Source: Magnetococcales bacterium (lineage in GTDB: Bacteria; Pseudomonadota; Magnetococcia; Magnetococcales; UBA8363). From it: a stretch of 58,627 nt of DNA. The stretch lies in contig JADGCV010000019.1 of the NCBI GenBank assembly GCA_015228815.1, positions 17,235 through 75,861 of the forward strand. The letters are read 5' to 3'. Of the stretch, positions 1 to 58,627 are shown piece after piece. The position numbers were made by a program, and so were the translations under genes. The notes under the pieces were generated by a model. The model was not told the DNA's origin. It saw only the letters and a program-made list of their open reading frames with translations, and searched no databases. How positions within the stretch are numbered: position 1 is the first letter of the stretch; every line of letters begins with the position of its first letter.

Positions 1-552
1 ATATTTGGGGAAAAAACTCTTGAACCGTGACAGCCTCGTCAGGTGTTCCTGGACATCCTCGACCGTCAGATGACTCTTGATCTCGATCAGAACCGCCGCG
101 ACCGTATTGGCCAGCAGCAGATCGATTTCCATTTCTTTGCCGGCGAGCCTTTTTTCGGCCCGCGGATAGATTTCATCGACCATGATACCGCGCTCTTGAA
201 ACATGGCGAGACAGGATGGTTTGATCATTTCTTCGATAAATTGGCCCAGACGACCCCCCAGTTGGCCAAGCTGCGTGCTGACTGCCTTGATTTTGCGATC
301 CGTCTCCTGCATCTGGCGATCCGTCTCCCGCATCTGGCGCGCCGTCTCTTTCATCTGGCGATCCGTCTCTTTCATTTGGACGTTGGTTTCCTGAATCTGG
401 CGGTCCGTCTCCAGCATCCGTCGATCCGTCTCTTTCATCTGGGCGTTGGTTTCCTGAATCTTACGGTCAAGCTCCGCACTTCGTTCACGGTTTTCCCGGA
501 CCATTTCCTGAAACATCTTCCAGACATCATCAAAGGTTACAGCCTGCGTCAT
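1..552 (-). CDS. Coiled-coil protein with C-terminal PD-(D/E)XK nuclease-like domain (cut by window edge)
   Basis: The frame opens with ATG at 552 and runs off the left edge without a stop, leaving 184 codons. A strong AGGAGG lies 7 nt before the ATG. Residues about 25-85 are eight near-identical heptads of the type ETDRQMK, a long coiled coil. The following part contains EIDLLLAN and LIEIKSH, the spaced acidic and E-x-K residues of a PD-(D/E)XK nuclease-like fold. This order (short N-terminus, heptads, nuclease-like end) resembles the DUF3782 family, whose role is unknown. The 188-residue plus-strand frame over the same DNA is an antisense shadow. The family is fairly secure; the function is unassigned. 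Confidence 0.75.
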   Translation of the reverse strand, partial: MTQAVTFDDVWKMFQEMVRENRERSAELDRKIQETNAQMKETDRRMLETDRQIQETNVQMKETDRQMKETARQMRETDRQMQETDRKIKAVSTQLGQLGGRLGQFIEEMIKPSCLAMFQERGIMVDEIYPRAEKRLAGKEMEIDLLLANTVAAVLIEIKSHLTVEDVQEHLTRLSRFKSFFPKY

Positions 553-665
553 GGCGATCCCTCCTGCTACAGCGACATTGTCGATCACAGGTTACCCGGT
601 TCGTCCTGAATAGGGAACCATTGTTGATCGCGTCTTTCTTAATGATCGATTCATGCCCCAAGCCC

Positions 666-2639
666 TCAAACCAACCCCTGCCGTAGAAAACCGGCAACGA
701 CCAGTACCAGTAACAACAGCCCAATGCCCAGCAGGGTGAAACCAAGAATATGGGAAACCACCCGGGCCAGTCGGGATGGCGGTGGTTGCAACCGTTCGGC
801 CAGTCGTCCGCTTTCCTGCAAACGACGATACTCTTCCGGTCGTTCCTCCGCCCACTCCCGCAGGCGCCAACTGCCGGTGAACATGACAATATCCAAAGGA
901 AACTTGCCGGGCCGGAAATGGTTGTTGAAGAAATGGACCACGAACAGGGTGGTGACGGCCAGAAAGGCCTCCACTCCGTGCAGCAGGGTGGCGACGTTGA
1001 ACACCCAGCCGGGCAGAAAACGGGCAAAGAATTCGGGAAACCAAAGCAATATACCGGAGAATCCCACCACCATGGCCCCCCAATAGACTGCCCAATAGTC
1101 AAATTTTTCCCAATAGGTCCAGCGATCGAAACGGGGTGCGGCGCCCCGGCCCAGAAACCAGAGGAACTGGGCCTTCATGTCCGACCAGTCCTGTTTGCGC
1201 GGCAGCAGGGAATCGGGACCGAACCATTGGAAACTTTTGCGCTGGCGGAACAACAGGCGGAACAACACTGCCACCACATGACCGATCACGGCGATGAGGA
1301 AAACCACCGCCGCCCCCCGATGAATGGCGGCCAGCCGGGCGGGATCGCCGATCCAGCCAGACAGGGTCAGCGCCCAGAAGCTGTCCGCGTACTTGGCGGT
1401 CATGCCGGTGGCCACCAGAACCATCACCGACAGGGCCAGCAGCCAGTGATTGAGCCGCCAGGGCCAGGAAAAACGACGCACATGGCGGGTGTCACCCAGA
1501 GGAAGCGCATCGTCATGGTCATGAGCAAACCGCCGCTCCCACCGGGAACGCCGGAACCACAGCCAGGAGTGAAGATAAAAAAAGAGCAGCACCGCCAGCA
1601 CCAGGACGATCATCGCCTTGCCCGCCAGCCACATCTCCGGATAGCGCGTGAAATCGTTGGTATTGGCATGGGGCCGGAAGGCGACGAAAGAAGCCGTCGC
1701 CTGTTTGTGGCACTCCTTGCAGGTGGTGCGCAGATTGTCCGGATGGGCCTTGTCCTTCGGATCATCCACCCGGCGGGTGGCATGGCTGGCATGACAATGG
1801 GAGCATTTGGCCGCCCGCTTGCCCCCCAGCCAGGCCAGTTGGCCGTGATAAGTGGACAGATAGCTCTCCAGGGAGGATCGATGGCAGGTGCCGCAGTTTT
1901 CGGTGATCTCCCGCCAGGCAACGGGTAGCTTGTTTTCCTGGATGCGGTGGCTGGGATGGCAGTCGCCGCACACCGCGCTCTGGCCCTTCCAGGGGGTTTT
2001 CAGGGCAGCGCCATGCACCGAATGGCGGTACTGTTCCAGTGCCTTGGGATGGCAGGCGCCACACATCTCGGGCGAAGCCAGGCGATGGCTGCGGGCCCGA
2101 CCATCCGTGGCGGGAAAGATGGCATGGGAGCCATGACAGTCCTGGCATTCGGCATTGCGATGATCCCCCTCCCTGGCCGGTTGGCCATGGAGAGAAGCGA
2201 CATACTCCCTGGCCAGCAGATTGGTTTTCGTAGGGGTGGGATCCACCGCCGGAATCAGTCCCACCATGGCCCGGCCCCGGTTGATCTCCCGCATCAGCGC
2301 CTCCGGCTCCCGGTGCAGACCCTGATGGCAGGTGATGCAATCCACCCGGGCCAACCGGCCTCGCCGATGGGGCAGCTTGTCGATGTCCCCGTGGCAGGCA
2401 AGACAGGTCAGACGGCCATGGACGCTCTCCTTCAGCAAGTCCGGATCAACGAACAAGGGCTTGCGCGGGGTGTCGCCGTGTTCGCCAGTGGGCACGGCAA
2501 AACCCGCCACGCCGTGACACTCCAGGCAATGGCGATCGGTGATGGTCTGCCGATCGATTTCCCGGTCAGCCGCCCGGGCCCAGAAAGGCCCGAGCAACAG
2601 CATCAAGACCGGCATCAAGGAACGCAGCAGGATGGTCAC
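666..2639 (-). CDS. Nonaheme cytochrome c fused to a membrane cytochrome b domain (CbcL-like quinol oxidoreductase)
   Basis: The 657-residue protein has an N-terminal hydrophobic signal, then nine CXXCH haem c sites (CLECH, CLACH, CITCH, CQDCH, CGACH, CGDCH, CGTCH, CSHCH, CKECH) in the first about 340 residues, one membrane helix near 355-375, and a cytochrome b561/FdnI-like domain of four or more helices with several histidines. Geobacter CbcL has the same plan (nine c haems plus HydC/FdnI-type b). It probably passes electrons from membrane quinol to periplasmic partners. I chose a GTG start at 2639 because its bases overlap the TGA of the upstream octaheme gene (GTGA), giving translational coupling; an in-frame ATG at 2693 would overlap by 58 nt. 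A short charged tail and final membrane helix follow the b domain. Confidence 0.85.
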   Translation of the reverse strand: MTILLRSLMPVLMLLLGPFWARAADREIDRQTITDRHCLECHGVAGFAVPTGEHGDTPRKPLFVDPDLLKESVHGRLTCLACHGDIDKLPHRRGRLARVDCITCHQGLHREPEALMREINRGRAMVGLIPAVDPTPTKTNLLAREYVASLHGQPAREGDHRNAECQDCHGSHAIFPATDGRARSHRLASPEMCGACHPKALEQYRHSVHGAALKTPWKGQSAVCGDCHPSHRIQENKLPVAWREITENCGTCHRSSLESYLSTYHGQLAWLGGKRAAKCSHCHASHATRRVDDPKDKAHPDNLRTTCKECHKQATASFVAFRPHANTNDFTRYPEMWLAGKAMIVLVLAVLLFFYLHSWLWFRRSRWERRFAHDHDDALPLGDTRHVRRFSWPWRLNHWLLALSVMVLVATGMTAKYADSFWALTLSGWIGDPARLAAIHRGAAVVFLIAVIGHVVAVLFRLLFRQRKSFQWFGPDSLLPRKQDWSDMKAQFLWFLGRGAAPRFDRWTYWEKFDYWAVYWGAMVVGFSGILLWFPEFFARFLPGWVFNVATLLHGVEAFLAVTTLFVVHFFNNHFRPGKFPLDIVMFTGSWRLREWAEERPEEYRRLQESGRLAERLQPPPSRLARVVSHILGFTLLGIGLLLLVLVVAGFLRQGLV

Positions 2640-4105
2640 TTTCCGGCGCTTCCCGTTTCGGCGGTTTTTTTCTCGCGCAGGCCCAGGAACCATTTGTGGT
2701 GTTCCGAATCGAGAATCTCGTCCAGCGCCTTTTGCACCTTGGCCGCGGCCTCCTTCCTGCCCTCGTGTTCCGCCTTGGCGATGATCTCCTTCACCTCCGG
2801 CACCATCTCCATGTAAAAACGGTCGGCCACTTCGAACATGCCATGCCAGTGGGCATAGTCGGGGCCGTTCATGGCGGCGCCATGGCGGGCGCGACGGCCT
2901 TCATGATGCCAAAGGTAGAACCAGGTCCACTCCACCTTGTCGTCGAAGGGCGTCTTGGTGATCAGTCCTTCGTCCAACATGGTTTTCATCAGTTTGGCAC
3001 CGGGTTTGGCGAATTTCTCGTTGTACAGTTCGATAAAGGCATCCAACTGTTCATAGAATTTCTCGCCGTTGCCGGCGCCATGGCAGGTGGTGCAGATCAA
3101 TTTCATCTCCTTGCGCCGTTCCTGCCAGGATTTGGGATCCTGAATTCCCTTCTTGCGGTCGCGGTCATCGATGTGGATGGAGATGGGAGAACGCAAGTCC
3201 CAGGAGATGCGATCGCCCACATCGTGGGTGACCGGAAGATCCTTGGTGGCGGAAATGTGGCAGGTGGAACAGGTGGGGGCAGCGCTGTAATCCTCGCCAG
3301 CCAGCCACTTGTCGGAGGACAGGTTCATCGCCTCCTGGTTGGCGGCAAACAGGATGCCATGCTGGGACTCTTCGTAGACCTCCTTCTGGGGATGGTCCGG
3401 TCCCAGGTGGCAACGACCGCAGGTGTTCGGATGACGGGCCTGGGCAGCGGAGAAACCGTGGCGCATATGACAGGCGGCGCAACTGCCCTTGCTGCCATCG
3501 GGGTTGAGACGACCGATGCCCGTGTTGGGCCAGCCCACCGAGGAAAGCGTGCCGTCCGGGTTGACCTTGACCTCCGAGCCATGACAACTGGCGCAGCCAC
3601 TGACCACCACCGGCGACTTGCCGTGCAACAGGGGCGCCCCTTCCACCACCTCGGCCAGCACGTTGTCCAGGGAGCCCAGGATTTGACCGGCGGTGGCGTG
3701 GTGGCTGCGGTCAAACTCCGCCACCTCCCGCTTGTGGCATTGGGCGCAATCCTTGGGCGAAACAATGGTGGAAATGACGAAATCCTTGTGCTTGATGGCA
3801 TCCGGTTCGCCGGGTTTGGCTTGATGGCATTCGTAACATCCCACGTTGGCGCGAAAATGTTTGGAGGCGCCCCACTGCTGGTAAAGGCCCGTGCTCTTTT
3901 CCCGGTGGCATGAGACGCAGGTGGCGCTCTCCTTGCTCAGGTGTTCAAAGCCGCGCAAGGGTTTGATCGGTTCCTTGTCGCCCGCCTCCTGGTCATCCTT
4001 GGCCGCGGCAGACGCCGGGGTTTCGGCCCGAGCCGGGCCACCGGCCAGCCACAACATGACCAACGGTAGACACAGCCAAAACGTCACGATTCTTTTCCAG
4101 TTCAT
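2636..4105 (-). CDS. Octaheme c-type cytochrome, hydroxylamine oxidoreductase (HAO) family
   Basis: A 489-residue secreted protein: signal peptide ending near PARA, then eight CXXCH motifs (CVSCH, CYECH, CAQCH, CASCH, CAACH, CGRCH, CSTCH, CTTCH) and an HAO-type helical C-terminus with WHHEGRRARHGAAM and PDYAHWHG. HAO-family octahemes either oxidise hydroxylamine or hydrazine (with a tyrosine-crosslinked P460 haem) or, without the crosslink, reduce nitrite or hydroxylamine. Without an alignment I cannot say whether the crosslinking tyrosine is present. The second ATG (4105) has AGGA at 8 nt and is preferred over the ATG at 4111. It lies 49 nt downstream of a NarK-type gene and is coupled to the cytochrome c/b fusion, so nitrite or hydroxylamine reduction is the favoured role. 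Confidence 0.88.
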   Translation of the reverse strand: MNWKRIVTFWLCLPLVMLWLAGGPARAETPASAAAKDDQEAGDKEPIKPLRGFEHLSKESATCVSCHREKSTGLYQQWGASKHFRANVGCYECHQAKPGEPDAIKHKDFVISTIVSPKDCAQCHKREVAEFDRSHHATAGQILGSLDNVLAEVVEGAPLLHGKSPVVVSGCASCHGSEVKVNPDGTLSSVGWPNTGIGRLNPDGSKGSCAACHMRHGFSAAQARHPNTCGRCHLGPDHPQKEVYEESQHGILFAANQEAMNLSSDKWLAGEDYSAAPTCSTCHISATKDLPVTHDVGDRISWDLRSPISIHIDDRDRKKGIQDPKSWQERRKEMKLICTTCHGAGNGEKFYEQLDAFIELYNEKFAKPGAKLMKTMLDEGLITKTPFDDKVEWTWFYLWHHEGRRARHGAAMNGPDYAHWHGMFEVADRFYMEMVPEVKEIIAKAEHEGRKEAAAKVQKALDEILDSEHHKWFLGLREKKTAETGSAGK

Positions 4106-4154
4106 GTCCATGGTCCTGTCGCGTTATTGCGGAAAAAGTGGTTGCGAAAAAGGT

Positions 4155-5441
4155 TCATACCCGGGCGGTGGTCGCCTGGGGGGCGCCCCAGGTGGTACGC
4201 CAGCGTCGTTTGACCGAGGCCAGTCCCACCAGGGCGAGCAGACCCAGGCCACCATAAAAAAGAAACACCGGCTGAAAAGCCTCGGTCCATTGGTGCAGGC
4301 CGGATGCGGCAAAAACGAAGAAGAAGCCCCCAAGCCCTCCCGCTGCCCCCACCAGACCGGTGATCACTCCCATGTGCCGGCGGAAGCGGATGGGCAGCAA
4401 CTGAAACAGGGCGCCGTTGCCGGTCCCGAAGGCGGCCATCACCACGGCCACCAGCAAAACGGAAGGAAGCGCCGGTGCTGCCGCCGGCATCAGGGAAAGA
4501 AGAAGCACGCAAAGGGCGATGACCGCAAAACCTGCCTGCAACGTGCGAATGCCGCCCCAGTGATCCGCCAGCCAGCCGCCTACGGGCCGCGCCAGGGCGC
4601 TGGCCAGAATGCAGACCGTGGTCACTCCCCCGGCCAGGGTGGGCGTCAGGTGAAAGCGCTCGTGGAAATAAAGTACCAGCGACGAAGCGAGGCTGATCGT
4701 GCCACCGAAGGTGATGGCATAAAACAGGCAGAACCACCAAGTGTCGGCATAGCGCAAGATATACAGATAGTGGGACCAGGAAGGATGCTCACGGGGCGGC
4801 AGGACATCACGAGCCGTCCAGCCGAAAACCAGAGCGGAGAACAACGTCAAGCCGAGGGCCAGCCCCATCACCGCATGCCAACCATGGGACTCGGCCAGGG
4901 CGGGGGCAAGAAAGGCGGCCAGCAAGGCCCCAGTCCCGCCAAAGGCGGTCAACCCCAAGGCTTTTCCCTGGTGTTCAACGGGAAAACGGGCGCTGACCAA
5001 AGGCAGGGCGATGGCAAAGGAAACGCCAGCACTGCCCAACAAAAAGGCAGACAGCGCCAGTCCCGACCATCCCAGACTGCCGGGCCAGGCCAGCAGGGCC
5101 AAGGCCAGGATCATCACCCCATGCGCCGACAACCCCACCCGCCAGGCCCCGAACCGGTCGGTCAACATGCCCACCGGCAGGTGCAGCAGGGTACCCGCCA
5201 GGATGGGCAGACTGACCAGCAGGCCGAGATCGCCTCGAGACAGGCCAAGATCCCTGGATAAATACAGAGAAAGCGGGCCCAGCAGGATCCAGGCGAAAAA
5301 ACTGATTTCGGTATAGAGCCAGGCCCCCAACAGGGTACGTTTCGTGCCGTCGGACAAAGCCGGCAAGGGAACGGTGTTGCTCAAAGGGCACTTCCTTGGC
5401 AAAGAAAAATCGATAAAATGGGTCGATATTGGATGCTGCAT
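4155..5441 (-). CDS. narK: NarK/NasA-type nitrate/nitrite transporter (MFS, NNP family)
   Basis: About 428 residues, 12 predicted membrane helices. The NNP family signatures are visible: a glycine-rich GGTGALLAAFLAPAL after ARFPVEHQGKALGL, and GNGALFQLLPIRF followed by GVITGLVGAAGGLGGFF, typical of nitrate/nitrite porters. Start is uncertain: ATG at 5441 has no clear ribosome site, whereas TTG at 5384 has AAGGAAG 5 nt upstream and gives a compact N-terminus. It is the first gene of a likely operon with the octaheme and cytochrome c/b fusion genes, and is divergent from a phosphatase-kinase fusion of the kind often found beside nitrate-assimilation genes. It could move nitrate in, nitrite out, or both. 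Confidence 0.88.
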   Translation of the reverse strand: MQHPISTHFIDFSLPRKCPLSNTVPLPALSDGTKRTLLGAWLYTEISFFAWILLGPLSLYLSRDLGLSRGDLGLLVSLPILAGTLLHLPVGMLTDRFGAWRVGLSAHGVMILALALLAWPGSLGWSGLALSAFLLGSAGVSFAIALPLVSARFPVEHQGKALGLTAFGGTGALLAAFLAPALAESHGWHAVMGLALGLTLFSALVFGWTARDVLPPREHPSWSHYLYILRYADTWWFCLFYAITFGGTISLASSLVLYFHERFHLTPTLAGGVTTVCILASALARPVGGWLADHWGGIRTLQAGFAVIALCVLLLSLMPAAAPALPSVLLVAVVMAAFGTGNGALFQLLPIRFRRHMGVITGLVGAAGGLGGFFFVFAASGLHQWTEAFQPVFLFYGGLGLLALVGLASVKRRWRTTWGAPQATTARV

Positions 5442-5619
5442 CCGACATGCCAGAAGAGGGTCGATTGATAACGAGTTGATCTTGATAGAAACATTCCTTG
5501 GGACTGCCTTCGCGCCGCCAGGATGTGCCTCTATTTTAATCGTTTCTCCATCCAATCTGCCTGAAAGCAGGGCATCCGCACCAGAAATGCGTGCATGGCT
5601 ATTGCTTGTGGGAACAAAC

Positions 5620-7335
5620 ATGAACCTTCCTTCTTCGAACCATGAACTGAAATTGATCATCGGCCAGGCCACATCCCGCGGTCCCGACCATGAGCGCAAC
5701 GAGGATTTCCACGGCGCGACCACGGGAGAAGGTCGGGAACGGGGTATCGTGGTTTGCGTGGCGGATGGCATCGGTGGTTCCGCCGACGGTCGGCTGGCAT
5801 CGGAAGTGACGGTACGGGCCATGCTGGAAGATTGCGTCGCCACCCCCCTGGGCTGGAAAGGGGTGCGGGTCCTCTATACGGTGGCCAACAGCCTCAACGA
5901 CTGGCTGTTCCGGGAAGGACGTTGGCGGAAAGGCGGGTTGGGCACCACTCTGGTAGCCGCCCTGTTCCGCGACCGGGGATTGTCGATCCTGTCCGTCGGC
6001 GACAGCCGTCTCTATCGCTGGCGGGAGGGACGATTGACGCTGCTCACCCGTGATCACCTTTTCGGCGGCCCGGACCTGGCGGTCTTGACCAAGGCGGTGG
6101 GATTGGACGACCGTTTCACCCCCGACCTGCGGGAAGAGGTGTTGCGGGAACAGGACCGCTATTTGTTGGTCAGCGACGGGGTATGGCGGGCGGTGCGGGA
6201 ACATGTCTTGCGTCGCTGGCTGGAACCGGCCCTCGATCCCCAGGAAACAGCCCAGGGATTGGTGGAAGAGGCGCGCCGTCATGGCCGGGACGATGCCACC
6301 GCCGTAGTGGTGGCGGTGGTTTCCCTGCCTGAGGCCAACCTGCCCGAACTGCTGCGAGAATGGCGTGACCGCGCCATCCAGCCGCCCCCGGCGGTGGGCG
6401 ATCGGGTGGACGGTTACCACATCCTCCGCATTCTGGCCAAGGGGATGCAAGGCGTGGTGGTCCTGGCCCGTGACGAGGAAGGCGGACAGGATGTGGTGAT
6501 GAAGTTTCCCGACCTGTTGGCCGCCAGCGATCCCGCCTGGATGGAACAGTTCGCCCGGGAAGAGTGGATCGGTCTGCGGGTGCGACATCCCCAGGTATTG
6601 GCGGCCCAGCCCCCCGCCGACACCCGGCGCAAAGCCGCCTACCATGTCTGGCAATCACTGACCGGGCAGACCTTGGAACAGGTGCGCCAACAGAGGGGCA
6701 AACGGGGCATATCCGCCACCGAGGCAACCCTCTGGCTGTGCCAGACCGCCAAGGGATTGCTCGCGCTTCATCGGCAGGGCATCATCCACCGGGATGTCAA
6801 ACCCGACAACCTTTTCCTGACCACGGATCAACGGGTGGTGGTGATGGATTTCGGTGCCGCCCGCATCACCGGTCTCTCCCCCCTGATGCCAGAACCGGCG
6901 GGACAGCGGGTGGCAGGCGGCACGCCCGGTTTCATGGCGCCCGAACTCTACCAGGGCGAACCAGGAGATGCGGGCAGCGATCTTTTCGCCCTGGGGGTGA
7001 CCGGCTATCTGCTGCTTGCCGGCAGCCTGCCCTTTGGTCAGCCCGAGTCCCACCTGGTGCCCGATTTCCAGAAAAAAATTCCCCTCGCCATCCTCCGACC
7101 CGACCTGCCGCCCTCACTGACATCGATCATCGAACGCTGTCTGGCCCTCGATGCCCGGAACCGTCCCGGTGATCTGGGGGAATTCCTCTCCTGGATGGAG
7201 CAACCCGAATTGTGGTCCACGCCACCAGCCCGGTTACCACTCCTGCATCGCAATCCATTGCGTTTCTACCAGACGGGCTTTTGGATCTTCCTGCTCACGA
7301 CCGTGCTGCTGACGCTCTGGCGGTTGCGGGGATGA
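5620..7335 (+). CDS. Bifunctional PP2C phosphatase / Ser-Thr protein kinase with C-terminal membrane anchor
   Basis: The 571-residue protein joins two opposing enzymes. Residues about 10-240 are a PP2C phosphatase: RNED (26-29), ADGIGG around 48-53, SVGDSRLYR, VSDGV and DDATAVVV carry the metal-binding aspartates. Residues about 260-530 are a Hanks-type kinase: lysine 295 in VVMKF, HRD at 390-392, DFG at 410-412 and MAPELY. A single membrane helix (FWIFLLTTVLLTLWRL) ends the protein, placing both domains at the cytoplasmic face. ATG 5620 fits the PP2C N-terminus; upstream in-frame residues lack homology. Such fusions are recurrently found next to nasA/narK genes, and here it diverges from narK. 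Its substrate is not known from the sequence. Confidence 0.88.
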   Translation: MNLPSSNHELKLIIGQATSRGPDHERNEDFHGATTGEGRERGIVVCVADGIGGSADGRLASEVTVRAMLEDCVATPLGWKGVRVLYTVANSLNDWLFREGRWRKGGLGTTLVAALFRDRGLSILSVGDSRLYRWREGRLTLLTRDHLFGGPDLAVLTKAVGLDDRFTPDLREEVLREQDRYLLVSDGVWRAVREHVLRRWLEPALDPQETAQGLVEEARRHGRDDATAVVVAVVSLPEANLPELLREWRDRAIQPPPAVGDRVDGYHILRILAKGMQGVVVLARDEEGGQDVVMKFPDLLAASDPAWMEQFAREEWIGLRVRHPQVLAAQPPADTRRKAAYHVWQSLTGQTLEQVRQQRGKRGISATEATLWLCQTAKGLLALHRQGIIHRDVKPDNLFLTTDQRVVVMDFGAARITGLSPLMPEPAGQRVAGGTPGFMAPELYQGEPGDAGSDLFALGVTGYLLLAGSLPFGQPESHLVPDFQKKIPLAILRPDLPPSLTSIIERCLALDARNRPGDLGEFLSWMEQPELWSTPPARLPLLHRNPLRFYQTGFWIFLLTTVLLTLWRLRG

Positions 7336-7386
7336 CCAAGAACGCAGCGGCAAACCTCGAAACTCCTTGCCTCACGCAGACTTGAA

Positions 7387-8679
7387 TCAAGAGATCAAGG
7401 CGGAGGGGTGATCGGGAAGAAACTGGAATCGGGCAATCGTTCCATGATTGGTCTGGCTTTCGATGGTGACCTGCCAGTGGTGACGGTCGCAAATACGTTT
7501 GACCAGGGTCAATCCGACCCCGGAACCGCGACTTTCCGACGGGTCGAGACGTTCGCGGAACAGTTTTTCCATGATGGCCGGATCGATTCCTCCACCGGTA
7601 TCGGAAACGGTCAACGATCTTTCCTGGAGATGCACCCGAACCGTTCCCTTCTGGATGTAGGTGCAGGCATTGCGCAACAAATTGCCGGCGACAATCTGAA
7701 TGAAGGCGCATTCCGTGGCCAGAACGGGTTCGGCATCGATGGTCAACGCCAATTCGGCCTCCTTGTGGCGCAACAGGAACCGGTTCTGGTTGACAAGCTC
7801 CCTGATGAGCGGAGCCAGTTGGCAGGTGGCTCGGGACGGCTGATCGATCCTGCGTTCACGAGAGAGCAGCAGCAAGGCGGAGGTCAGAACGATCATGTCG
7901 CCGACGGCACGGGAAATCCGCTGCATGGGTTTTCTTTCCCGTTCTTCCGGATGGCTCTCCTGAAGAATTTCCACGGCCCCCTGGATGATCGCCAGAGGAT
8001 TGCGCAATTCGTGGCTGACATCGGTGGCGAAGGCGCGCTCCCGTTCGAGAAAACCCAGGAGTTGATCCTGACGCAAGGCCAGAACCCGGGCCAGATCTCC
8101 AACCGCGTCATGGGAAAAATGGGGCGCAAGAACCGATCCCGGAGCGGTTTCCCCCATCGATCGAACCCGTTGCGCCAACTCCGAAAGGGGAGAAATCACC
8201 CGGTCGGTGACCCGGTAGCCGCCCAGGGTCGCAAGGATCGTCATGGTCAAACCGCTCAGGACCAGAACCACAAGCAGATTGAACTCCCGTTTCTGGCGAA
8301 CCGGAATATTGTTGTAGAGGATGATGAACCGCTCCGCCGGAGTCCTGGTCACCAGTGCCCGATAGGAAACCTTGTCCAACATGATGTCGTGAAATCCGGG
8401 AGACAGGCCAAGGAGAACCGGGGGAATGGGCGGATCGGTGGCACGGGGAGGATGGACATAACCCACCATGGTGACCGTTTTCTGCGGCAGGGAGTGCGGA
8501 TTGCGCGCCCGACGGGCCATGTAATCCTGAATTTCATCGTTCAGGTTGCGGTCCACGATCCTTTTTTCAATGTCGAGAACGAAAAAATAGATCCCCACGC
8601 ACAAAAACAGACTGATCATTCCCCCGAAACTGGCGAAGGCGAACGCGACCCGGCTCGGAAGTTCGGAAAAAAGGGGCAT
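7387..8679 (-). CDS. Membrane sensor histidine kinase
   Basis: 430 residues. Helix at about 12-35, a periplasmic sensor region of about 100 residues, a second helix at about 134-155, a HAMP-like linker, then HisKA with the phosphorylated His223 in VSHELRNPL and a HATPase domain with N box (LLRNAC), DTGGGI and GSGVGL. The start is 2 nt after the stop of the response-regulator gene, so the two are co-translated. The periplasmic part has no recognisable domain, so the signal is unknown. It is convergent with the phosphatase-kinase gene. Confidence 0.92.
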   Translation of the reverse strand: MPLFSELPSRVAFAFASFGGMISLFLCVGIYFFVLDIEKRIVDRNLNDEIQDYMARRARNPHSLPQKTVTMVGYVHPPRATDPPIPPVLLGLSPGFHDIMLDKVSYRALVTRTPAERFIILYNNIPVRQKREFNLLVVLVLSGLTMTILATLGGYRVTDRVISPLSELAQRVRSMGETAPGSVLAPHFSHDAVGDLARVLALRQDQLLGFLERERAFATDVSHELRNPLAIIQGAVEILQESHPEERERKPMQRISRAVGDMIVLTSALLLLSRERRIDQPSRATCQLAPLIRELVNQNRFLLRHKEAELALTIDAEPVLATECAFIQIVAGNLLRNACTYIQKGTVRVHLQERSLTVSDTGGGIDPAIMEKLFRERLDPSESRGSGVGLTLVKRICDRHHWQVTIESQTNHGTIARFQFLPDHPSALIS

Positions 8680-8681
8680 GC

Positions 8682-9353
8682 TCAGGCCACAAGTTGAAAT
8701 CCCACGCCGCGGATGGTCCTGATGATCGGGTGGGCAAAGGGTTTGTCCACCACCTCGCGGAGGGTGTGGATATGGGTCCTCAAGGTATCCGAACCCAACA
8801 GCTGATCGCCCCAGATGGCAAATTCAAGGTCGTCGCGTCGGATCATGGCGGGATAGGCGCGCATGAGGGTTTCGAGAATCTTCAAAGGGATGGGCGTCAG
8901 AAACAATTCCTTTCCCTCGCGAAACAGGGTATGGGTTCCCGGATCGAGGGTCAAGGGTCCGACCGAAAGCGACCGGTTGACCATTTTCCCCTGGGCGCGC
9001 CGCACCAGAGCACGAAGACGGGTTTCCACTTCCGCCAGGGGGGTTGGCTTCACCACATAATCGTCCGCTCCCAGTTCCAGGCCGCGAATCTTGTCATCGA
9101 GGGCATCCAGGGCAGTCAGCATGAGGATGGGGGTGTCTTTGCCCCCCTCGCCGCGCAGCGACCGACACAGTTTGAAGCCATCCAGTCCCGGCAACATCAG
9201 GTCGAGCAGAATGACATCATAGGTCTGGGTCAGGGCCAGATGGAGTCCGCTGATGCCGTCCCAGGCGGTATCCACCACATGGCCGCGGGCTTCCATGTAT
9301 TCAAAGATATTGTCTACAAGATCCTGATTGTCTTCGATTACCAGAATGCGCAT
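8682..9353 (-). CDS. OmpR-family response regulator
   Basis: Receiver domain at residues 1-115 with phospho-acceptor Asp51 in LLDLMLPG, acidic pair ED near residue 7 and the conserved lysine in VVKPTPL; a winged-helix DNA-binding domain follows (residues about 130-223, ending TIRGVGFQLVA). I used ATG 9353 (MRILVIEDN), the canonical receiver start; in-frame ATG 9371 and GTG 9383 are alternatives. It is the partner of the histidine kinase directly downstream. Its targets are not evident; the divergent small membrane protein/TauE-Usp genes starting 200 bp away are candidates by position only. Confidence 0.92.
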   Translation of the reverse strand: MRILVIEDNQDLVDNIFEYMEARGHVVDTAWDGISGLHLALTQTYDVILLDLMLPGLDGFKLCRSLRGEGGKDTPILMLTALDALDDKIRGLELGADDYVVKPTPLAEVETRLRALVRRAQGKMVNRSLSVGPLTLDPGTHTLFREGKELFLTPIPLKILETLMRAYPAMIRRDDLEFAIWGDQLLGSDTLRTHIHTLREVVDKPFAHPIIRTIRGVGFQLVA

Positions 9354-9564
9354 CACGACCGCCCGTGCCATGATCGATCTCACGAATTTTTAACTGTCAT
9401 GAAACGCAATTCTAACAGAACCCCTTCCAGTATGTGCAGGGATGGCGTTCCGTCCTCCGGAATAAAATCGAGCCGGAAATGGAAATCGTGGCATCTCCCC
9501 GAAAGCGCCATGGAGCGCGAAGGGGCCGAATAATGATCAACAATCAAATGGAAGGTCTAACCTG

Positions 9565-9822
9565 ATGGGTGCGAATCATCGTGGAGCGGAATCGACATGG
9601 GGTGCCCTTGCCGGCACCGTGACACTGGGCGTCCTGAGTGGCGGACTCTATCTGTTGTTGTATCTTTACGAGGAACAGTTGGAACTGGTGGCCAATCTGA
9701 TCCGGCAGGGACAAAAGGGATACGTCGTGATCCCGATCGGCATCGCCCTGGTGTTTTCGTTCGTCCATGGGGCCTTTACAGGGCGATTCTGGGATATTCT
9801 TGGACTCAAGGCCAGGAAATAG
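9565..9822 (+). CDS. Small two-helix membrane protein upstream of the TauE-Usp fusion
   Basis: 85 residues with two hydrophobic segments (LAGTVTLGVLSGGLYLLLYL and YVVIPIGIALVFSFVHGAF). It ends 9 nt before the TauE-Usp gene, so they form one transcript, and GGAAGG lies upstream of the ATG. I do not recognise a named family. Similar short membrane proteins accompany some TauE/SafE transporters, so an accessory subunit is plausible. This is inference from position. Confidence 0.72.
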   Translation: MGANHRGAESTWGALAGTVTLGVLSGGLYLLLYLYEEQLELVANLIRQGQKGYVVIPIGIALVFSFVHGAFTGRFWDILGLKARK

Positions 9823-9831
9823 GAGGGGCGC

Positions 9832-11769
9832 ATGGAAGCGGTTGGTTTTATCGATATGACGGCCTCATCGACGTTCATCCTGTTTCTCGTGGGGTTCGTC
9901 GGGGGGATGGTCAGTGGGTTCATCGGTTCGGGCGGCGCGTTCGTTCTGACCCCCGCCATGATGACCATGGGTGTTCCGGCGATCGTCGCCGTGGCCAGCA
10001 ACATGGCCCATAAATTTCCCAAGGCCCTGGTCGGGGCCTACAAACGCAACAAATATGGTCAGGTGGACATCAAACTGGGAATCGTGATGGGCATCTTCGC
10101 CGAATTGGGCGTTCTCATCGGCAAGAACGTCATGGTCGATATCCGTGCCATCTTCGGCGCCACGGGGACCAATTTGTATGTCTCCTTCGTGTTCGTGGTG
10201 GTTCTGGCCATCGTCGGCGGCATCGTCCTGAAGGATGGACTCAAAGAGAAAAAGGGATCCCTGGACGCGAAGAAATCACCCGGCCACAAGGTTCCACCTC
10301 TGGCATTGAAAGTTCGTCAAATCGTCATCCCCGGGACGATGATCCATTTCAAGTCGATCGACGCCAAAATCTCTTTTCTGGTATTGGCCCCGCTGGGGAT
10401 GGCGACCGGCATGCTTGCAGCGACGATCGCCGTCGGCGGTTTCATCGGCGTCCCGGCGATGATGTATTTTGTCGGCCTTCCCGCCCTGATGGCCAGTGCC
10501 ACCGAACTGGTCATTGCCTTTGTCATGGGATTGGGGGGATCGGTCCTCTACGCCCTGGAAGGGGCGGTGGATATTCGCCTGTCGATGATCATCCTGGCCG
10601 GATCGCTTTTCGGCATCCAGATTGGCGCCATCGGGACGACCTATGTCAAGGATTATGTGGTCAAGTTCGTCATGGCCGCGATCATGCTGCTGGTGCTGGT
10701 GAGCCGCTTCTTTTACATTCCCGGCTATCTGTCGCAGTTGGGCCGGATCGACCCCATCGACGAAGGAACCATCCGCCTTCTCAACGGCATTGGCGAGGGG
10801 GCATTGGGATTTGCCCTGGTGTTCGGCGCGGTGATGATCCTGCACGCCCTCTACCAGGGAATCCGTGAACATCGGCGCGAGTTGGCGGCTCAGCCAGAAA
10901 CGGCTGCGATCGATGCCGCTACCGCCCGACCTCTGACGGCCATGATGGCGTTCGAGCGATTCCTGGTGGCGAGTGACACTTCCGAGTTCAGCGCCGCTGC
11001 CGTTCGCGAAGCCCTTGGTCTCGCCAGAAAATGCGATGCCCGGCTCCAGGTCGTCTCCCTGGTCGCAAGCGGTCTGGAATATGGCGGCGCCGGCAACCCG
11101 GTCCTGAAAGAAGAACTGGCCATGGCTCAGAGCCATCTCGATGGCATCCGGCAACAGGCCGTCGCCCAGGGGGTCGTGTGTGACACCCAGGTCATTCATG
11201 GCCAGATCGTCGATCAGGAAATCGTCACCGCCGCGGAACGTTCCCGGACCGACCTGATCGTGATGGGAAGAAGAGGACGCCGTGGCCTCGCACGGATGAT
11301 GCTGGGGCATGCCACCGCCCGGGTCATCGGCAAGGCTTCCTGCAACGTCCTTGTCGTTCCGCGTGCTGCCCGCATCGAAGGACGTCATATTGTCCTGGCC
11401 ACCGATGGTTCGCGTCATGCCGACCGGGCCATCCTTGCGACAGGGCAACTGGCGCAAAAATGCAAAACGCCCGTCTCCGTGGTCAGTGTCATCGATGGCG
11501 AGGAATCACGGGAACAGCGAAACAAGGCGGAGACGATCGTCCAACGAGCTGTGGATTACCTGCGTTCCCAGGGTATCCATGCTGAAGGAGCGGTGCGCAG
11601 TGGCCGTCCCGATGGCGAAATCATCGAACTGGTGCGGCGCAAGGGTGCGGATCTGGTCGTCGTCGGCAGCCATGGCCTGACCGGACTCGAACGAATTCTG
11701 GTAGGCAGCACGACCGAACGAATCCTCAATGGTACCGCCACCGCCGTTTTCGTGGTCAAGGGGGGATGA
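9832..11769 (+). CDS. TauE/SafE-family anion exporter fused to two UspA domains
   Basis: 645 residues. Residues about 15-350 are a TauE/SafE (TSUP) permease with about eight to nine helices and the two glycine-rich repeats (GGMVSGFIGSGGAF and GMLAATIAVGGFIGVPA). Residues about 375-510 and 515-645 are two UspA domains, each ending with the ATP-binding loop G-x2-G-x9-G: GRRGRRGLARMMLGHATARV and GSHGLTGLERILVGSTTERI. TSUP proteins export sulfite, sulfoacetate or related anions; the Usp domains would sense adenine nucleotides at the cytoplasmic face. GGAGG lies just before the ATG at 9832. The fusion is continuous with no frame shift. The actual substrate is unknown. Confidence 0.9.
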   Translation: MEAVGFIDMTASSTFILFLVGFVGGMVSGFIGSGGAFVLTPAMMTMGVPAIVAVASNMAHKFPKALVGAYKRNKYGQVDIKLGIVMGIFAELGVLIGKNVMVDIRAIFGATGTNLYVSFVFVVVLAIVGGIVLKDGLKEKKGSLDAKKSPGHKVPPLALKVRQIVIPGTMIHFKSIDAKISFLVLAPLGMATGMLAATIAVGGFIGVPAMMYFVGLPALMASATELVIAFVMGLGGSVLYALEGAVDIRLSMIILAGSLFGIQIGAIGTTYVKDYVVKFVMAAIMLLVLVSRFFYIPGYLSQLGRIDPIDEGTIRLLNGIGEGALGFALVFGAVMILHALYQGIREHRRELAAQPETAAIDAATARPLTAMMAFERFLVASDTSEFSAAAVREALGLARKCDARLQVVSLVASGLEYGGAGNPVLKEELAMAQSHLDGIRQQAVAQGVVCDTQVIHGQIVDQEIVTAAERSRTDLIVMGRRGRRGLARMMLGHATARVIGKASCNVLVVPRAARIEGRHIVLATDGSRHADRAILATGQLAQKCKTPVSVVSVIDGEESREQRNKAETIVQRAVDYLRSQGIHAEGAVRSGRPDGEIIELVRRKGADLVVVGSHGLTGLERILVGSTTERILNGTATAVFVVKGG

Positions 11770-11795
11770 CGCTTCCCAGTGGTTCCATCTTCATG

Positions 11796-11833
11796 GAGGG
11801 GGCCGGAATGTGTTTTCCTTGCCCGGCCCCCTC
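11796..11833. terminator. GC-rich stem-loop after the TauE-Usp gene
   Basis: An 11-bp perfect stem (GAGGGGGCCGG with CCGGCCCCCTC) around a 16-nt loop lies 27 nt after the stop. There is no T-run, so it may be an attenuator or mRNA-end stabiliser rather than a classical terminator. Confidence 0.5.
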
Positions 11834-11889
11834 CTTCGGAACCAGGGGCGCTTCGGTCCCCTGCCCTCCCCTGACTTGAAGAAAGACCG

Positions 11890-12360
11890 ATGCATCGGAT
11901 CATTGCGGTTGTCGATCTGTTTTCTCCTGAATGCGTCGTCGCCGAAGTCGCCTGGGCAACGGTTCGACGCCACGGAGGAGAAATGATTTTCTTCGCCATG
12001 TTCGACCATTTGAGCCATGTTCCCGACGAGTCCCATATCGCATCGTCCTCTTCCGAGCGGTTTGTCCGCATCGAAGCCTTTCTTCTGGAACGCCTGAAAC
12101 AACATGTCGCAAGCCGCGGCATTCATGATGTCTCTTGTGCCATTCTGAGCGGCAATCCGGGAGAAGAACTGAATCGAATCGCCCGGGACTGGGGTGCCGA
12201 CCTCATCATGGCCGATCGGAACACCGCCCGCGTGTTGCACAACGGCTGGGTCCCTTTCCTTTCTTCCCTGACTCCGTTGCCCTGCAAGATTCACATTGTG
12301 CCTCCAGAGCGAAAAGGCCGCATGTCGCGGGTTTTGCATCTTCTCGGCATGCCCTGGTAA
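11890..12360 (+). CDS. UspA-like universal stress protein
   Basis: 156 residues. It starts MHRIIAVVDLFS, the usual first strand of UspA, and contains the SGNPGEELNRIARDWGADLIMADRN segment typical of the family. The C-terminal G-x2-G-x9-G nucleotide loop is not recognisable (RVLHNGWVPFLSSLTPLPCKI instead), so ATP binding is doubtful. It follows the TauE-Usp fusion on the same strand after a stem-loop, making three Usp domains in about 1.5 kb. Confidence 0.75.
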   Translation: MHRIIAVVDLFSPECVVAEVAWATVRRHGGEMIFFAMFDHLSHVPDESHIASSSSERFVRIEAFLLERLKQHVASRGIHDVSCAILSGNPGEELNRIARDWGADLIMADRNTARVLHNGWVPFLSSLTPLPCKIHIVPPERKGRMSRVLHLLGMPW

Positions 12361-12370
12361 GCGCCCAGAT

Positions 12371-12460
12371 CCCCCGTATTCAAAATTATTAAAAAAAAAA
12401 AGGGATCTGGGGGCAATCCCCCAGCCCCCTTTTTTCTTTCAATAATTTTAAATACGGGGA
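12371..12460. repeat. Palindromic intergenic repeat between convergent genes; bidirectional terminator
   Basis: A nearly symmetrical palindrome: arms CCCCGTATT...AATACGGGG, then AAAATTATT with A-run / T-run and a GGGATCTGGGGG stem around the centre CAAT. The A and T runs flank the GC stem on both strands, suiting termination of both the usp gene (plus) and cstA (minus). The same core (TTATTGAAAGAAAAAAGGGG...CTGGGGG) recurs at 57.7-58.0 kb. Confidence 0.8.
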
Positions 12461-12469
12461 GGGGGGGGA

Positions 12470-14563
12470 TCAACAGCAACGCATGGCAGGAGTACATGCC
12501 CCGGAAGGTGGAATATCCTCAGTGGCGGTGATTTCCTTTGTCTGCAAGGCGCGCCAACAGGCACGAACGCCAAAGATCAGCATGATGGTCACGACCCCCA
12601 TGAACAAAAGGGCCAGCACGGCATCAAGGCGATCGTTGGCGACGACCTGCGCCACCTGTTCCATGGTTTTTGCCGGAGCCAGGACCTCCCCCTTGTCCAG
12701 GGCCGCCTGATACTTTTCCGCATGGGCCAGAAAACCGATTTTGGCATTGTCATCGAAAACCTTGAGATATCCCGCCGTCATCGTGGAAACGACCAGCCAC
12801 AAAGCAGGAAGGAGCGGTACCCAGGCAAGCCGCGCTCTCTTGAGTTTGAACAGAACGACCGTCGCCAGGATCAAGGCACAGGCGGCCAGCATTTGATTGG
12901 AAATGCCGAACAAAGGCCACAGGCTGTTGATGCCGCCAAAAGGATCGATGACCCCCTGATACAGAATATAGCCCCAGGCACTGACCACGAAGAGGGTGGC
13001 AATGACATTGGCAGCCAACGAAGAAGTGCGCGCCAAGGGTTTGAATACCGCCCCGAACATGTCCTGGACCATGAAACGACAGGCGCGGGTACCCGTATCC
13101 ACGGCAGTCAAAATGAAAAGCGCCTCGAACAGAATGGCAAAATGATACCAGAATCCCATCCAGGCATTGCCGCCGAAAATGGCAAGCAGATGGGCCATGC
13201 CGACGGCAAGGGTCGGAGCACCACCGGTACGTGACAGCAGGGTGTGTTCACCGACATCCTGGGTCAGTTGGGTCAACATGTCGGGAGTAAGCAAAAACCC
13301 CCATTGATTGATGACCTTCACCGCGGAATCGATGGAGCCGCCCAGGACCGCGGCAGGAGAGTTCATGGCAAAATAGATGCCGGGTTCGAGAATGGAAGCG
13401 GCGCACAGGGCCATGATGGCGACAAAGGATTCCATCAACATGCCGCCGTAACCGATGAACCGGGCATCGTTTTCATTGGGGATCATTTTTGGCGTCGTGC
13501 CAGAGGCGATCAGGGAATGAAACCCCGAACAGGCACCACAGGCAATGGTGATAAACAAAAAAGGAAACAGTTCACCGCTCCATACCGGACCGGTACCGTC
13601 GATGAATTGGGTGGTGGCAGGCATCTTGAGAAGAGGCGCCGCCAGAAAGACACAGACCGCAAGAAGAAGGATGGTCCCGATCTTGAGAAAGGTGGACAGA
13701 TAGTCGCGGGGACAAAGCATCAACCAGACCGGCAGGATCGAGGCAAGCGCCCCATACCCGATCAAGCCAGCCGTGACCTGAACCCCGGTCAGGGTGAACA
13801 TCGGCCCGAATACGGGATGCTGCGCGACATGCCCCCCGCCAATGATCGCCAGGATCAGAAGAATGGCCCCGATGACCGAAACCTCGGTGATTCGTCCTGG
13901 ACGAACTTTCTTCATGTAGATCCCCATGAAGACGGCAATGGGGATGGTGGCGACGACAGTGAAGACGGACCAGGGACTTTCGGCCATCGCCTTGACCACG
14001 ATCAGACTGAGGACCGCCAGCAGGATGGTCATGATGCCGAAAATGCCGATCATGGCCACCCCTCCCGGGATCGGCCCCATTTCGGCGCGGATGATCTCCC
14101 CCATCGAACGGCCACCGCGACGCATGGAAATGGCAAGGATCATGAAATCCTGCACCGCCCCCGCAAGGACCACCCCGATGAGAATCCACAGCATGCCGGG
14201 AAAGTATCCCATCTGGGCCGCGAGCACCGGTCCGATCAAGGGGCCCGCGCCGGCAATCGCGGCAAAATGATGCCCGAAGAGGACGACGCGATTGGTGGGG
14301 ACGAAATCCTTGTTGTCATTGAAACGAACCGCCGGGGTGGGACGGTTGGGATCAAGGGAGACGACCGTCCGGGCGATGAACAGGCTGTAGTAGCGATAAC
14401 TCAGGGCATAGACGCACAACGCCGCGATGACCAGCCAGGCGGCGTTGACGCTCTCTCCACGCATCAGGGTCACCATGCCGAAGGCCACCGCCCCGACGAT
14501 GGCAATCACGGTGAAGATCAATGTTTGCAGCGTCTGGTTTGGACGCCCGCCGACCGTAGCCAT
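12470..14563 (-). CDS. cstA: CstA-family transporter (carbon starvation protein / pyruvate or peptide uptake)
   Basis: 697 residues, about 16-18 hydrophobic helices, the usual CstA length. Family landmarks include GHHFAAIAGAGPLIGPVLAAQ near residue 97, RRGGRSMGEI, ACGACSGFHSLIASGTTPK and GGNAWMGFWYHFAILFEALFILTAVDTGTR. CstA and BtsT relatives import pyruvate or peptides under carbon limitation. The C-terminus is cysteine-rich (ACTPAMRCC). It is convergent with the usp gene and separated from mnmA by about 110 bp. Substrate cannot be set from sequence. Confidence 0.93.
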   Translation of the reverse strand: MATVGGRPNQTLQTLIFTVIAIVGAVAFGMVTLMRGESVNAAWLVIAALCVYALSYRYYSLFIARTVVSLDPNRPTPAVRFNDNKDFVPTNRVVLFGHHFAAIAGAGPLIGPVLAAQMGYFPGMLWILIGVVLAGAVQDFMILAISMRRGGRSMGEIIRAEMGPIPGGVAMIGIFGIMTILLAVLSLIVVKAMAESPWSVFTVVATIPIAVFMGIYMKKVRPGRITEVSVIGAILLILAIIGGGHVAQHPVFGPMFTLTGVQVTAGLIGYGALASILPVWLMLCPRDYLSTFLKIGTILLLAVCVFLAAPLLKMPATTQFIDGTGPVWSGELFPFLFITIACGACSGFHSLIASGTTPKMIPNENDARFIGYGGMLMESFVAIMALCAASILEPGIYFAMNSPAAVLGGSIDSAVKVINQWGFLLTPDMLTQLTQDVGEHTLLSRTGGAPTLAVGMAHLLAIFGGNAWMGFWYHFAILFEALFILTAVDTGTRACRFMVQDMFGAVFKPLARTSSLAANVIATLFVVSAWGYILYQGVIDPFGGINSLWPLFGISNQMLAACALILATVVLFKLKRARLAWVPLLPALWLVVSTMTAGYLKVFDDNAKIGFLAHAEKYQAALDKGEVLAPAKTMEQVAQVVANDRLDAVLALLFMGVVTIMLIFGVRACWRALQTKEITATEDIPPSGACTPAMRCC

Positions 14564-14676
14564 TGCGATCCCCCTTGAATCTCCGGGGACAATCCCCCGT
14601 CAAATGACAAAAACACCTACCATTTTTTCTTTCCAAGGGCAACAGGAATCGGATGATGCGCCACCTCGATCGGGCT

Positions 14677-15813
14677 TCAACGGTGTACGGATGCGTCGAT
14701 CCAGCCGCCACCAAGCACCCGTGATCCATCATGGAAGACACAGGCCTGCCCCGGAGTGATGGCCCGCTGCGGTTGTTGAAAATGGACCAGCACCGAATCG
14801 GATTGCGAACCCGGTTCCAGACGGGCTGGCACGGGGGTAGCGGAATAACGAATTTTCACCTGGACCGACCTCGACGCATGGATTGGATCGACAAGCCAGT
14901 TGATCCGTCGCACCGAGGCCGTCGCGGCATACAACGCCGCCTCCGGGCCGACGATCAGTTCGTTGTTTTCGGCATCGATGGCGACCACGAAAAGGGGATG
15001 CCGCGCCGAAATTCCAAGACCGCGCCGTTGACCGATGGTATACCCATGGACGCCCTGATGCCGCCCCAGCAAAGCCCCATCCAGGCCACGGATCGGTCCC
15101 GGACGATCGGGCAGCCCCTGGCGACGAAAAAAGGAACCATAATCACCGTCGGGAACGAAACAGACATCCTGGCTTTCCCGCTTTTCCGCCAGATGCAATC
15201 CCCACTTCCGGGCCAACCGACGGGTTTCCTCTTTGGAAAGCGTTCCCAGGGGAAAACGGATCCGAGACAGGACCGTAAGCGGGGTCGTGGCCAGGAAATA
15301 GGATTGATCCTTGCGCGGATCATGACCGCGAAACAGTTGCGGTGGTTGATCCAAGGGAAATTTCAACACGGCATAATGTCCCGTCGCCAGAAAGGCGGCG
15401 CCAATCGACCCGGCCTGGTCGAGGAGATGCCTGAATTTCAGGATTTCGTTGCAGGCGATGCATGGATTGGGCGTCTGACCGTTGGCATAGGCATCGAGAA
15501 AAGGAGCCACCACACCGTGGGAAAATTGTTTCTGGAGATCGACCGTATAGAAGGGAATCCCCAATGTTTGGGCAACGCGACGGGCATCATCGACCTCATC
15601 GCCACCGCAACAACTTCGGCCTGAAGTCGCCACCGTCGCCGACGTTTCCGCTCCCGCCCAAAGGCGCATGGTCAACCCCACCACCTCGAACCCCCGATCG
15701 ACAAGCCAGGCCGCCACCACCGACGAATCGACCCCCCCCGACATCGCCACCGCGACGCGCTGGGAGACTGTGGGATCCAGGGCATACTCTTCCCGGAAGG
15801 TCGTTGGCATCAT
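14677..15813 (-). CDS. mnmA: tRNA-specific 2-thiouridylase MnmA
   Basis: 378 residues. PP-loop AMSGGVDSS near residue 19 binds ATP; the two catalytic cysteines are in NPCIACNE and SQDVCFVPDGDY; GHYA and KDQSYFL are family signatures. It makes s2U34 in tRNA-Lys/Glu/Gln, acting in the cytoplasm with a sulfur relay. The ATG at 15813 overlaps the TGA of thiO (ATGA), so the start is well fixed; a longer in-frame extension to 16572 lies inside thiO and is not real. Confidence 0.96.
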   Translation of the reverse strand: MMPTTFREEYALDPTVSQRVAVAMSGGVDSSVVAAWLVDRGFEVVGLTMRLWAGAETSATVATSGRSCCGGDEVDDARRVAQTLGIPFYTVDLQKQFSHGVVAPFLDAYANGQTPNPCIACNEILKFRHLLDQAGSIGAAFLATGHYAVLKFPLDQPPQLFRGHDPRKDQSYFLATTPLTVLSRIRFPLGTLSKEETRRLARKWGLHLAEKRESQDVCFVPDGDYGSFFRRQGLPDRPGPIRGLDGALLGRHQGVHGYTIGQRRGLGISARHPLFVVAIDAENNELIVGPEAALYAATASVRRINWLVDPIHASRSVQVKIRYSATPVPARLEPGSQSDSVLVHFQQPQRAITPGQACVFHDGSRVLGGGWIDASVHR

Positions 15814-16901
15814 GGCAGGAACGGATCGAGCAAAACGGGCGGTGATTTTCGTTGGATCAGATCGGCGATCGCGACACCGGTGATCGGAGCCAACAGGATG
15901 CCGTTGCGGTAGTGCCCCGCGGCGAAAAACAATCCACCGACGTGACGCGATTCCCCGAGGAGCGGTTTGCCGTCGCCGGTCGCCGGACGCAGACCGGCCC
16001 AGGTATCGGTCAACCGTCCCTCGCCGAGGATGGGCGCCATCGCCTTGGCCATGCCAGTGATGCGATGAATGCCATCGAGGGTCACTGCCTTGTCGAAACC
16101 GCGGTCCTCCAGGGTCGATCCCATGAGGACCCGTCCATCCCGCCTGGGAACGATGTAACCCTGGTATCCGTAGAGGACATGACGCAAAATGGCGGGACGC
16201 AGTTCCACCTGGACAATCTGACCCGACATCGGCCTGATGGGTGTTCGGAGTTCTGGAAGATTGGCCAATTCCATGCTCCACGCCCCCCCGGCGATGACCA
16301 CCGCGTCGGCGGCAATCGTTTCGCCGGCAGCGCGAACGCCAACGGCCCGTCCCTGGAAAATTTCGATACCCCGCACCTGCAATCCGGTGCGAAAGCGCCC
16401 CCCCAAACGGCGAACCACCGCCGTCAGGGCACTGGCCAGTCGTCTGGGATCCAACTGGCAGTCCCGCGGATAGAAGTTCGCCCCGACCAGACGATCCGTC
16501 AATCCCGGTTCCAGGCGCAGCACCGCGTCCCGATCGAGGATTTCGACCTCCAACCCCCGATCCAGCATCCATTGGGCGCGCCCCGCCGCCAAACGTCCCT
16601 CGGCCGGGGTCAAGGCGATCTCCAGGACGCCCGAATCCTCGAAATCGACGCCAAATCCGGAAACATCCTCCAGTTCCCGGACATATTCCCGGAACATCTC
16701 CCGGCTGGCGAGGCAGAGTTCCAGAAAAGGTCCCGCCGTCGCCACCTCCGATTGCGCCCCCAGTATTCCCGCCGCCGCCGCCGATGATTCGGCCCCCGGC
16801 AACGATTTTTCCAGCAAGGTTACCGCGAAACCCCGTTGCAAAAGACGATGGGCCACGGCCGTTCCCATGACGCCCGCCCCGACGACGACAATGTGTTCCA
16901 C
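15810..16901 (-). CDS. thiO: Glycine oxidase ThiO (FAD-dependent, thiamine thiazole synthesis)
   Basis: 363 residues. N-terminal FAD loop VVGAGVMGTAVAHRL, a middle substrate domain, and a C-terminal GLRPATGDGKPLLGES and GHYRNGILLAPITG typical of ThiO/DadA-type oxidases. It oxidises glycine to iminoglycine for the thiazole part of thiamine. It uses a GTG start with AAAGGAG 9 nt upstream, 4 nt after the acetyltransferase stop. The gene is coupled to mnmA; both use sulfur-carrier chemistry at one remove. No other thi genes are in the window. Confidence 0.9.
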   Translation of the reverse strand: MEHIVVVGAGVMGTAVAHRLLQRGFAVTLLEKSLPGAESSAAAAGILGAQSEVATAGPFLELCLASREMFREYVRELEDVSGFGVDFEDSGVLEIALTPAEGRLAAGRAQWMLDRGLEVEILDRDAVLRLEPGLTDRLVGANFYPRDCQLDPRRLASALTAVVRRLGGRFRTGLQVRGIEIFQGRAVGVRAAGETIAADAVVIAGGAWSMELANLPELRTPIRPMSGQIVQVELRPAILRHVLYGYQGYIVPRRDGRVLMGSTLEDRGFDKAVTLDGIHRITGMAKAMAPILGEGRLTDTWAGLRPATGDGKPLLGESRHVGGLFFAAGHYRNGILLAPITGVAIADLIQRKSPPVLLDPFLP

Positions 16902-16905
16902 CGGG

Positions 16906-18015
16906 TCACACTCCTTTCAGTGGAAAGATGAAACAACGGACGGATTCTTTTCGTTCCAGATCGTACCCCTGCCATTTGGCCCGTGGAATTTGCTGGTGTT
17001 CGGCGGTGATGAACCCCTGTCTCTGAAAAAACTCCATCACCCGGGATTGACGGGTACAGGAAAACAAAAAATGCAACCCGCGCCGTCGTCCCTCCTCCTT
17101 GAGCCTTTTGACCAGGCGCACCCCGATCCCCTCCCCCTGGTAGCGCGTCAGGGCGTACAAGGCGACCACTTCTCCGGCGTTTTCCGCCTCGTATCCTTCG
17201 GTGACCAGAGCCGCGACCCCCGCCAGATGGCGTCCCGAAATGAAGGCGCCGAAACCGTTGAGGAGAATGTTGGAAATCCGCTCTTCCGAACGGGGCAACA
17301 GGAACCCCTCCTTGACCCCCTGGTGGATCAGGGTGGCGACCTGGGAAAAATCATCCCAGACCAGAAGGCGAACCTCGCAATAGTGCCGACAGGAAAAAAA
17401 GGTACCGCTCCCTTCATAGGTGAAGAGTTCACGCTGGACCTCCTCCATGCGACACAATCCCACCGCCGCCACCCCGTGGGACAGCAAACCCTGAATGACA
17501 GGCAGAAGAAGTTCAAGCAACGGATGAAAGGCCATCCGGGAATGCGCGGTCAATTCCGACAGTTTACCAAAATTGATAAAATTGACCAGACGCCCCTGTC
17601 CGTCCTTGAGCCCGCCGTGCCTTTCGAGCAACATCATCCGGGAGATGCGCCATCTTCGTGCCAGTTGGACGATTCGATCGAGAAAATCGGCCAGATCCGA
17701 GGCGTGGATCGCCACCGGAAAAATTCCCGATTTTCTCTTCCACAGATCGGGAGGAATGTCCGGAAGCTGTCCCGCTTCGATGCGTTGCCAGCGGAGGTCC
17801 TGTCCCTGGGCGAGAAACCGTTCCAGGAGTTCCTGCCCGCGGCTGGCGGCGATGACGAAAACCACCGACCGAACCTCGGCAGCGCTCAGTTCCTCAAGAC
17901 AGGCGGTAAAGGAAGGAAAGGCATCGGTGGCCTCATGATCCACCAATGCAAAGCACAGGGTCCTGCCGCGGAAGACATCAAGGAAAAATTCCTTTTCCGA
18001 ATAGAAGAAATTCAT
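16906..18015 (-). CDS. GNAT acetyltransferase with amino-acid-kinase-like N-terminus (N-acetylglutamate-synthase-like)
   Basis: 369 residues. Residues about 1-215 resemble a degenerate amino-acid-kinase fold (strand/glycine segment MMLLERHGGLKDGQGRLVNF, as in ArgA KVFLTDVDG-type regions). Residues about 225-365 are a GNAT domain with the acetyl-CoA loop YQGEGIGVRLVKRL. That order matches N-acetylglutamate synthase, but the kinase-like part is divergent and I cannot confirm arginine biosynthesis. It is the first gene of the operon with thiO and mnmA. Confidence 0.65.
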   Translation of the reverse strand: MNFFYSEKEFFLDVFRGRTLCFALVDHEATDAFPSFTACLEELSAAEVRSVVFVIAASRGQELLERFLAQGQDLRWQRIEAGQLPDIPPDLWKRKSGIFPVAIHASDLADFLDRIVQLARRWRISRMMLLERHGGLKDGQGRLVNFINFGKLSELTAHSRMAFHPLLELLLPVIQGLLSHGVAAVGLCRMEEVQRELFTYEGSGTFFSCRHYCEVRLLVWDDFSQVATLIHQGVKEGFLLPRSEERISNILLNGFGAFISGRHLAGVAALVTEGYEAENAGEVVALYALTRYQGEGIGVRLVKRLKEEGRRRGLHFLFSCTRQSRVMEFFQRQGFITAEHQQIPRAKWQGYDLERKESVRCFIFPLKGV

Positions 18016-18103
18016 GCACGGAAATCAGGCGGCAAGAAGCCCACGAAAGGGCGCCCCAGACAAAGAAGCCCCCGGAATCACAACGCACCGGACGGAAAGG
18101 GAT

Positions 18104-18316
18104 TCAGAGGGGATGGACGTTGGCCGCCTGCAACCCCTTGAGGCCACGAACGACTTCAAAGGAAACCTTCTGTCCTTCCTCAAGCGATTTGAATCCTTCG
18201 GCCTGCACCGCGGAAAAATGGACGAAAACATCCTCGCTGCCATCATCCGGAGAGATGAAGCCATATCCCTTGGCACTGTTGAACCATTTGACCGAACCAC
18301 GAACCGTCGCCGACAT
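18104..18316 (-). CDS. CspA-family cold-shock protein
   Basis: 70 residues: [20 protein letters not shown] (RNP1) and DVFVHFSAV (RNP2), an OB-fold nucleic-acid chaperone. ATG 18316 follows TGGAG at 7 nt; the longer frame to 18427 adds a non-homologous leader. The 170 bp upstream to the next gene could hold the long 5' leader usual for csp genes. Confidence 0.95.
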
Positions 18317-18490
18317 CGAACGCTCCAGAAAATGAACACTCGGAAAAAAAACGACGCGAATGCCTGGAAAGGATGGAAAACCATTCCCGACCCGGCCCGC
18401 ATCCTTTCCTCTCCTCGGGAACACCATACGGTTTTCCCTCGACCGAAGGCAAGAGATATTTTCCCTGGGCCAGGAAAGCGAACGGATGTT

Positions 18491-19456
18491 TCAATTCCGG
18501 AATTTTCGGACGATGGCGTCCGGGACGTTGAAATCACGTTGCAGGAGGGACAAAGCATTCATGGCCTCCTGACGTCCGGAAAACAGGCCGACACAGACGC
18601 GCATCATTTTCCGCCCCTGGATCTGAAATTCCTGCCGGAAAGAGGGAAGCGTCAAAGCACGCAATCGGGTTTCGAGTTCACCGGCTTTTTGTTCCGAGGC
18701 GAAGGTGCCGACATAGATCATGTAGCGTTCGCCGTACAATTGTTTGACCCTCTGCACCTCAGGATCGTTGGGAGCGACGGCCAGCAGTCGATCGATCCGT
18801 TCCTTCATGGCGGATTCATTGCCTTTCCGCCGCGACTGCGCTTCCTGAAGATGGTTCATGGCCAGCCGGATTTCCTCCTTGATGTCCGGCGTCCCCGACG
18901 CTGACGCGGACCCATCCGGAACAGGGGAAGCAACGGTTCCCTGGGCCGGGCGTTCGCGATTTTCCTTTTCCGATTTTTTCAAGGCATCGGCAAGGCGGGC
19001 CTCATCCTTGGCCAATTGACGCCCCCGCCCCTCCAGCACCTCTTTTTCTGCCGTCAATCGCTCCTGTTCGCGCCGCAGTTTGTCCCATTCCGCATCAAGG
19101 GTGTTTTTGTCCCTGGTGGAAGGATCCCCGGTTTTCGCGGGGACCAGACGTACCAGACCGGACCAGTCCGTTCCCTTGATCTCGACCGTCCCATGTTCCG
19201 AGACATAGCCTGGGGCTGTCACCGAAACATGATACCGCCCCTCCGGAAGGACGATGGGAGCGGTATAGGGTTCGGCCCGTTCATGAATCCGCACCGAGGC
19301 ATCATGCGGATCGGTCACCAGCGTGAACCGATGCCTGGGAACCGGAGGGGACTCGGCGGGGGACTCGGCGGGGGCCGGACGCGGCAGGACCAGGAGAACC
19401 ATGAAGAAAACAGCGGCAAAAGCCACGTTTCCCACCTTCGCGCGACACATGTTCAT
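18491..19456 (-). CDS. Periplasmic PEGA - coiled coil - SPOR protein
   Basis: 321 residues. Signal/anchor helix VAFAAVFFMVLLVLP, then a PEGA-like beta domain (residues about 43-110: TLVTDPHDASVRIHE, LPEGRYHVSVTAPGY), a charged coiled coil (about 120-200), a low-complexity linker and a C-terminal SPOR domain (about 245-321: YMIYVGTFASEQKAGELETRL ... VGLFSGRQEAMNAL). SPOR domains bind denuded septal peptidoglycan, so a division or envelope role is likely. ATG 19456 gives the signal peptide at the start; the upstream in-frame sequence is hydrophilic and unsupported. Confidence 0.8.
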   Translation of the reverse strand: MNMCRAKVGNVAFAAVFFMVLLVLPRPAPAESPAESPPVPRHRFTLVTDPHDASVRIHERAEPYTAPIVLPEGRYHVSVTAPGYVSEHGTVEIKGTDWSGLVRLVPAKTGDPSTRDKNTLDAEWDKLRREQERLTAEKEVLEGRGRQLAKDEARLADALKKSEKENRERPAQGTVASPVPDGSASASGTPDIKEEIRLAMNHLQEAQSRRKGNESAMKERIDRLLAVAPNDPEVQRVKQLYGERYMIYVGTFASEQKAGELETRLRALTLPSFRQEFQIQGRKMMRVCVGLFSGRQEAMNALSLLQRDFNVPDAIVRKFRN

Positions 19457-19609
19457 AGGCACTGCCGATCCTTGAAGAAACGTATAGGGAAACCGGGAAA
19501 CGCGATCGGGCAGGAATCCGATCCTCGCGCCCAGGCATGCAACCGAAATCCGGATCATAATCCAACTGGATGGCAAAATAAAACCGTCCCCCGGAAGAAC
19601 GGTTCACTT

Positions 19610-19650
19610 TTTTAAAAGAAAAAAGCCGGGATCCAGTGGAAGATCCCGGC
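19610..19650 (-). terminator. Rho-independent terminator of glnK-amtB
   Basis: On the minus strand a 9-bp stem GCCGGGATC/GATCCCGGC with an 8-nt loop is followed by a T-rich run, 47 nt after the amt stop. Confidence 0.85.
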
Positions 19651-19696
19651 GAATGTGACCCAAGGAGTGAAGCGTGGTGTTGCGGGAGCGGCCTTG

Positions 19697-21007
19697 TTAC
19701 AGGTTGTAGCCTCGTTCATCGTGAAGCGAGATGTCCAACCCCATGGTTTCCTGCTCGTCGTCCACCCGGAGCCCCATGATGGCCCCGACGATCTTGAGGA
19801 TGATGAAGGTGACCACGGCACAGTAGATGGTCGTGGCGAGAATGCCGATGACCTGTACCGTCAATTGTTGTCCCATGCTTTCAATGCCGCTGGCAAAACC
19901 TTTCCCGCCCATTTCCTTTGCGGCGAAGACGCCGGTCAGGAGGGCGCCGATGATTCCGCCGATACCGTGAACTCCGAAGGCGTCCAGGGAATCGTCATAA
20001 CCCATGTGCCGCTTCAGGGAGGTTGCGCCGAGGAAGCAGAAGATGCCGGCGGCCGCGCCGATGGCCAGGGCGCCGATGGGCCCAACGTAACCCGATGCGG
20101 GGGTGATGGCGACCAGTCCCCCCACGGCGCCGGTGACGATACCCAGGGCGCTGGGTTTGCCATGTTTCATCCATTCCATGGCCATCCAGACGAAGGCGGC
20201 GGTGGCAGTGGCGATCTGGGTGACGGCCATCGCCATGCCGGCGGTACCGTCGGCGGCCAGTTCCGAACCGGCGTTGAATCCAAACCACCCCACCCACAAC
20301 ATGCCGGCTCCGGTGACGGTCAGGGGAAGATTATGCGGCGCCATGTGCATGGTCGGATACCCTTTGCGGCGGCCAAGAACCAGGGCGGAAACCAGACCGG
20401 CGATGCCGGCGTTGATGTGAACGACCGTGCCGCCGGCAAAGTCGAGAACCCCCTTGGTTCCCATCCAACCGCCACCCCACGCCCAATGGCAAACCGGTGC
20501 GTAGACAAGGGTGATCCAGAGGGTCAGGAAGACCAGCATCGAGGAAAATTTCATCCGCTCGGCAAAGGCGCCGACAATCAGCGCCGGGGTGATGATGGCG
20601 AAGGTCATCTGGAAAATGACGAACACGGTCGTCGGAATGGTTCCCTTGAGCGAGTCGATGCCAATGCCCAGCAGAAACAGGTTGTCCAAGCCACCGATCC
20701 AGTCGTTGAGTCCGCCACCATCGGTAAACGACAGGGTGTACCCATAGATGGTCCACAAAATCGTCATCAGGGCGGTGATGGCAAAACACTGCATCAGCAC
20801 CGACAGGACATTCTTTGTCCGCACCATGCCGGCATAAAACAGCGACAACCCGGGGATGGTCATGAACAGCACCAGAGCGGTGGAGGTCAGCATCCAGGAG
20901 GTATCACCCGAATTAAGCACACTTTCCGCATGGGCCAAGCCGGGAAAAAGCAGGACCGGCAGCACGGTCGCGGAGGAAAGCAGCCGGTTATTTTTCAGAT
21001 ACATCAT
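19697..21007 (-). CDS. amtB: Ammonium transporter Amt
   Basis: 436 residues with a cleavable signal peptide ending AHA and about 11 helices. The Amt signature DFAGGTVVHINAGIAGL holds the first pore histidine; the twin histidine is in FGVHGIGG. It conducts ammonium across the inner membrane and is normally blocked by non-uridylylated GlnK. ATG 21007 follows AAGGAG. It lies 18 nt after glnK on the same transcript, controlled by the sigma-54 promoter at 21443-21458. Confidence 0.96.
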   Translation of the reverse strand: MMYLKNNRLLSSATVLPVLLFPGLAHAESVLNSGDTSWMLTSTALVLFMTIPGLSLFYAGMVRTKNVLSVLMQCFAITALMTILWTIYGYTLSFTDGGGLNDWIGGLDNLFLLGIGIDSLKGTIPTTVFVIFQMTFAIITPALIVGAFAERMKFSSMLVFLTLWITLVYAPVCHWAWGGGWMGTKGVLDFAGGTVVHINAGIAGLVSALVLGRRKGYPTMHMAPHNLPLTVTGAGMLWVGWFGFNAGSELAADGTAGMAMAVTQIATATAAFVWMAMEWMKHGKPSALGIVTGAVGGLVAITPASGYVGPIGALAIGAAAGIFCFLGATSLKRHMGYDDSLDAFGVHGIGGIIGALLTGVFAAKEMGGKGFASGIESMGQQLTVQVIGILATTIYCAVVTFIILKIVGAIMGLRVDDEQETMGLDISLHDERGYNL

Positions 21008-21025
21008 GATGTTTCTCCTTGCGTT

Positions 21026-21364
21026 TCAAAGGACACCCGGTCCGGTTTCCCCCGTCCGCAGGCGGACGGCATGTTCGATATCAAGCACAAAAAGTTTGCC
21101 ATCGCCGATTTTTCCGGTGGCCCCGGAGGCACGAATGGCCTGGATCACCTGGTCCAGGAGTTCGTCGTTGACCGCCACCTCGACCTTGATCTTGGGAAGG
21201 AAATCGACCTGGTACTCGGCGCCGCGATAGAGTTCGGTGTGGCCCTTCTGCCGTCCGAACCCCCGCACTTCCGAAACGGTCATTCCAGTAACGCCAACCG
21301 CCATGAGGGCCTCTCGAACGTCATCCTGTTTGAACGGTTTAATGATTGCGATCACCCATTTCAT
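21026..21364 (-). CDS. glnK: P-II nitrogen regulator GlnK
   Basis: 112 residues. The T-loop GRQKGHTELYRGAEYQVDFL carries Tyr51, the uridylylation site; the B-loop TGKIGDGK is intact. P-II proteins sense 2-oxoglutarate and ATP/ADP and gate Amt. Its place directly before amtB is the classic glnK-amtB pairing. AGGAGAAGGAT precedes the ATG. Confidence 0.96.
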   Translation of the reverse strand: MKWVIAIIKPFKQDDVREALMAVGVTGMTVSEVRGFGRQKGHTELYRGAEYQVDFLPKIKVEVAVNDELLDQVIQAIRASGATGKIGDGKLFVLDIEHAVRLRTGETGPGVL

Positions 21365-21442
21365 ATCCTTCTCCTGACCAGAAGCCCCGCCGTCGCATCC
21401 TCAGGTTCGGGGCAGTTGCCGATTTTCCTTGAGATTTTTATC

Positions 21443-21458
21443 CGCAACTGCCGTGCCA
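21443..21458 (-). promoter_or_regulatory. Sigma-54 promoter of glnK-amtB
   Basis: Minus-strand TGGCACGGCAGTTGC matches the consensus TGGCAC-N5-TTGC with GG and GC exactly 10 nt apart. It predicts a transcript start near 21432, about 68 nt before the glnK ATG. Confidence 0.85.
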
Positions 21459-21573
21459 TCGATCAAACATCATGAAATAATTGAATTTAATCCAGCGATC
21501 AACCCGATTGTCCCTCAAAACAACCCCTTGAACGCACAAAAAATGGGCAACCATTGTGCAGTGCATGGTCGAA

Positions 21574-21590
21574 TGCCTGTTTTTAGTGCA
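21574..21590 (-). promoter_or_regulatory. NtrC-type enhancer box
   Basis: Minus-strand TGCACTAAAAACAGGCA matches 13 of 17 positions of the enteric NtrC site TGCACTAAAATGGTGCA. It lies about 140-160 bp upstream of the predicted sigma-54 start, a normal enhancer distance. A weaker related sequence is at 21547-21565. The rest of the 416-bp gap between glnK and the RloA-like gene is AT-rich and shows no gene. Confidence 0.6.
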
Positions 21591-21780
21591 TATCCAAAAG
21601 CAACCGTGCCCTGGAATTTCACTGTCCCAGGGATGTCGCCCCCATCAAAAACATTGAGTACAAAGCCAGCCATATTCATGTTTAACGAGATTTTTTCTCT
21701 TTAAGATTGACTTCCGTGCCGACACTGGCTACATTAAAGGCGTGATCTATTTAACAATCCAGCTTACAGGATGCGGCAAG

Positions 21781-23115
21781 ATGATCGTCAGATGTTCACT
21801 CGAAAACTGGATGTCTTTCCGCAACCAAGTCACCTTTTCGATGGTCGCCAGCCGGGAGCGCCAGCATGGAAACAGGGTTTCCAGACTCGGAAAGTATCAG
21901 ACAAGAATTCTTCCCGTTGCGGCAATTTACGGCGGCAACGCATCGGGCAAGACCAATTTTTTCAAAGCCCTGAGTTTTGCCAAGGATCTGGTCGTCAAGG
22001 GCACCCAGCCCGACAGTCGGATCCTTGTCGAGCCATTCAGACTGGACGCCAAAGCAACCGAACAGCCGTCACGATTTGGCTTCGAGCTGCTGATCGACGA
22101 AATCATTTACGAGTTCAGCTTCGTGGTGACCCGCAAAGCAGTTCTGGAAGAGAAGCTGGTAGCCATTACGAGCGCCAGTGAAAAGGTGCTCTACCATCAC
22201 AAGGACGGAAAACCCAACTTTGACAATTCCCTGGCCAAGAACCAGTTTCTCCAGTTTGCCTTCAAGGGAACCCGGGACAACCAACTGTTCCTGACCAACT
22301 CGGTCTCGCAAAAGGTTGACGAGTTCCGACCGGTCTACGACTGGTTCAAGGATACGCTCGAATTGGTTGCGCCCGACTCTCGCTTCAAACCGTTCGAGAG
22401 GTTCTTTGACGATAGCCATCCGCTCTACGCGACCATGAACGAGATGCTGCCGCAGCTCGACACCGGCATCGCGCACCTGGGGAGCGAAACGATCCCATTC
22501 GAGAACATTCCATTGCCCGAGCCCCTGAAGACCAGGTTGCAAGAAGATATGAAGGAAGGCATAGCCGTTCGTCTGCTGACCTTGCCAATCAACGAACGAT
22601 TCGTGGTAACCCGCAAAGATGGCGAACTGCTCGCCAAGAAACTGGTGACCTATCATTCGCAAGCGGACGGCACGGAGGCGAAGTTCGAGGTCCGTCAGGA
22701 GTCGGACGGTTCCCAGCGGGTGATCGATTTGTTGCCCGCGTTTCTTGATCTGTCGGTCCATGCCTCGAAGAAGGTCTACGTCATCGACGAGATCGACCGC
22801 AGCCTGCACACGCTGTTGACACGCAAATTGCTTGAGGCGTACCTGAGCAACTGTTCCACGGAAACCAGAACACAATTGCTGCTGACCACCCATGACGTTC
22901 TGCTCATGGATCAGCAACTCCTGCGCCGCGACGAAATGTGGGTCACCGAAAGAGATGCCACCGGGACCTCGAACTTGCGATCCTTCAGCGAATACAAGGA
23001 TGTCCGGTACGACAAGGATATCCGCAAGAGCTACCTGCAAGGGCGCCTGGGTGGAACTCCCAGAATTCTCCTGGGAAACGCTTTGGTCAATCCCTGCCTC
23101 ACCGAGGATCAGTGA
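21781..23115 (+). CDS. AAA15-family ATPase, RloA/AbiLi-like (defence pair, gene 1)
   Basis: 444 residues. It begins [21 protein letters not shown], the usual N-terminus of this OLD/RecF-like ATPase group. Walker A is GGNASGKT near residue 53, Walker B is [12 protein letters not shown], and LLTTHD is the switch histidine region. The start at 21781 is chosen for this homology; the frame opens 39 nt earlier. It is followed after 12 nt by an RloB-like gene. Such ATPase plus TOPRIM pairs act in phage defence (AbiL, PARIS and related systems). No mobile-element remnant is visible; the neighbours are housekeeping genes. Confidence 0.85.
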
Positions 23116-23127
23116 GGGGAATGACTG

Positions 23128-23733
23128 ATGCCACCAAAGAGACGCACATTCCAAAGACCACTTGGCGAGCGTCGTTACCGCAGACTGTTCGTGATCGCGG
23201 TGGAAGGCGTAAAGACCGAGCCACGGTATTTCGCCATCTTCAATGACCAACACTCAGTGATCCGGGTGAACTGCCTCAAAGGCAGTCACGATAGCGCCCC
23301 ACCGCAAGTTCTGAAGCGGATGGAAGATCACCTCCGGCAGGAAAATTTGCGATCCACCGACGAGGCCTGGCTCGTGGTGGACAAGGATCAGTGGACCGAC
23401 GAACAGTTGGCCCAGCTTCATGCCTGGGCTCAGGCACGCGACAATTACGGATTCGCCCTCAGCAACCCCAGGTTTGAATACTGGTTGCTGCTCCATTTCG
23501 AAGACGGTACCGGCATCACGTCGTCACGGAATTGCAACGACCGGCTGAAGCGGCACCTTCCCGGTTACGACAAGAAGATCGACACACGCAAAATCACCCA
23601 CGACCGGATCGATCAAGCCATCCGCCGCTCCAGACTGCGCGACAATCCTCCCTGCACCGACTGGCCACGTACACTTGGAAGCACCACGGTTTACAAGCTG
23701 GTCGAAAACATACTTCAATCCGACTCCCAATGA
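23128..23733 (+). CDS. RloB/AbiLii-like TOPRIM protein (defence pair, gene 2)
   Basis: 201 residues. Strand-loop VEGVKTEPRYF with Glu26 and VVDKDQW with Asp85 and Asp87 match the E and DxD metal-binding residues of TOPRIM nucleases; NPRFEYWLLLHF is an RloB family landmark. GAGGGG precedes the ATG. It probably is the toxic effector held or activated by the ATPase encoded directly upstream. Confidence 0.82.
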   Translation: MPPKRRTFQRPLGERRYRRLFVIAVEGVKTEPRYFAIFNDQHSVIRVNCLKGSHDSAPPQVLKRMEDHLRQENLRSTDEAWLVVDKDQWTDEQLAQLHAWAQARDNYGFALSNPRFEYWLLLHFEDGTGITSSRNCNDRLKRHLPGYDKKIDTRKITHDRIDQAIRRSRLRDNPPCTDWPRTLGSTTVYKLVENILQSDSQ

Positions 23734-23923
23734 AACAAAAAGGCAATACCCCCGGCCAGACCCCTTTCCCCGAAAAAACACTTCCGTCACCTCCCTTTTT
23801 CTGGCAATCTTCATTGAACGTGGTCACATTTTGGAAAACGGACGAAATCCTCAAGTTACACAGTGTGCTATTGTTTATTTTTCTTTTTCATCTTCCGATA
23901 CACTTCATTTAAGGATGAAACTC

Positions 23924-24403
23924 ATGGCGGGAAAAGGAAAACACAAGGGAAAAACGGAGGAATCCGCTCCGGAACAACAGGAACTCGAACAAAGGCTGGA
24001 ACGCCTGGAAAAACGACAGACTGCCTTCGAGACCTCCGTCGAGGAACGTCTGCTGCAATTGTCGGAACGGCATGCCGCCCTGTTGCGCATGACCCAGGAC
24101 AATGTGGAACAGCTTTCGGAACGGACCGCGGCCCTTCTGCGACGGATGGATGTCCAGATGGAACAACTGTCGCACCGTAATGATGCGCTGTTGCGCATGA
24201 CCTCCACGGGATTTGAACAGTTGTCCGATCGCGACGAGGCCAGCAACCGGATGAATCATGAAAAACTGATTCAGCTGTCGGAACGAAATTCCGCCCTCAA
24301 TCGCAAGGTGGTCGAACAGTTGGAACAACTGTCCGAAAGAAATACCGCCCTGCTGCGAAAAATGGCCAAAATCTCCAAGGAGGGGCATGAAATCGGGGAG
24401 TGA
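23924..24403 (+). CDS. Coiled-coil protein of six 18-residue repeats
   Basis: 159 residues: a basic N-terminus, a charged helix, then six exact-length units at residues 45-152, consensus QLSERNAALLRKMxxxLE. AAGGA lies 8 nt before ATG 23924. Eighteen residues equal one heptad plus one hendecad, so the helix can coil with little supertwist. There is no signal, membrane helix or known domain. Function is unknown. Confidence 0.75.
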   Translation: MAGKGKHKGKTEESAPEQQELEQRLERLEKRQTAFETSVEERLLQLSERHAALLRMTQDNVEQLSERTAALLRRMDVQMEQLSHRNDALLRMTSTGFEQLSDRDEASNRMNHEKLIQLSERNSALNRKVVEQLEQLSERNTALLRKMAKISKEGHEIGE

Positions 24404-24505
24404 GGATCGATCCGGACACGGACAAAAAAGAAAACCCTTCAAAAAAATCAACGCGATGCAAGGAATTGTCCCAAGGCATCGATGACACCGTCTCGCCGGT
24501 GACGC

Positions 24506-25504
24506 TCATGTCCTTGATGACGGGCCTTGCCGACGGATGGGTTTGTCGTCCTTGGAGGGCTGTTGTCGATCACGAGCGGATCCTGGCGCGGTGGCGGTGG
24601 ACCGGGCCTGGGGGCGCGGCGTCGCGGAAGAAGGCTCATTTCCTGGCGCGGTGGCGGTGGACCGGGCCTGGGAGCGCGGCGTCGCGGAAGAAGGCTCATT
24701 TCCTGGCGCGGTGGCGGTGGACCGGGCCTGGGAGCGCGGCGTCGCGGAAGAGGGATTTCCTGCCGTGGTGGCGGGTCGATTGGCGGCGGAAGGCTTGTCT
24801 TGTCGCCGAACAGGGAAGGGGCTACCCGTGTTGACGGAAGTGGCCATATCTTTTTTGGCATCGGATCGGGTTGAGACAGACGGGTCCCGCCGTTCCATTC
24901 CGTGGCCGCCGACATCGGGGGGCGCGTTTTTTTCAGGCACGACGACACGGGAGGGCGGGGACGACTTCGAGACATCCTCCGACCTGGCGGCGCCGATTTC
25001 CTGTTTGACGGCCTCCCGGGGCGCGGAATAAGGTTGACGGGAAACCGGTGGCGATTCGACCGGAACGGGAGGGGTGAGGATCACGATGGAGCGCGGAGAA
25101 TCCGATTCCTTGTTCCCAGGAGATTGCCCCCTCGTCCCGTGCGTTTCCTCCGCGGTCATGGCATGGAAACGTCGCTCCTTCTCGGCCTTTTCATGCGCAT
25201 GGCGAAAATGGACCACCAATGCCACGATCCCCTGAAACAACGCCAGCCCCAGATAGATGATCGCCCATTTGTAATCACGATGTTCCACGCCCACGACGGC
25301 ATTGGTCCGAAGAATGGGCGACAAAAACAGTATATTGATGACGTTCATGCCGCCAATCGCCAGTGCGGCCCAATGGAGCCGGCCAGGCAGGAGCAACGTA
25401 AGAAGGCCCGGGATCAGGGTCAGATACCCCCCCAACAACGGAATAAAGACAAGCGCCAGGGAAATCAGCGCAATCAGAATGGCCAACGCGGTCATCGCTC
25501 GCAA
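24506..25504 (-). CDS. Membrane protein with long disordered repeat tail
   Basis: 332 residues. Three to four N-terminal helices (to about residue 105, including ALAILIALISLALVFIPLL and WAIIYLGLALFQGIVALVV) are followed by a Pro/Ser/Arg-rich cytoplasmic tail of about 220 residues. The tail contains a 20-residue unit rich in Ala, Thr and Arg three times, encoded by a 60-bp tandem repeat. I do not recognise a family. The frame was chosen over the Gly-Arg-rich plus-strand reading because it alone has a membrane domain. Confidence 0.65.
   Translation of the reverse strand: MRAMTALAILIALISLALVFIPLLGGYLTLIPGLLTLLLPGRLHWAALAIGGMNVINILFLSPILRTNAVVGVEHRDYKWAIIYLGLALFQGIVALVVHFRHAHEKAEKERRFHAMTAEETHGTRGQSPGNKESDSPRSIVILTPPVPVESPPVSRQPYSAPREAVKQEIGAARSEDVSKSSPPSRVVVPEKNAPPDVGGHGMERRDPSVSTRSDAKKDMATSVNTGSPFPVRRQDKPSAANRPATTAGNPSSATPRSQARSTATAPGNEPSSATPRSQARSTATAPGNEPSSATPRPQARSTATAPGSARDRQQPSKDDKPIRRQGPSSRT
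24581..24760. repeat. 60-bp tandem repeat, three copies
   Basis: Units at 24581-24640, 24641-24700 and 24701-24760. Copies 1 and 2 differ at one base; copy 3 diverges only in its last bases. The repeat lies inside the membrane-protein tail, in frame (20 residues per unit), so copy-number change would not break the gene. Confidence 0.95.
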
Positions 25505-25705
25505 TCCTTGCCCTGATCGGTTGCCCCCGACGGGGCCAGGCCCGCGGGAGAACGTACCATGCTTGGCGATCCTTGTGTTTCCATAGTGAAAATAATATGA
25601 AGAACAAGGCTTGAGTGATCATCATATTCAATCATCGATACATGATTTGCAAAATGCAATTATCAATCCAATTCATCAATCGATCTTCAGGAGGTTGAAT
25701 CAAGG

Positions 25706-27424
25706 ATGTCCTGTCACGATCCGTCCAGGCCCATGGTCGATCCAACCCGTCATCGGGAATTCTGCCAAACCCTTCTCGATGCCTTGCCCGAAGGAGTTTT
25801 CGTCCATGCTGAAGGGATGATCCTCTATGCCAACGACATCGCCGCCAAAATCATCGGCGCCCAGGATCGGTACGAGCTGATCGACAAACCTTTGACATCC
25901 TTTTTCCCCCCCGACTCCTGGAAACGGATTCAAGAATCGATCGCGAGCGATCCGGGACCCAGAGGGCAGGGTTGGCCCGCGGAAATGGAACTTGTCCGTT
26001 TCGACGATCGCAAGGTGACCATCGAGTCCCTGACCACCATGATCACCCTGGAGTCCGTTGACCTGCTATGTACCCTGTTTCGTGACATCTCCCGCAGAAA
26101 GGAAAACGAAGATCGGATCCGTCATCAGGCCAACTACGACAACCTGACCAAACTGCCCAATCGCACCTTGTTCATGGATCGCCTCAATCGCGAGTTGATC
26201 CGGGCAAAACGGGCCAAAAGCCGGGTGGCGCTGATGTTCATCGATCTGGATCGCTTCAAGTGGGTCAACGATACCCTGGGACACGCCGCGGGCGATGAAC
26301 TGCTGCGCGAGGTCTCCGCGCGGCTCAAGAAATCGTTGCGTCAATCCGATACCGTGGCACGGATGGGGGGCGACGAATTCACCGCCATCCTTCCCGACAT
26401 GGCCCGCGGACCCCATGCCGAACGGGTCGCCGCCGAAATCCTGCGACAACTGACCATGCCCTTCATCCTCGAAGGACAGGAAGCCTTCATCTCCGGATCG
26501 CTGGGAATCAGCGTTTTTCCCGACGATGCCACCGAACTGGAAACGTTGCTCAAAAACGCCGATACCGCGATGTACCGGGCCAAGACCGAAGGGCGCAACG
26601 CCTACCGGTTCTTCACCCCCGACATGCATGCCGAAGCGCTCGAACGCATGGAACTGGAGAAGGACCTGCACCGCGCCCTCGAACGCAACGAACTCCAGAT
26701 CCATTATCAACCCATCGTCGATCTTAAATCAGGCACGATCATCGGCGCGGAAAGTTTCCTGCGCTGGATCCATCCTCGCCGTGGCAATATCTCTCCCGCC
26801 ATTTTCATCCCATTGGCCGAGGAAATCGGCATGATCGCCCATTTTACCGAGTGGGCCATTCGCACCGCCTGCACCCAGGCCCATTCCTGGCGTACACAGT
26901 TCAGGCTGGAAAACTTTTTCATCTCCGTCAACCTGTCCTGCACCCGGTGCCGTGAGCTGTCCACCGACGATAAAATTCCGGAAATCCTTGCCGAAACCGG
27001 CCTGCCTCCGACTGCCCTGGTCCTTGAAATCACCGAAAACATCCTGTCCGAGGATGAACCCCGGGCCATGGCCATGCTCAAACGACTCGTCAATCTTGGC
27101 GTCGATCTCTGGCTCGATGATTTCGGCTCGGGATCCTCCTCACTGAGTGTCCTGAAACGACTTCCCGTCAACGGCATCAAGATCGATCGCGCCTTCGTCG
27201 CCGACGACCATTCCGATCCCGAAACCGTCGTCCTGGTCGAGGCCATCATGTCCCTGGCCAACAGCCTGAAAAGAATGGTGATTGGCGAAGGGGTCGAAAA
27301 TATCCGCCAGGCCCGCTTCCTGATTCAGCGTGGCTGTCCCATCGCCCAGGGCTATCTGTTTTCCCGTCCCCTCGATCCGGAAGCCTTCGGCAAAATCATT
27401 CACAAGGTGTTTCCTTTGGAATGA
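25706..27424 (+). CDS. PAS-GGDEF-EAL cyclic-di-GMP protein
   Basis: 572 residues, no membrane helix. PAS domain at about 15-140; GGDEF domain at about 145-305 with intact GGDEF and an RQSD inhibitory site five residues before it; EAL domain at about 315-565. The EAL motif is altered to ESF (AESFLRW), although NLS, EITE, LDDFGSG, KIDRAF, GEGVE and QGY are kept. The likely main activity is diguanylate cyclase, with uncertain phosphodiesterase activity. AGGAGG is 11 nt before the ATG. Confidence 0.92.
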   Translation: MSCHDPSRPMVDPTRHREFCQTLLDALPEGVFVHAEGMILYANDIAAKIIGAQDRYELIDKPLTSFFPPDSWKRIQESIASDPGPRGQGWPAEMELVRFDDRKVTIESLTTMITLESVDLLCTLFRDISRRKENEDRIRHQANYDNLTKLPNRTLFMDRLNRELIRAKRAKSRVALMFIDLDRFKWVNDTLGHAAGDELLREVSARLKKSLRQSDTVARMGGDEFTAILPDMARGPHAERVAAEILRQLTMPFILEGQEAFISGSLGISVFPDDATELETLLKNADTAMYRAKTEGRNAYRFFTPDMHAEALERMELEKDLHRALERNELQIHYQPIVDLKSGTIIGAESFLRWIHPRRGNISPAIFIPLAEEIGMIAHFTEWAIRTACTQAHSWRTQFRLENFFISVNLSCTRCRELSTDDKIPEILAETGLPPTALVLEITENILSEDEPRAMAMLKRLVNLGVDLWLDDFGSGSSSLSVLKRLPVNGIKIDRAFVADDHSDPETVVLVEAIMSLANSLKRMVIGEGVENIRQARFLIQRGCPIAQGYLFSRPLDPEAFGKIIHKVFPLE

Positions 27425-27574
27425 CGGCACGCCGCCCCAAGGTTCCAATAATTTTTTCCTTGGGTATCCAAGTGTTCGGCAGCGGCAACCAATCTTGACA
27501 ATTTCATCGACCCATGCTAGGCTTGTCAAAAAATAGATCTTTACTTTCATAACTCATCTGATCGGCTCAATCGC

Positions 27575-28849
27575 GTGTCCAATCTTGTCGTATTGCTGGT
27601 TCTGTTGTCGCTGTCCGCTTTTTTCTCCGGTGCCGAAATCGCATTGGTCTCCCTTTCGAAAATCCGGGTCGAAGCGCTCTTGCGGGAAAAACGCAGGGGC
27701 GCCAAAGCGCTCTACCTGCTCAAGAAAAATCCCAACCGCATGCTGGCCATCATTCTGATCGGCAACAATGTGGTCAATATTGCCGCCTCCGCCATTGGAA
27801 CCGTACTGGCCACACATTATTTCGGTACACTCGGACCAGGATTGGCCGTGGGGTTTCTCACCCTGTTGATTCTCATCTTCGGCGAAATCACGCCAAAAAC
27901 GATCGCCGTCAACCATTCCACGTCCATCTCCCTGACCGTCGCCCCCGTGATTCTGTTTTTCGGGCGGATCGTCAGTCCCATCATCTGGCTGCTCGAACAC
28001 TTCACCTCCTGGCTGCAATCCCATTTCAATCTTCAGGCCGAACCGATGGTCACCGAGTCGGAGGTGGTCAGCATGGTCAACCACGGGGCCAACGAGGGGA
28101 CGATCGAACACGATGAACGGGAGATGATCAAACGGATTTTCGCTTTCGATACCCTCAGGGCCGGCGATGTCATGATTCCCCGTGCCGAGGTGGTCACCAT
28201 GGATGGCAACCGCACCATTCGCAATGCCCTGGGTGAAATCCTTTCCCATCGCCACAGCCGCATCCCCCTGCACACCGGCGATACCAACGACATCACGATG
28301 GTGGTGCATCTGCGCGACATTCTCTCGGCCATTCATGCCGATCGCTGGGATGTCTCCCTGATGGACATCGCCCATACCCCCATGTTCGTCCCGGTCAACC
28401 AGAGGGTGGACGAATTGTTCGAAAGCATTCGCAAGAAAAAGGAACGGACCGTCATCGTCGTCGGTCCGTTTGGCAACATGCGCGGGCTTTGTACCCTGGA
28501 AGATCTGGTGGAAGAGTTGGTGGGGGAAATCTATGACGACAAGGAGACGCCAAAAGAATTTTTCCACCCGACCCCCGACGGCGAATTGTTGGCCGAGGGA
28601 AAAGTGACAATGCGCCGCGTCCATGAATATTTCGGCGACATCCATCTCAACTGCAAACCCACCGATTCCATCAACGAGTGGATTCTCCGGTCGGTGCAGC
28701 GCATCCCGGCGGCCAATGAACAGTTTGTCATCGATGATTTGTGGGTGGCGGTGGAACGGGCTTCACTCAATCGAATTCACAATGTTCGCATGGCGCTGCG
28801 CAGCGAAGTCACGGGGACCGGCAACGATCCTCATTATGATTTCAATTAA
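27575..28849 (+). CDS. CorC/HlyC-type CNNM transporter with CBS domains
   Basis: 424 residues. CNNM (DUF21) membrane domain at residues 1-165 (SAFFSGAEIALVSL, GNNVVNIAAS, FGEITPKTIA), paired CBS domains at about 195-320 (GDVMIPRAEVV, VVHLRDIL, CTLEDLVEELVGEI) and a C-terminal CorC_HlyC domain. The family moves Mg2+ or other divalent cations. It uses a GTG start; no strong ribosome site is visible. Confidence 0.93.
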   Translation: MSNLVVLLVLLSLSAFFSGAEIALVSLSKIRVEALLREKRRGAKALYLLKKNPNRMLAIILIGNNVVNIAASAIGTVLATHYFGTLGPGLAVGFLTLLILIFGEITPKTIAVNHSTSISLTVAPVILFFGRIVSPIIWLLEHFTSWLQSHFNLQAEPMVTESEVVSMVNHGANEGTIEHDEREMIKRIFAFDTLRAGDVMIPRAEVVTMDGNRTIRNALGEILSHRHSRIPLHTGDTNDITMVVHLRDILSAIHADRWDVSLMDIAHTPMFVPVNQRVDELFESIRKKKERTVIVVGPFGNMRGLCTLEDLVEELVGEIYDDKETPKEFFHPTPDGELLAEGKVTMRRVHEYFGDIHLNCKPTDSINEWILRSVQRIPAANEQFVIDDLWVAVERASLNRIHNVRMALRSEVTGTGNDPHYDFN

Positions 28850-28891
28850 GAGGATATCCGGTACGCTTATTGCTCTATTCCCGTGTTCAAA

Positions 28892-29578
28892 TCAAAGCAG
28901 TTTCACCAGAGCGGCCATGGCCCCGACAGCCACGACCATCAGGCTTCCGAGCTTGATCACCATGCGTTGCTCCAGTTCCTTGATATCTCGTTTCAACTCC
29001 GACCGGACCGACTCGATCTTGGCATCAAGTTCCTTGATATCTCGTTTCAACTCCGACCGGACCGACTCGATCTTGGCATCAAGTTCCTTGAACCGGACAT
29101 CAATTTCCTTGAACCGGACATCAATTTCCTTGAACCGAATCTCAACCTTCGTATCCAGTTCCTTGAGCCGAACTTCGGCCTTCGTATCCAGTTCCTTGAG
29201 GTCCCGCTTCAAATCCACCCGGACCTGCTCCAGTTCCAGCCTGGTGGGCCGAACCTCAACCTTCGCATCCAGTTCTTTGAGCCGGACTTCGACCTTCGTA
29301 TCCAGTTCTTTGAGCCGGACTTCGGCCTTCGTATCCAGTTCTTTGAGCCGGACTTCGGCCTTCGTATCCAGTTCTTTGAGCCGGACTTCGGCCTTCGTAT
29401 CCAGTTCTTTGAGGTCCCGCTTCAAATCCACATGGACCTGCTCCAGTTCCAGCCTGGTAGCCAGCCGGTCTTCCATCCATTCGACGATGGTCTCGGCCTG
29501 TATTTCCGCCTGGGCCTCGGGAACGCCTGCGGCTTTCAATCTTTTGGCGTAGGCCAGCGAATCGAACATGAGCGACAT
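28892..29578 (-). CDS. DUF1640-like coiled-coil protein with C-terminal membrane helix
   Basis: 228 residues. N-terminal FDSLAYAKRLKAAGVPEAQAE and AETIVEWMEDRLAT match the DUF1640/CCDC90-like group. The middle is repetitive: five 11-residue units KELDTKAEVRL, a shorter second block, two 7-residue units (FKEIDVR) and two identical 18-residue units. It ends with a membrane helix (LGSLMVVAVGAMAALVKLL). ATG 29578 fits the family start; the extra leader to 29671 is not conserved-looking. Bacterial roles are unknown; mitochondrial relatives touch the calcium uniporter. Confidence 0.75.
   Translation of the reverse strand: MSLMFDSLAYAKRLKAAGVPEAQAEIQAETIVEWMEDRLATRLELEQVHVDLKRDLKELDTKAEVRLKELDTKAEVRLKELDTKAEVRLKELDTKVEVRLKELDAKVEVRPTRLELEQVRVDLKRDLKELDTKAEVRLKELDTKVEIRFKEIDVRFKEIDVRFKELDAKIESVRSELKRDIKELDAKIESVRSELKRDIKELEQRMVIKLGSLMVVAVGAMAALVKLL
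28973..29080. repeat. 54-bp direct repeat, two copies
   Basis: Two identical 54-bp units (28973-29026 and 29027-29080) inside the DUF1640-like gene, each coding 18 residues. Confidence 0.9.
29262..29413. repeat. 33-bp tandem repeat, about 4.6 copies
   Basis: Near-identical 33-bp units (TTCGTATCCAGTTCTTTGAG then CCGGACTTCGGCC) inside the DUF1640-like gene, coding 11-residue hendecads. Confidence 0.9.
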
Positions 29579-29635
29579 GGTGGGGTTCCCCGTTTTCCCG
29601 GATTGATGACGCCTTCTTCCCGCAGGCACATCCAA

Positions 29636-29655
29636 GGGAAGGGGCCAGCCCCTTC
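29636..29655. repeat. Short palindrome between hdrB and the DUF1640-like gene
   Basis: GGAAGGGG-CCAG-CCCCTTCC-type stem-loop, 16 nt after the hdrB stop. It has no T-run; possibly an mRNA-end hairpin. Confidence 0.5.
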
Positions 29656-29671
29656 CCAGACCCATCCGCAA

Positions 29672-30556
29672 TCAGGCAAAGGGTTTGAGGACATCGGGTT
29701 GCACCACCTGTTGATGCAAGCCCGCATCGTTCCAACTCCCCCCCCAGGACAACACCATCAACTGCGAATAATACAGGATTGGAATCTTGAAACGGGTCCC
29801 GAAGAGTTGATTGATCTTGCCTTGATAGACCTCAAGATTCAATTGGCAGACAGGACACGGGGTGACAACACATTCGGCCCCCCCATCCACCGCACATTGA
29901 AGGATCTCCCTGGTCAGTTGACACGACTTTTCCTGCTCCGAGAACATCAAAGCCCCACCGCAACAGGCAACCTTTTTGGCAAAGGGAATGGCCGTGGCCC
30001 CGGTCAGCTCGATCATTCGATCCAGATATTGCGGATTTTCAAAGGAATCCCCGGCAATGCCAAAAGGACGGTTGGTCTGACAGCCGACATAACCAGCCAC
30101 CTTCAGTCCGGTCAACGGCTTTTTCACCTTGCCCTTCATGGCGTCCCAACCGATGTCTTCGATAAGGACCTCAACCATGTGCCGGGTCTTGATCCCCCCC
30201 TCATAGGAAAGTCCCCCCTCCTTGAGGGCAAGATTGACCTTTCCCCGCAACTCGTCATCATGATCAAGCCGCTCGTTGGTCTCGCGCATCGAAAGCCAAC
30301 AGGCAGCACAGGTGGCAACCAGATCGCGCTCCCCCTGCTGCTGCCTGGAAAGGGCAAAATTGCGCGCCGACAACGACAAACGGGGAATCACACCGCCCCC
30401 CGCATAACCGATCGAGGCGCTGCAACAGTTCCAATCATCGATTTCATTGAGCTTGATGTCGAGCATCCGGCACATCGACTGCACGGAGGTCTCCAGATTG
30501 GCCGCGGAGGCGTTGTGTTCCGAACTGCAACCTGGAAAGAACGAATACTCCTTCAT
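29672..30556 (-). CDS. hdrB: Heterodisulfide reductase subunit B-like protein
   Basis: 294 residues with two cysteine-rich CCG domains: the first has PGC, NCCSASIG and CAACW; the second GCQ, ACCGGALMFS and CPVCQ. In HdrB these bind noncubane [4Fe-4S] clusters. Its ATG overlaps the hdrC stop (ATGA), with AAGGAGG before it. It is the last gene of qmoA-qmoB-hdrC-hdrB, and takes the place of the C-terminal subunit QmoC. Whether it reduces a disulfide, a quinone or a thiol carrier here is unknown. Confidence 0.9.
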   Translation of the reverse strand: MKEYSFFPGCSSEHNASAANLETSVQSMCRMLDIKLNEIDDWNCCSASIGYAGGGVIPRLSLSARNFALSRQQQGERDLVATCAACWLSMRETNERLDHDDELRGKVNLALKEGGLSYEGGIKTRHMVEVLIEDIGWDAMKGKVKKPLTGLKVAGYVGCQTNRPFGIAGDSFENPQYLDRMIELTGATAIPFAKKVACCGGALMFSEQEKSCQLTREILQCAVDGGAECVVTPCPVCQLNLEVYQGKINQLFGTRFKIPILYYSQLMVLSWGGSWNDAGLHQQVVQPDVLKPFA

Positions 30557-31149
30557 GCCTTGCCCTCCTTCTGATTTTCAAGTTCAAACGCCTTCTTCAA
30601 CATGGCTTTGAATCCGGGATAACCCTTTATTTTTCCACGGAAAGGGAGGGGTTTGAGACGTTTGGCCTTCAACATGCCCAACGCCGAATCCTTCATTTCC
30701 AATCCCTGTTTGATCCCTTCGCCGATGCCATCCTTGAAATACAGTTTCATCGTCAGGGCCGCCTCGCCGACCCGACCGGTAGCGACGATGTTTTCCCAGA
30801 AAATGTCCTTGGCGAACTGATGGGTCGGTTGTTTGGGATTGGCCTTGCCCTGAACCGAAGCATAACGGGCCAGACCATGGACGATATGGGTGATGGGAAG
30901 ATTGCGCGGGCAACGGACAATGCAGTTGTAACAGGAGGTACACATCCACATGTCGGAACTGGTCAATACCTCGTCGCGCATTCCGGCGCGGACCATCTGA
31001 AAAAGCTGCCTCGGGGAATAGGTCCAGGCCCCAAGAAAGCCCATGGGGCAGGATCCGGCACAAACGCCGCACTGCATGCACATCTTGATCCAGTGCCCCT
31101 CTTCCGAATTCTGATAGACCTCTTTGGCGAACGTCAGGTCGTATGTCAT
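30553..31149 (-). CDS. hdrC: Heterodisulfide reductase subunit C-like ferredoxin
   Basis: 198 residues, soluble. Two [4Fe-4S] motifs CMQCGVCAGSCP and CTSCYNCIVRCP lie in the first 85 residues. Unlike QmoC there is no membrane-helix domain. It starts 86 bp after qmoB and overlaps hdrB by 4 nt. It should relay electrons between QmoB and HdrB. Confidence 0.9.
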   Translation of the reverse strand: MTYDLTFAKEVYQNSEEGHWIKMCMQCGVCAGSCPMGFLGAWTYSPRQLFQMVRAGMRDEVLTSSDMWMCTSCYNCIVRCPRNLPITHIVHGLARYASVQGKANPKQPTHQFAKDIFWENIVATGRVGEAALTMKLYFKDGIGEGIKQGLEMKDSALGMLKAKRLKPLPFRGKIKGYPGFKAMLKKAFELENQKEGKA

Positions 31150-31235
31150 CGATTGTTCTCCAGTCGGAATCGCGCCACCGCTCGAAAAACCCGAAAAAAG
31201 CGGAGGATCGAGCGGGGCGCAACCGTTGATCGGGA

Positions 31236-33446
31236 TTAGAATTCCTTGTAAGGATTGGGATCCAGTTCACTGATTGCCGCCACAAAGTCATTGATGACCT
31301 TGGGGAGGGTCTCGGCGTCCATGATGTTGACCTCCACCATCTTCACCCGATCCGATTCCAATTGCAGGCGATCCAGAGTTTCGGAGACCTTGCTCAGGCG
31401 GATTTCCGCCAGGGCCGAACCACGGACGTTGTGGCACTGGTAATCGGTACCATGCCGGCATCCCATCAGAAGAACACCGTCATACCCCTTGGACATGGCA
31501 TCGGCGATCCACACCAGACTCATCGATCCCATGCAGCGCAAAGGGATGATGCGAATGTAGGGCGAAAGCGGCGTGCGATTGCGTCCCACCATGTCGATGG
31601 CAGGAATGGCGTCGTTTTCGCAGGCAAAGACGAGAATCCGCGGTTTTTCATCGTCCGCCTCGGGGATTTCCATCTCCTTGAGCATGGAGCCGATCATGTC
31701 CACCGAATAGTTGGCGAAAGAGATGATCTTCTGCGGACAGGCCCCCATGCAGGTGCCGCAACGGCGACACCGGGTTGGATTGAACAGAGGATTGCCCTTT
31801 TCATCCTCGTTGATCGCCCCGAACGGACATTCCTCGGTACAACGTTTGCACTGGGTACACCCCTCTTCCCGGAACGAAGGGAAGGAAAGATCGCCCGCGC
31901 GCGGATGGACCGCAGCCCCACGGGCAACCGATTCCACCACCTGGATCGCCTTCAAGGCCGCGCCGGCAGCATCGGTCGTCGAAGCGGAAATGCCCATCGG
32001 ACGCCGGGCCGGGCCGGCAACGTAGATTCCCGTGCGCCGGGTTTCATAGGGAAAACAGATGAAATGGGAGTCGGGAAAATTGTTCTTCAACGAAGGCAAA
32101 CCCGGTCCCTGACGGTATTGCAGATTGAGCACCGATCCCGGAAGATCATCGACCTGCTTGCCGACCGGAGAAGCGGAATTGGGATCCTGGGTATCGACGG
32201 TGGTCTCCATCCCGGTCGCCAGGACCAGAAGATCGACCTCCATTTTGGCCTTCTGGCGCAACAGTTTGTCATCCACCTCCAGGGTCAATCCCGAGGGGGC
32301 CTGGGAAACCTGCCCGATGTCCCCCTTGATGAAAATCCCCCCCTCGTTCTGAACCTTGCGGTAGAAATCCTCCATCTGCCCCGGAGTCCTGATTTCCTGG
32401 TAGATCAGATAGGCGGAAGCCTCGGGATGATTTTCGATGACATACAACGCCTGTTTGAGCGAATAGGTGCAGCAGGCACCGGAACAATATTCCAGATGGC
32501 TCGAATCGCGCTGACCGGCGCACAGAGCGAAAGCGACCCGCCTGGCGGGTTTGCCATCGGACTTGCGAACAATTTTGCCCGACCTGGCCATCTCCTCGAA
32601 TTCCATGCTCGTCAGGACATCGGGAGAAGAACCGTATCCCAGGCGCTTGTCCAGTTTGCCCGGGTCGTAAGAGCGGTAACCCGTGGCGATGACGATGCCG
32701 CCAACCCGTTCCACCGAGGTCGCGGAACCGTTCTTGAGGGTGACATCGAACAACCCTGGGGCGCCGACGGTCTTCTGGACCACGGTGTTGTTCATGATGC
32801 GGATGTGTTTGTTGCCCTTGACCTCGGCCAACAGCTTGGGCAGGGGATTTTCCTCAAGTTTGTTGTAGGGGGCGCGGGCAGGAGATACCTTGTGCATCAG
32901 GGCAACCTTGCCGCCCAGGGTCTCCTCCTTTTCCACCAGAAGCGCATTGTAACCGGTCCGGGCGACCTCCAGTGCCGCCGTCAACCCCGAAATCCCGCCG
33001 CCAACCACCAGGACATCCTTCGAAAACGGCGTCGACGCCGCGAAAGGATTGGGTTGGTTCATCTTCTTGACCTTGACACATCCGCAGCGGACGTAGTCCT
33101 CGGCCATCATCTGACGGTCTTCCTCCGCCGTCTCGTTTCCTTCGGGGACATCGAGGACCCACAGGCACTTGTCGCGGATGTCCACCCGATCCATCTGGGC
33201 AACCCCCAGACGGAATTCCTCGGTCTTGACCCGGTGGGAACAGCCGACGATGATCAGGGCGTTGACCCCTTCCGCCGACATGTCCTTCTGGATCATTTGG
33301 ATTCCTTCGCTGCCGCAAAGGAATTCATGATTTTTCACGACGGGGATTTTCTGTTCCTTGGCGGCGACGTTGCCGAGCGCCTTGACATCCAGGGCCTCCC
33401 CGATGCCGCAGCCGGTACAGATATAGCAACCGATCTTTTTTTCCAT
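31236..33446 (-). CDS. qmoB: QmoB, HdrA-like flavoprotein with MvhD-like C-terminus
   Basis: 736 residues. N-terminal CYICTGCGIGEALD; FAD loop VVGGGISGLTAALEVA near 145; HdrA-type CSGACCTYS; two [4Fe-4S] motifs CTQCKRCTEECP and CRRCGTCMGACP near 560-605; and an MvhD-like end (LRCMGSMSLVW, GCRHGTDYQC). The length matches QmoB of sulfate reducers. ATG 33446 starts 7 nt after qmoA and fits the family N-terminus; the frame extends to 33590 without homology. Qmo proteins exchange electrons between APS reductase and the quinone pool. An aprAB pair is not in this window. Confidence 0.92.
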   Translation of the reverse strand: MEKKIGCYICTGCGIGEALDVKALGNVAAKEQKIPVVKNHEFLCGSEGIQMIQKDMSAEGVNALIIVGCSHRVKTEEFRLGVAQMDRVDIRDKCLWVLDVPEGNETAEEDRQMMAEDYVRCGCVKVKKMNQPNPFAASTPFSKDVLVVGGGISGLTAALEVARTGYNALLVEKEETLGGKVALMHKVSPARAPYNKLEENPLPKLLAEVKGNKHIRIMNNTVVQKTVGAPGLFDVTLKNGSATSVERVGGIVIATGYRSYDPGKLDKRLGYGSSPDVLTSMEFEEMARSGKIVRKSDGKPARRVAFALCAGQRDSSHLEYCSGACCTYSLKQALYVIENHPEASAYLIYQEIRTPGQMEDFYRKVQNEGGIFIKGDIGQVSQAPSGLTLEVDDKLLRQKAKMEVDLLVLATGMETTVDTQDPNSASPVGKQVDDLPGSVLNLQYRQGPGLPSLKNNFPDSHFICFPYETRRTGIYVAGPARRPMGISASTTDAAGAALKAIQVVESVARGAAVHPRAGDLSFPSFREEGCTQCKRCTEECPFGAINEDEKGNPLFNPTRCRRCGTCMGACPQKIISFANYSVDMIGSMLKEMEIPEADDEKPRILVFACENDAIPAIDMVGRNRTPLSPYIRIIPLRCMGSMSLVWIADAMSKGYDGVLLMGCRHGTDYQCHNVRGSALAEIRLSKVSETLDRLQLESDRVKMVEVNIMDAETLPKVINDFVAAISELDPNPYKEF

Positions 33447-33453
33447 CGTTCCC

Positions 33454-34725
33454 TTATCCCTTTGCATGCACAGCTGTTTGAATGGCCCGGAGCGCGGATG
33501 CGGTGCTCGATTGGACCGAACCGGACACATCGGAAGGTTGACTGGCGCAACCCGAGGAAAAAAGTCCGCCTCCCGAAACGACAAAGCCATAATCGTCGTA
33601 ACGGGCTTCCTTCAGGGGAACCCTGGAGGTGGTCGCGGAATTGGGTTCCATTCCCGTGGCCAAAACCACAAGATCGAACGGTTCCTCGTAGCGGACGCCG
33701 GTAAGGGTATTCTCACCCACGACCACGGGATTGCCGGTTTTGGGATCTTCATCGATACGGGCCGGCTTGGACTTGATCCACCGGACCTGGGAATCGGCCT
33801 CCACCATTTTCTGGAAGGCTTCGTAGCGGTCCATGGCCCTGAGATCGATATAGAAGATGGTCACCTTCGAATCGGGATACAGACCACGAACATAGGTGGC
33901 CTGCTTCATCGAGGCCAGACAGCAGATCCGCGAACAGAAAGGCAAATAGTTGTGGTCCCGGGAGCCGGCGCACTGGATGAAGGCGACATTCCGCGCCTCC
34001 TTGCCGTCGGAGGGACGAATGATCCTGCCTCCGGTGGGGCCAAACCGGTCGGCCATCCGTTCGAAGCGCATGTTGGTGGTAACGTTGGCGAAACGGCCAA
34101 AGCCGTAGGGTTGGATTTTTTCCGCATCGTAGGGTTTCCAGCCCGTGGTCCAGACAACACTGGCCACCTTTTCCTCGATGACCACCGGCTGCATGCCCGG
34201 TTCGATGGCGCCAACGGGACAGACCTCGACCAGTTTTCGCGCCTCGTCGGTGGCGGCAAAATCGGGATCCATGTAGAAATGGCTGGGGAAGGCCATGAAA
34301 TGATCGTTGCGGATGGCCTTGACCTTGTTCATGCCGAAGTTGTAGGGATTGTCCACTTCGGTGGTGCAGGCCTTGGCGCATTCGCCACACGCGGTACACT
34401 TGTGGTTGACGAAGCGCGGATGTTGCCGGATCCTCGCGGTAAAGGCGCCGGTCGATCCGGTGATCTCTTCCACTTCCGCGAGCGTCATCAGACGGATGCG
34501 CGGATTGTTCTTGATGCGCTGGTAGTTGATCTCCAAGCCGCAGGTGGGAGAACAGAGCTTGGGAAAATATTTATTGTGCTGCGCGACCCGGCCTCCGAAA
34601 TGGGGAGATTTTTCAACCAGGAGAACATTGTATCCGACTTCGGCAGCCTCAACGGCAGTGGTGAGACCACTGATTCCGCCGCCGACGACCAAAATGGTTT
34701 GGCCCGCGGCTTGCCCATCCACCAT
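33454..34725 (-). CDS. qmoA: QmoA, HdrA-like FAD protein
   Basis: 423 residues. FAD loop VVGGGISGLTTAVEAAEVGY at about 13, CSPTCGLEINYQ, one ferredoxin site CTACGECAKACTTE near 108, VCPVGAIEP, FCSRICCLASMKQA, and a C-terminal FAD segment ending GCASQPSDVSGSVQSSTASA. ATG 34725 has GGAGG 7 nt upstream. It is the first gene of the qmoA-qmoB-hdrC-hdrB operon, whose promoter should lie in the 333-bp gap toward the M16 gene. Confidence 0.93.
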   Translation of the reverse strand: MVDGQAAGQTILVVGGGISGLTTAVEAAEVGYNVLLVEKSPHFGGRVAQHNKYFPKLCSPTCGLEINYQRIKNNPRIRLMTLAEVEEITGSTGAFTARIRQHPRFVNHKCTACGECAKACTTEVDNPYNFGMNKVKAIRNDHFMAFPSHFYMDPDFAATDEARKLVEVCPVGAIEPGMQPVVIEEKVASVVWTTGWKPYDAEKIQPYGFGRFANVTTNMRFERMADRFGPTGGRIIRPSDGKEARNVAFIQCAGSRDHNYLPFCSRICCLASMKQATYVRGLYPDSKVTIFYIDLRAMDRYEAFQKMVEADSQVRWIKSKPARIDEDPKTGNPVVVGENTLTGVRYEEPFDLVVLATGMEPNSATTSRVPLKEARYDDYGFVVSGGGLFSSGCASQPSDVSGSVQSSTASALRAIQTAVHAKG

Positions 34726-34817
34726 GATTCACCTCCGAAAGCGTTGCAAAAAAGAGTGGGTATGACCCGGAGTGACGTGGTTCCTTCATTCCAGGCTTAA
34801 GAGTTCCTTCAATAGGT

Positions 34818-34837
34818 CAGCATGATTTTTTATGCTG
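34818..34837. promoter_or_regulatory. Inverted repeat upstream of the qmo operon
   Basis: CAGCAT and ATGCTG separated by 8 AT-rich bases, about 93 bp upstream of the qmoA start. It could be a regulator site or a small hairpin; no protein can be assigned. Confidence 0.35.
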
Positions 34838-34921
34838 CATGGCCGAACGAATTCTGATTCTATGAATCCCTCGGAGAATGTTCAACGGAGTTTCGCGATT
34901 CGATCATCTTTTGCTTGGATA

Positions 34922-34937
34922 AAAACAATATTGTTTT
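34922..34937. promoter_or_regulatory. Perfect 16-bp palindrome in the qmoA/M16 divergent gap
   Basis: AAAACAATATTGTTTT is fully symmetric, in the 333-bp divergent intergenic region. A dimeric repressor or activator site is plausible. Nothing else in this gap is recognisable beyond AT-rich promoter-like sequence and the 34818-34837 repeat. Confidence 0.4.
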
Positions 34938-35058
34938 CAGTCTGGCATGGTCCCCACGTCGATCGCCCTTTTCGGGCAGTGCCAGGACCGGCGCCAATCA
35001 TCGAAAATGACCGGTGCGCCAAACCGGTTCAACAATCAAGAAGCCCCAAAGGAACGAC

Positions 35059-37983
35059 ATGAACAACGCCGGTTTCAAACTCCTGCATCGGGAACATGTG
35101 GAAGCCTTGAAAGTCACCGTGGAATCCCATCTCCACGAGGAGACCCGCGCCCGACATCTTCACCTGGCGACCGATGATGGGCATAACGCCTTTCTGGTGG
35201 CTTTTCTGACGATTCCCACCGATTCGACGGGGGTGGCGCACATCCTCGAACACACCACGCTGTGCGGCAGCCAGCGGTATCCGGTGCGTGATCCATTCTT
35301 CATGATGCTCAGACGCTCGCTTTCGACCTTCATGAACGCCTTCACCGCCAGCGATTGGACCGCCTATCCGTTCGCGTCGCAATCGCGCAAGGATTTCGGC
35401 AATCTGCTCGATGTCTATCTGGACGCCACGTTTTTTCCACAGTTGCTCGAACTGGACTTTGCCCAGGAGGGATGCCGCATCGAACTGGAAAACCCGGAAG
35501 ATCCGGCGTCGCGGCTGGTCTACAAGGGGGTGGTCTTCAACGAAATGAAGGGGGCGATGAGTTCCCCCGAGCGGGTCCTGTGGGAACACCTGTCGCGGCA
35601 CATCTTTCCGACGAACGCCTATCATTTCAACAGCGGCGGCGATCCGGAACACATACCCGAGCTGACCTGGGAGGCGCTGAAAAAGTTCCATGCCCGGCAT
35701 TATCATCCATCGAACGCCATCTTCATGACCTTTGGCGACATTCCCGCCGCGGAGCATCAGAAGGTGTTCGCCGAGCGGGTGTTGTCCCGTTTCACGGGTC
35801 AGGCGATGGATCTCGGAGTCGGGCGCGAACAGCGCCGCGACGAACCTCTGCGGGTGACGGGAACCTATGCCCTCGACGGCGAAGAGGAAACCTCGGAGCG
35901 GACCCATGTGGTCGTCGGCTGGCTGTTGGGAGAGAGCGTCGATCAGGAACTGTTGCTCAAAACGCATCTGCTCAACGGGGTATTGTTGGACAACAGTTCA
36001 TCGCCGCTCTTGAAGTTTCTCGAAACCACCGACCTCGGAACCGCCCCCTCTCCCATCTGCGGACTGGACGATTCGGGTCGGGAGATGGTCTTTGCCTGTG
36101 GCGTGGAGGGCTCGGAACCGGAACATGCCGATGCGGTCGAACAGGGAATCCTGGAGGTCATCGAAAGGGTGGCCCGGGAAGGGGTGGAACAGGAACGGGT
36201 CGCGGCGGTATTGCATCAACTGGAGCTGTCGCGACGGGAGATCGGCGGCGATGGTTTGCCGTATGGTTTGAAACTCATGCTGACGGCCCTGCCGGCGGCC
36301 TTGCATGGCGGGGATCCGGTGTCGGGGCTGGCGCTGGATCCGATTCTCGAACGGCTGCGCGAGGAGATCACCCATCCCGAGTTTATCAAGGACCTGGCGC
36401 GGAAATGGATCCTGGACAATCCCCACCGGGTCCGGGTGGTCCTGACGCCCGACACCACCCTGAACGCCCGTCTGGCGCAAAAGGAGGCGGACCGCCTTGC
36501 CCAGCTCAAGGAAAAAATGACCGTAGAGGAAATCCGACATCTCCAGCGTTTTGCCCTGGATCTGCGGAAGCGCCAGGAACAGGAAGACGATTCGGAGGTG
36601 CTGCCGCGGGTCACCCTGGCCGACATCCCCCCCACTCCGGCCATTCCGGTGGGTTCGGCGCGGACCGGTTTTCCCTTGCCCCTGACCCATTTCGACCGTC
36701 CGACCAACCGCCTCGTCTATCATCAGGTCATTCTGGATGTCCCGGAGATGACGGATGAACTGCTCGACCTGCTGCCACTTTTTTCTTCAAGCCTGGCGGA
36801 AGTCGGAGTGGGCGCCAGGGATTATCTGGAAACCCAGGCGTGGCAGTCGGCCATCAGCGGCGGCATCGGCGCCCGGACCTCGGTGCGTGGCGATGTCCTG
36901 GAAACAGGCAATTTTCGTTGTGTCTTCTCGGTGTATGGCAAGGCATTGACCCGCAACCAGGCGCACCTGGCGGAATTGATTCACGACACCCTGCTTGCGG
37001 CCCGGTTCGACGAACGGACCCGGATTCGCGAACTGATCGCCCAGTTTCGCGCCGGGGCGGAAATGCGGGTCAATGACAACGGCCACGTTCTGGCCATGAG
37101 CGCCGCCAGCGCCGCAAGCAGTCCGACGGGAACGCTTCACGAACGTTGGAGCGGCATGTCGGCGATTCGCCGGCTCAAGCAGTTGGACGAATCACTGGAC
37201 GACCCCGTGCAACTCGATGGATTGTGCAGCCGTTTCAAGGCGATCCAGGAGATTCTCCTGAAGGGGCCGCGGCAACTGCTGGTGGTTGGCGAACAGGAAG
37301 ATTTTCCGGGAATGGAGGACACCTTGCGACGGATGTGGGCGGATGGGGGGCCTGGCGACGGAATGGATCCGTTGCGTCCCAGGCCGGTGCGGGTGATGAC
37401 GCATCAGGGATGGGAAATCGTCACCACGGTCAATTTTTGTGCCCGGGTCAATCGTTCGGTCCCATTTTCCCATCCCGATGCCCCGGTTCTGTCGGTGCTT
37501 GGCCAATATCTGAAGAACGGATTCCTGCACCGTGCCATTCGCGAGCGTGGCGGCGCCTATGGGGGGGGAGCGGGTTACGATTCCGACACCGGTTCCTTCC
37601 GTTTTTATTCCTACCGCGATCCGCGGCTGTCCGAGACGATCGCCGATTTTCAACGTTCCCTGGAATGGCTCCACGAGGGCCAGCATCCGCCCCGGGCCTT
37701 GGAGGAGGCCATTCTTGGGGTCATCGGCGCCATCGACCGTCCCGCATCGCCGGCGGGCGAGGCGCGACGCGCCTTCCACGACACCCTTCATGGTCGCACC
37801 CCCGAGCGCAGGGGCCGGTATCGCGCGGCGGTCCTGAACGTCACTCTGGAAGATTTGCGCCGGGTCGGCGGGGATTACCTGAGACCCGAAGAAGCCTCTT
37901 ACGCGGTTGTGGGGAGTGCCGCGGCCCTGGATCGGGAGACCGATTCGACCTGGAAGCGTCATTCGCTTCAGGATGAACACTAA
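35059..37983 (+). CDS. M16C zinc metalloprotease, presequence-protease (PreP)-like
   Basis: 974 residues, the usual length for PreP/falcilysin-type enzymes. The inverted zinc site HILEH lies in VAHILEHTTLCGS near residue 62-66, with the distal glutamate likely in FNEMKGAM. The C-terminal half holds the inactive M16 repeat with RGGAYGGGAGYD. It degrades short unstructured peptides in a closed chamber. ATG 35059 follows AAGGAACGAC; the earlier in-frame ATG at 35014 is unsupported. Divergent from qmoA. Confidence 0.93.
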   Translation: MNNAGFKLLHREHVEALKVTVESHLHEETRARHLHLATDDGHNAFLVAFLTIPTDSTGVAHILEHTTLCGSQRYPVRDPFFMMLRRSLSTFMNAFTASDWTAYPFASQSRKDFGNLLDVYLDATFFPQLLELDFAQEGCRIELENPEDPASRLVYKGVVFNEMKGAMSSPERVLWEHLSRHIFPTNAYHFNSGGDPEHIPELTWEALKKFHARHYHPSNAIFMTFGDIPAAEHQKVFAERVLSRFTGQAMDLGVGREQRRDEPLRVTGTYALDGEEETSERTHVVVGWLLGESVDQELLLKTHLLNGVLLDNSSSPLLKFLETTDLGTAPSPICGLDDSGREMVFACGVEGSEPEHADAVEQGILEVIERVAREGVEQERVAAVLHQLELSRREIGGDGLPYGLKLMLTALPAALHGGDPVSGLALDPILERLREEITHPEFIKDLARKWILDNPHRVRVVLTPDTTLNARLAQKEADRLAQLKEKMTVEEIRHLQRFALDLRKRQEQEDDSEVLPRVTLADIPPTPAIPVGSARTGFPLPLTHFDRPTNRLVYHQVILDVPEMTDELLDLLPLFSSSLAEVGVGARDYLETQAWQSAISGGIGARTSVRGDVLETGNFRCVFSVYGKALTRNQAHLAELIHDTLLAARFDERTRIRELIAQFRAGAEMRVNDNGHVLAMSAASAASSPTGTLHERWSGMSAIRRLKQLDESLDDPVQLDGLCSRFKAIQEILLKGPRQLLVVGEQEDFPGMEDTLRRMWADGGPGDGMDPLRPRPVRVMTHQGWEIVTTVNFCARVNRSVPFSHPDAPVLSVLGQYLKNGFLHRAIRERGGAYGGGAGYDSDTGSFRFYSYRDPRLSETIADFQRSLEWLHEGQHPPRALEEAILGVIGAIDRPASPAGEARRAFHDTLHGRTPERRGRYRAAVLNVTLEDLRRVGGDYLRPEEASYAVVGSAAALDRETDSTWKRHSLQDEH

Positions 37984-38000
37984 ATCACGGCCACTATTGC

Positions 38001-38076
38001 GGGTCCAGGGGGATCATCCCCCTGGTGGGGTCCAGGGGCAAAGCCCCTGGTTGGGGTCCGGGGCGAAGCCCCGACC
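38001..38076. repeat. Three tandem palindromes after the M16 gene
   Basis: Three consecutive units, each beginning GGTCC: cores CCAGGGGG-ATCAT-CCCCCTGG, CCAGGGGCAAAGCCCCTGG and CCGGGGCGAAGCCCCG. Related single units lie at 51596-51620 and possibly 29636-29655. They follow the M16 stop, so may also end its transcript. Confidence 0.85.
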
Positions 38077-38121
38077 TGCCATCACGGAACACGTTCCATC
38101 TTTCTTCGGGAGAAACCATTC

Positions 38122-38544
38122 ATGGACCAACGTCTTTCTCTTGTCACCCTGGGCGTTCACGATTTGTCGCGGTCGCGGGCCTTCTACGAAAGCCTGGGCT
38201 GGCGGGCCTCGATGGCCAGTTGCGACCAGGTTTGTTTTTTCCAGACCGGCTCCATGGCCCTCGCCCTCTATCCCATGGCATCTCTATTGGAAGATTCAGG
38301 CAAGGGCGGATGTGTTCCCGTCGCCGGTGGCATCACCCTGGGGATCAACGTACCCGAACGCCAGGATGTGGACCAGAACCTTGCCACCGTCCTGGCCTTT
38401 GGGGGAACACTTCTGCACGCCGCCATCGACACCCCATGGGGTGGCCGGACTGCCTATTTCGCCGACCCCGACGGCCACCCCTGGGAAATCACCTGGGCCC
38501 CCATGTTTACCCTGGGACCTTCGGGAGCGCTGCTCCTCCCTTGA
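38122..38544 (+). CDS. VOC-family (glyoxalase/dioxygenase-fold) protein
   Basis: 140 residues: LVTLGVHDLSRSRAFYESLGW at the start and GGRTAYFADPDGHPWEITW near the end are the typical VOC repeats. The family binds a divalent metal; reactions range widely and none can be assigned. Its last 91 bp overlap the 3' end of the convergent cation-efflux gene. Confidence 0.88.
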   Translation: MDQRLSLVTLGVHDLSRSRAFYESLGWRASMASCDQVCFFQTGSMALALYPMASLLEDSGKGGCVPVAGGITLGINVPERQDVDQNLATVLAFGGTLLHAAIDTPWGGRTAYFADPDGHPWEITWAPMFTLGPSGALLLP

Positions 38545-39608
38545 AAACAAGAATCGTCCGGGCAATCCTGCAAGCGCCGCGGATTGATTTCGACCGTGAC
38601 ATGCACCAGTTGCCGATGATCACGCAGCAGATCGCGGATTGCCGAGGGTTCGATCGGCGCCATGGTCTCCAGGACGAGGATGCAGGCATACATTTCCCGC
38701 CCGACACGCCACAGGTGAAGGTCGGACAGGGTGTGGTCGATGCCACTTCCGGCAAGGGTTTTTTCGATGTCCTCGACCAGGGGATGGTCCATTTCGGCAT
38801 CCAGGAGGATCCGCCCCGTCGCCCGCAGGAGTTGTCCCGCCCACACCGCCACCAACACCGAACCGACAATCCCCATCATCGGATCGAGCCAGTTGGCGCC
38901 CCACATTTTTCCCCCCATCAACGCCAATAGCGCCAGGACCGAGGTCACCGCGTCCGCAAGGACATGCATGAGGGCGGAATGCTGGTTCAGGTCGTGGGCA
39001 TGGCCGTTTGCAGAATCATGCGCGTGCGAATGGTGATGTTCTCCGGCATGGGTGTGGGCGTGGCGATGCCCTGCCGAATCGGCAACCTGACGATATTGGT
39101 CCAGGGAATGATGGCTGTGCGCAACGTGCGCGTGTTGTCTCTCGGAAGGGTCCTCGTCCTTGAGAAGCCAGGCACAGGCAAGATTGACCAACAAACCCGC
39201 GAAGGCAAGGATCATGGCCTGATCGTAATGAATCGGGGCCGGTTCCAGGAGTCGTTCCAGGGAATGATAAAGCATCATGGCGGCGATGCCCGCCAGGGCG
39301 ATGGCGCTGGTATAGGCACCGAGGATTTCAATCTTCCACGAGCCGAAACTGAACCGGCGATCCTCGGCAAACCGCCGTGCCGCCCGATAGGCCAGGACCG
39401 AAAGTCCCAGGGCGAGGGCGTGGGAACTCATGTGCCAGCCGTCGGCAAGCAATGCCATCGAGTTGGTGAGCCAGCCGCCAATGATCTCCAGCACCATCAT
39501 CGCCAGCGTCAGAAAAGCGGCGTAGCGGGTGTTTCGTTCCGCCAGGGGGTTTCCCGAATCGAAGGTGTGGCGGTGAACGCCCTTCCCGGAAGCGGAAATG
39601 AATGTCAT
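38454..39608 (-). CDS. dmeF: Cation diffusion facilitator, DmeF-like
   Basis: 384 residues. Six helices with metal-site segments MALLADGWHMSSH and HVLADAVTSV; a His-rich cytoplasmic loop of about 50 residues between helices (many HAH, HSH, HHH groups); and a C-terminal domain ending HVTVEINPRR. DmeF relatives export Co2+ or Ni2+. ATG 39608 has AAGGA 8 nt upstream; a TTG at 39626 is less likely. The about 35-residue tail after the family end overlaps the VOC gene on the other strand. Confidence 0.88.
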   Translation of the reverse strand: MTFISASGKGVHRHTFDSGNPLAERNTRYAAFLTLAMMVLEIIGGWLTNSMALLADGWHMSSHALALGLSVLAYRAARRFAEDRRFSFGSWKIEILGAYTSAIALAGIAAMMLYHSLERLLEPAPIHYDQAMILAFAGLLVNLACAWLLKDEDPSERQHAHVAHSHHSLDQYRQVADSAGHRHAHTHAGEHHHSHAHDSANGHAHDLNQHSALMHVLADAVTSVLALLALMGGKMWGANWLDPMMGIVGSVLVAVWAGQLLRATGRILLDAEMDHPLVEDIEKTLAGSGIDHTLSDLHLWRVGREMYACILVLETMAPIEPSAIRDLLRDHRQLVHVTVEINPRRLQDCPDDSCFQGRSSAPEGPRVNMGAQVISQGWPSGSAK

Positions 39609-39650
39609 CGAATCGATCCTTGTCAAAACGCCCTGGAACGTCCAACTTTT

Positions 39651-40991
39651 TCAGGCGACCATGCCAGGGTGGCGCTCATGCGGAGGTATCCGGCCATGTT
39701 TCAGGAGAAAAAGAGTGGACAGAACATACCCCACGGAAACCGCGGCGCAAACGATGGATACATCGAGCATCCCGAACCCGTTCCATGCCAGAAGGACCAG
39801 AGCGGCGTTGACCAGCGCCTGAATGGCGTGGGCGATGAAACACAGGCCGGCCCGGTTCATGGCCATGAGTGTATAATAGGCGGGGACGCCGGCCAGATTG
39901 GCCCAGATCCCCGGGAGCAGAATGCCGAACGCCTGGGCAAGTTCGGAAGAATAACCCTGCCGCAACCAGAATTCAAATCCCGCATCCGAAAACCACCACA
40001 ACCCGAGAAACAACGGAATCAGCAGCAGAACCAATCCCTGCAAACGTCGCTGGACGTGTCCGATCCGCTCCCGGCGCCCGCCGTCGTTGGCCATCCGGCT
40101 CAACTCGGGCAACAAGGGACGCATCCCCTCGGCGACCACGGACCGCAATTGATTGGCCACCCGGTAGACGATGTCATAGACCGGAATGGCGGATACCCCG
40201 ACACAGCGTGCGATCATCATCCGATTGAAGGGGTCCAACAGCATGGAAACCAGGGCGCCGCCAAAGACCAGGGCGCTGAAGTCGATCATGGCGCGAAACC
40301 TGGCCCGGTCAAGGTTGGCGCGACGAAGGATGCGCAGGCTGGAAAGGCGACGGATCACAAGGATGGCTGCCAGATGTTGGCCACAATGCGACAACCATGA
40401 GGCCAACAGCAAACTTTCAAGTTTCCAACCCAAAAAAAACAAGAGAATGGAAAGGACGATGGTGACGACCCGCCCCCCCGTCTCGATGGCGTTGGCCAGG
40501 TCCATCCGTCCCAGTCCCGCCACGACCGCCTTGAGCGCCTGAACGATCAGCACATAGACCGAAAGAAGTCCAATCCAGGGCAGCAACCATTGGGCGATGG
40601 CCGTCAGTTCTCCAGGAAAACGAAACCATTGGATGATCGATGTTCGCAGCCCAAGGATCGACAGAAAGACAAGGCTGCCCGAAACGGTCAACAGCATCAG
40701 CGCCATGAGGACATATTGCCCCATCGCCGCCATATCCTCCTGCCCCTGGGCTTCGGCCACCAGTTTGACGATGGCGGTACGAATCCCCAGGTCACCCAAT
40801 TGGGCAAAGACCAGCACCACCCCCAGGGAAAGCCAGACGCCATAGAGTTCATAGCCAAGAAAGTGGAGGTAGACCGGATAGGCGAGGGCCAACACAAGGA
40901 TATTGATGATATTGGTCACCACGGTGGAGACCATGTTGATCCGCAAACGCGATCCAAAAAAGCCGCGCCACCACACACGGAGATGATTCAC
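39651..40991 (-). CDS. Polysaccharide flippase, Wzx/MOP-superfamily
   Basis: 446 residues, about 12 hydrophobic helices, starting VSTVVTNIINILVLALAYPVYLHFLG and including GDLGIRTAIVKLVAEA, typical of O-antigen or capsule flippases. I chose GTG 40991 because GGAGG lies 5 nt upstream and the length fits; the frame opens 62 codons earlier without homology. It is divergent from the radical SAM gene that begins the plus-strand glycan cluster and probably moves its lipid-linked product. Confidence 0.85.
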   Translation of the reverse strand: MNHLRVWWRGFFGSRLRINMVSTVVTNIINILVLALAYPVYLHFLGYELYGVWLSLGVVLVFAQLGDLGIRTAIVKLVAEAQGQEDMAAMGQYVLMALMLLTVSGSLVFLSILGLRTSIIQWFRFPGELTAIAQWLLPWIGLLSVYVLIVQALKAVVAGLGRMDLANAIETGGRVVTIVLSILLFFLGWKLESLLLASWLSHCGQHLAAILVIRRLSSLRILRRANLDRARFRAMIDFSALVFGGALVSMLLDPFNRMMIARCVGVSAIPVYDIVYRVANQLRSVVAEGMRPLLPELSRMANDGGRRERIGHVQRRLQGLVLLLIPLFLGLWWFSDAGFEFWLRQGYSSELAQAFGILLPGIWANLAGVPAYYTLMAMNRAGLCFIAHAIQALVNAALVLLAWNGFGMLDVSIVCAAVSVGYVLSTLFLLKHGRIPPHERHPGMVA

Positions 40992-41230
40992 AAATCCTCC
41001 GAAAAAATGCCTTGAACCGGTTGCACAGCCCGCCACCAAGGACCCGGTCGATCCGGCGATCGATAGAAGCGGCAGGGAGCGTTTCGCAAACGCCCCCGCC
41101 ATAAAATCGGATTCCCCTGGACGGTCGGACACGACATGGATAATCTCTTCCGGAAACGGTTTTTTCCGCCGCTCCATTCCGTTTGTCCATTGTTCATGGA
41201 TCCAAGAGAACCGTGAAGGTTCGCCTCGTC

Positions 41231-42352
41231 ATGCGCAACCGCCTTTTTCTGGCCGGACGAATTTTGAAAAGCGCCCTTTTCGAATCGATTCGCCCGTACA
41301 AATTGACGTTCGCCGTCACCGCGCGGTGCAACAGCCGTTGTCGCAGCTGCGCCACCTGGCGCCACGACGCGGTCGATGAACTCTCCCTGGAGGAGATTGA
41401 ACATTTTTTTTCGGTCAATCCTCATTTTCAATGGCTCGATCTGACCGGCGGCGAGTTTTTTCTGCGCGACGATGCCGTGGACATCGCCCGGATCGCATTG
41501 CATCACAGCCGCCGCTGTTTTCACCTGCACATTCCCACCAACGCCGTCGATCCCCATCGGACAGCCTCCGGAGTGACAAAAATAAACGCCCTGGCCGCCG
41601 ACCTTTTCACCGTGACCATCAGCCTCGATGGACCGCCCGAAGTCCATGACCGCATCCGCGGCGTCGCCGGCAACTGGCAGGCGGCCATGGAGGTCTATCA
41701 GGCCCTGAAAGGGCTGACGAGCGCCTCGTTCCGCATTTTTTTCGGTTTCACGGCAAGCCCCTGGAATCTGGGAGACTTTCCCGCCACCGTCGCTGCGGTA
41801 CGGCAACGGTTCCCGGAGGTCACCCTGCATCACTTTCATCTCAACCTGTACCACCGCTCGTCCCACTACTACCGCACCCGGGGCGAATCCCCCCCCTTCC
41901 AGGGCCATGAGGCGGCGGTTCTGGACCAGGTCCACCTGTTTCGCCGGGGAATTGGCGGCTCCTTCGATCCCATTGCGCATCTGGAGCGGCGGTATCTGGG
42001 CCTGGTCAACCATTTTCTGGCGACCGGACGTTCCCCCCTCCCCTGCCAGGCGCTGGCGGAATCGTTATTCCTCTCCGCCGATGGAACGGTCTATCCGTGC
42101 AGTATCTGGGACCGTCCCCTGGGCAATCTGCGCCGCGACGGGTTTCATCTCGAACCGATTCTGGCTGCCTCCAGTGGTGTCCGCAAGGAAGTACGCGACG
42201 AGCGCTGTCCCGGATGCTGGACCCCGTGCGAGGCCTATCCATCCATTCTCGCCGGATTCTGGCGTTCGCCACGATCAAGACCATCTCCCGCAGCCGGTGG
42301 ACCACGCCACCCCATCCCATCGTCCCCAGCCGCTTCGGTCACCGACCCTTGA
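41231..42352 (+). CDS. Radical SAM enzyme with SPASM-like C-terminal cysteines
   Basis: About 373 residues. CNSRCRSC (CX3CX2C) binds the radical [4Fe-4S] cluster; DLTGGEFF is the GGE motif for SAM. The C-terminal part has CQALAES, CSIWD and CPGCWTPCEA, suggesting a SPASM-type auxiliary cluster. Start is uncertain: ATG 41231, GTG 41216 or TTG 41183. It lies in a glycan locus and is coupled to the GT2 gene. Homologues in such loci modify sugars or peptides, but the substrate is unknown. Confidence 0.82.
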   Translation: MRNRLFLAGRILKSALFESIRPYKLTFAVTARCNSRCRSCATWRHDAVDELSLEEIEHFFSVNPHFQWLDLTGGEFFLRDDAVDIARIALHHSRRCFHLHIPTNAVDPHRTASGVTKINALAADLFTVTISLDGPPEVHDRIRGVAGNWQAAMEVYQALKGLTSASFRIFFGFTASPWNLGDFPATVAAVRQRFPEVTLHHFHLNLYHRSSHYYRTRGESPPFQGHEAAVLDQVHLFRRGIGGSFDPIAHLERRYLGLVNHFLATGRSPLPCQALAESLFLSADGTVYPCSIWDRPLGNLRRDGFHLEPILAASSGVRKEVRDERCPGCWTPCEAYPSILAGFWRSPRSRPSPAAGGPRHPIPSSPAASVTDP

Positions 42353-43068
42353 ACAACACACCCCCATGCGATCTTCCCGGTGCGGACTCTGCCCCTTTGC
42401 CGTTCACGATCGTCATTCCAACACGCAACGAGGCCCCGACCATCGCCGACATCGTCTCCCGCTGTCTGCGCCTGACCCCCCATGTCCTGGTCATGGATAC
42501 CGCCTCGGAAGATGGCACGGAAGAACTGGCCCGGCGTGCCGGGGCCCGGGTCGAAAAGGTGACGCGACCCGGCAAGGGGCGGGCCATCCGCGCCGCCATC
42601 GGCCTTCTGAACACCCCATTGGTGGTATTCATCGACGCCGACGGGTCTCATGTGGTGGAGGACATTCCGCTCCTGCTCGCGCCCCTCCGCGAAGGTCGTG
42701 CCGACCACGTTCAGGCCTCCCGCCTCATCGGCGGTTCCAGCGAACTTCATGGCGGTTTCGATGAATTTTTCCGCCTGGCCGGCAGCGCCCTGATCACTGC
42801 CCTGATCAACTGGCGTTTCAAGGTGCGGTTGAGCGAAAGTCAGAACGGCTTTCGCGCCTTTCGCGTCGAACTGCTTCGGGTACTCGATCTCAGGGAAAAC
42901 ACGACGACCATCGAGCAGGAAATGGTCATGAAAACCTTGAAGGCGGGTGGACGCATCGCCGAGGTCCCCAGCCATGAACATCCCCGTCTTCACGGTCGTT
43001 CCTGCATTCGCCTGTCACGGGTCTGGTGGCGCTATCTTTTTTCCCTGATCGTCGAATTGTGTACCTGA
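42349..43068 (+). CDS. Family 2 glycosyltransferase (dolichyl-phosphate-sugar-synthase-like)
   Basis: About 239 residues. TIVIPTRNEAPTIADIV at the start, PGKGRAIRAAI, and DADGSH (DxD-type metal/nucleotide-sugar site). SESQNGFRAF is common in DPM1/GtrB-like enzymes. There is no C-terminal membrane domain. I place the start at TTG 42349, which overlaps the TGA of the radical SAM gene (TTGA); longer in-frame starts would lie inside that gene. It probably charges a polyprenyl phosphate or adds a surface-glycan sugar. Confidence 0.85.
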   Translation: MNNTPPCDLPGADSAPLPFTIVIPTRNEAPTIADIVSRCLRLTPHVLVMDTASEDGTEELARRAGARVEKVTRPGKGRAIRAAIGLLNTPLVVFIDADGSHVVEDIPLLLAPLREGRADHVQASRLIGGSSELHGGFDEFFRLAGSALITALINWRFKVRLSESQNGFRAFRVELLRVLDLRENTTTIEQEMVMKTLKAGGRIAEVPSHEHPRLHGRSCIRLSRVWWRYLFSLIVELCT

Positions 43069-43116
43069 AAGGAAGCCCCTCCAGGCAGTCCCCTTCTTTC
43101 ATAATGACGGAGATCC

Positions 43117-44820
43117 ATGATCATTCTTGGCCTTTGGGATGGACACGACGCGGGAGCGGCACTCCTGATCGATGGGCAACTTGTCGTTGCAGTCAACGAG
43201 GAACGATTGAGCCGCCGCAAACTGGAACCCTGTTTTCCCCATCGAGCCATCGGTGAATGCCTCTCCCTGGCCTCGATTTCTCCCGAAAAAATCGACCATG
43301 TCGCAGTCGCGACCTGCGATGTCGCCAAAACCCTGGCCCGCCTCATCCCGGCCACCCGCGAACGTCATTACCAGCTCCGCCGCCGTTTGCAGTTTCCAAC
43401 CCGCCTCGACCGGATCGGCCATCGGATAAAATACCACATCACCCAATGGCCCCGCGTTCCAGGAAGTGATCGGCTGAACCTGTTCCTGCTGCGACGATCG
43501 CTCGCCACGGTTGGCATCAACGACATTCCCCTTCATCTGTGCCTGCACCATCCCTGCCACGCAGCAACCGCCGCCTGGTTTTCGGGAATGGATGCAGCCA
43601 CGGTCCTGACCCTGGACGGGGTGGGCGATGGCCTCTCTGGAAGCGCCTGGCGCCTCGACAACGGAACATTACATCCCCTGGCCACGATCGCCGGACAGGA
43701 TTCCCTGGGATTGTTCTTCGAACACGTCACCCACCTGCTCAACATGCGCGAACTGGAGGACGAAGGCAAAGTCATGGCCCTGAGCGATCATGCCCCTCCG
43801 ATCGCCGACCCGGACAACCCATTGCGCTCCCTGTTCCGCGTCGAAGGGTTGACCCTCCGCGGTCGTCTCCATGGCGAACGGTTGATCCAGTATCTGCGTT
43901 CCATTCTGTGGTCCACCTCCTGGGAACGTTTCGCCGCCATGGCGCAACGCACCCTCGAAATCGCGACCGAACAATGGGCCACCCGGATCATCGCTACGAC
44001 CGGACAGAAAAACCTTGCCCTTTCCGGCGGGGTGTTTTCCAACATCCGTCTCAACGAACGGTTGCGCCGTCTGGGACACCCCTGTTTCATCTTTCCCCAA
44101 ATGGGCGATGGCGGTCTGGCGGCAGGGGCCGCGGCGCTGGTGCAACGACAGGTGGCCCCCGCCCTCCCGATCCACCCATTGTCACATCTCGATCTGGGAC
44201 GAAAATTCGGCACGGATGAACTCCAAACGGCACTCGCCACGGCGGGCGTTTCCGGAACCCCGGTTGCCGACCGGGCAGCGACGGCGGCAGACTTGATCGC
44301 CCAGGGAAAGATCATCGGCTGGTTTCAGGGACGGATGGAATACGGACCGCGCGCCCTGGGACACCGTTCCATCCTGGCCGCGGCGGACCACGATGGCATC
44401 AAGGACCGTCTCAACCTGATCCTCAAACGACGCGCCTGGTATCAACCCTTCTGCCCGTCGATGCTGGAAGAAGAAGCGCAACGGCTGTTGGCCGATTTCG
44501 ATGGCGTGGTCAATCCGTTCATGACCATGGGATACCGGTTTCGTCCGCACTTCCTGAAAAAATTTGCCCAGGTCGCCGCCATCGATGGTTCCTGTCGGCC
44601 CCAAATGGTGCGGCCCGAGGATGGTTTCTTTTTTCAACTGCTTCGGGAGGTCCGCAAAAGAACCGGACATGGGGTGGTGTTGAACACCAGTTTCAACCTC
44701 CATGGCCAACCCCTGGTCCATACCCCTGGCGAAGCCCTGACGCTGATGCGCCACATCCCGCTCGATGCCCTGATACTGGAGAACCTTCTTGTGCAACGCT
44801 CCGATTTCCCCACCTCCTGA
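43117..44820 (+). CDS. Carbamoyltransferase, NodU/CmcH/TobZ type
   Basis: 567 residues. N-terminal GLWDGHDAGAALLIDG and HHPCHAATAAW (metal-binding histidines), LALSGGVFSNIRLNERL, then the C-terminal domain EYGPRALGHRSILA and VVLNTSFNLHGQPLVHTP. It transfers carbamoyl from carbamoyl phosphate to a hydroxyl of a sugar or antibiotic. In this cluster the acceptor is most likely a surface-glycan sugar. Confidence 0.94.
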   Translation: MIILGLWDGHDAGAALLIDGQLVVAVNEERLSRRKLEPCFPHRAIGECLSLASISPEKIDHVAVATCDVAKTLARLIPATRERHYQLRRRLQFPTRLDRIGHRIKYHITQWPRVPGSDRLNLFLLRRSLATVGINDIPLHLCLHHPCHAATAAWFSGMDAATVLTLDGVGDGLSGSAWRLDNGTLHPLATIAGQDSLGLFFEHVTHLLNMRELEDEGKVMALSDHAPPIADPDNPLRSLFRVEGLTLRGRLHGERLIQYLRSILWSTSWERFAAMAQRTLEIATEQWATRIIATTGQKNLALSGGVFSNIRLNERLRRLGHPCFIFPQMGDGGLAAGAAALVQRQVAPALPIHPLSHLDLGRKFGTDELQTALATAGVSGTPVADRAATAADLIAQGKIIGWFQGRMEYGPRALGHRSILAAADHDGIKDRLNLILKRRAWYQPFCPSMLEEEAQRLLADFDGVVNPFMTMGYRFRPHFLKKFAQVAAIDGSCRPQMVRPEDGFFFQLLREVRKRTGHGVVLNTSFNLHGQPLVHTPGEALTLMRHIPLDALILENLLVQRSDFPTS

Positions 44821-44838
44821 CCGAAGGCGAATGGCGCC

Positions 44839-46548
44839 ATGAAACGCTACCAAACCTGGGGCGGCATCCTGACAGGCCTGGTTCTCCTGGTCATGGCCTA
44901 CCTGACGGTGGCACGACTGCCCCCCCCCCGCATCCAGGAATTTCTTCAGGAACATACCGTGGACCTCCTTCACGCCCACCTGGTCCTGATCCTCTGCGCC
45001 CTTTTGTTCCAGACACAAAGGCATCATGGTTTGGCATTTCCTTCCGGTTGGCGCTGCCCGGCACCATTGCGCTGGCACCTGACCGTCTTCCTGACCGGGG
45101 GAATCCTCCTGACGGCGACACTCGCCCCCCAGACCCATCGTATTTTCTATGATGAAGATATTTATCAGGGAATCGCCATGAACATGGCCTTCGAACACCG
45201 GGCGCAAATGTGCAACGATGGCGTCCACGAATACGGCCTGTTCCATTGCCATCGGGGAGAATACAACAAACAACCCAACGGTTACCCCTTTCTGATCGCC
45301 ACGGTGTTTCGACTGACGGGAATCAACGAAAACGCCACTTTTTTTCTCAACAATGTCTTGTTGGGAGTGGCAATGGCCGTTGTTTTCCTGATCGCCCTCC
45401 ATCTGTTCGGCAATCCCTGGGCCGGTCTCTTCGCCGCCCTGATCACTGCCCTGACGCCACAAAACCTTCACTGGTTCAACACCGCCGCCGCCGAACCCTC
45501 TTCCACCGTCAGCGCAGCCCTTGTCGTCCTTGCCGGACTGCACGCCACCCGGAACAAAGACGAGCCCGCCCTCATTCTCCTCGCGGGACTGACCTCCTTT
45601 TGCCTGAACATCCGTCCGGAAAACGGCCTGATCCTGATCGTGTTGGCGGCTATTTTTCTTGGCCAATGGCCCCAGGCGTTCCGTGAACCACGTTTTTATC
45701 TGTTCGTGTGGCTCGTGGCACTGTTGGCACTGCCGGTTTTCATGCATGCCCTGCTGGTACGAAACAATCCCTGGGGCAGCGACGCCGCCCCCTTCGCCCT
45801 CCATCATTTCATGGACAACCTCAAGGTCAATCTGTCCTATTATTGGGACAATCGCCAGTTTCCCCTGCTGTTCACCCTTCTGGCCATGACCGGATGGCAC
45901 CACCGAAGGCGCCTGGGCGAGCTGGCGCTGCTTTGGCTCTGGTTTTTTCTTTTTTTCGGTATTTTTCTTTTTTTCTATGCCGGTCGCTACGATTACGGGG
46001 CGGACATCCGCTTTTCGCTCCCATCGCACCTGCCCCTGGCCCTTCTGGCGGGAATCGGCGCCGAACGGTTGGGACATGCCCTGGCACGCCGCCTCGGACA
46101 CCCGCCACGATTGGGATATGCCCTCGTCACCCTTGTTCTGATCCTTTCCTTCATCCCCTTTCTGCCCCAGGTGCGCGCCGTCACCAGCGAAGCCTGGGCC
46201 GCCCGCGCCGATCATCGTTTTGCCCGGGAAATGGCCCGGCAAATCCCCGACGACGCCCTCGTCCTGACCCACAATCCCGCCATGTTCCACCTGTGGGGAA
46301 AAAACGCAGCCCAGGTCTCCCTCGCCCTGGAAGATACGGAAGGAACCATCCCCCAGCCATTCCTCCGCGCCGCCAATCACGTCTATTTTCACTATAATTT
46401 CTGGTGCAACGTCGATGACCCGTTACAAAGCGGTTTTTGCACCCGCCTGCTGCAACGGTACCGTCATGAATTGGTCGTGGAATACCAGGAACGAAACAAT
46501 CGTTTCGCTCTGTACCGGATTTTTCCCCGCGAGGACGGAAAACCCTGA
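44839..46548 (+). CDS. GT39/ArnT-like membrane glycosyltransferase
   Basis: 569 residues, about 10-12 helices. The first large periplasmic loop carries FYDEDIY, the acidic motif of GT-C enzymes such as ArnT and protein O-mannosyltransferases, and there is a C-terminal periplasmic domain of about 110 residues. It uses polyprenyl-linked sugars at the periplasmic face. It is the last plus-strand gene of the glycan locus, 18 nt after the carbamoyltransferase. Confidence 0.82.
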   Translation: MKRYQTWGGILTGLVLLVMAYLTVARLPPPRIQEFLQEHTVDLLHAHLVLILCALLFQTQRHHGLAFPSGWRCPAPLRWHLTVFLTGGILLTATLAPQTHRIFYDEDIYQGIAMNMAFEHRAQMCNDGVHEYGLFHCHRGEYNKQPNGYPFLIATVFRLTGINENATFFLNNVLLGVAMAVVFLIALHLFGNPWAGLFAALITALTPQNLHWFNTAAAEPSSTVSAALVVLAGLHATRNKDEPALILLAGLTSFCLNIRPENGLILIVLAAIFLGQWPQAFREPRFYLFVWLVALLALPVFMHALLVRNNPWGSDAAPFALHHFMDNLKVNLSYYWDNRQFPLLFTLLAMTGWHHRRRLGELALLWLWFFLFFGIFLFFYAGRYDYGADIRFSLPSHLPLALLAGIGAERLGHALARRLGHPPRLGYALVTLVLILSFIPFLPQVRAVTSEAWAARADHRFAREMARQIPDDALVLTHNPAMFHLWGKNAAQVSLALEDTEGTIPQPFLRAANHVYFHYNFWCNVDDPLQSGFCTRLLQRYRHELVVEYQERNNRFALYRIFPREDGKP

Positions 46549-46639
46549 ATCGCCCACCAAAAAACCACAAAACAAAGACGTGCCGGTCCAGACACATTAA
46601 AGAATCCACAACAACAAACATTAGTTTTATTTATTTATA

Positions 46640-47773
46640 TTACAAAACAAGAAACTTGGCCTGGGTGGTCAAATTGCGGCACCCTTCCTTTTCGACGACG
46701 ACAACATCCTCGATTCGGACTCCGCCCATATCGGGATAGTAGAGACCCGGTTCGACGGTGATGACGTTTCCCGTGGTCAGGACATGATCCTTGCCACTGA
46801 TGGAGGGAGGTTCATGGATTTCAAGCCCGAGGCCATGACCGGTGCCGTGGAAAAATCCTCCCTGGCGTCCATCGGGGAGAGGACCGGTGGGGAAGCCGGC
46901 GGCGGTGAGGTGTTGGGTGACCGCGGCGTGGACCGCCTTTCCGGAAACGCCGTCCCGGATCAGGGAAAACGCCACCTCCTGTCCCTGAAGAACCGCATCC
47001 CAGGCGCGCTGGACCCGTTCCGGAGGGGAACCACGGCAGACAGTGCGGGTCATGTCGCCCCAGAACCCGGTGGCGCCAATCCGGGGGAACACGTCAAGAA
47101 TGATGGGGGTATGTGCGAAAAGGGGACCATGACCTTCTTCATGGGGGTCGGCCCCCTGAGGACCACCGGCGACGATGGTATGGTTGGGCATGGCCCCTTC
47201 GCGTACAAGGTGGGCATTGATTTCACCACGGACCCGCTCGCTGGTCAGCGGGGCACCCTCAAGATGGAGGGAGGCATCGGGGGCGACGGTGGCGCGGCGG
47301 ATCATGTCGATACCGACGTTCATGCCGCGGGCGGTTATTTCCAGGGCGCCCTGGATATGACCGATCTCTTCCGCGGTCTTGATGGCGCGCTGCGGCCAGA
47401 AAGGGTCGGGAAGGGGGATCAGGTCGATTCCCAATTTCTTGAGTTCGTTGGCGAGACCAAAAGGGAAGGTCGAAGGGACTTCCGCTTCGTGGATGCCCGA
47501 TTGTTTGAGAAAAAACGCCATCAGGTCGATGTCATCCAGAACCCTTTGCGGCAGAATGGCCTTGGCCTGGGTACGAATGTCGGCCCAGTCATGGACATGA
47601 TCGACACGGGCCGTTCGCCGCGCCCGATCGACTTCGAGGGCCGAAGTACACAGATGGGTCGGACCGTTCTCCGGCTCCTGAAGGAAAAGAAACGGATCGG
47701 GGGCGAAAAAACGGGTGGCGTGGAAAAGATTGGCCGATCCCTCGGAAGCGGCATGGATAAGACGCGCTTTCAA
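46640..47773 (-). CDS. M24 metallopeptidase, Xaa-Pro aminopeptidase-like
   Basis: 377 residues. Creatinase-like N-terminal half, then the pita-bread catalytic domain with all five metal ligands: Asp in LDVFPRI, Asp in WGDMTRT, His in GTGHGLGLEIHE, Glu in TVEPGLYY and Glu in VRIEDVVVV. I place the start at TTG 47773, overlapping the elbB TGA (TTGA); the upstream in-frame stretch is basic and unconserved. It cleaves N-terminal residues before proline or acts on proline dipeptides. Confidence 0.88.
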   Translation of the reverse strand: MKARLIHAASEGSANLFHATRFFAPDPFLFLQEPENGPTHLCTSALEVDRARRTARVDHVHDWADIRTQAKAILPQRVLDDIDLMAFFLKQSGIHEAEVPSTFPFGLANELKKLGIDLIPLPDPFWPQRAIKTAEEIGHIQGALEITARGMNVGIDMIRRATVAPDASLHLEGAPLTSERVRGEINAHLVREGAMPNHTIVAGGPQGADPHEEGHGPLFAHTPIILDVFPRIGATGFWGDMTRTVCRGSPPERVQRAWDAVLQGQEVAFSLIRDGVSGKAVHAAVTQHLTAAGFPTGPLPDGRQGGFFHGTGHGLGLEIHEPPSISGKDHVLTTGNVITVEPGLYYPDMGGVRIEDVVVVEKEGCRNLTTQAKFLVL

Positions 47774-48441
47774 GGTCCGACCATTTTGAGGATTTGCGTG
47801 ATCAGTTTTTCGATTCCCTGTCCCGCTTCGCCGATGGAAGAGGCGCACATGTAGGCGGCGGTGGTGACGATGCGGTTGGCGGCGTCGATGACGATTCCGT
47901 CGCAATGGCTGTTCTGATGGGTGTTGCCCATTTGTTCAATGGCTCCGGCGACACCATCGTCATCACCAATGGTCAGGGTGATCCCCTGTCCGGCAAATAC
48001 CTTCGACAGCAGGGCAGGGGCGATGCACAGGGCGCCGATGGGTTTTTTGGCCTGGGCCATTTCATGAAGGAGGCGGGAAACCTCGGGATTGACCGTGGCA
48101 TTGGCGCCGTCAAAAGCGACGGTGGACAGGTTCTTGGCAGCGCCGAACCCTCCCGGAAGGATGATGGCATCCAGATCCTGTCCCTTGACCTCGGCGATGT
48201 CTTGAATCTTGCCGCGGGTGATCCGCGCCGATTCGACGAGAACGTTGCGCGTTTCGCCGGTAACCGCTCCGCTCCGATGGTCGATGACGTGGAATTGGGG
48301 AATGTTCGGGGCCATGGCGATGATTTCAACCCCGGCCTTGTCGAGAAAATAAAGGGTCAGCGTGGCTTCGTGGATTTCGGCGCCATCATAAACGCCGCAA
48401 CCTGACAGAACGACCCCGATTCGTTTTTTTCCCGTAACCAT
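47770..48441 (-). CDS. elbB: ElbB-type DJ-1/PfpI superfamily protein (isoprenoid biosynthesis glyoxalase family)
   Basis: 223 residues. GVVLSGCGVYDGAEIHEA at the start, ILPGGFGAAKNLS, and GALCIAP with the nucleophilic cysteine match ElbB. The E. coli protein is linked genetically to isoprenoid synthesis and shows weak glyoxalase activity. ATG 48441 has a GGGGGG ribosome site and fits the family start; the frame opens at 48474. Translationally coupled to the M24 peptidase gene. Confidence 0.92.
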   Translation of the reverse strand: MVTGKKRIGVVLSGCGVYDGAEIHEATLTLYFLDKAGVEIIAMAPNIPQFHVIDHRSGAVTGETRNVLVESARITRGKIQDIAEVKGQDLDAIILPGGFGAAKNLSTVAFDGANATVNPEVSRLLHEMAQAKKPIGALCIAPALLSKVFAGQGITLTIGDDDGVAGAIEQMGNTHQNSHCDGIVIDAANRIVTTAAYMCASSIGEAGQGIEKLITQILKMVGP

Positions 48442-48504
48442 TCCGTTCCCCCCGTCGTTCGAAGGATCATCCAATCGCCCTTGTCGATACAGCCTGATGG
48501 TTGG

Positions 48505-48672
48505 CTAGAGGTTGGCGTTCGGAACACCAAAGAAATTGCGGAACTTCCGTCCCGTTTTTCTTTTGTTGATCTTGAAATAGTTCTCCATGTATCCGTGGAC
48601 ATGGCCACGTTTGAAGGCGGTAAAAACAACCCACCCCAGGAATCCGAGGGGTATCAGATTGAAAAACTCCAC
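48505..48672 (-). CDS. Small basic membrane protein
   Basis: 55 residues from GTG 48672, with GGGAG 5 nt upstream. One helix (FFNLIPLGFLGWVVFTAF) is followed by a strongly basic tail (FKINKRKTGRKFRNFFG). It lies between mucR and elbB. No family recognised; supported only by frame, ribosome site and composition. Confidence 0.45.
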   Translation of the reverse strand: MEFFNLIPLGFLGWVVFTAFKRGHVHGYMENYFKINKRKTGRKFRNFFGVPNANL

Positions 48673-48779
48673 ATGCGCTCCCCTGTCGTGGTAGGAATGA
48701 AAGCAACGTTTCCTGAAGGCTAAACCGCTTGAGGCTGGAATGCAACCATAACATGTTTGGTCACCCGTCCCTTTCTCCG

Positions 48780-49283
48780 TCACGCTGCTCCCGATGTCTC
48801 TTCCCCGCTTCCGTTTTCCTTCCGTGGCATCGTTCCATGCAGTTTGTCTCCCAATCCCGCCTCGATGGCCAATATCCGCCGCCTTTCGGAATAGGACGGA
48901 GCAACCATGCGAAAATCCTTGGGAAGATTGAACGCCTTGCGATACTCTTCCAACCTGATTTTGTGTGACCGGGTCAAATGCCCCTTGATCGCCTTGCAAC
49001 GTTTGCCGCAAATCAGGCACACGACTTCGTCCCGGGTCACCGCTTCTTCCAGGGGAACTGCCGGCTCCCACACGTCCGTCCTTTCTCCGGAGGACGACTC
49101 CTCCAGGACATCCAAGTGATTGCGTCGCTCCACCCCCGTCGTTTTTCCCGACCCCTCCGACAAATCCTGCAACATGACAAAAACGTTGCGAATCAATCCC
49201 GGCACATCCCGTGCGGCCACTTCATTCTTTTTCAAATAGGCCGTCACTATATCGACTGTTTGTCGCGTCATCTCACTGGACAT
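48780..49283 (-). CDS. MucR/Ros-family zinc-finger transcriptional regulator
   Basis: 167 residues. C-terminal CLICGKRCKAIKGHLTRSH is the single prokaryotic zinc finger of Ros/MucR, followed by YRKAFNLPKDFRMVAP. The N-terminal VDIVTAYLKKNEVAARDVPGLI is the MucR oligomerisation part. The linker of about 40 residues is longer than usual. MucR proteins are mainly known from Alphaproteobacteria and bind AT-rich DNA; the 235-bp AT-rich gap upstream may be an autoregulatory target. ATG 49283 is chosen over 49328. Confidence 0.9.
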   Translation of the reverse strand: MSSEMTRQTVDIVTAYLKKNEVAARDVPGLIRNVFVMLQDLSEGSGKTTGVERRNHLDVLEESSSGERTDVWEPAVPLEEAVTRDEVVCLICGKRCKAIKGHLTRSHKIRLEEYRKAFNLPKDFRMVAPSYSERRRILAIEAGLGDKLHGTMPRKENGSGEETSGAA

Positions 49284-49518
49284 TATCTTTTCCGTCTTTC
49301 GGGCCAACTTGCAATGTAGAAACAGCATTGCTCAATCAGTTTGAATCTGTCAAGTATTTTAATTCAGAACAAAGTAATTATTCATCATTCCCTGGACGAG
49401 GGAACACTTAAATAAACGCCAATGATTCGGAATATCTATCGATTGCCCCCATAATACAGCTTCCACAAGACGTTGCCACATGGCACAACGTTTCAAAAAT
49501 ATTCTCCAGGACACATGA

Positions 49519-50622
49519 TCATGATTCCGCGACCGGGAACATTTCCCACCGTGCCCGATGCCGAAGATAATGATCCGCCAGAACAAGGGCCACCATCGCC
49601 TCCGCCACGGGCACCGCGCGAATGCCCACGCACGGGTCGTGCCGGCCCAAGGTGCGGATCATCTGTTCACGACCCGAAGTATCGACCGAGCGCAGTTGCG
49701 AATGAATCGACGGCGTCGGTTTTACGGCGATGCGGACAACGATCGGTGCTCCACTTGATATTCCTCCAAGAATTCCCCCGGAATGGTTGCTCAAAAACCG
49801 GATACCCAGGGGTGAATCGGGTTCGGGAACCATTTCATCCGCCAGATGCGAACCAAACCCTTCCGCCACCCCGAAGCCAGTCCCGATCTCCACCGCCTTG
49901 ACCGCATTGATCCCCATCAGCGCCGCCGCAAGATCGGCATCCAGCCGGCCATAGACCGGTTCGCCCCAGCCCACGGGGACTCCGGAGGCCTCGACCTCCA
50001 ACATCGCCCCCACCGAATCGCCTTCGCTCCGGCACCGCTCCAGCAACGCCGCAAACCGTTCCACCGCCGCGACATCGGGAGAAAAAAACGGATTTTTTTC
50101 AACCTCCGACCAGTCTTTCCGCGCCGGATCAATCTTTTCGGGTCCCATCCCGATCAGACAACCGCGAATCTCAACCCCCGCCGAACGCAATACCTTCCGC
50201 GCCACCGCCCCACCCGCCACACGCATCGCCGTTTCCCGCGCCGAGGCCCGCCCGCCGCCGCGATAATCACGCAATCCATACTTTTTCCAGTAGGTCCAAT
50301 CGGCGTGTCCCGGACGGAACACATGTTGAATCGCCCCATAATCACGCGATCGCTGATCCTGATTTTCGATCATCAAGCCAATCGGCGTCCCTGTCGTCCT
50401 CCCCTCAAACACTCCAGAGACGATCCGTACCTTGTCCTCTTCCTTGCGTTGCGTCGTGTATCGGCTTTGCCCTGGGCGCCGCCGATCCAGATCATGCTGA
50501 ATCTCCACCACATCGAGTGCCATTCCCGCCGGACAACCATCGACCACCGCCCCAATTTCGGGTCCATGGCTCTCGCCAAAGGTCATCAGGCGAAACAATG
50601 TTCCAAATACATTGGCCGACAT
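49519..50622 (-). CDS. aroC: Chorismate synthase
   Basis: 367 residues. [47 protein letters not shown] and [18 protein letters not shown] are the FMN and substrate motifs. It converts EPSP to chorismate, the last shikimate step. Upstream on the same strand, after about 115 bp, is fabI. Confidence 0.98.
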
Positions 50623-50737
50623 TCCTGTGTTCCCCTCTTACCCTTGCGCCCAACCCATGACCAAACTCCCTATTTTTAACATTATGAATATGTAGTTTAT
50701 CGATAAAAGCCAGGGCGGCATTTCATGAAACAAAACT

Positions 50738-51556
50738 TCACTCCGTATTGGCCGCTCCGAGGGCCTGTTCTTCCTCTTCGGTCACGGCGCGCATGCCGAC
50801 GACATGATAGCCGGCATCGACATGAAGCACTTCGCCGGTGATGCCCCCGGCCAGCCCGGACAGGAGAAACATGGCGGTATCGCCGACCTCCTCCTGGGTG
50901 ATGTTGCGGCGCATGGGGGCGTTGTCACGATTCCAGTTGAGGATTTCCTTGAAATCACCGATTCCGGAGGCGGCAAGGGTTTTTGCCGGTCCCGCCGAAA
51001 TGGCGTTGACCCGAATACCGCGTGGACCAAAATCGACGGCCAAGTAACGGACGCTCGCTTCCAGGGCGGCCTTGGCGACGCCCATGACGTTATAGTGCGG
51101 GACGACCCGTTCCGCCCCAAGATAGGAAAGAGTGACGACGCTGCCGCCGTCATGAAGAAAAGGGGCTGCCCTCTGGCACAAGGCCGTCAGGGAGTAGACC
51201 GAGGTTTCCATGGCCACTCTGAAGCCGTCGCGGGAGGTATTGTAGTATTTTCCGGTCAATTCATTTTTCTTGGCGAAGGCGACCGAATGGACCACAAAAT
51301 CAAGTTTTCCCCAGCGTTCCGCGACTGCTCTGAAAACACCGTCGATCTCCTGGTCATTGTTCAGATCGCACTGGATGACGAAATCGGAATTCACTTGCGC
51401 CGCGAGGGGGAGGACCCGTTTTCGCAGTGCCTCGCCAAGGTAGGTGAATCCCAGCTCCGCCCCTTCACGGTGGCAGGAACGGGCGATTCCCCAGGCAAGG
51501 CTCCGTTCGTTGGCGACTCCGAAGATCAATCCTTTCTTGCCATCCATCCACCGCAT
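50738..51556 (-). CDS. fabI: Enoyl-[acyl-carrier-protein] reductase FabI
   Basis: 272 residues. GLIFGVANERSLAWGIA (NADH-binding), TLSYLGAERVVPHYNVMGVAK with the catalytic Tyr-x6-Lys, and DAGYHVVGM. It performs the last reduction of fatty-acid elongation. ATG 51556 gives the canonical N-terminus. The sequence ahead of it holds a GGTCCAGGGGCC-type palindrome. Confidence 0.96.
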   Translation of the reverse strand: MRWMDGKKGLIFGVANERSLAWGIARSCHREGAELGFTYLGEALRKRVLPLAAQVNSDFVIQCDLNNDQEIDGVFRAVAERWGKLDFVVHSVAFAKKNELTGKYYNTSRDGFRVAMETSVYSLTALCQRAAPFLHDGGSVVTLSYLGAERVVPHYNVMGVAKAALEASVRYLAVDFGPRGIRVNAISAGPAKTLAASGIGDFKEILNWNRDNAPMRRNITQEEVGDTAMFLLSGLAGGITGEVLHVDAGYHVVGMRAVTEEEEQALGAANTE

Positions 51557-51595
51557 AATCGATAACCCTCGTCCGTTATTGCCAATAAAAATTGT

Positions 51596-51620
51596 CGCGG
51601 GTCCAGGGGCCAAGCCCCGG
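51596..51620. repeat. Dispersed GGTCCAGGGG palindrome
   Basis: Single copy of the unit found in triplicate at 38.0 kb, in the gap between the MidA-family gene and fabI. Confidence 0.7.
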
Positions 51621-51682
51621 AAAGCAATGTACGCGACCGATCGACCGTTGAAAAGTGGCGACGATCATTGTGCAGGGACAGA

Positions 51683-52834
51683 TTATAATTCACCCCATCG
51701 ATTGTTCAAGCGGTAGCCAGACAATTCCAGTCGATTCAGCCCTTTCGTCATCGCCAACACCTTGAAACGCTCGCCCATCTCCTCGGGCAGAATCAGGCGC
51801 ATCGCGGTTTGGGAAACTTCGGCGGACAGTCGCATCCCCTCCTTTTTCATGAGGCCCTGCAACCGTTCCAGCAGCCCAAGCCCCAGGAAAAACCATCCCT
51901 GAGTGGTAAACCCGCAAGGTTCCCATCCGCCCTGCGCTCCGGCACGGGCCATGGCGGAAAAATCGACGTGGGTGGTCAGATCCATTTCTCCTGGAAATTT
52001 CAGTGGGTCATCGATCCGGTGATGCCGGTGGTGTCCCACCAGGGTTCCCTGCATCCGTTCCGAATGATAATAATCCCTGGCGGTGTACCCATAATCAATC
52101 ATCAGCAGCATCCCGCGAAGGACCAGCCGGCCCGACTGCCGCATCCATTTCTGCGCCGGATATCCCACTTCGGTACGCATCCCAACAGGAAGATCAAGTC
52201 CGATTCGGGAAAAATGATCGGGTTCGATGCCGCGCCCCAGAGGGATGGAAACAATCGACAGAATCCCCTCCGCGGTCGCTTGGACGCCCCGTTCGACCAG
52301 GCCCGATGGTGTCATTTCAACCCAGCACACCGGAAGGGCGTCGAGAAATTCATTGCCGAGGATGATGCCCTGAATGCCCGTCCCAGCCGCCGCGGCAAGG
52401 GTATCGAACCAGGAGCATCGGTTCTGAAAACCTGCGTCGGCCAGTCTTTGCCGTTGAAGATTCCTCAATGGCGCTGCGATTTCGACCAGGCGATAATCGA
52501 GGGATTGGGCAAATTCGGGAAACTTGCGACTGGTGCGCAAGATGTCGGTTGCCAGATGTCCCGTTCCAGGTCCGGCCTCGATCAGGACGAACGGGGCGGG
52601 TCGTTTCATGAGTTCCCATACTTCGATGCACTGAAGCGTCAGCAATTCGCCAAAAAGCGAGGTCATGACTGGCGCCGTGACATAATCTCCTTCCCGACCG
52701 ATTGAAATTTGTTCTTTTTGATAGTAGCCCTGACCTGGATGGTACAAAGCCAGTTCCATGAACCGCTCGCCCGAGACCGTTCCTCCTTGTGCCAGGATTT
52801 CCCGTGCGATCCAGGAAGGGTCATTGTCGATCAT
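51683..52834 (-). CDS. MidA/NDUFAF7-family SAM-dependent methyltransferase
   Basis: 383 residues. YHPGQGYYQKEQISIGREGDYVTAP, the SAM loop IEAGPGTGHLATDIL, GNEFLDALPV and LMIDYG are DUF185/MidA signatures. Eukaryotic NDUFAF7 methylates an arginine of complex I subunit NDUFS2; a similar target in bacteria is possible, and nuo genes lie 3.4 kb away, but this is inference. Confidence 0.93.
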   Translation of the reverse strand: MIDNDPSWIAREILAQGGTVSGERFMELALYHPGQGYYQKEQISIGREGDYVTAPVMTSLFGELLTLQCIEVWELMKRPAPFVLIEAGPGTGHLATDILRTSRKFPEFAQSLDYRLVEIAAPLRNLQRQRLADAGFQNRCSWFDTLAAAAGTGIQGIILGNEFLDALPVCWVEMTPSGLVERGVQATAEGILSIVSIPLGRGIEPDHFSRIGLDLPVGMRTEVGYPAQKWMRQSGRLVLRGMLLMIDYGYTARDYYHSERMQGTLVGHHRHHRIDDPLKFPGEMDLTTHVDFSAMARAGAQGGWEPCGFTTQGWFFLGLGLLERLQGLMKKEGMRLSAEVSQTAMRLILPEEMGERFKVLAMTKGLNRLELSGYRLNNRWGEL

Positions 52835-52934
52835 GAAATCCCTTCAGTCCATCGATCTTGGAATGAAACCGCAACCATTGTGGCACGCGACCACACAACC
52901 ACCTTGTTCCCCTTCCCTTGAATTCATTCTGTGT

Positions 52935-55601
52935 TCATTCCATCCGCCCGATCGCCCACGGGTCGCGCAAACGCTTGCCACTTTTCAGCAACTCCGTGAA
53001 TTCATGCGCCGCGAGGGGTTTGCTGAAAAAATATCCCTGCATTTCGTCACAATTTTCCGAACGGAGAAAATTCAACTGTTCTTCCGTTTCCACCCCTTCC
53101 GCCACCACATTCATCTTCAGACTCTTGGCCATCGCGATGATGGCATTGATGATCGCGGCATCGTCGGAATCGAAGGTCAGATCACGAACGAAGGATTGAT
53201 CGATCTTCAGGGTATGAATGGGAAATCTTTTCAGATAACTCAATGACGAATAACCCGTACCAAAATCATCCACCGCGATGAACAACCCCAGGGAGCGCAA
53301 TTGATTCAGGGTGGTGATCACCGATTCGACATTGTCCATGACCATGCTCTCGGTAATTTCCAACTCCAAAAGTCCCGGTGACAGGCCGGTCTCCCGCAGG
53401 ATTCCCTGAATCCGATCGAACAGATCATGCTGCCGAAACTGCCGCGCCGACAGGTTGACCGCCATGCGCAACCGATCGAAACCGGAATCCTTCCATAGCC
53501 TGTTCTGCCGGCAGGCAGTCCTGAGAATCCATTCCCCCAACGGGAGAATCAGCCCCGTCTCCTCGGCGACAGGAATGAATTCACCCGGCGACACCATTCC
53601 CGCATCGGACTGATTCCAGCGTACCAACGCCTCCATCCCGACCACCTTCCCGGTCTTGAGCGATACCTTTGGCTGATAGAACAAGACAAATTCGTCGCGT
53701 TCCAATCCAAGACGCATGTTTTTTTCCATTCTCAGACGACGGTTGGCCTGTTCGCCCATGGTCGCTTTGTAGAATGTGCAGGTATCCCGTCCGGTGATCT
53801 TGGCGCGGTTGAGGGCCATGTCGGCATTCTTGATCAGGGTCGCGCCATCCTCCCCGTCTTCCGGGAACAAGGTGATCCCGGTGCTGGCGGTCAGGAACAG
53901 TTTGTGTTCCTCGATGATGAACGGTTCGGACAGGGCCAGGCTGATCTTGCGCGCCACGAATACAGCGTCCTTGGTATTGCGTATTTCGCGCATGATGAAC
54001 CCGAAGGAATCGCCCGCCAGACGACTCAGGGTATCCCCTTCGCGTATGAAGGTCCTGAGACGGGCCGCGACATCCTTCAACAACTGATCGCCCAGCTGAT
54101 GTCCCAAAGAATTATTGATCTTCTTGAAATGGTCCAGCCCCAGAAAAATCACCAGGACCTTGCCGTTGTTGCGCTGTGCATTGACCACCGCCTGATTGAG
54201 ACGATCGACAAACAGATCACGATTGGGCAATCCCGTCAGGGTATCGTGATAGGTCTTGAAATGAAGTTCCTTTTGACTGGCGCGAATTTCGGTCAGGTCA
54301 TGAAAAATGGAAATGAAGTTGGTCACGGTTCCGTTGCGATCCCGGATGACGATGATCGTTTCCCACTGCGGATAGGCCTCGCCACTTTTTTTCCGGTTCC
54401 ATACCTCTCCCCGCCATACCCCATCCTCCAGCAACGATTTCCACAATTGTTCATTCAATTCCATCTCCTGTTGGAGATGGTGAAGGCTTTTCAGGGGATT
54501 GCCGATCACTTCCAACGGATCGAATCCGGTGATGCGGGTGAAGGCGGGATTGACGCTGCGGATGACCCCCCTGGCATCGGCGACCACCACCCCTTCGATG
54601 GCATTTTCCAATACCTTGGTGGTGATGCGCATGTGTTCATGAACCTCCTCCAGGGCGCCACCGAAAACCGAGGTGGCAATTCGCAAACGATCCTCAACCT
54701 CCCGGGTCGGCGTGATGTCATGGACGGTACACAACAGGTCGGACAGCTGGGATTTTTCGTGCCGATGCCCCTCGCAGACCAGATGCACGACGCGAATGCC
54801 GCCATCGGGACGCACGATCCGGCATTCCAGATCCAGACGCCCCCCCTCCTTCATCCCGGACAAGCCCTGTTCGACCCGAACCCGGTCGTCGCGATGAATT
54901 CGATCCAGAAATCCGGCAAGTCCCTCGGGAACTCCCGCCTGCTCCAGCCCCATGATGGACAACATTTCATCGGAAAAAGTCACCTCCCCCCGTTCCGGTT
55001 CCCATTCCCAATTGCCCAGGTGGGCGATGGCCTGGGCCCGTTTCAGACTTTCCCGTTCCTTCTTCAGATTCAGGGCCAGATTTTCGATAAGACGAAGGTC
55101 CCGATACGCCCGAAGCGCCGAGGTCACCGCAGTGATCAATTTCTGGCTGGTAAGATCCGTTTTCTCCCGATAATCATTGATGTCATACTGGGAAATCACC
55201 TCTGGTTCCGGCGCCTGGCCTGCCTGACCGGTCCGAAGAATGATCCGAACGAACACATTTCCCAATTCTTCCCGGATGTACCGGACCACCTCCAATCCTG
55301 CCTGGTCGGTTTCCATCACCACATCCAGCAGCAGCACGGCAATGTCTGGATTTTGCGCCATGATGCCACGGGCGTCCCGGCCATTGAATCCGCTCAACAC
55401 CTCGATTCCCTGACCATCGAACCGCAGTCCGCGCAACACCATGCGCGTCAACTGATGCACATCGGGTTCGTCGTCGATGATCAGTATCCGCCAGGCCAGT
55501 GAGGACAACTCCGCCTCCGCCGGCAAACGGTCTTCGGCAAACAACCGCTCATCGACCAGCATGTCTTCGACGGATGGAGAGATTTCAAGCTGCTGATTCA
55601 C
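52935..55601 (-). CDS. REC-PAS-PAS-GGDEF(degenerate)-EAL protein
   Basis: 888 residues. Receiver domain about 36-160 with Asp93 in LLDVVM and a DUF3369-like LTSQKLITAVTSALRAYRDL after it; PAS-like domains at about 190-310 and 325-450; GGDEF domain at about 455-615 in which the motif is AGDSF, so cyclase activity is unlikely; EAL domain at about 625-880 with EALVRW, NLSARQF, EITES, VDDFGTGYSSL, KIDQSF, AEGVET and QGYFFS all present. It therefore looks like a phospho-regulated cyclic-di-GMP phosphodiesterase. No partner kinase is adjacent. Confidence 0.93.
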   Translation of the reverse strand: MNQQLEISPSVEDMLVDERLFAEDRLPAEAELSSLAWRILIIDDEPDVHQLTRMVLRGLRFDGQGIEVLSGFNGRDARGIMAQNPDIAVLLLDVVMETDQAGLEVVRYIREELGNVFVRIILRTGQAGQAPEPEVISQYDINDYREKTDLTSQKLITAVTSALRAYRDLRLIENLALNLKKERESLKRAQAIAHLGNWEWEPERGEVTFSDEMLSIMGLEQAGVPEGLAGFLDRIHRDDRVRVEQGLSGMKEGGRLDLECRIVRPDGGIRVVHLVCEGHRHEKSQLSDLLCTVHDITPTREVEDRLRIATSVFGGALEEVHEHMRITTKVLENAIEGVVVADARGVIRSVNPAFTRITGFDPLEVIGNPLKSLHHLQQEMELNEQLWKSLLEDGVWRGEVWNRKKSGEAYPQWETIIVIRDRNGTVTNFISIFHDLTEIRASQKELHFKTYHDTLTGLPNRDLFVDRLNQAVVNAQRNNGKVLVIFLGLDHFKKINNSLGHQLGDQLLKDVAARLRTFIREGDTLSRLAGDSFGFIMREIRNTKDAVFVARKISLALSEPFIIEEHKLFLTASTGITLFPEDGEDGATLIKNADMALNRAKITGRDTCTFYKATMGEQANRRLRMEKNMRLGLERDEFVLFYQPKVSLKTGKVVGMEALVRWNQSDAGMVSPGEFIPVAEETGLILPLGEWILRTACRQNRLWKDSGFDRLRMAVNLSARQFRQHDLFDRIQGILRETGLSPGLLELEITESMVMDNVESVITTLNQLRSLGLFIAVDDFGTGYSSLSYLKRFPIHTLKIDQSFVRDLTFDSDDAAIINAIIAMAKSLKMNVVAEGVETEEQLNFLRSENCDEMQGYFFSKPLAAHEFTELLKSGKRLRDPWAIGRME

Positions 55602-55643
55602 CTCGGTTCACCAACTCCGTGTCGCTGAAAGAACATGGTCCCT

Positions 55644-55709
55644 TCGGGAAGGGACGCACAATTCCGGGAACAATTCACCAGTCATCTTTCTTTAAACCAC
55701 AACCACCAC
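55644..55709 (+). repeat. 66-bp sequence duplicated in inverted orientation at the right edge
   Basis: All 66 bases equal the reverse complement of 58562-58627. It starts within an 18-nt palindrome (55638-55655, GTCCCTTC-GG-GAAGGGAC) in the leader of the REC-PAS-GGDEF-EAL gene. Confidence 0.97.
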
Positions 55710-55901
55710 AGTATACGCAGTTTTTCCACATCGGGATCAAGGGAGTCTTTTACCCACAGCCGATCTGCACGTTCGAAAGGAGTTTGATTAATCTTATCCT
55801 GGAATTGCGCCACGACGTCAATAAGTTCTTGACTGGTTGCGTGACAAGGGAAACACGCTCATGTTGTAAACTGTGTGACACCGCATAGAATCCTTCGTCT
55901 T

Positions 55902-56017
55902 GAATCTGCGCGAATCTGCGAAATCCGCGGATCGCACAGAAGAAAAGTTCATGAAGCGTATGTGGAATACGGAGGGTATGTCGTGAATCCGCGGATTTCG
56001 CGGATGGACGCAGATTT
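55902..56017. repeat. Imperfect inverted repeat (TGCGAAATCCGCGGAT type)
   Basis: Arms of about 31-33 bp at 55902-55932 and 55985-56017, sharing AATCTGCG and GCGAAATCCGCGGAT, separated by about 52 bp. The 650-bp gap between the EAL gene and nuoN holds this repeat and the 66-bp repeat; no convincing gene is seen. Confidence 0.8.
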
Positions 56018-56254
56018 TTCAAAGAGAGATGAGCAGACCTATGCCATTATCGGTGCGGCAATGTAGAATTAAAAAAGTGACGTTGGAATTCCGCAGGATT
56101 CCATGCGGCTCATTTTCAAAACAAGTTCAATCACGGGTCGATGACAAGACAGGCACCGTCTACAGGGTACCTTGCAGAATACATAACCTGCAATGACCAT
56201 TCCAAGTCCAAAGAAATCTCATTCAAGAATGGCGGCACTGGCTCCCCGACTTTT

Positions 56255-57694
56255 TCAGTGCAACACCGCCGCTCCCGCCCAGGCCAAGAGTCCACCCGGC
56301 AACACACCCCACAAAAAAGTGAGGAAAAGGCTGACTGTCACCACCAGCAACCCGCCGCCCGATACCTGAATCTTGTACGTCCCCTCGGGCTGATCAAAGT
56401 ACATCACCTTGACCACCCTGAGATAATAAAAGGCGCCAATCGCGGAAAACAGGACACCCGCCACCGCCAGGGGGATCATCCCCCCCTTGACCGCCGCCAT
56501 GAAAATGTTCAACTTGCCAATGAATCCCGCCAACGGCGGAATACCGGCCATCGAAAACATGAACATGGCCAGGACAAAGGCCATCAGTGGCTGCTTGTGG
56601 GCCAACCCTTGATAATCACCGATCTCTTCGCCCAACCCCTGGCGATCGAAGGCGATGATCACCGCAAACGTTCCCACGGTCATCACCAGATAGATGGTCA
56701 GATAAACCACAACCCCCACAATCCCATCCGGACTGCCTGCCACCATTCCGATCAACATGTACCCTACATGCCCGATCGACGAATAGGCCAACAGTCGCTT
56801 GATGTTCGTCTGCACCAACCCGGCGAAGGCGCCGACTGCCATCGACACCACCGCGAACAATTGAACGATCGGAATCCACTGCAAGGAATGAGCGGCGAAC
56901 ACGTCCAGCAAAATACGTATCAACACGGCCATCGCCGCGACCTTCGGCATGACCGACATGAAGGCCGTCACCGGCGTCGGCGCTCCCTGATAGACATCCG
57001 GCGCCCACATGTGAAATGGCGCCGCCGCCACCTTGAACCCGAGACCCGCCAACACCATCACCACACCCAGAGCGACAAGCTGACTCGAATGTCCCGCGGG
57101 CGATCCCAGAAATGCTCCGACCTCCCTGAAGCCAACCGAACCCGTCACCCCGTAGATCATCGAAATGCCATACAACAGCAGACCCGACGCAACCGATCCC
57201 AGAACAAAATACTTCAGTCCCGCCTCACCCGACCGCGTGTCGTCCCGCCGCCATGCCGCCAGAATGTAGAACGACAGCGACATCAACTCCAACCCCAGAT
57301 AGAGGACGAGAAATCCCCCACTGGAGACCATGATCATCCCTCCCAACAGCGCAAACAACGCCACCACATGATATTCCCCTCCATCCATCGCATGACCCCG
57401 GAAATAATCGCGCGACATGAGGATCGGGAGAATCATCCCCGCCCCCATCAATAGCTTCATGGACCTGGAAAAATCATCGCTCACGAACTGACCGCCGAAC
57501 GTTGTCGCGCTCCCCTGGCCCACCTGCAACACCAGAAAAACAGCCAGCGCCGTCAACAAGGTCAACCAATGAATCACCCCCCCTCCCCCCCTGTGGGTCC
57601 ATGCACTCAACAACAAGAGCGCCATGGCCATGATGGCAACCAACAGTTCGGGCATCATCAGCGTCAATTGGATATCCACCATTTCCACTGCCAT
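56255..57694 (-). CDS. nuoN: NADH-quinone oxidoreductase subunit N
   Basis: 479 residues, about 14 helices. LGLELMSLSFYILAAWRRDD, EAGLKYFVLGSVASGLLLYGISMIYG, KVAAAPFHMWAPDVYQGAPTPVTAF and TNIKRLLAYSSIGHVGYMLIG are NuoN hallmarks, including the proton-channel lysines. It is an antiporter-like subunit of complex I. It should be directly downstream of nuoM, but here a 320-bp palindromic region separates them. Confidence 0.96.
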   Translation of the reverse strand: MAVEMVDIQLTLMMPELLVAIMAMALLLLSAWTHRGGGGVIHWLTLLTALAVFLVLQVGQGSATTFGGQFVSDDFSRSMKLLMGAGMILPILMSRDYFRGHAMDGGEYHVVALFALLGGMIMVSSGGFLVLYLGLELMSLSFYILAAWRRDDTRSGEAGLKYFVLGSVASGLLLYGISMIYGVTGSVGFREVGAFLGSPAGHSSQLVALGVVMVLAGLGFKVAAAPFHMWAPDVYQGAPTPVTAFMSVMPKVAAMAVLIRILLDVFAAHSLQWIPIVQLFAVVSMAVGAFAGLVQTNIKRLLAYSSIGHVGYMLIGMVAGSPDGIVGVVVYLTIYLVMTVGTFAVIIAFDRQGLGEEIGDYQGLAHKQPLMAFVLAMFMFSMAGIPPLAGFIGKLNIFMAAVKGGMIPLAVAGVLFSAIGAFYYLRVVKVMYFDQPEGTYKIQVSGGGLLVVTVSLFLTFLWGVLPGGLLAWAGAAVLH

Positions 57695-57710
57695 CAGGCC
57701 CCCGGTTCGA

Positions 57711-57757
57711 GATTATTGAAAGAAAAAAGGTAACTGCCCAGGTACCCCCAGGGCCCA
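57711..57757. repeat. Degenerate half-copy of the TTATTGAAAGAAAAAAGG repeat
   Basis: GATTATTGAAAGAAAAAAGG followed by a GC-rich segment, a partial third copy next to the large palindrome. Confidence 0.6.
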
Positions 57758-57758
57758 G

Positions 57759-57998
57759 AATTATTGAAAGAAAAAAGGGGTCTGGGGGATTGCCCCCAGG
57801 GTTTTGACTTTGTTTTTGATTTTGTTTTTCCACGCGCCCTTTCACCCGAAGCAAGATTCCCGCAAAAACCGCGGAAATTCGCTTCGGGTGAAAGGGCGCG
57901 TGAAAAACAAAGTCAAAAACAAAATAAAAAATAAAATCAAAAACAAAGTCAAAACCCTGGGGGCAATCCCCCAGACCCCTTTTTTCTTTCAATAATTT
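57759..57998. repeat. Large palindrome between nuoM and nuoN
   Basis: The left arm, 57759-57852, and right arm, 57881-57998, are nearly exact reverse complements, apart from a roughly 24-bp AT-rich extra stretch in the right arm, around a 28-bp loop. Each arm has the module AATTATTGAAAGAAAAAAGG then GGTCTGGGGGATTGCCCCCAG, an AT-rich TTTGACTTTGTTTTTGATTT zone, and CACGCGCCCTTTCACCCGAAGC. Two terminator-like hairpins thus face each other. No gene is visible in the 320-bp gap. Confidence 0.93.
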
Positions 57999-58014
57999 TT
58001 CGCCGAGGTCCGGT

Positions 58015-58575
58015 TCAATGCGCCACAGCGACCTTCACGACCTGCGCCTGCTCCAGCAAATGTACCACCGAAGCATGGAAAACATCCAGAAACGGCTTGG
58101 GATAGAAACCGATCCAGAAGACCAGCACGATCAGGGGAACGAAGGTTGCCAACTCCCGAGGTCCGACATCCAGGAGCGCCGCGACCTCCGGATTGCGAAT
58201 CTCGCCAAAAACCACTCTTTTATACATCCACAACATATAAGCGGCTCCAAGCACCACCCCGGTCGCTGCGAGAAAAGCCACGGCCTTGGAAGTGAGAAAC
58301 GCCCCCAGCAGGATCAGGAATTCGCCAACAAAACCGTTGGTCCCCGGCAATCCGACCGAGGCCATCGAAAAAAGCATGAAAATCACCGCATAGACAGGCA
58401 TCCTCTGGACCAGGCCGCCAAATCGGGCGATCTCCCGTGTATGCAGCCGGTCATAGACGACCCCGACCAGAAGGAACAGCGCCCCGGCGACGATCCCATG
58501 GTTGATCATCTGAAGAATGCCCCCCTCCAACCCCTGTTGATTGAAGGTAAACAAGCCAATGGTGGTGGTTGTGGT
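58015..58575 (-). CDS. nuoM: NADH-quinone oxidoreductase subunit M, C-terminal part (5' end missing)
   Basis: About 186 codons remain. TFNQQGLEGGILQMINHGIVAGALFLLVGVVYDRLHTREIA, then GGLVQRMP, SVGLPGTNGFVGEFLILLGAF and YMLWMYKRVVFG are the conserved C-terminal third of NuoM (full length about 500 residues). Upstream of IGLFTFN the frame reads only threonines and meets TAA at 58576-58578. Homology stops exactly where the 66-bp inverted duplication (58562-58627) begins, so this is either a truncated gene or a contig-end chimera. Confidence 0.9.
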   Translation of the reverse strand, partial: TTTTTIGLFTFNQQGLEGGILQMINHGIVAGALFLLVGVVYDRLHTREIARFGGLVQRMPVYAVIFMLFSMASVGLPGTNGFVGEFLILLGAFLTSKAVAFLAATGVVLGAAYMLWMYKRVVFGEIRNPEVAALLDVGPRELATFVPLIVLVFWIGFYPKPFLDVFHASVVHLLEQAQVVKVAVAH

Positions 58576-58627
58576 TTAAAGAAAGATGACTGGTGAATTG
58601 TTCCCGGAATTGTGCGTCCCTTCCCGA
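58562..58627 (-). repeat. Inverted copy of 55644-55709 at the window end
   Basis: Perfect 66-bp reverse complement of 55644-55709; the first mismatch is at 58561/55710. It replaces the expected nuoM coding sequence and may continue past the edge. Confidence 0.97.

Follow-up and report, generated by a model that had tools for sequence, protein, structure and literature searches.

The four genes qmoA-qmoB-hdrC-hdrB, which lie on the minus strand at 34725-29672 of the window (the whole 58,627-nucleotide stretch of Magnetococcales DNA that was analysed), very probably encode the partner of the APS reductase AprBA and would thus provide the route by which electrons leave APS-dependent sulfite oxidation. 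This degree of confidence covers the partner role of the operon and not the last electron acceptor, which is considered separately below. The assignment is based on the presence in the same genome of sat-aprB, a second aprB, the end of aprA and dsrA, dsrB and dsrL, on the lack of both QmoC and AprM in that genome, and on the co-occurrence of the operon with the sat-linked type of AprA and with AprB containing the motif KGQD(K/R).

All four genes are read in one direction, with 7 bp between qmoA and qmoB, 86 bp between qmoB and hdrC and a 4-bp overlap of hdrC and hdrB. A Shine-Dalgarno-like GGAGG precedes the ATG of qmoA, and a candidate promoter-like site (TTGAAC-17-TAGAAT, minus strand, 34857..34885), which matched at 9 of 12 positions in a consensus scan only, is located 5' of this gene. 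The qmoA gene (34725-33454, minus strand) encodes an HdrA-like FAD protein of 423 amino acids with one 4Fe-4S motif (C110-C120), which scored 340.8 bits against the HdrA2 model in the profile search and matched PDB HdrA chains with an E value of 1e-79. The product of qmoB (33446-31236, minus strand) is again of the HdrA-like FAD type, carries two 4Fe-4S motifs and has FlpD/MvhD as its C-terminal domain (HdrA2, 392.7 bits; FlpD, 123.7 bits); its length of 736 amino acids is counted from the start MEKKIGCY, the longest open reading frame beginning at 33590. QmoA and QmoB are therefore paired HdrA-like proteins of which QmoB carries the FlpD domain. The hdrC gene (31149-30553, minus strand) encodes a soluble polypeptide of 198 amino acids with a net positive charge and two 4Fe-4S motifs of the form CxxCxxCxxxC. 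It scored 90.2 bits against TIGR03290, under the model cut-off of 160, and matched the qmoC model NF038018 at positions 2-100 of 360 only, and hence just in the N-terminal region of QmoC. Most groups compared have a strongly basic HdrC, which is compatible with binding to a membrane or to a partner, but not diagnostic. HdrB (30556-29672, minus strand; 294 amino acids) contains two CCG domains, seen as two stretches matching PF02754, and retains all ten cluster cysteines, which are invariant across an alignment of 35 sequences. Its AlphaFold model superimposed on methanogen HdrB with a Z score of 35 and an rmsd of 1.6-1.8 A over 275-285 residues, and showed no extension relative to it. No membrane helix was identified in any of the four products by hydropathy (best 19-residue Kyte-Doolittle mean 1.47), confirming what the first-pass annotation of this DNA had stated, and a hydrophobic-moment scan of HdrB revealed no clear membrane anchor. 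Four adjacent specific matches, together with orthologues in many genomes of the same order (including those of QmoB), exclude a chance association. Directly 3' of hdrB, at 28892-29671, is a gene for a coiled-coil-like protein with tandem repeats of 21, 33 and 54 bp, and a similar open reading frame is present on contig C8 of the same genome (L012, 1936-2592).

The source genome (4.2 Mb in 96 contigs, 99% complete) was searched family by family. The first-pass annotation had described the operon as lacking both QmoC and aprAB; the gene order and the lack of QmoC were upheld, but aprAB is missing from the neighbourhood only, and the operon is not an orphan. The genome contains aprB twice and aprA once, all as fragments cut by contig ends and none adjoining the operon: contig C5 opens with sat and then aprB, contig C56 closes with another aprB that follows adk and hppA (labels given by sequence resemblance, without a family search), and contig C78 opens with the final 109 positions of aprA. 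Over 171 bases the aprB pieces share 96% identity, and it was probably these near-identical copies that broke the assembly; complete sat-aprB-aprA and adk-hppA-aprB-aprA clusters were seen in congeners. On contig C5 (L010, 1-264), aprB breaks off about 70 codons in, and the final bases do not continue as aprB. A second aprBA copy behind genes for adenylate kinase and a membrane H+-pyrophosphatase was observed on contig C56 (L011, 6150-9603) and in loci L099 and L113, and H+-pyrophosphatase genes also occur near qmoAB-hdrCB in the proteobacterial loci L160, L163, L175, L183 and L205. AMP and pyrophosphate are substrates of the APS-dependent sulfite oxidation pathway. Genes of the Dsr pathway were found as dsrA, dsrB and dsrL together on contig C4 and as dsrC, dsrM and dsrK together on contig C8, the labels dsrL and dsrK being based on sequence and position; dsrL is a mark of the oxidative Dsr pathway. 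Reverse-type dsrAB-dsrL and dsrC-dsrM-dsrK, with sat and aprB/aprA, indicate a sulfur oxidiser that runs the Dsr pathway in reverse and oxidises sulfite by way of APS. No QmoC was found in the genome, in which the sole match to PF02665 (Nitrate_red_gam) was DsrM and the sole match to the qmoC model was HdrC. The PF02665 protein on contig C8 was considered as a candidate QmoC and rejected, as it is the DsrM adjoining dsrC and dsrK. A search for AprM in the source genome was likewise negative. The genome thus encodes AprBA, as fragments only, with an AprB loop of the Qmo type, and lacks both AprM and QmoC; any contact of the operon's products with quinone would not be made through a transmembrane subunit, in keeping with the earlier reading.

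Across the order, the operon was present whole or in part in 34 of 48 genomes (a count including G001, with QmoA only, and G012, with fragments). The same gene order, with hdrC and hdrB after qmoB and no membrane subunit, was seen in genomes of the order, and QmoC scored above the model cut-off in none of the 48. In the relatives read, the divergent neighbour of the operon was usually one same peptidase-like gene. Two AprB lineages have been distinguished previously, and a KGX(D/E)(K/R) loop was proposed as the Qmo docking site (PMC2211403). Two types of AprBA were found in this order. The first is encoded as aprM-aprB-aprA and has an AprB of 160 amino acids without the loop (RCDGCGHCVDICP); the second, mostly encoded as sat-aprB-aprA, has an AprB of about 142 amino acids with KGQDK or KGQDR, and KGQD(K/R) was present in every second-type AprB read from operon-positive genomes. 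The sat-linked AprA type was detected in 33 of 34 operon-positive genomes versus 6 of 14 operon-negative ones (Fisher p 6e-5) and, among genomes at least 90% complete, in all 24 with the operon versus two of six without it (Fisher p 5e-4), both tests ignoring kinship among genomes. Four of the six operon-negative genomes with this AprA type are at most 80% complete; the other two are G025 and G028. The latter, 90% complete, has sat-aprBA with a KEQDR loop and no qmoB and, like the separation of the operon from aprBA in the source genome, speaks against the partner role. G025 (L103) encodes AprM and a divergent second-type AprBA with the degenerate loop QGRE, no adjacent sat and no Qmo operon. 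AprM was found in five genomes of the order, only one of which has the operon, and one single-contig genome of 4.7 Mb has no AprA. Clusters of sat-aprAB have been reported in freshwater Magnetococcales, and not in marine ones such as MC-1 (PMC6783814). The pairing of AprB loop type with electron partner inside one order adds to the known picture.

In the mechanism that we propose, reverse DsrAB would yield sulfite, AprBA would couple sulfite to AMP with formation of APS and release of two electrons, and Sat would convert APS and PPi to sulfate and ATP. QmoA, QmoB, HdrC and HdrB are predicted to form one complex, with the KGQDK loop of AprB docking on QmoAB, and electrons would pass from the Fe-S clusters and FAD of QmoB/QmoA to HdrC, with its two 4Fe-4S clusters, and on to the two non-cubane clusters of HdrB, in a putative order and direction. 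In a last step the complex may make peripheral contact with the quinone pool, with no transmembrane subunit, in the manner of SdhE-type complexes. We regard the quinone pool as the leading candidate for the last acceptor, at about even chances, since QmoC and AprM, the alternatives in the same slot, are membrane proteins, since redox potentials, as a matter of general knowledge, favour quinone, and since HdrB is matched no less well by the SdhE-type anchor model NF042965 (190.4 bits, below the family cut-off of 500) than by the HdrB model TIGR03288 (188.9 bits, also below the cut-off). The HdrB structure model, with no extension relative to methanogen HdrB, and the ten cysteines, which suit disulfide reductases and SdhE alike, add nothing in favour of the quinone step.

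A soluble protein or thiol disulfide ranks second as last acceptor and deserves serious, if lesser, weight. AprBA would again be the partner, HdrB would end on a DsrC-type protein or a small thiol with no direct quinone contact, and flavin-based bifurcation or confurcation may take place in QmoA/QmoB. The ten conserved cysteines, the full methanogen HdrB fold, the lack of membrane helices in all products and the presence of dsrC beside dsrMK are in line with such an acceptor. With a potential of about -60 mV, the sulfite/APS couple lies above typical disulfides, and the transfer would need energy input. Moreover, the ten cysteines do not separate a disulfide reductase from SdhE, because SdhE-type quinone-linked anchors share the same motif (PMC2680327). 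Several operon-carrying relatives have no recognisable dsrA, and a link with the Dsr pathway is therefore not universal; the lack of dsrA does not eliminate DsrC as an acceptor, since seven of eight such relatives still have DsrC-family genes.

The direction of electron flow proposed for the partner of AprBA can be weighed against phylogeny. A scan of named genomes returned more than 580 relatives of QmoB; of 80 loci read, 59 contained hdrC and hdrB and 8 a membrane QmoC, while the remainder were truncated at contig ends or belonged to other types. In a quick HdrB tree, rooted on two sHdr-like loci that had been identified by gene layout, Firmicutes and Desulfobacterota fell outside a clade of proteobacterial sulfur oxidisers (SH-aLRT 95), which is split into alphaproteobacterial forms and a group of this order with beta- and gammaproteobacterial sulfur oxidisers (SH-aLRT 99). 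In the QmoB tree the order formed one clade (100) separate from the sulfate-reducer set (99); this quick tree is unrooted, with a midpoint for drawing, and allows the separation to be read, not the direction of transfer. As both proteins group away from Firmicutes, the Gram-positive arrangement noted at first holds for gene content and not for descent. A reductive operation of the complex, in which it would supply AprBA with electrons to reduce sulfate as Gram-positive sulfate reducers do, is improbable. The gene content does equal that of Desulfotruncus arcticus and Desulfovirgula (L217, L161), and D. reducens had higher levels of HdrC and HdrB with sulfate than with Fe(III)-citrate (PMC4759654), but dsrL adjoins dsrAB, HdrB and QmoB fall outside the sulfate reducers, and DsrAB of freshwater Magnetococcales has been placed in the oxidative group (PMC6783814, where sulfate reduction was not excluded). 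An sHdr-like or HdrABC-Flx-like complex with no relation to APS reductase is more improbable still: the four proteins are all members of the HdrA, HdrB and HdrC superfamilies and the curated HdrB and HdrC models were missed, but HdrB from the two sHdr-like loci is set apart by a long, fully supported branch, which led us to reject sHdr membership, and the QmoB search of the source genome found no sHdrA-like protein, QmoA and QmoB form a pair of HdrA paralogues in which QmoB bears FlpD, and the operon co-occurs with one AprBA type.

With AprBA as the partner, the operon bears on how AprBA hands over electrons without QmoC or AprM in many sulfur oxidisers and in Gram-positive sulfate reducers. 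Both solutions occur in one order, AprM-linked AprBA without the AprB loop and Qmo-HdrCB-linked AprBA with it, and therefore offer a natural comparison for docking and electron route. That a wholly soluble QmoAB-HdrCB carries AprBA electrons to a protein disulfide with flavin-based coupling seems unlikely; if true, this half of sulfur oxidation would be uncoupled from direct quinone reduction, and the two APS reductase types would differ in bioenergetics and not in partner alone.

Elsewhere in the window, two adjoining multihaem c-type cytochromes are encoded at 666-4111; one of them also contains a cytochrome b561 domain, and the two are a possible membrane electron-transfer pair. A TauE/SafE permease fused with universal stress protein domains is encoded at 9832-11769, and an AAA_21 ATPase followed by an RloB-like protein at 21742-23733 resembles known defence-associated gene pairs. 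A 60-bp tandem repeat (24581-24774; 3.3 copies, 94% matches) lies within a predicted open reading frame with no Pfam match. An Rfam search of the window gave zero matches.

Among known systems, sHdr differs from the operon in that its HdrA is short and single while HdrC and HdrB are doubled. Methanogen HdrABC (5odc, 7bkb, 8rvu) shares the HdrB fold with its ten cluster cysteines, the homology of HdrA to QmoA/QmoB and the FlpD/MvhD domain; here HdrA is duplicated into QmoA and QmoB, and the predicted partner is AprBA instead of a hydrogenase or formate dehydrogenase. The SdhE-type anchor of 8-methylmenaquinol:fumarate reductase, which comes from a quinol-linked family devoid of transmembrane helices (PMC2680327), is alike in its ten-cysteine motif and its lack of such helices, and has an amphipathic membrane anchor for which the hydrophobic-moment scan gave no clear counterpart in HdrB. 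QmoABC of Gram-negative sulfate reducers and Chlorobi has homologous QmoA and QmoB, a QmoC whose N-terminal part resembles HdrC and an AprB of the same loop type (PMC2211403), whereas the operon here is without the membrane QmoC with its haem domain and has HdrB added. Gram-positive sulfate reducers (Desulfotomaculum), which have qmoAB with hdrCB (PMC4759654, PMC3569383), likewise have no QmoC, soluble HdrC and HdrB and a complex associated with AprBA; they differ in a reductive metabolism, in qmoAB-hdrCB genes close to sat and aprBA, and in an HdrB that is about 40-42% identical and belongs to another clade. The arrangement, which the first-pass annotation had compared with that of Gram-positive sulfate reducers, is not confined to these: qmoAB-hdrBC instead of qmoC has been reported for sulfur-oxidising Proteobacteria (PMC4136832, PMC10504309, PMC10356861, PMC11596669), including Thiolapillus brandeum Hiromi 1, Thiobacter aerophilum and 'Ca. 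Taurinisymbion', where the same four genes replace qmoC. In Hiromi 1, qmoAB-hdrBC is also located apart from aprAB, with no AprM and no QmoC. The genome paper on a freshwater magnetotactic coccus reported sat-aprAB, with no mention of Qmo in its main text (PMC6783814). The operon adds one lineage to this known arrangement, and its assignment for this order is an addition. The beta- and gammaproteobacterial forms, with HdrB about 54-61% identical, are its sister group in the HdrB tree, and this order makes up a clade of its own in both the HdrB and QmoB trees.
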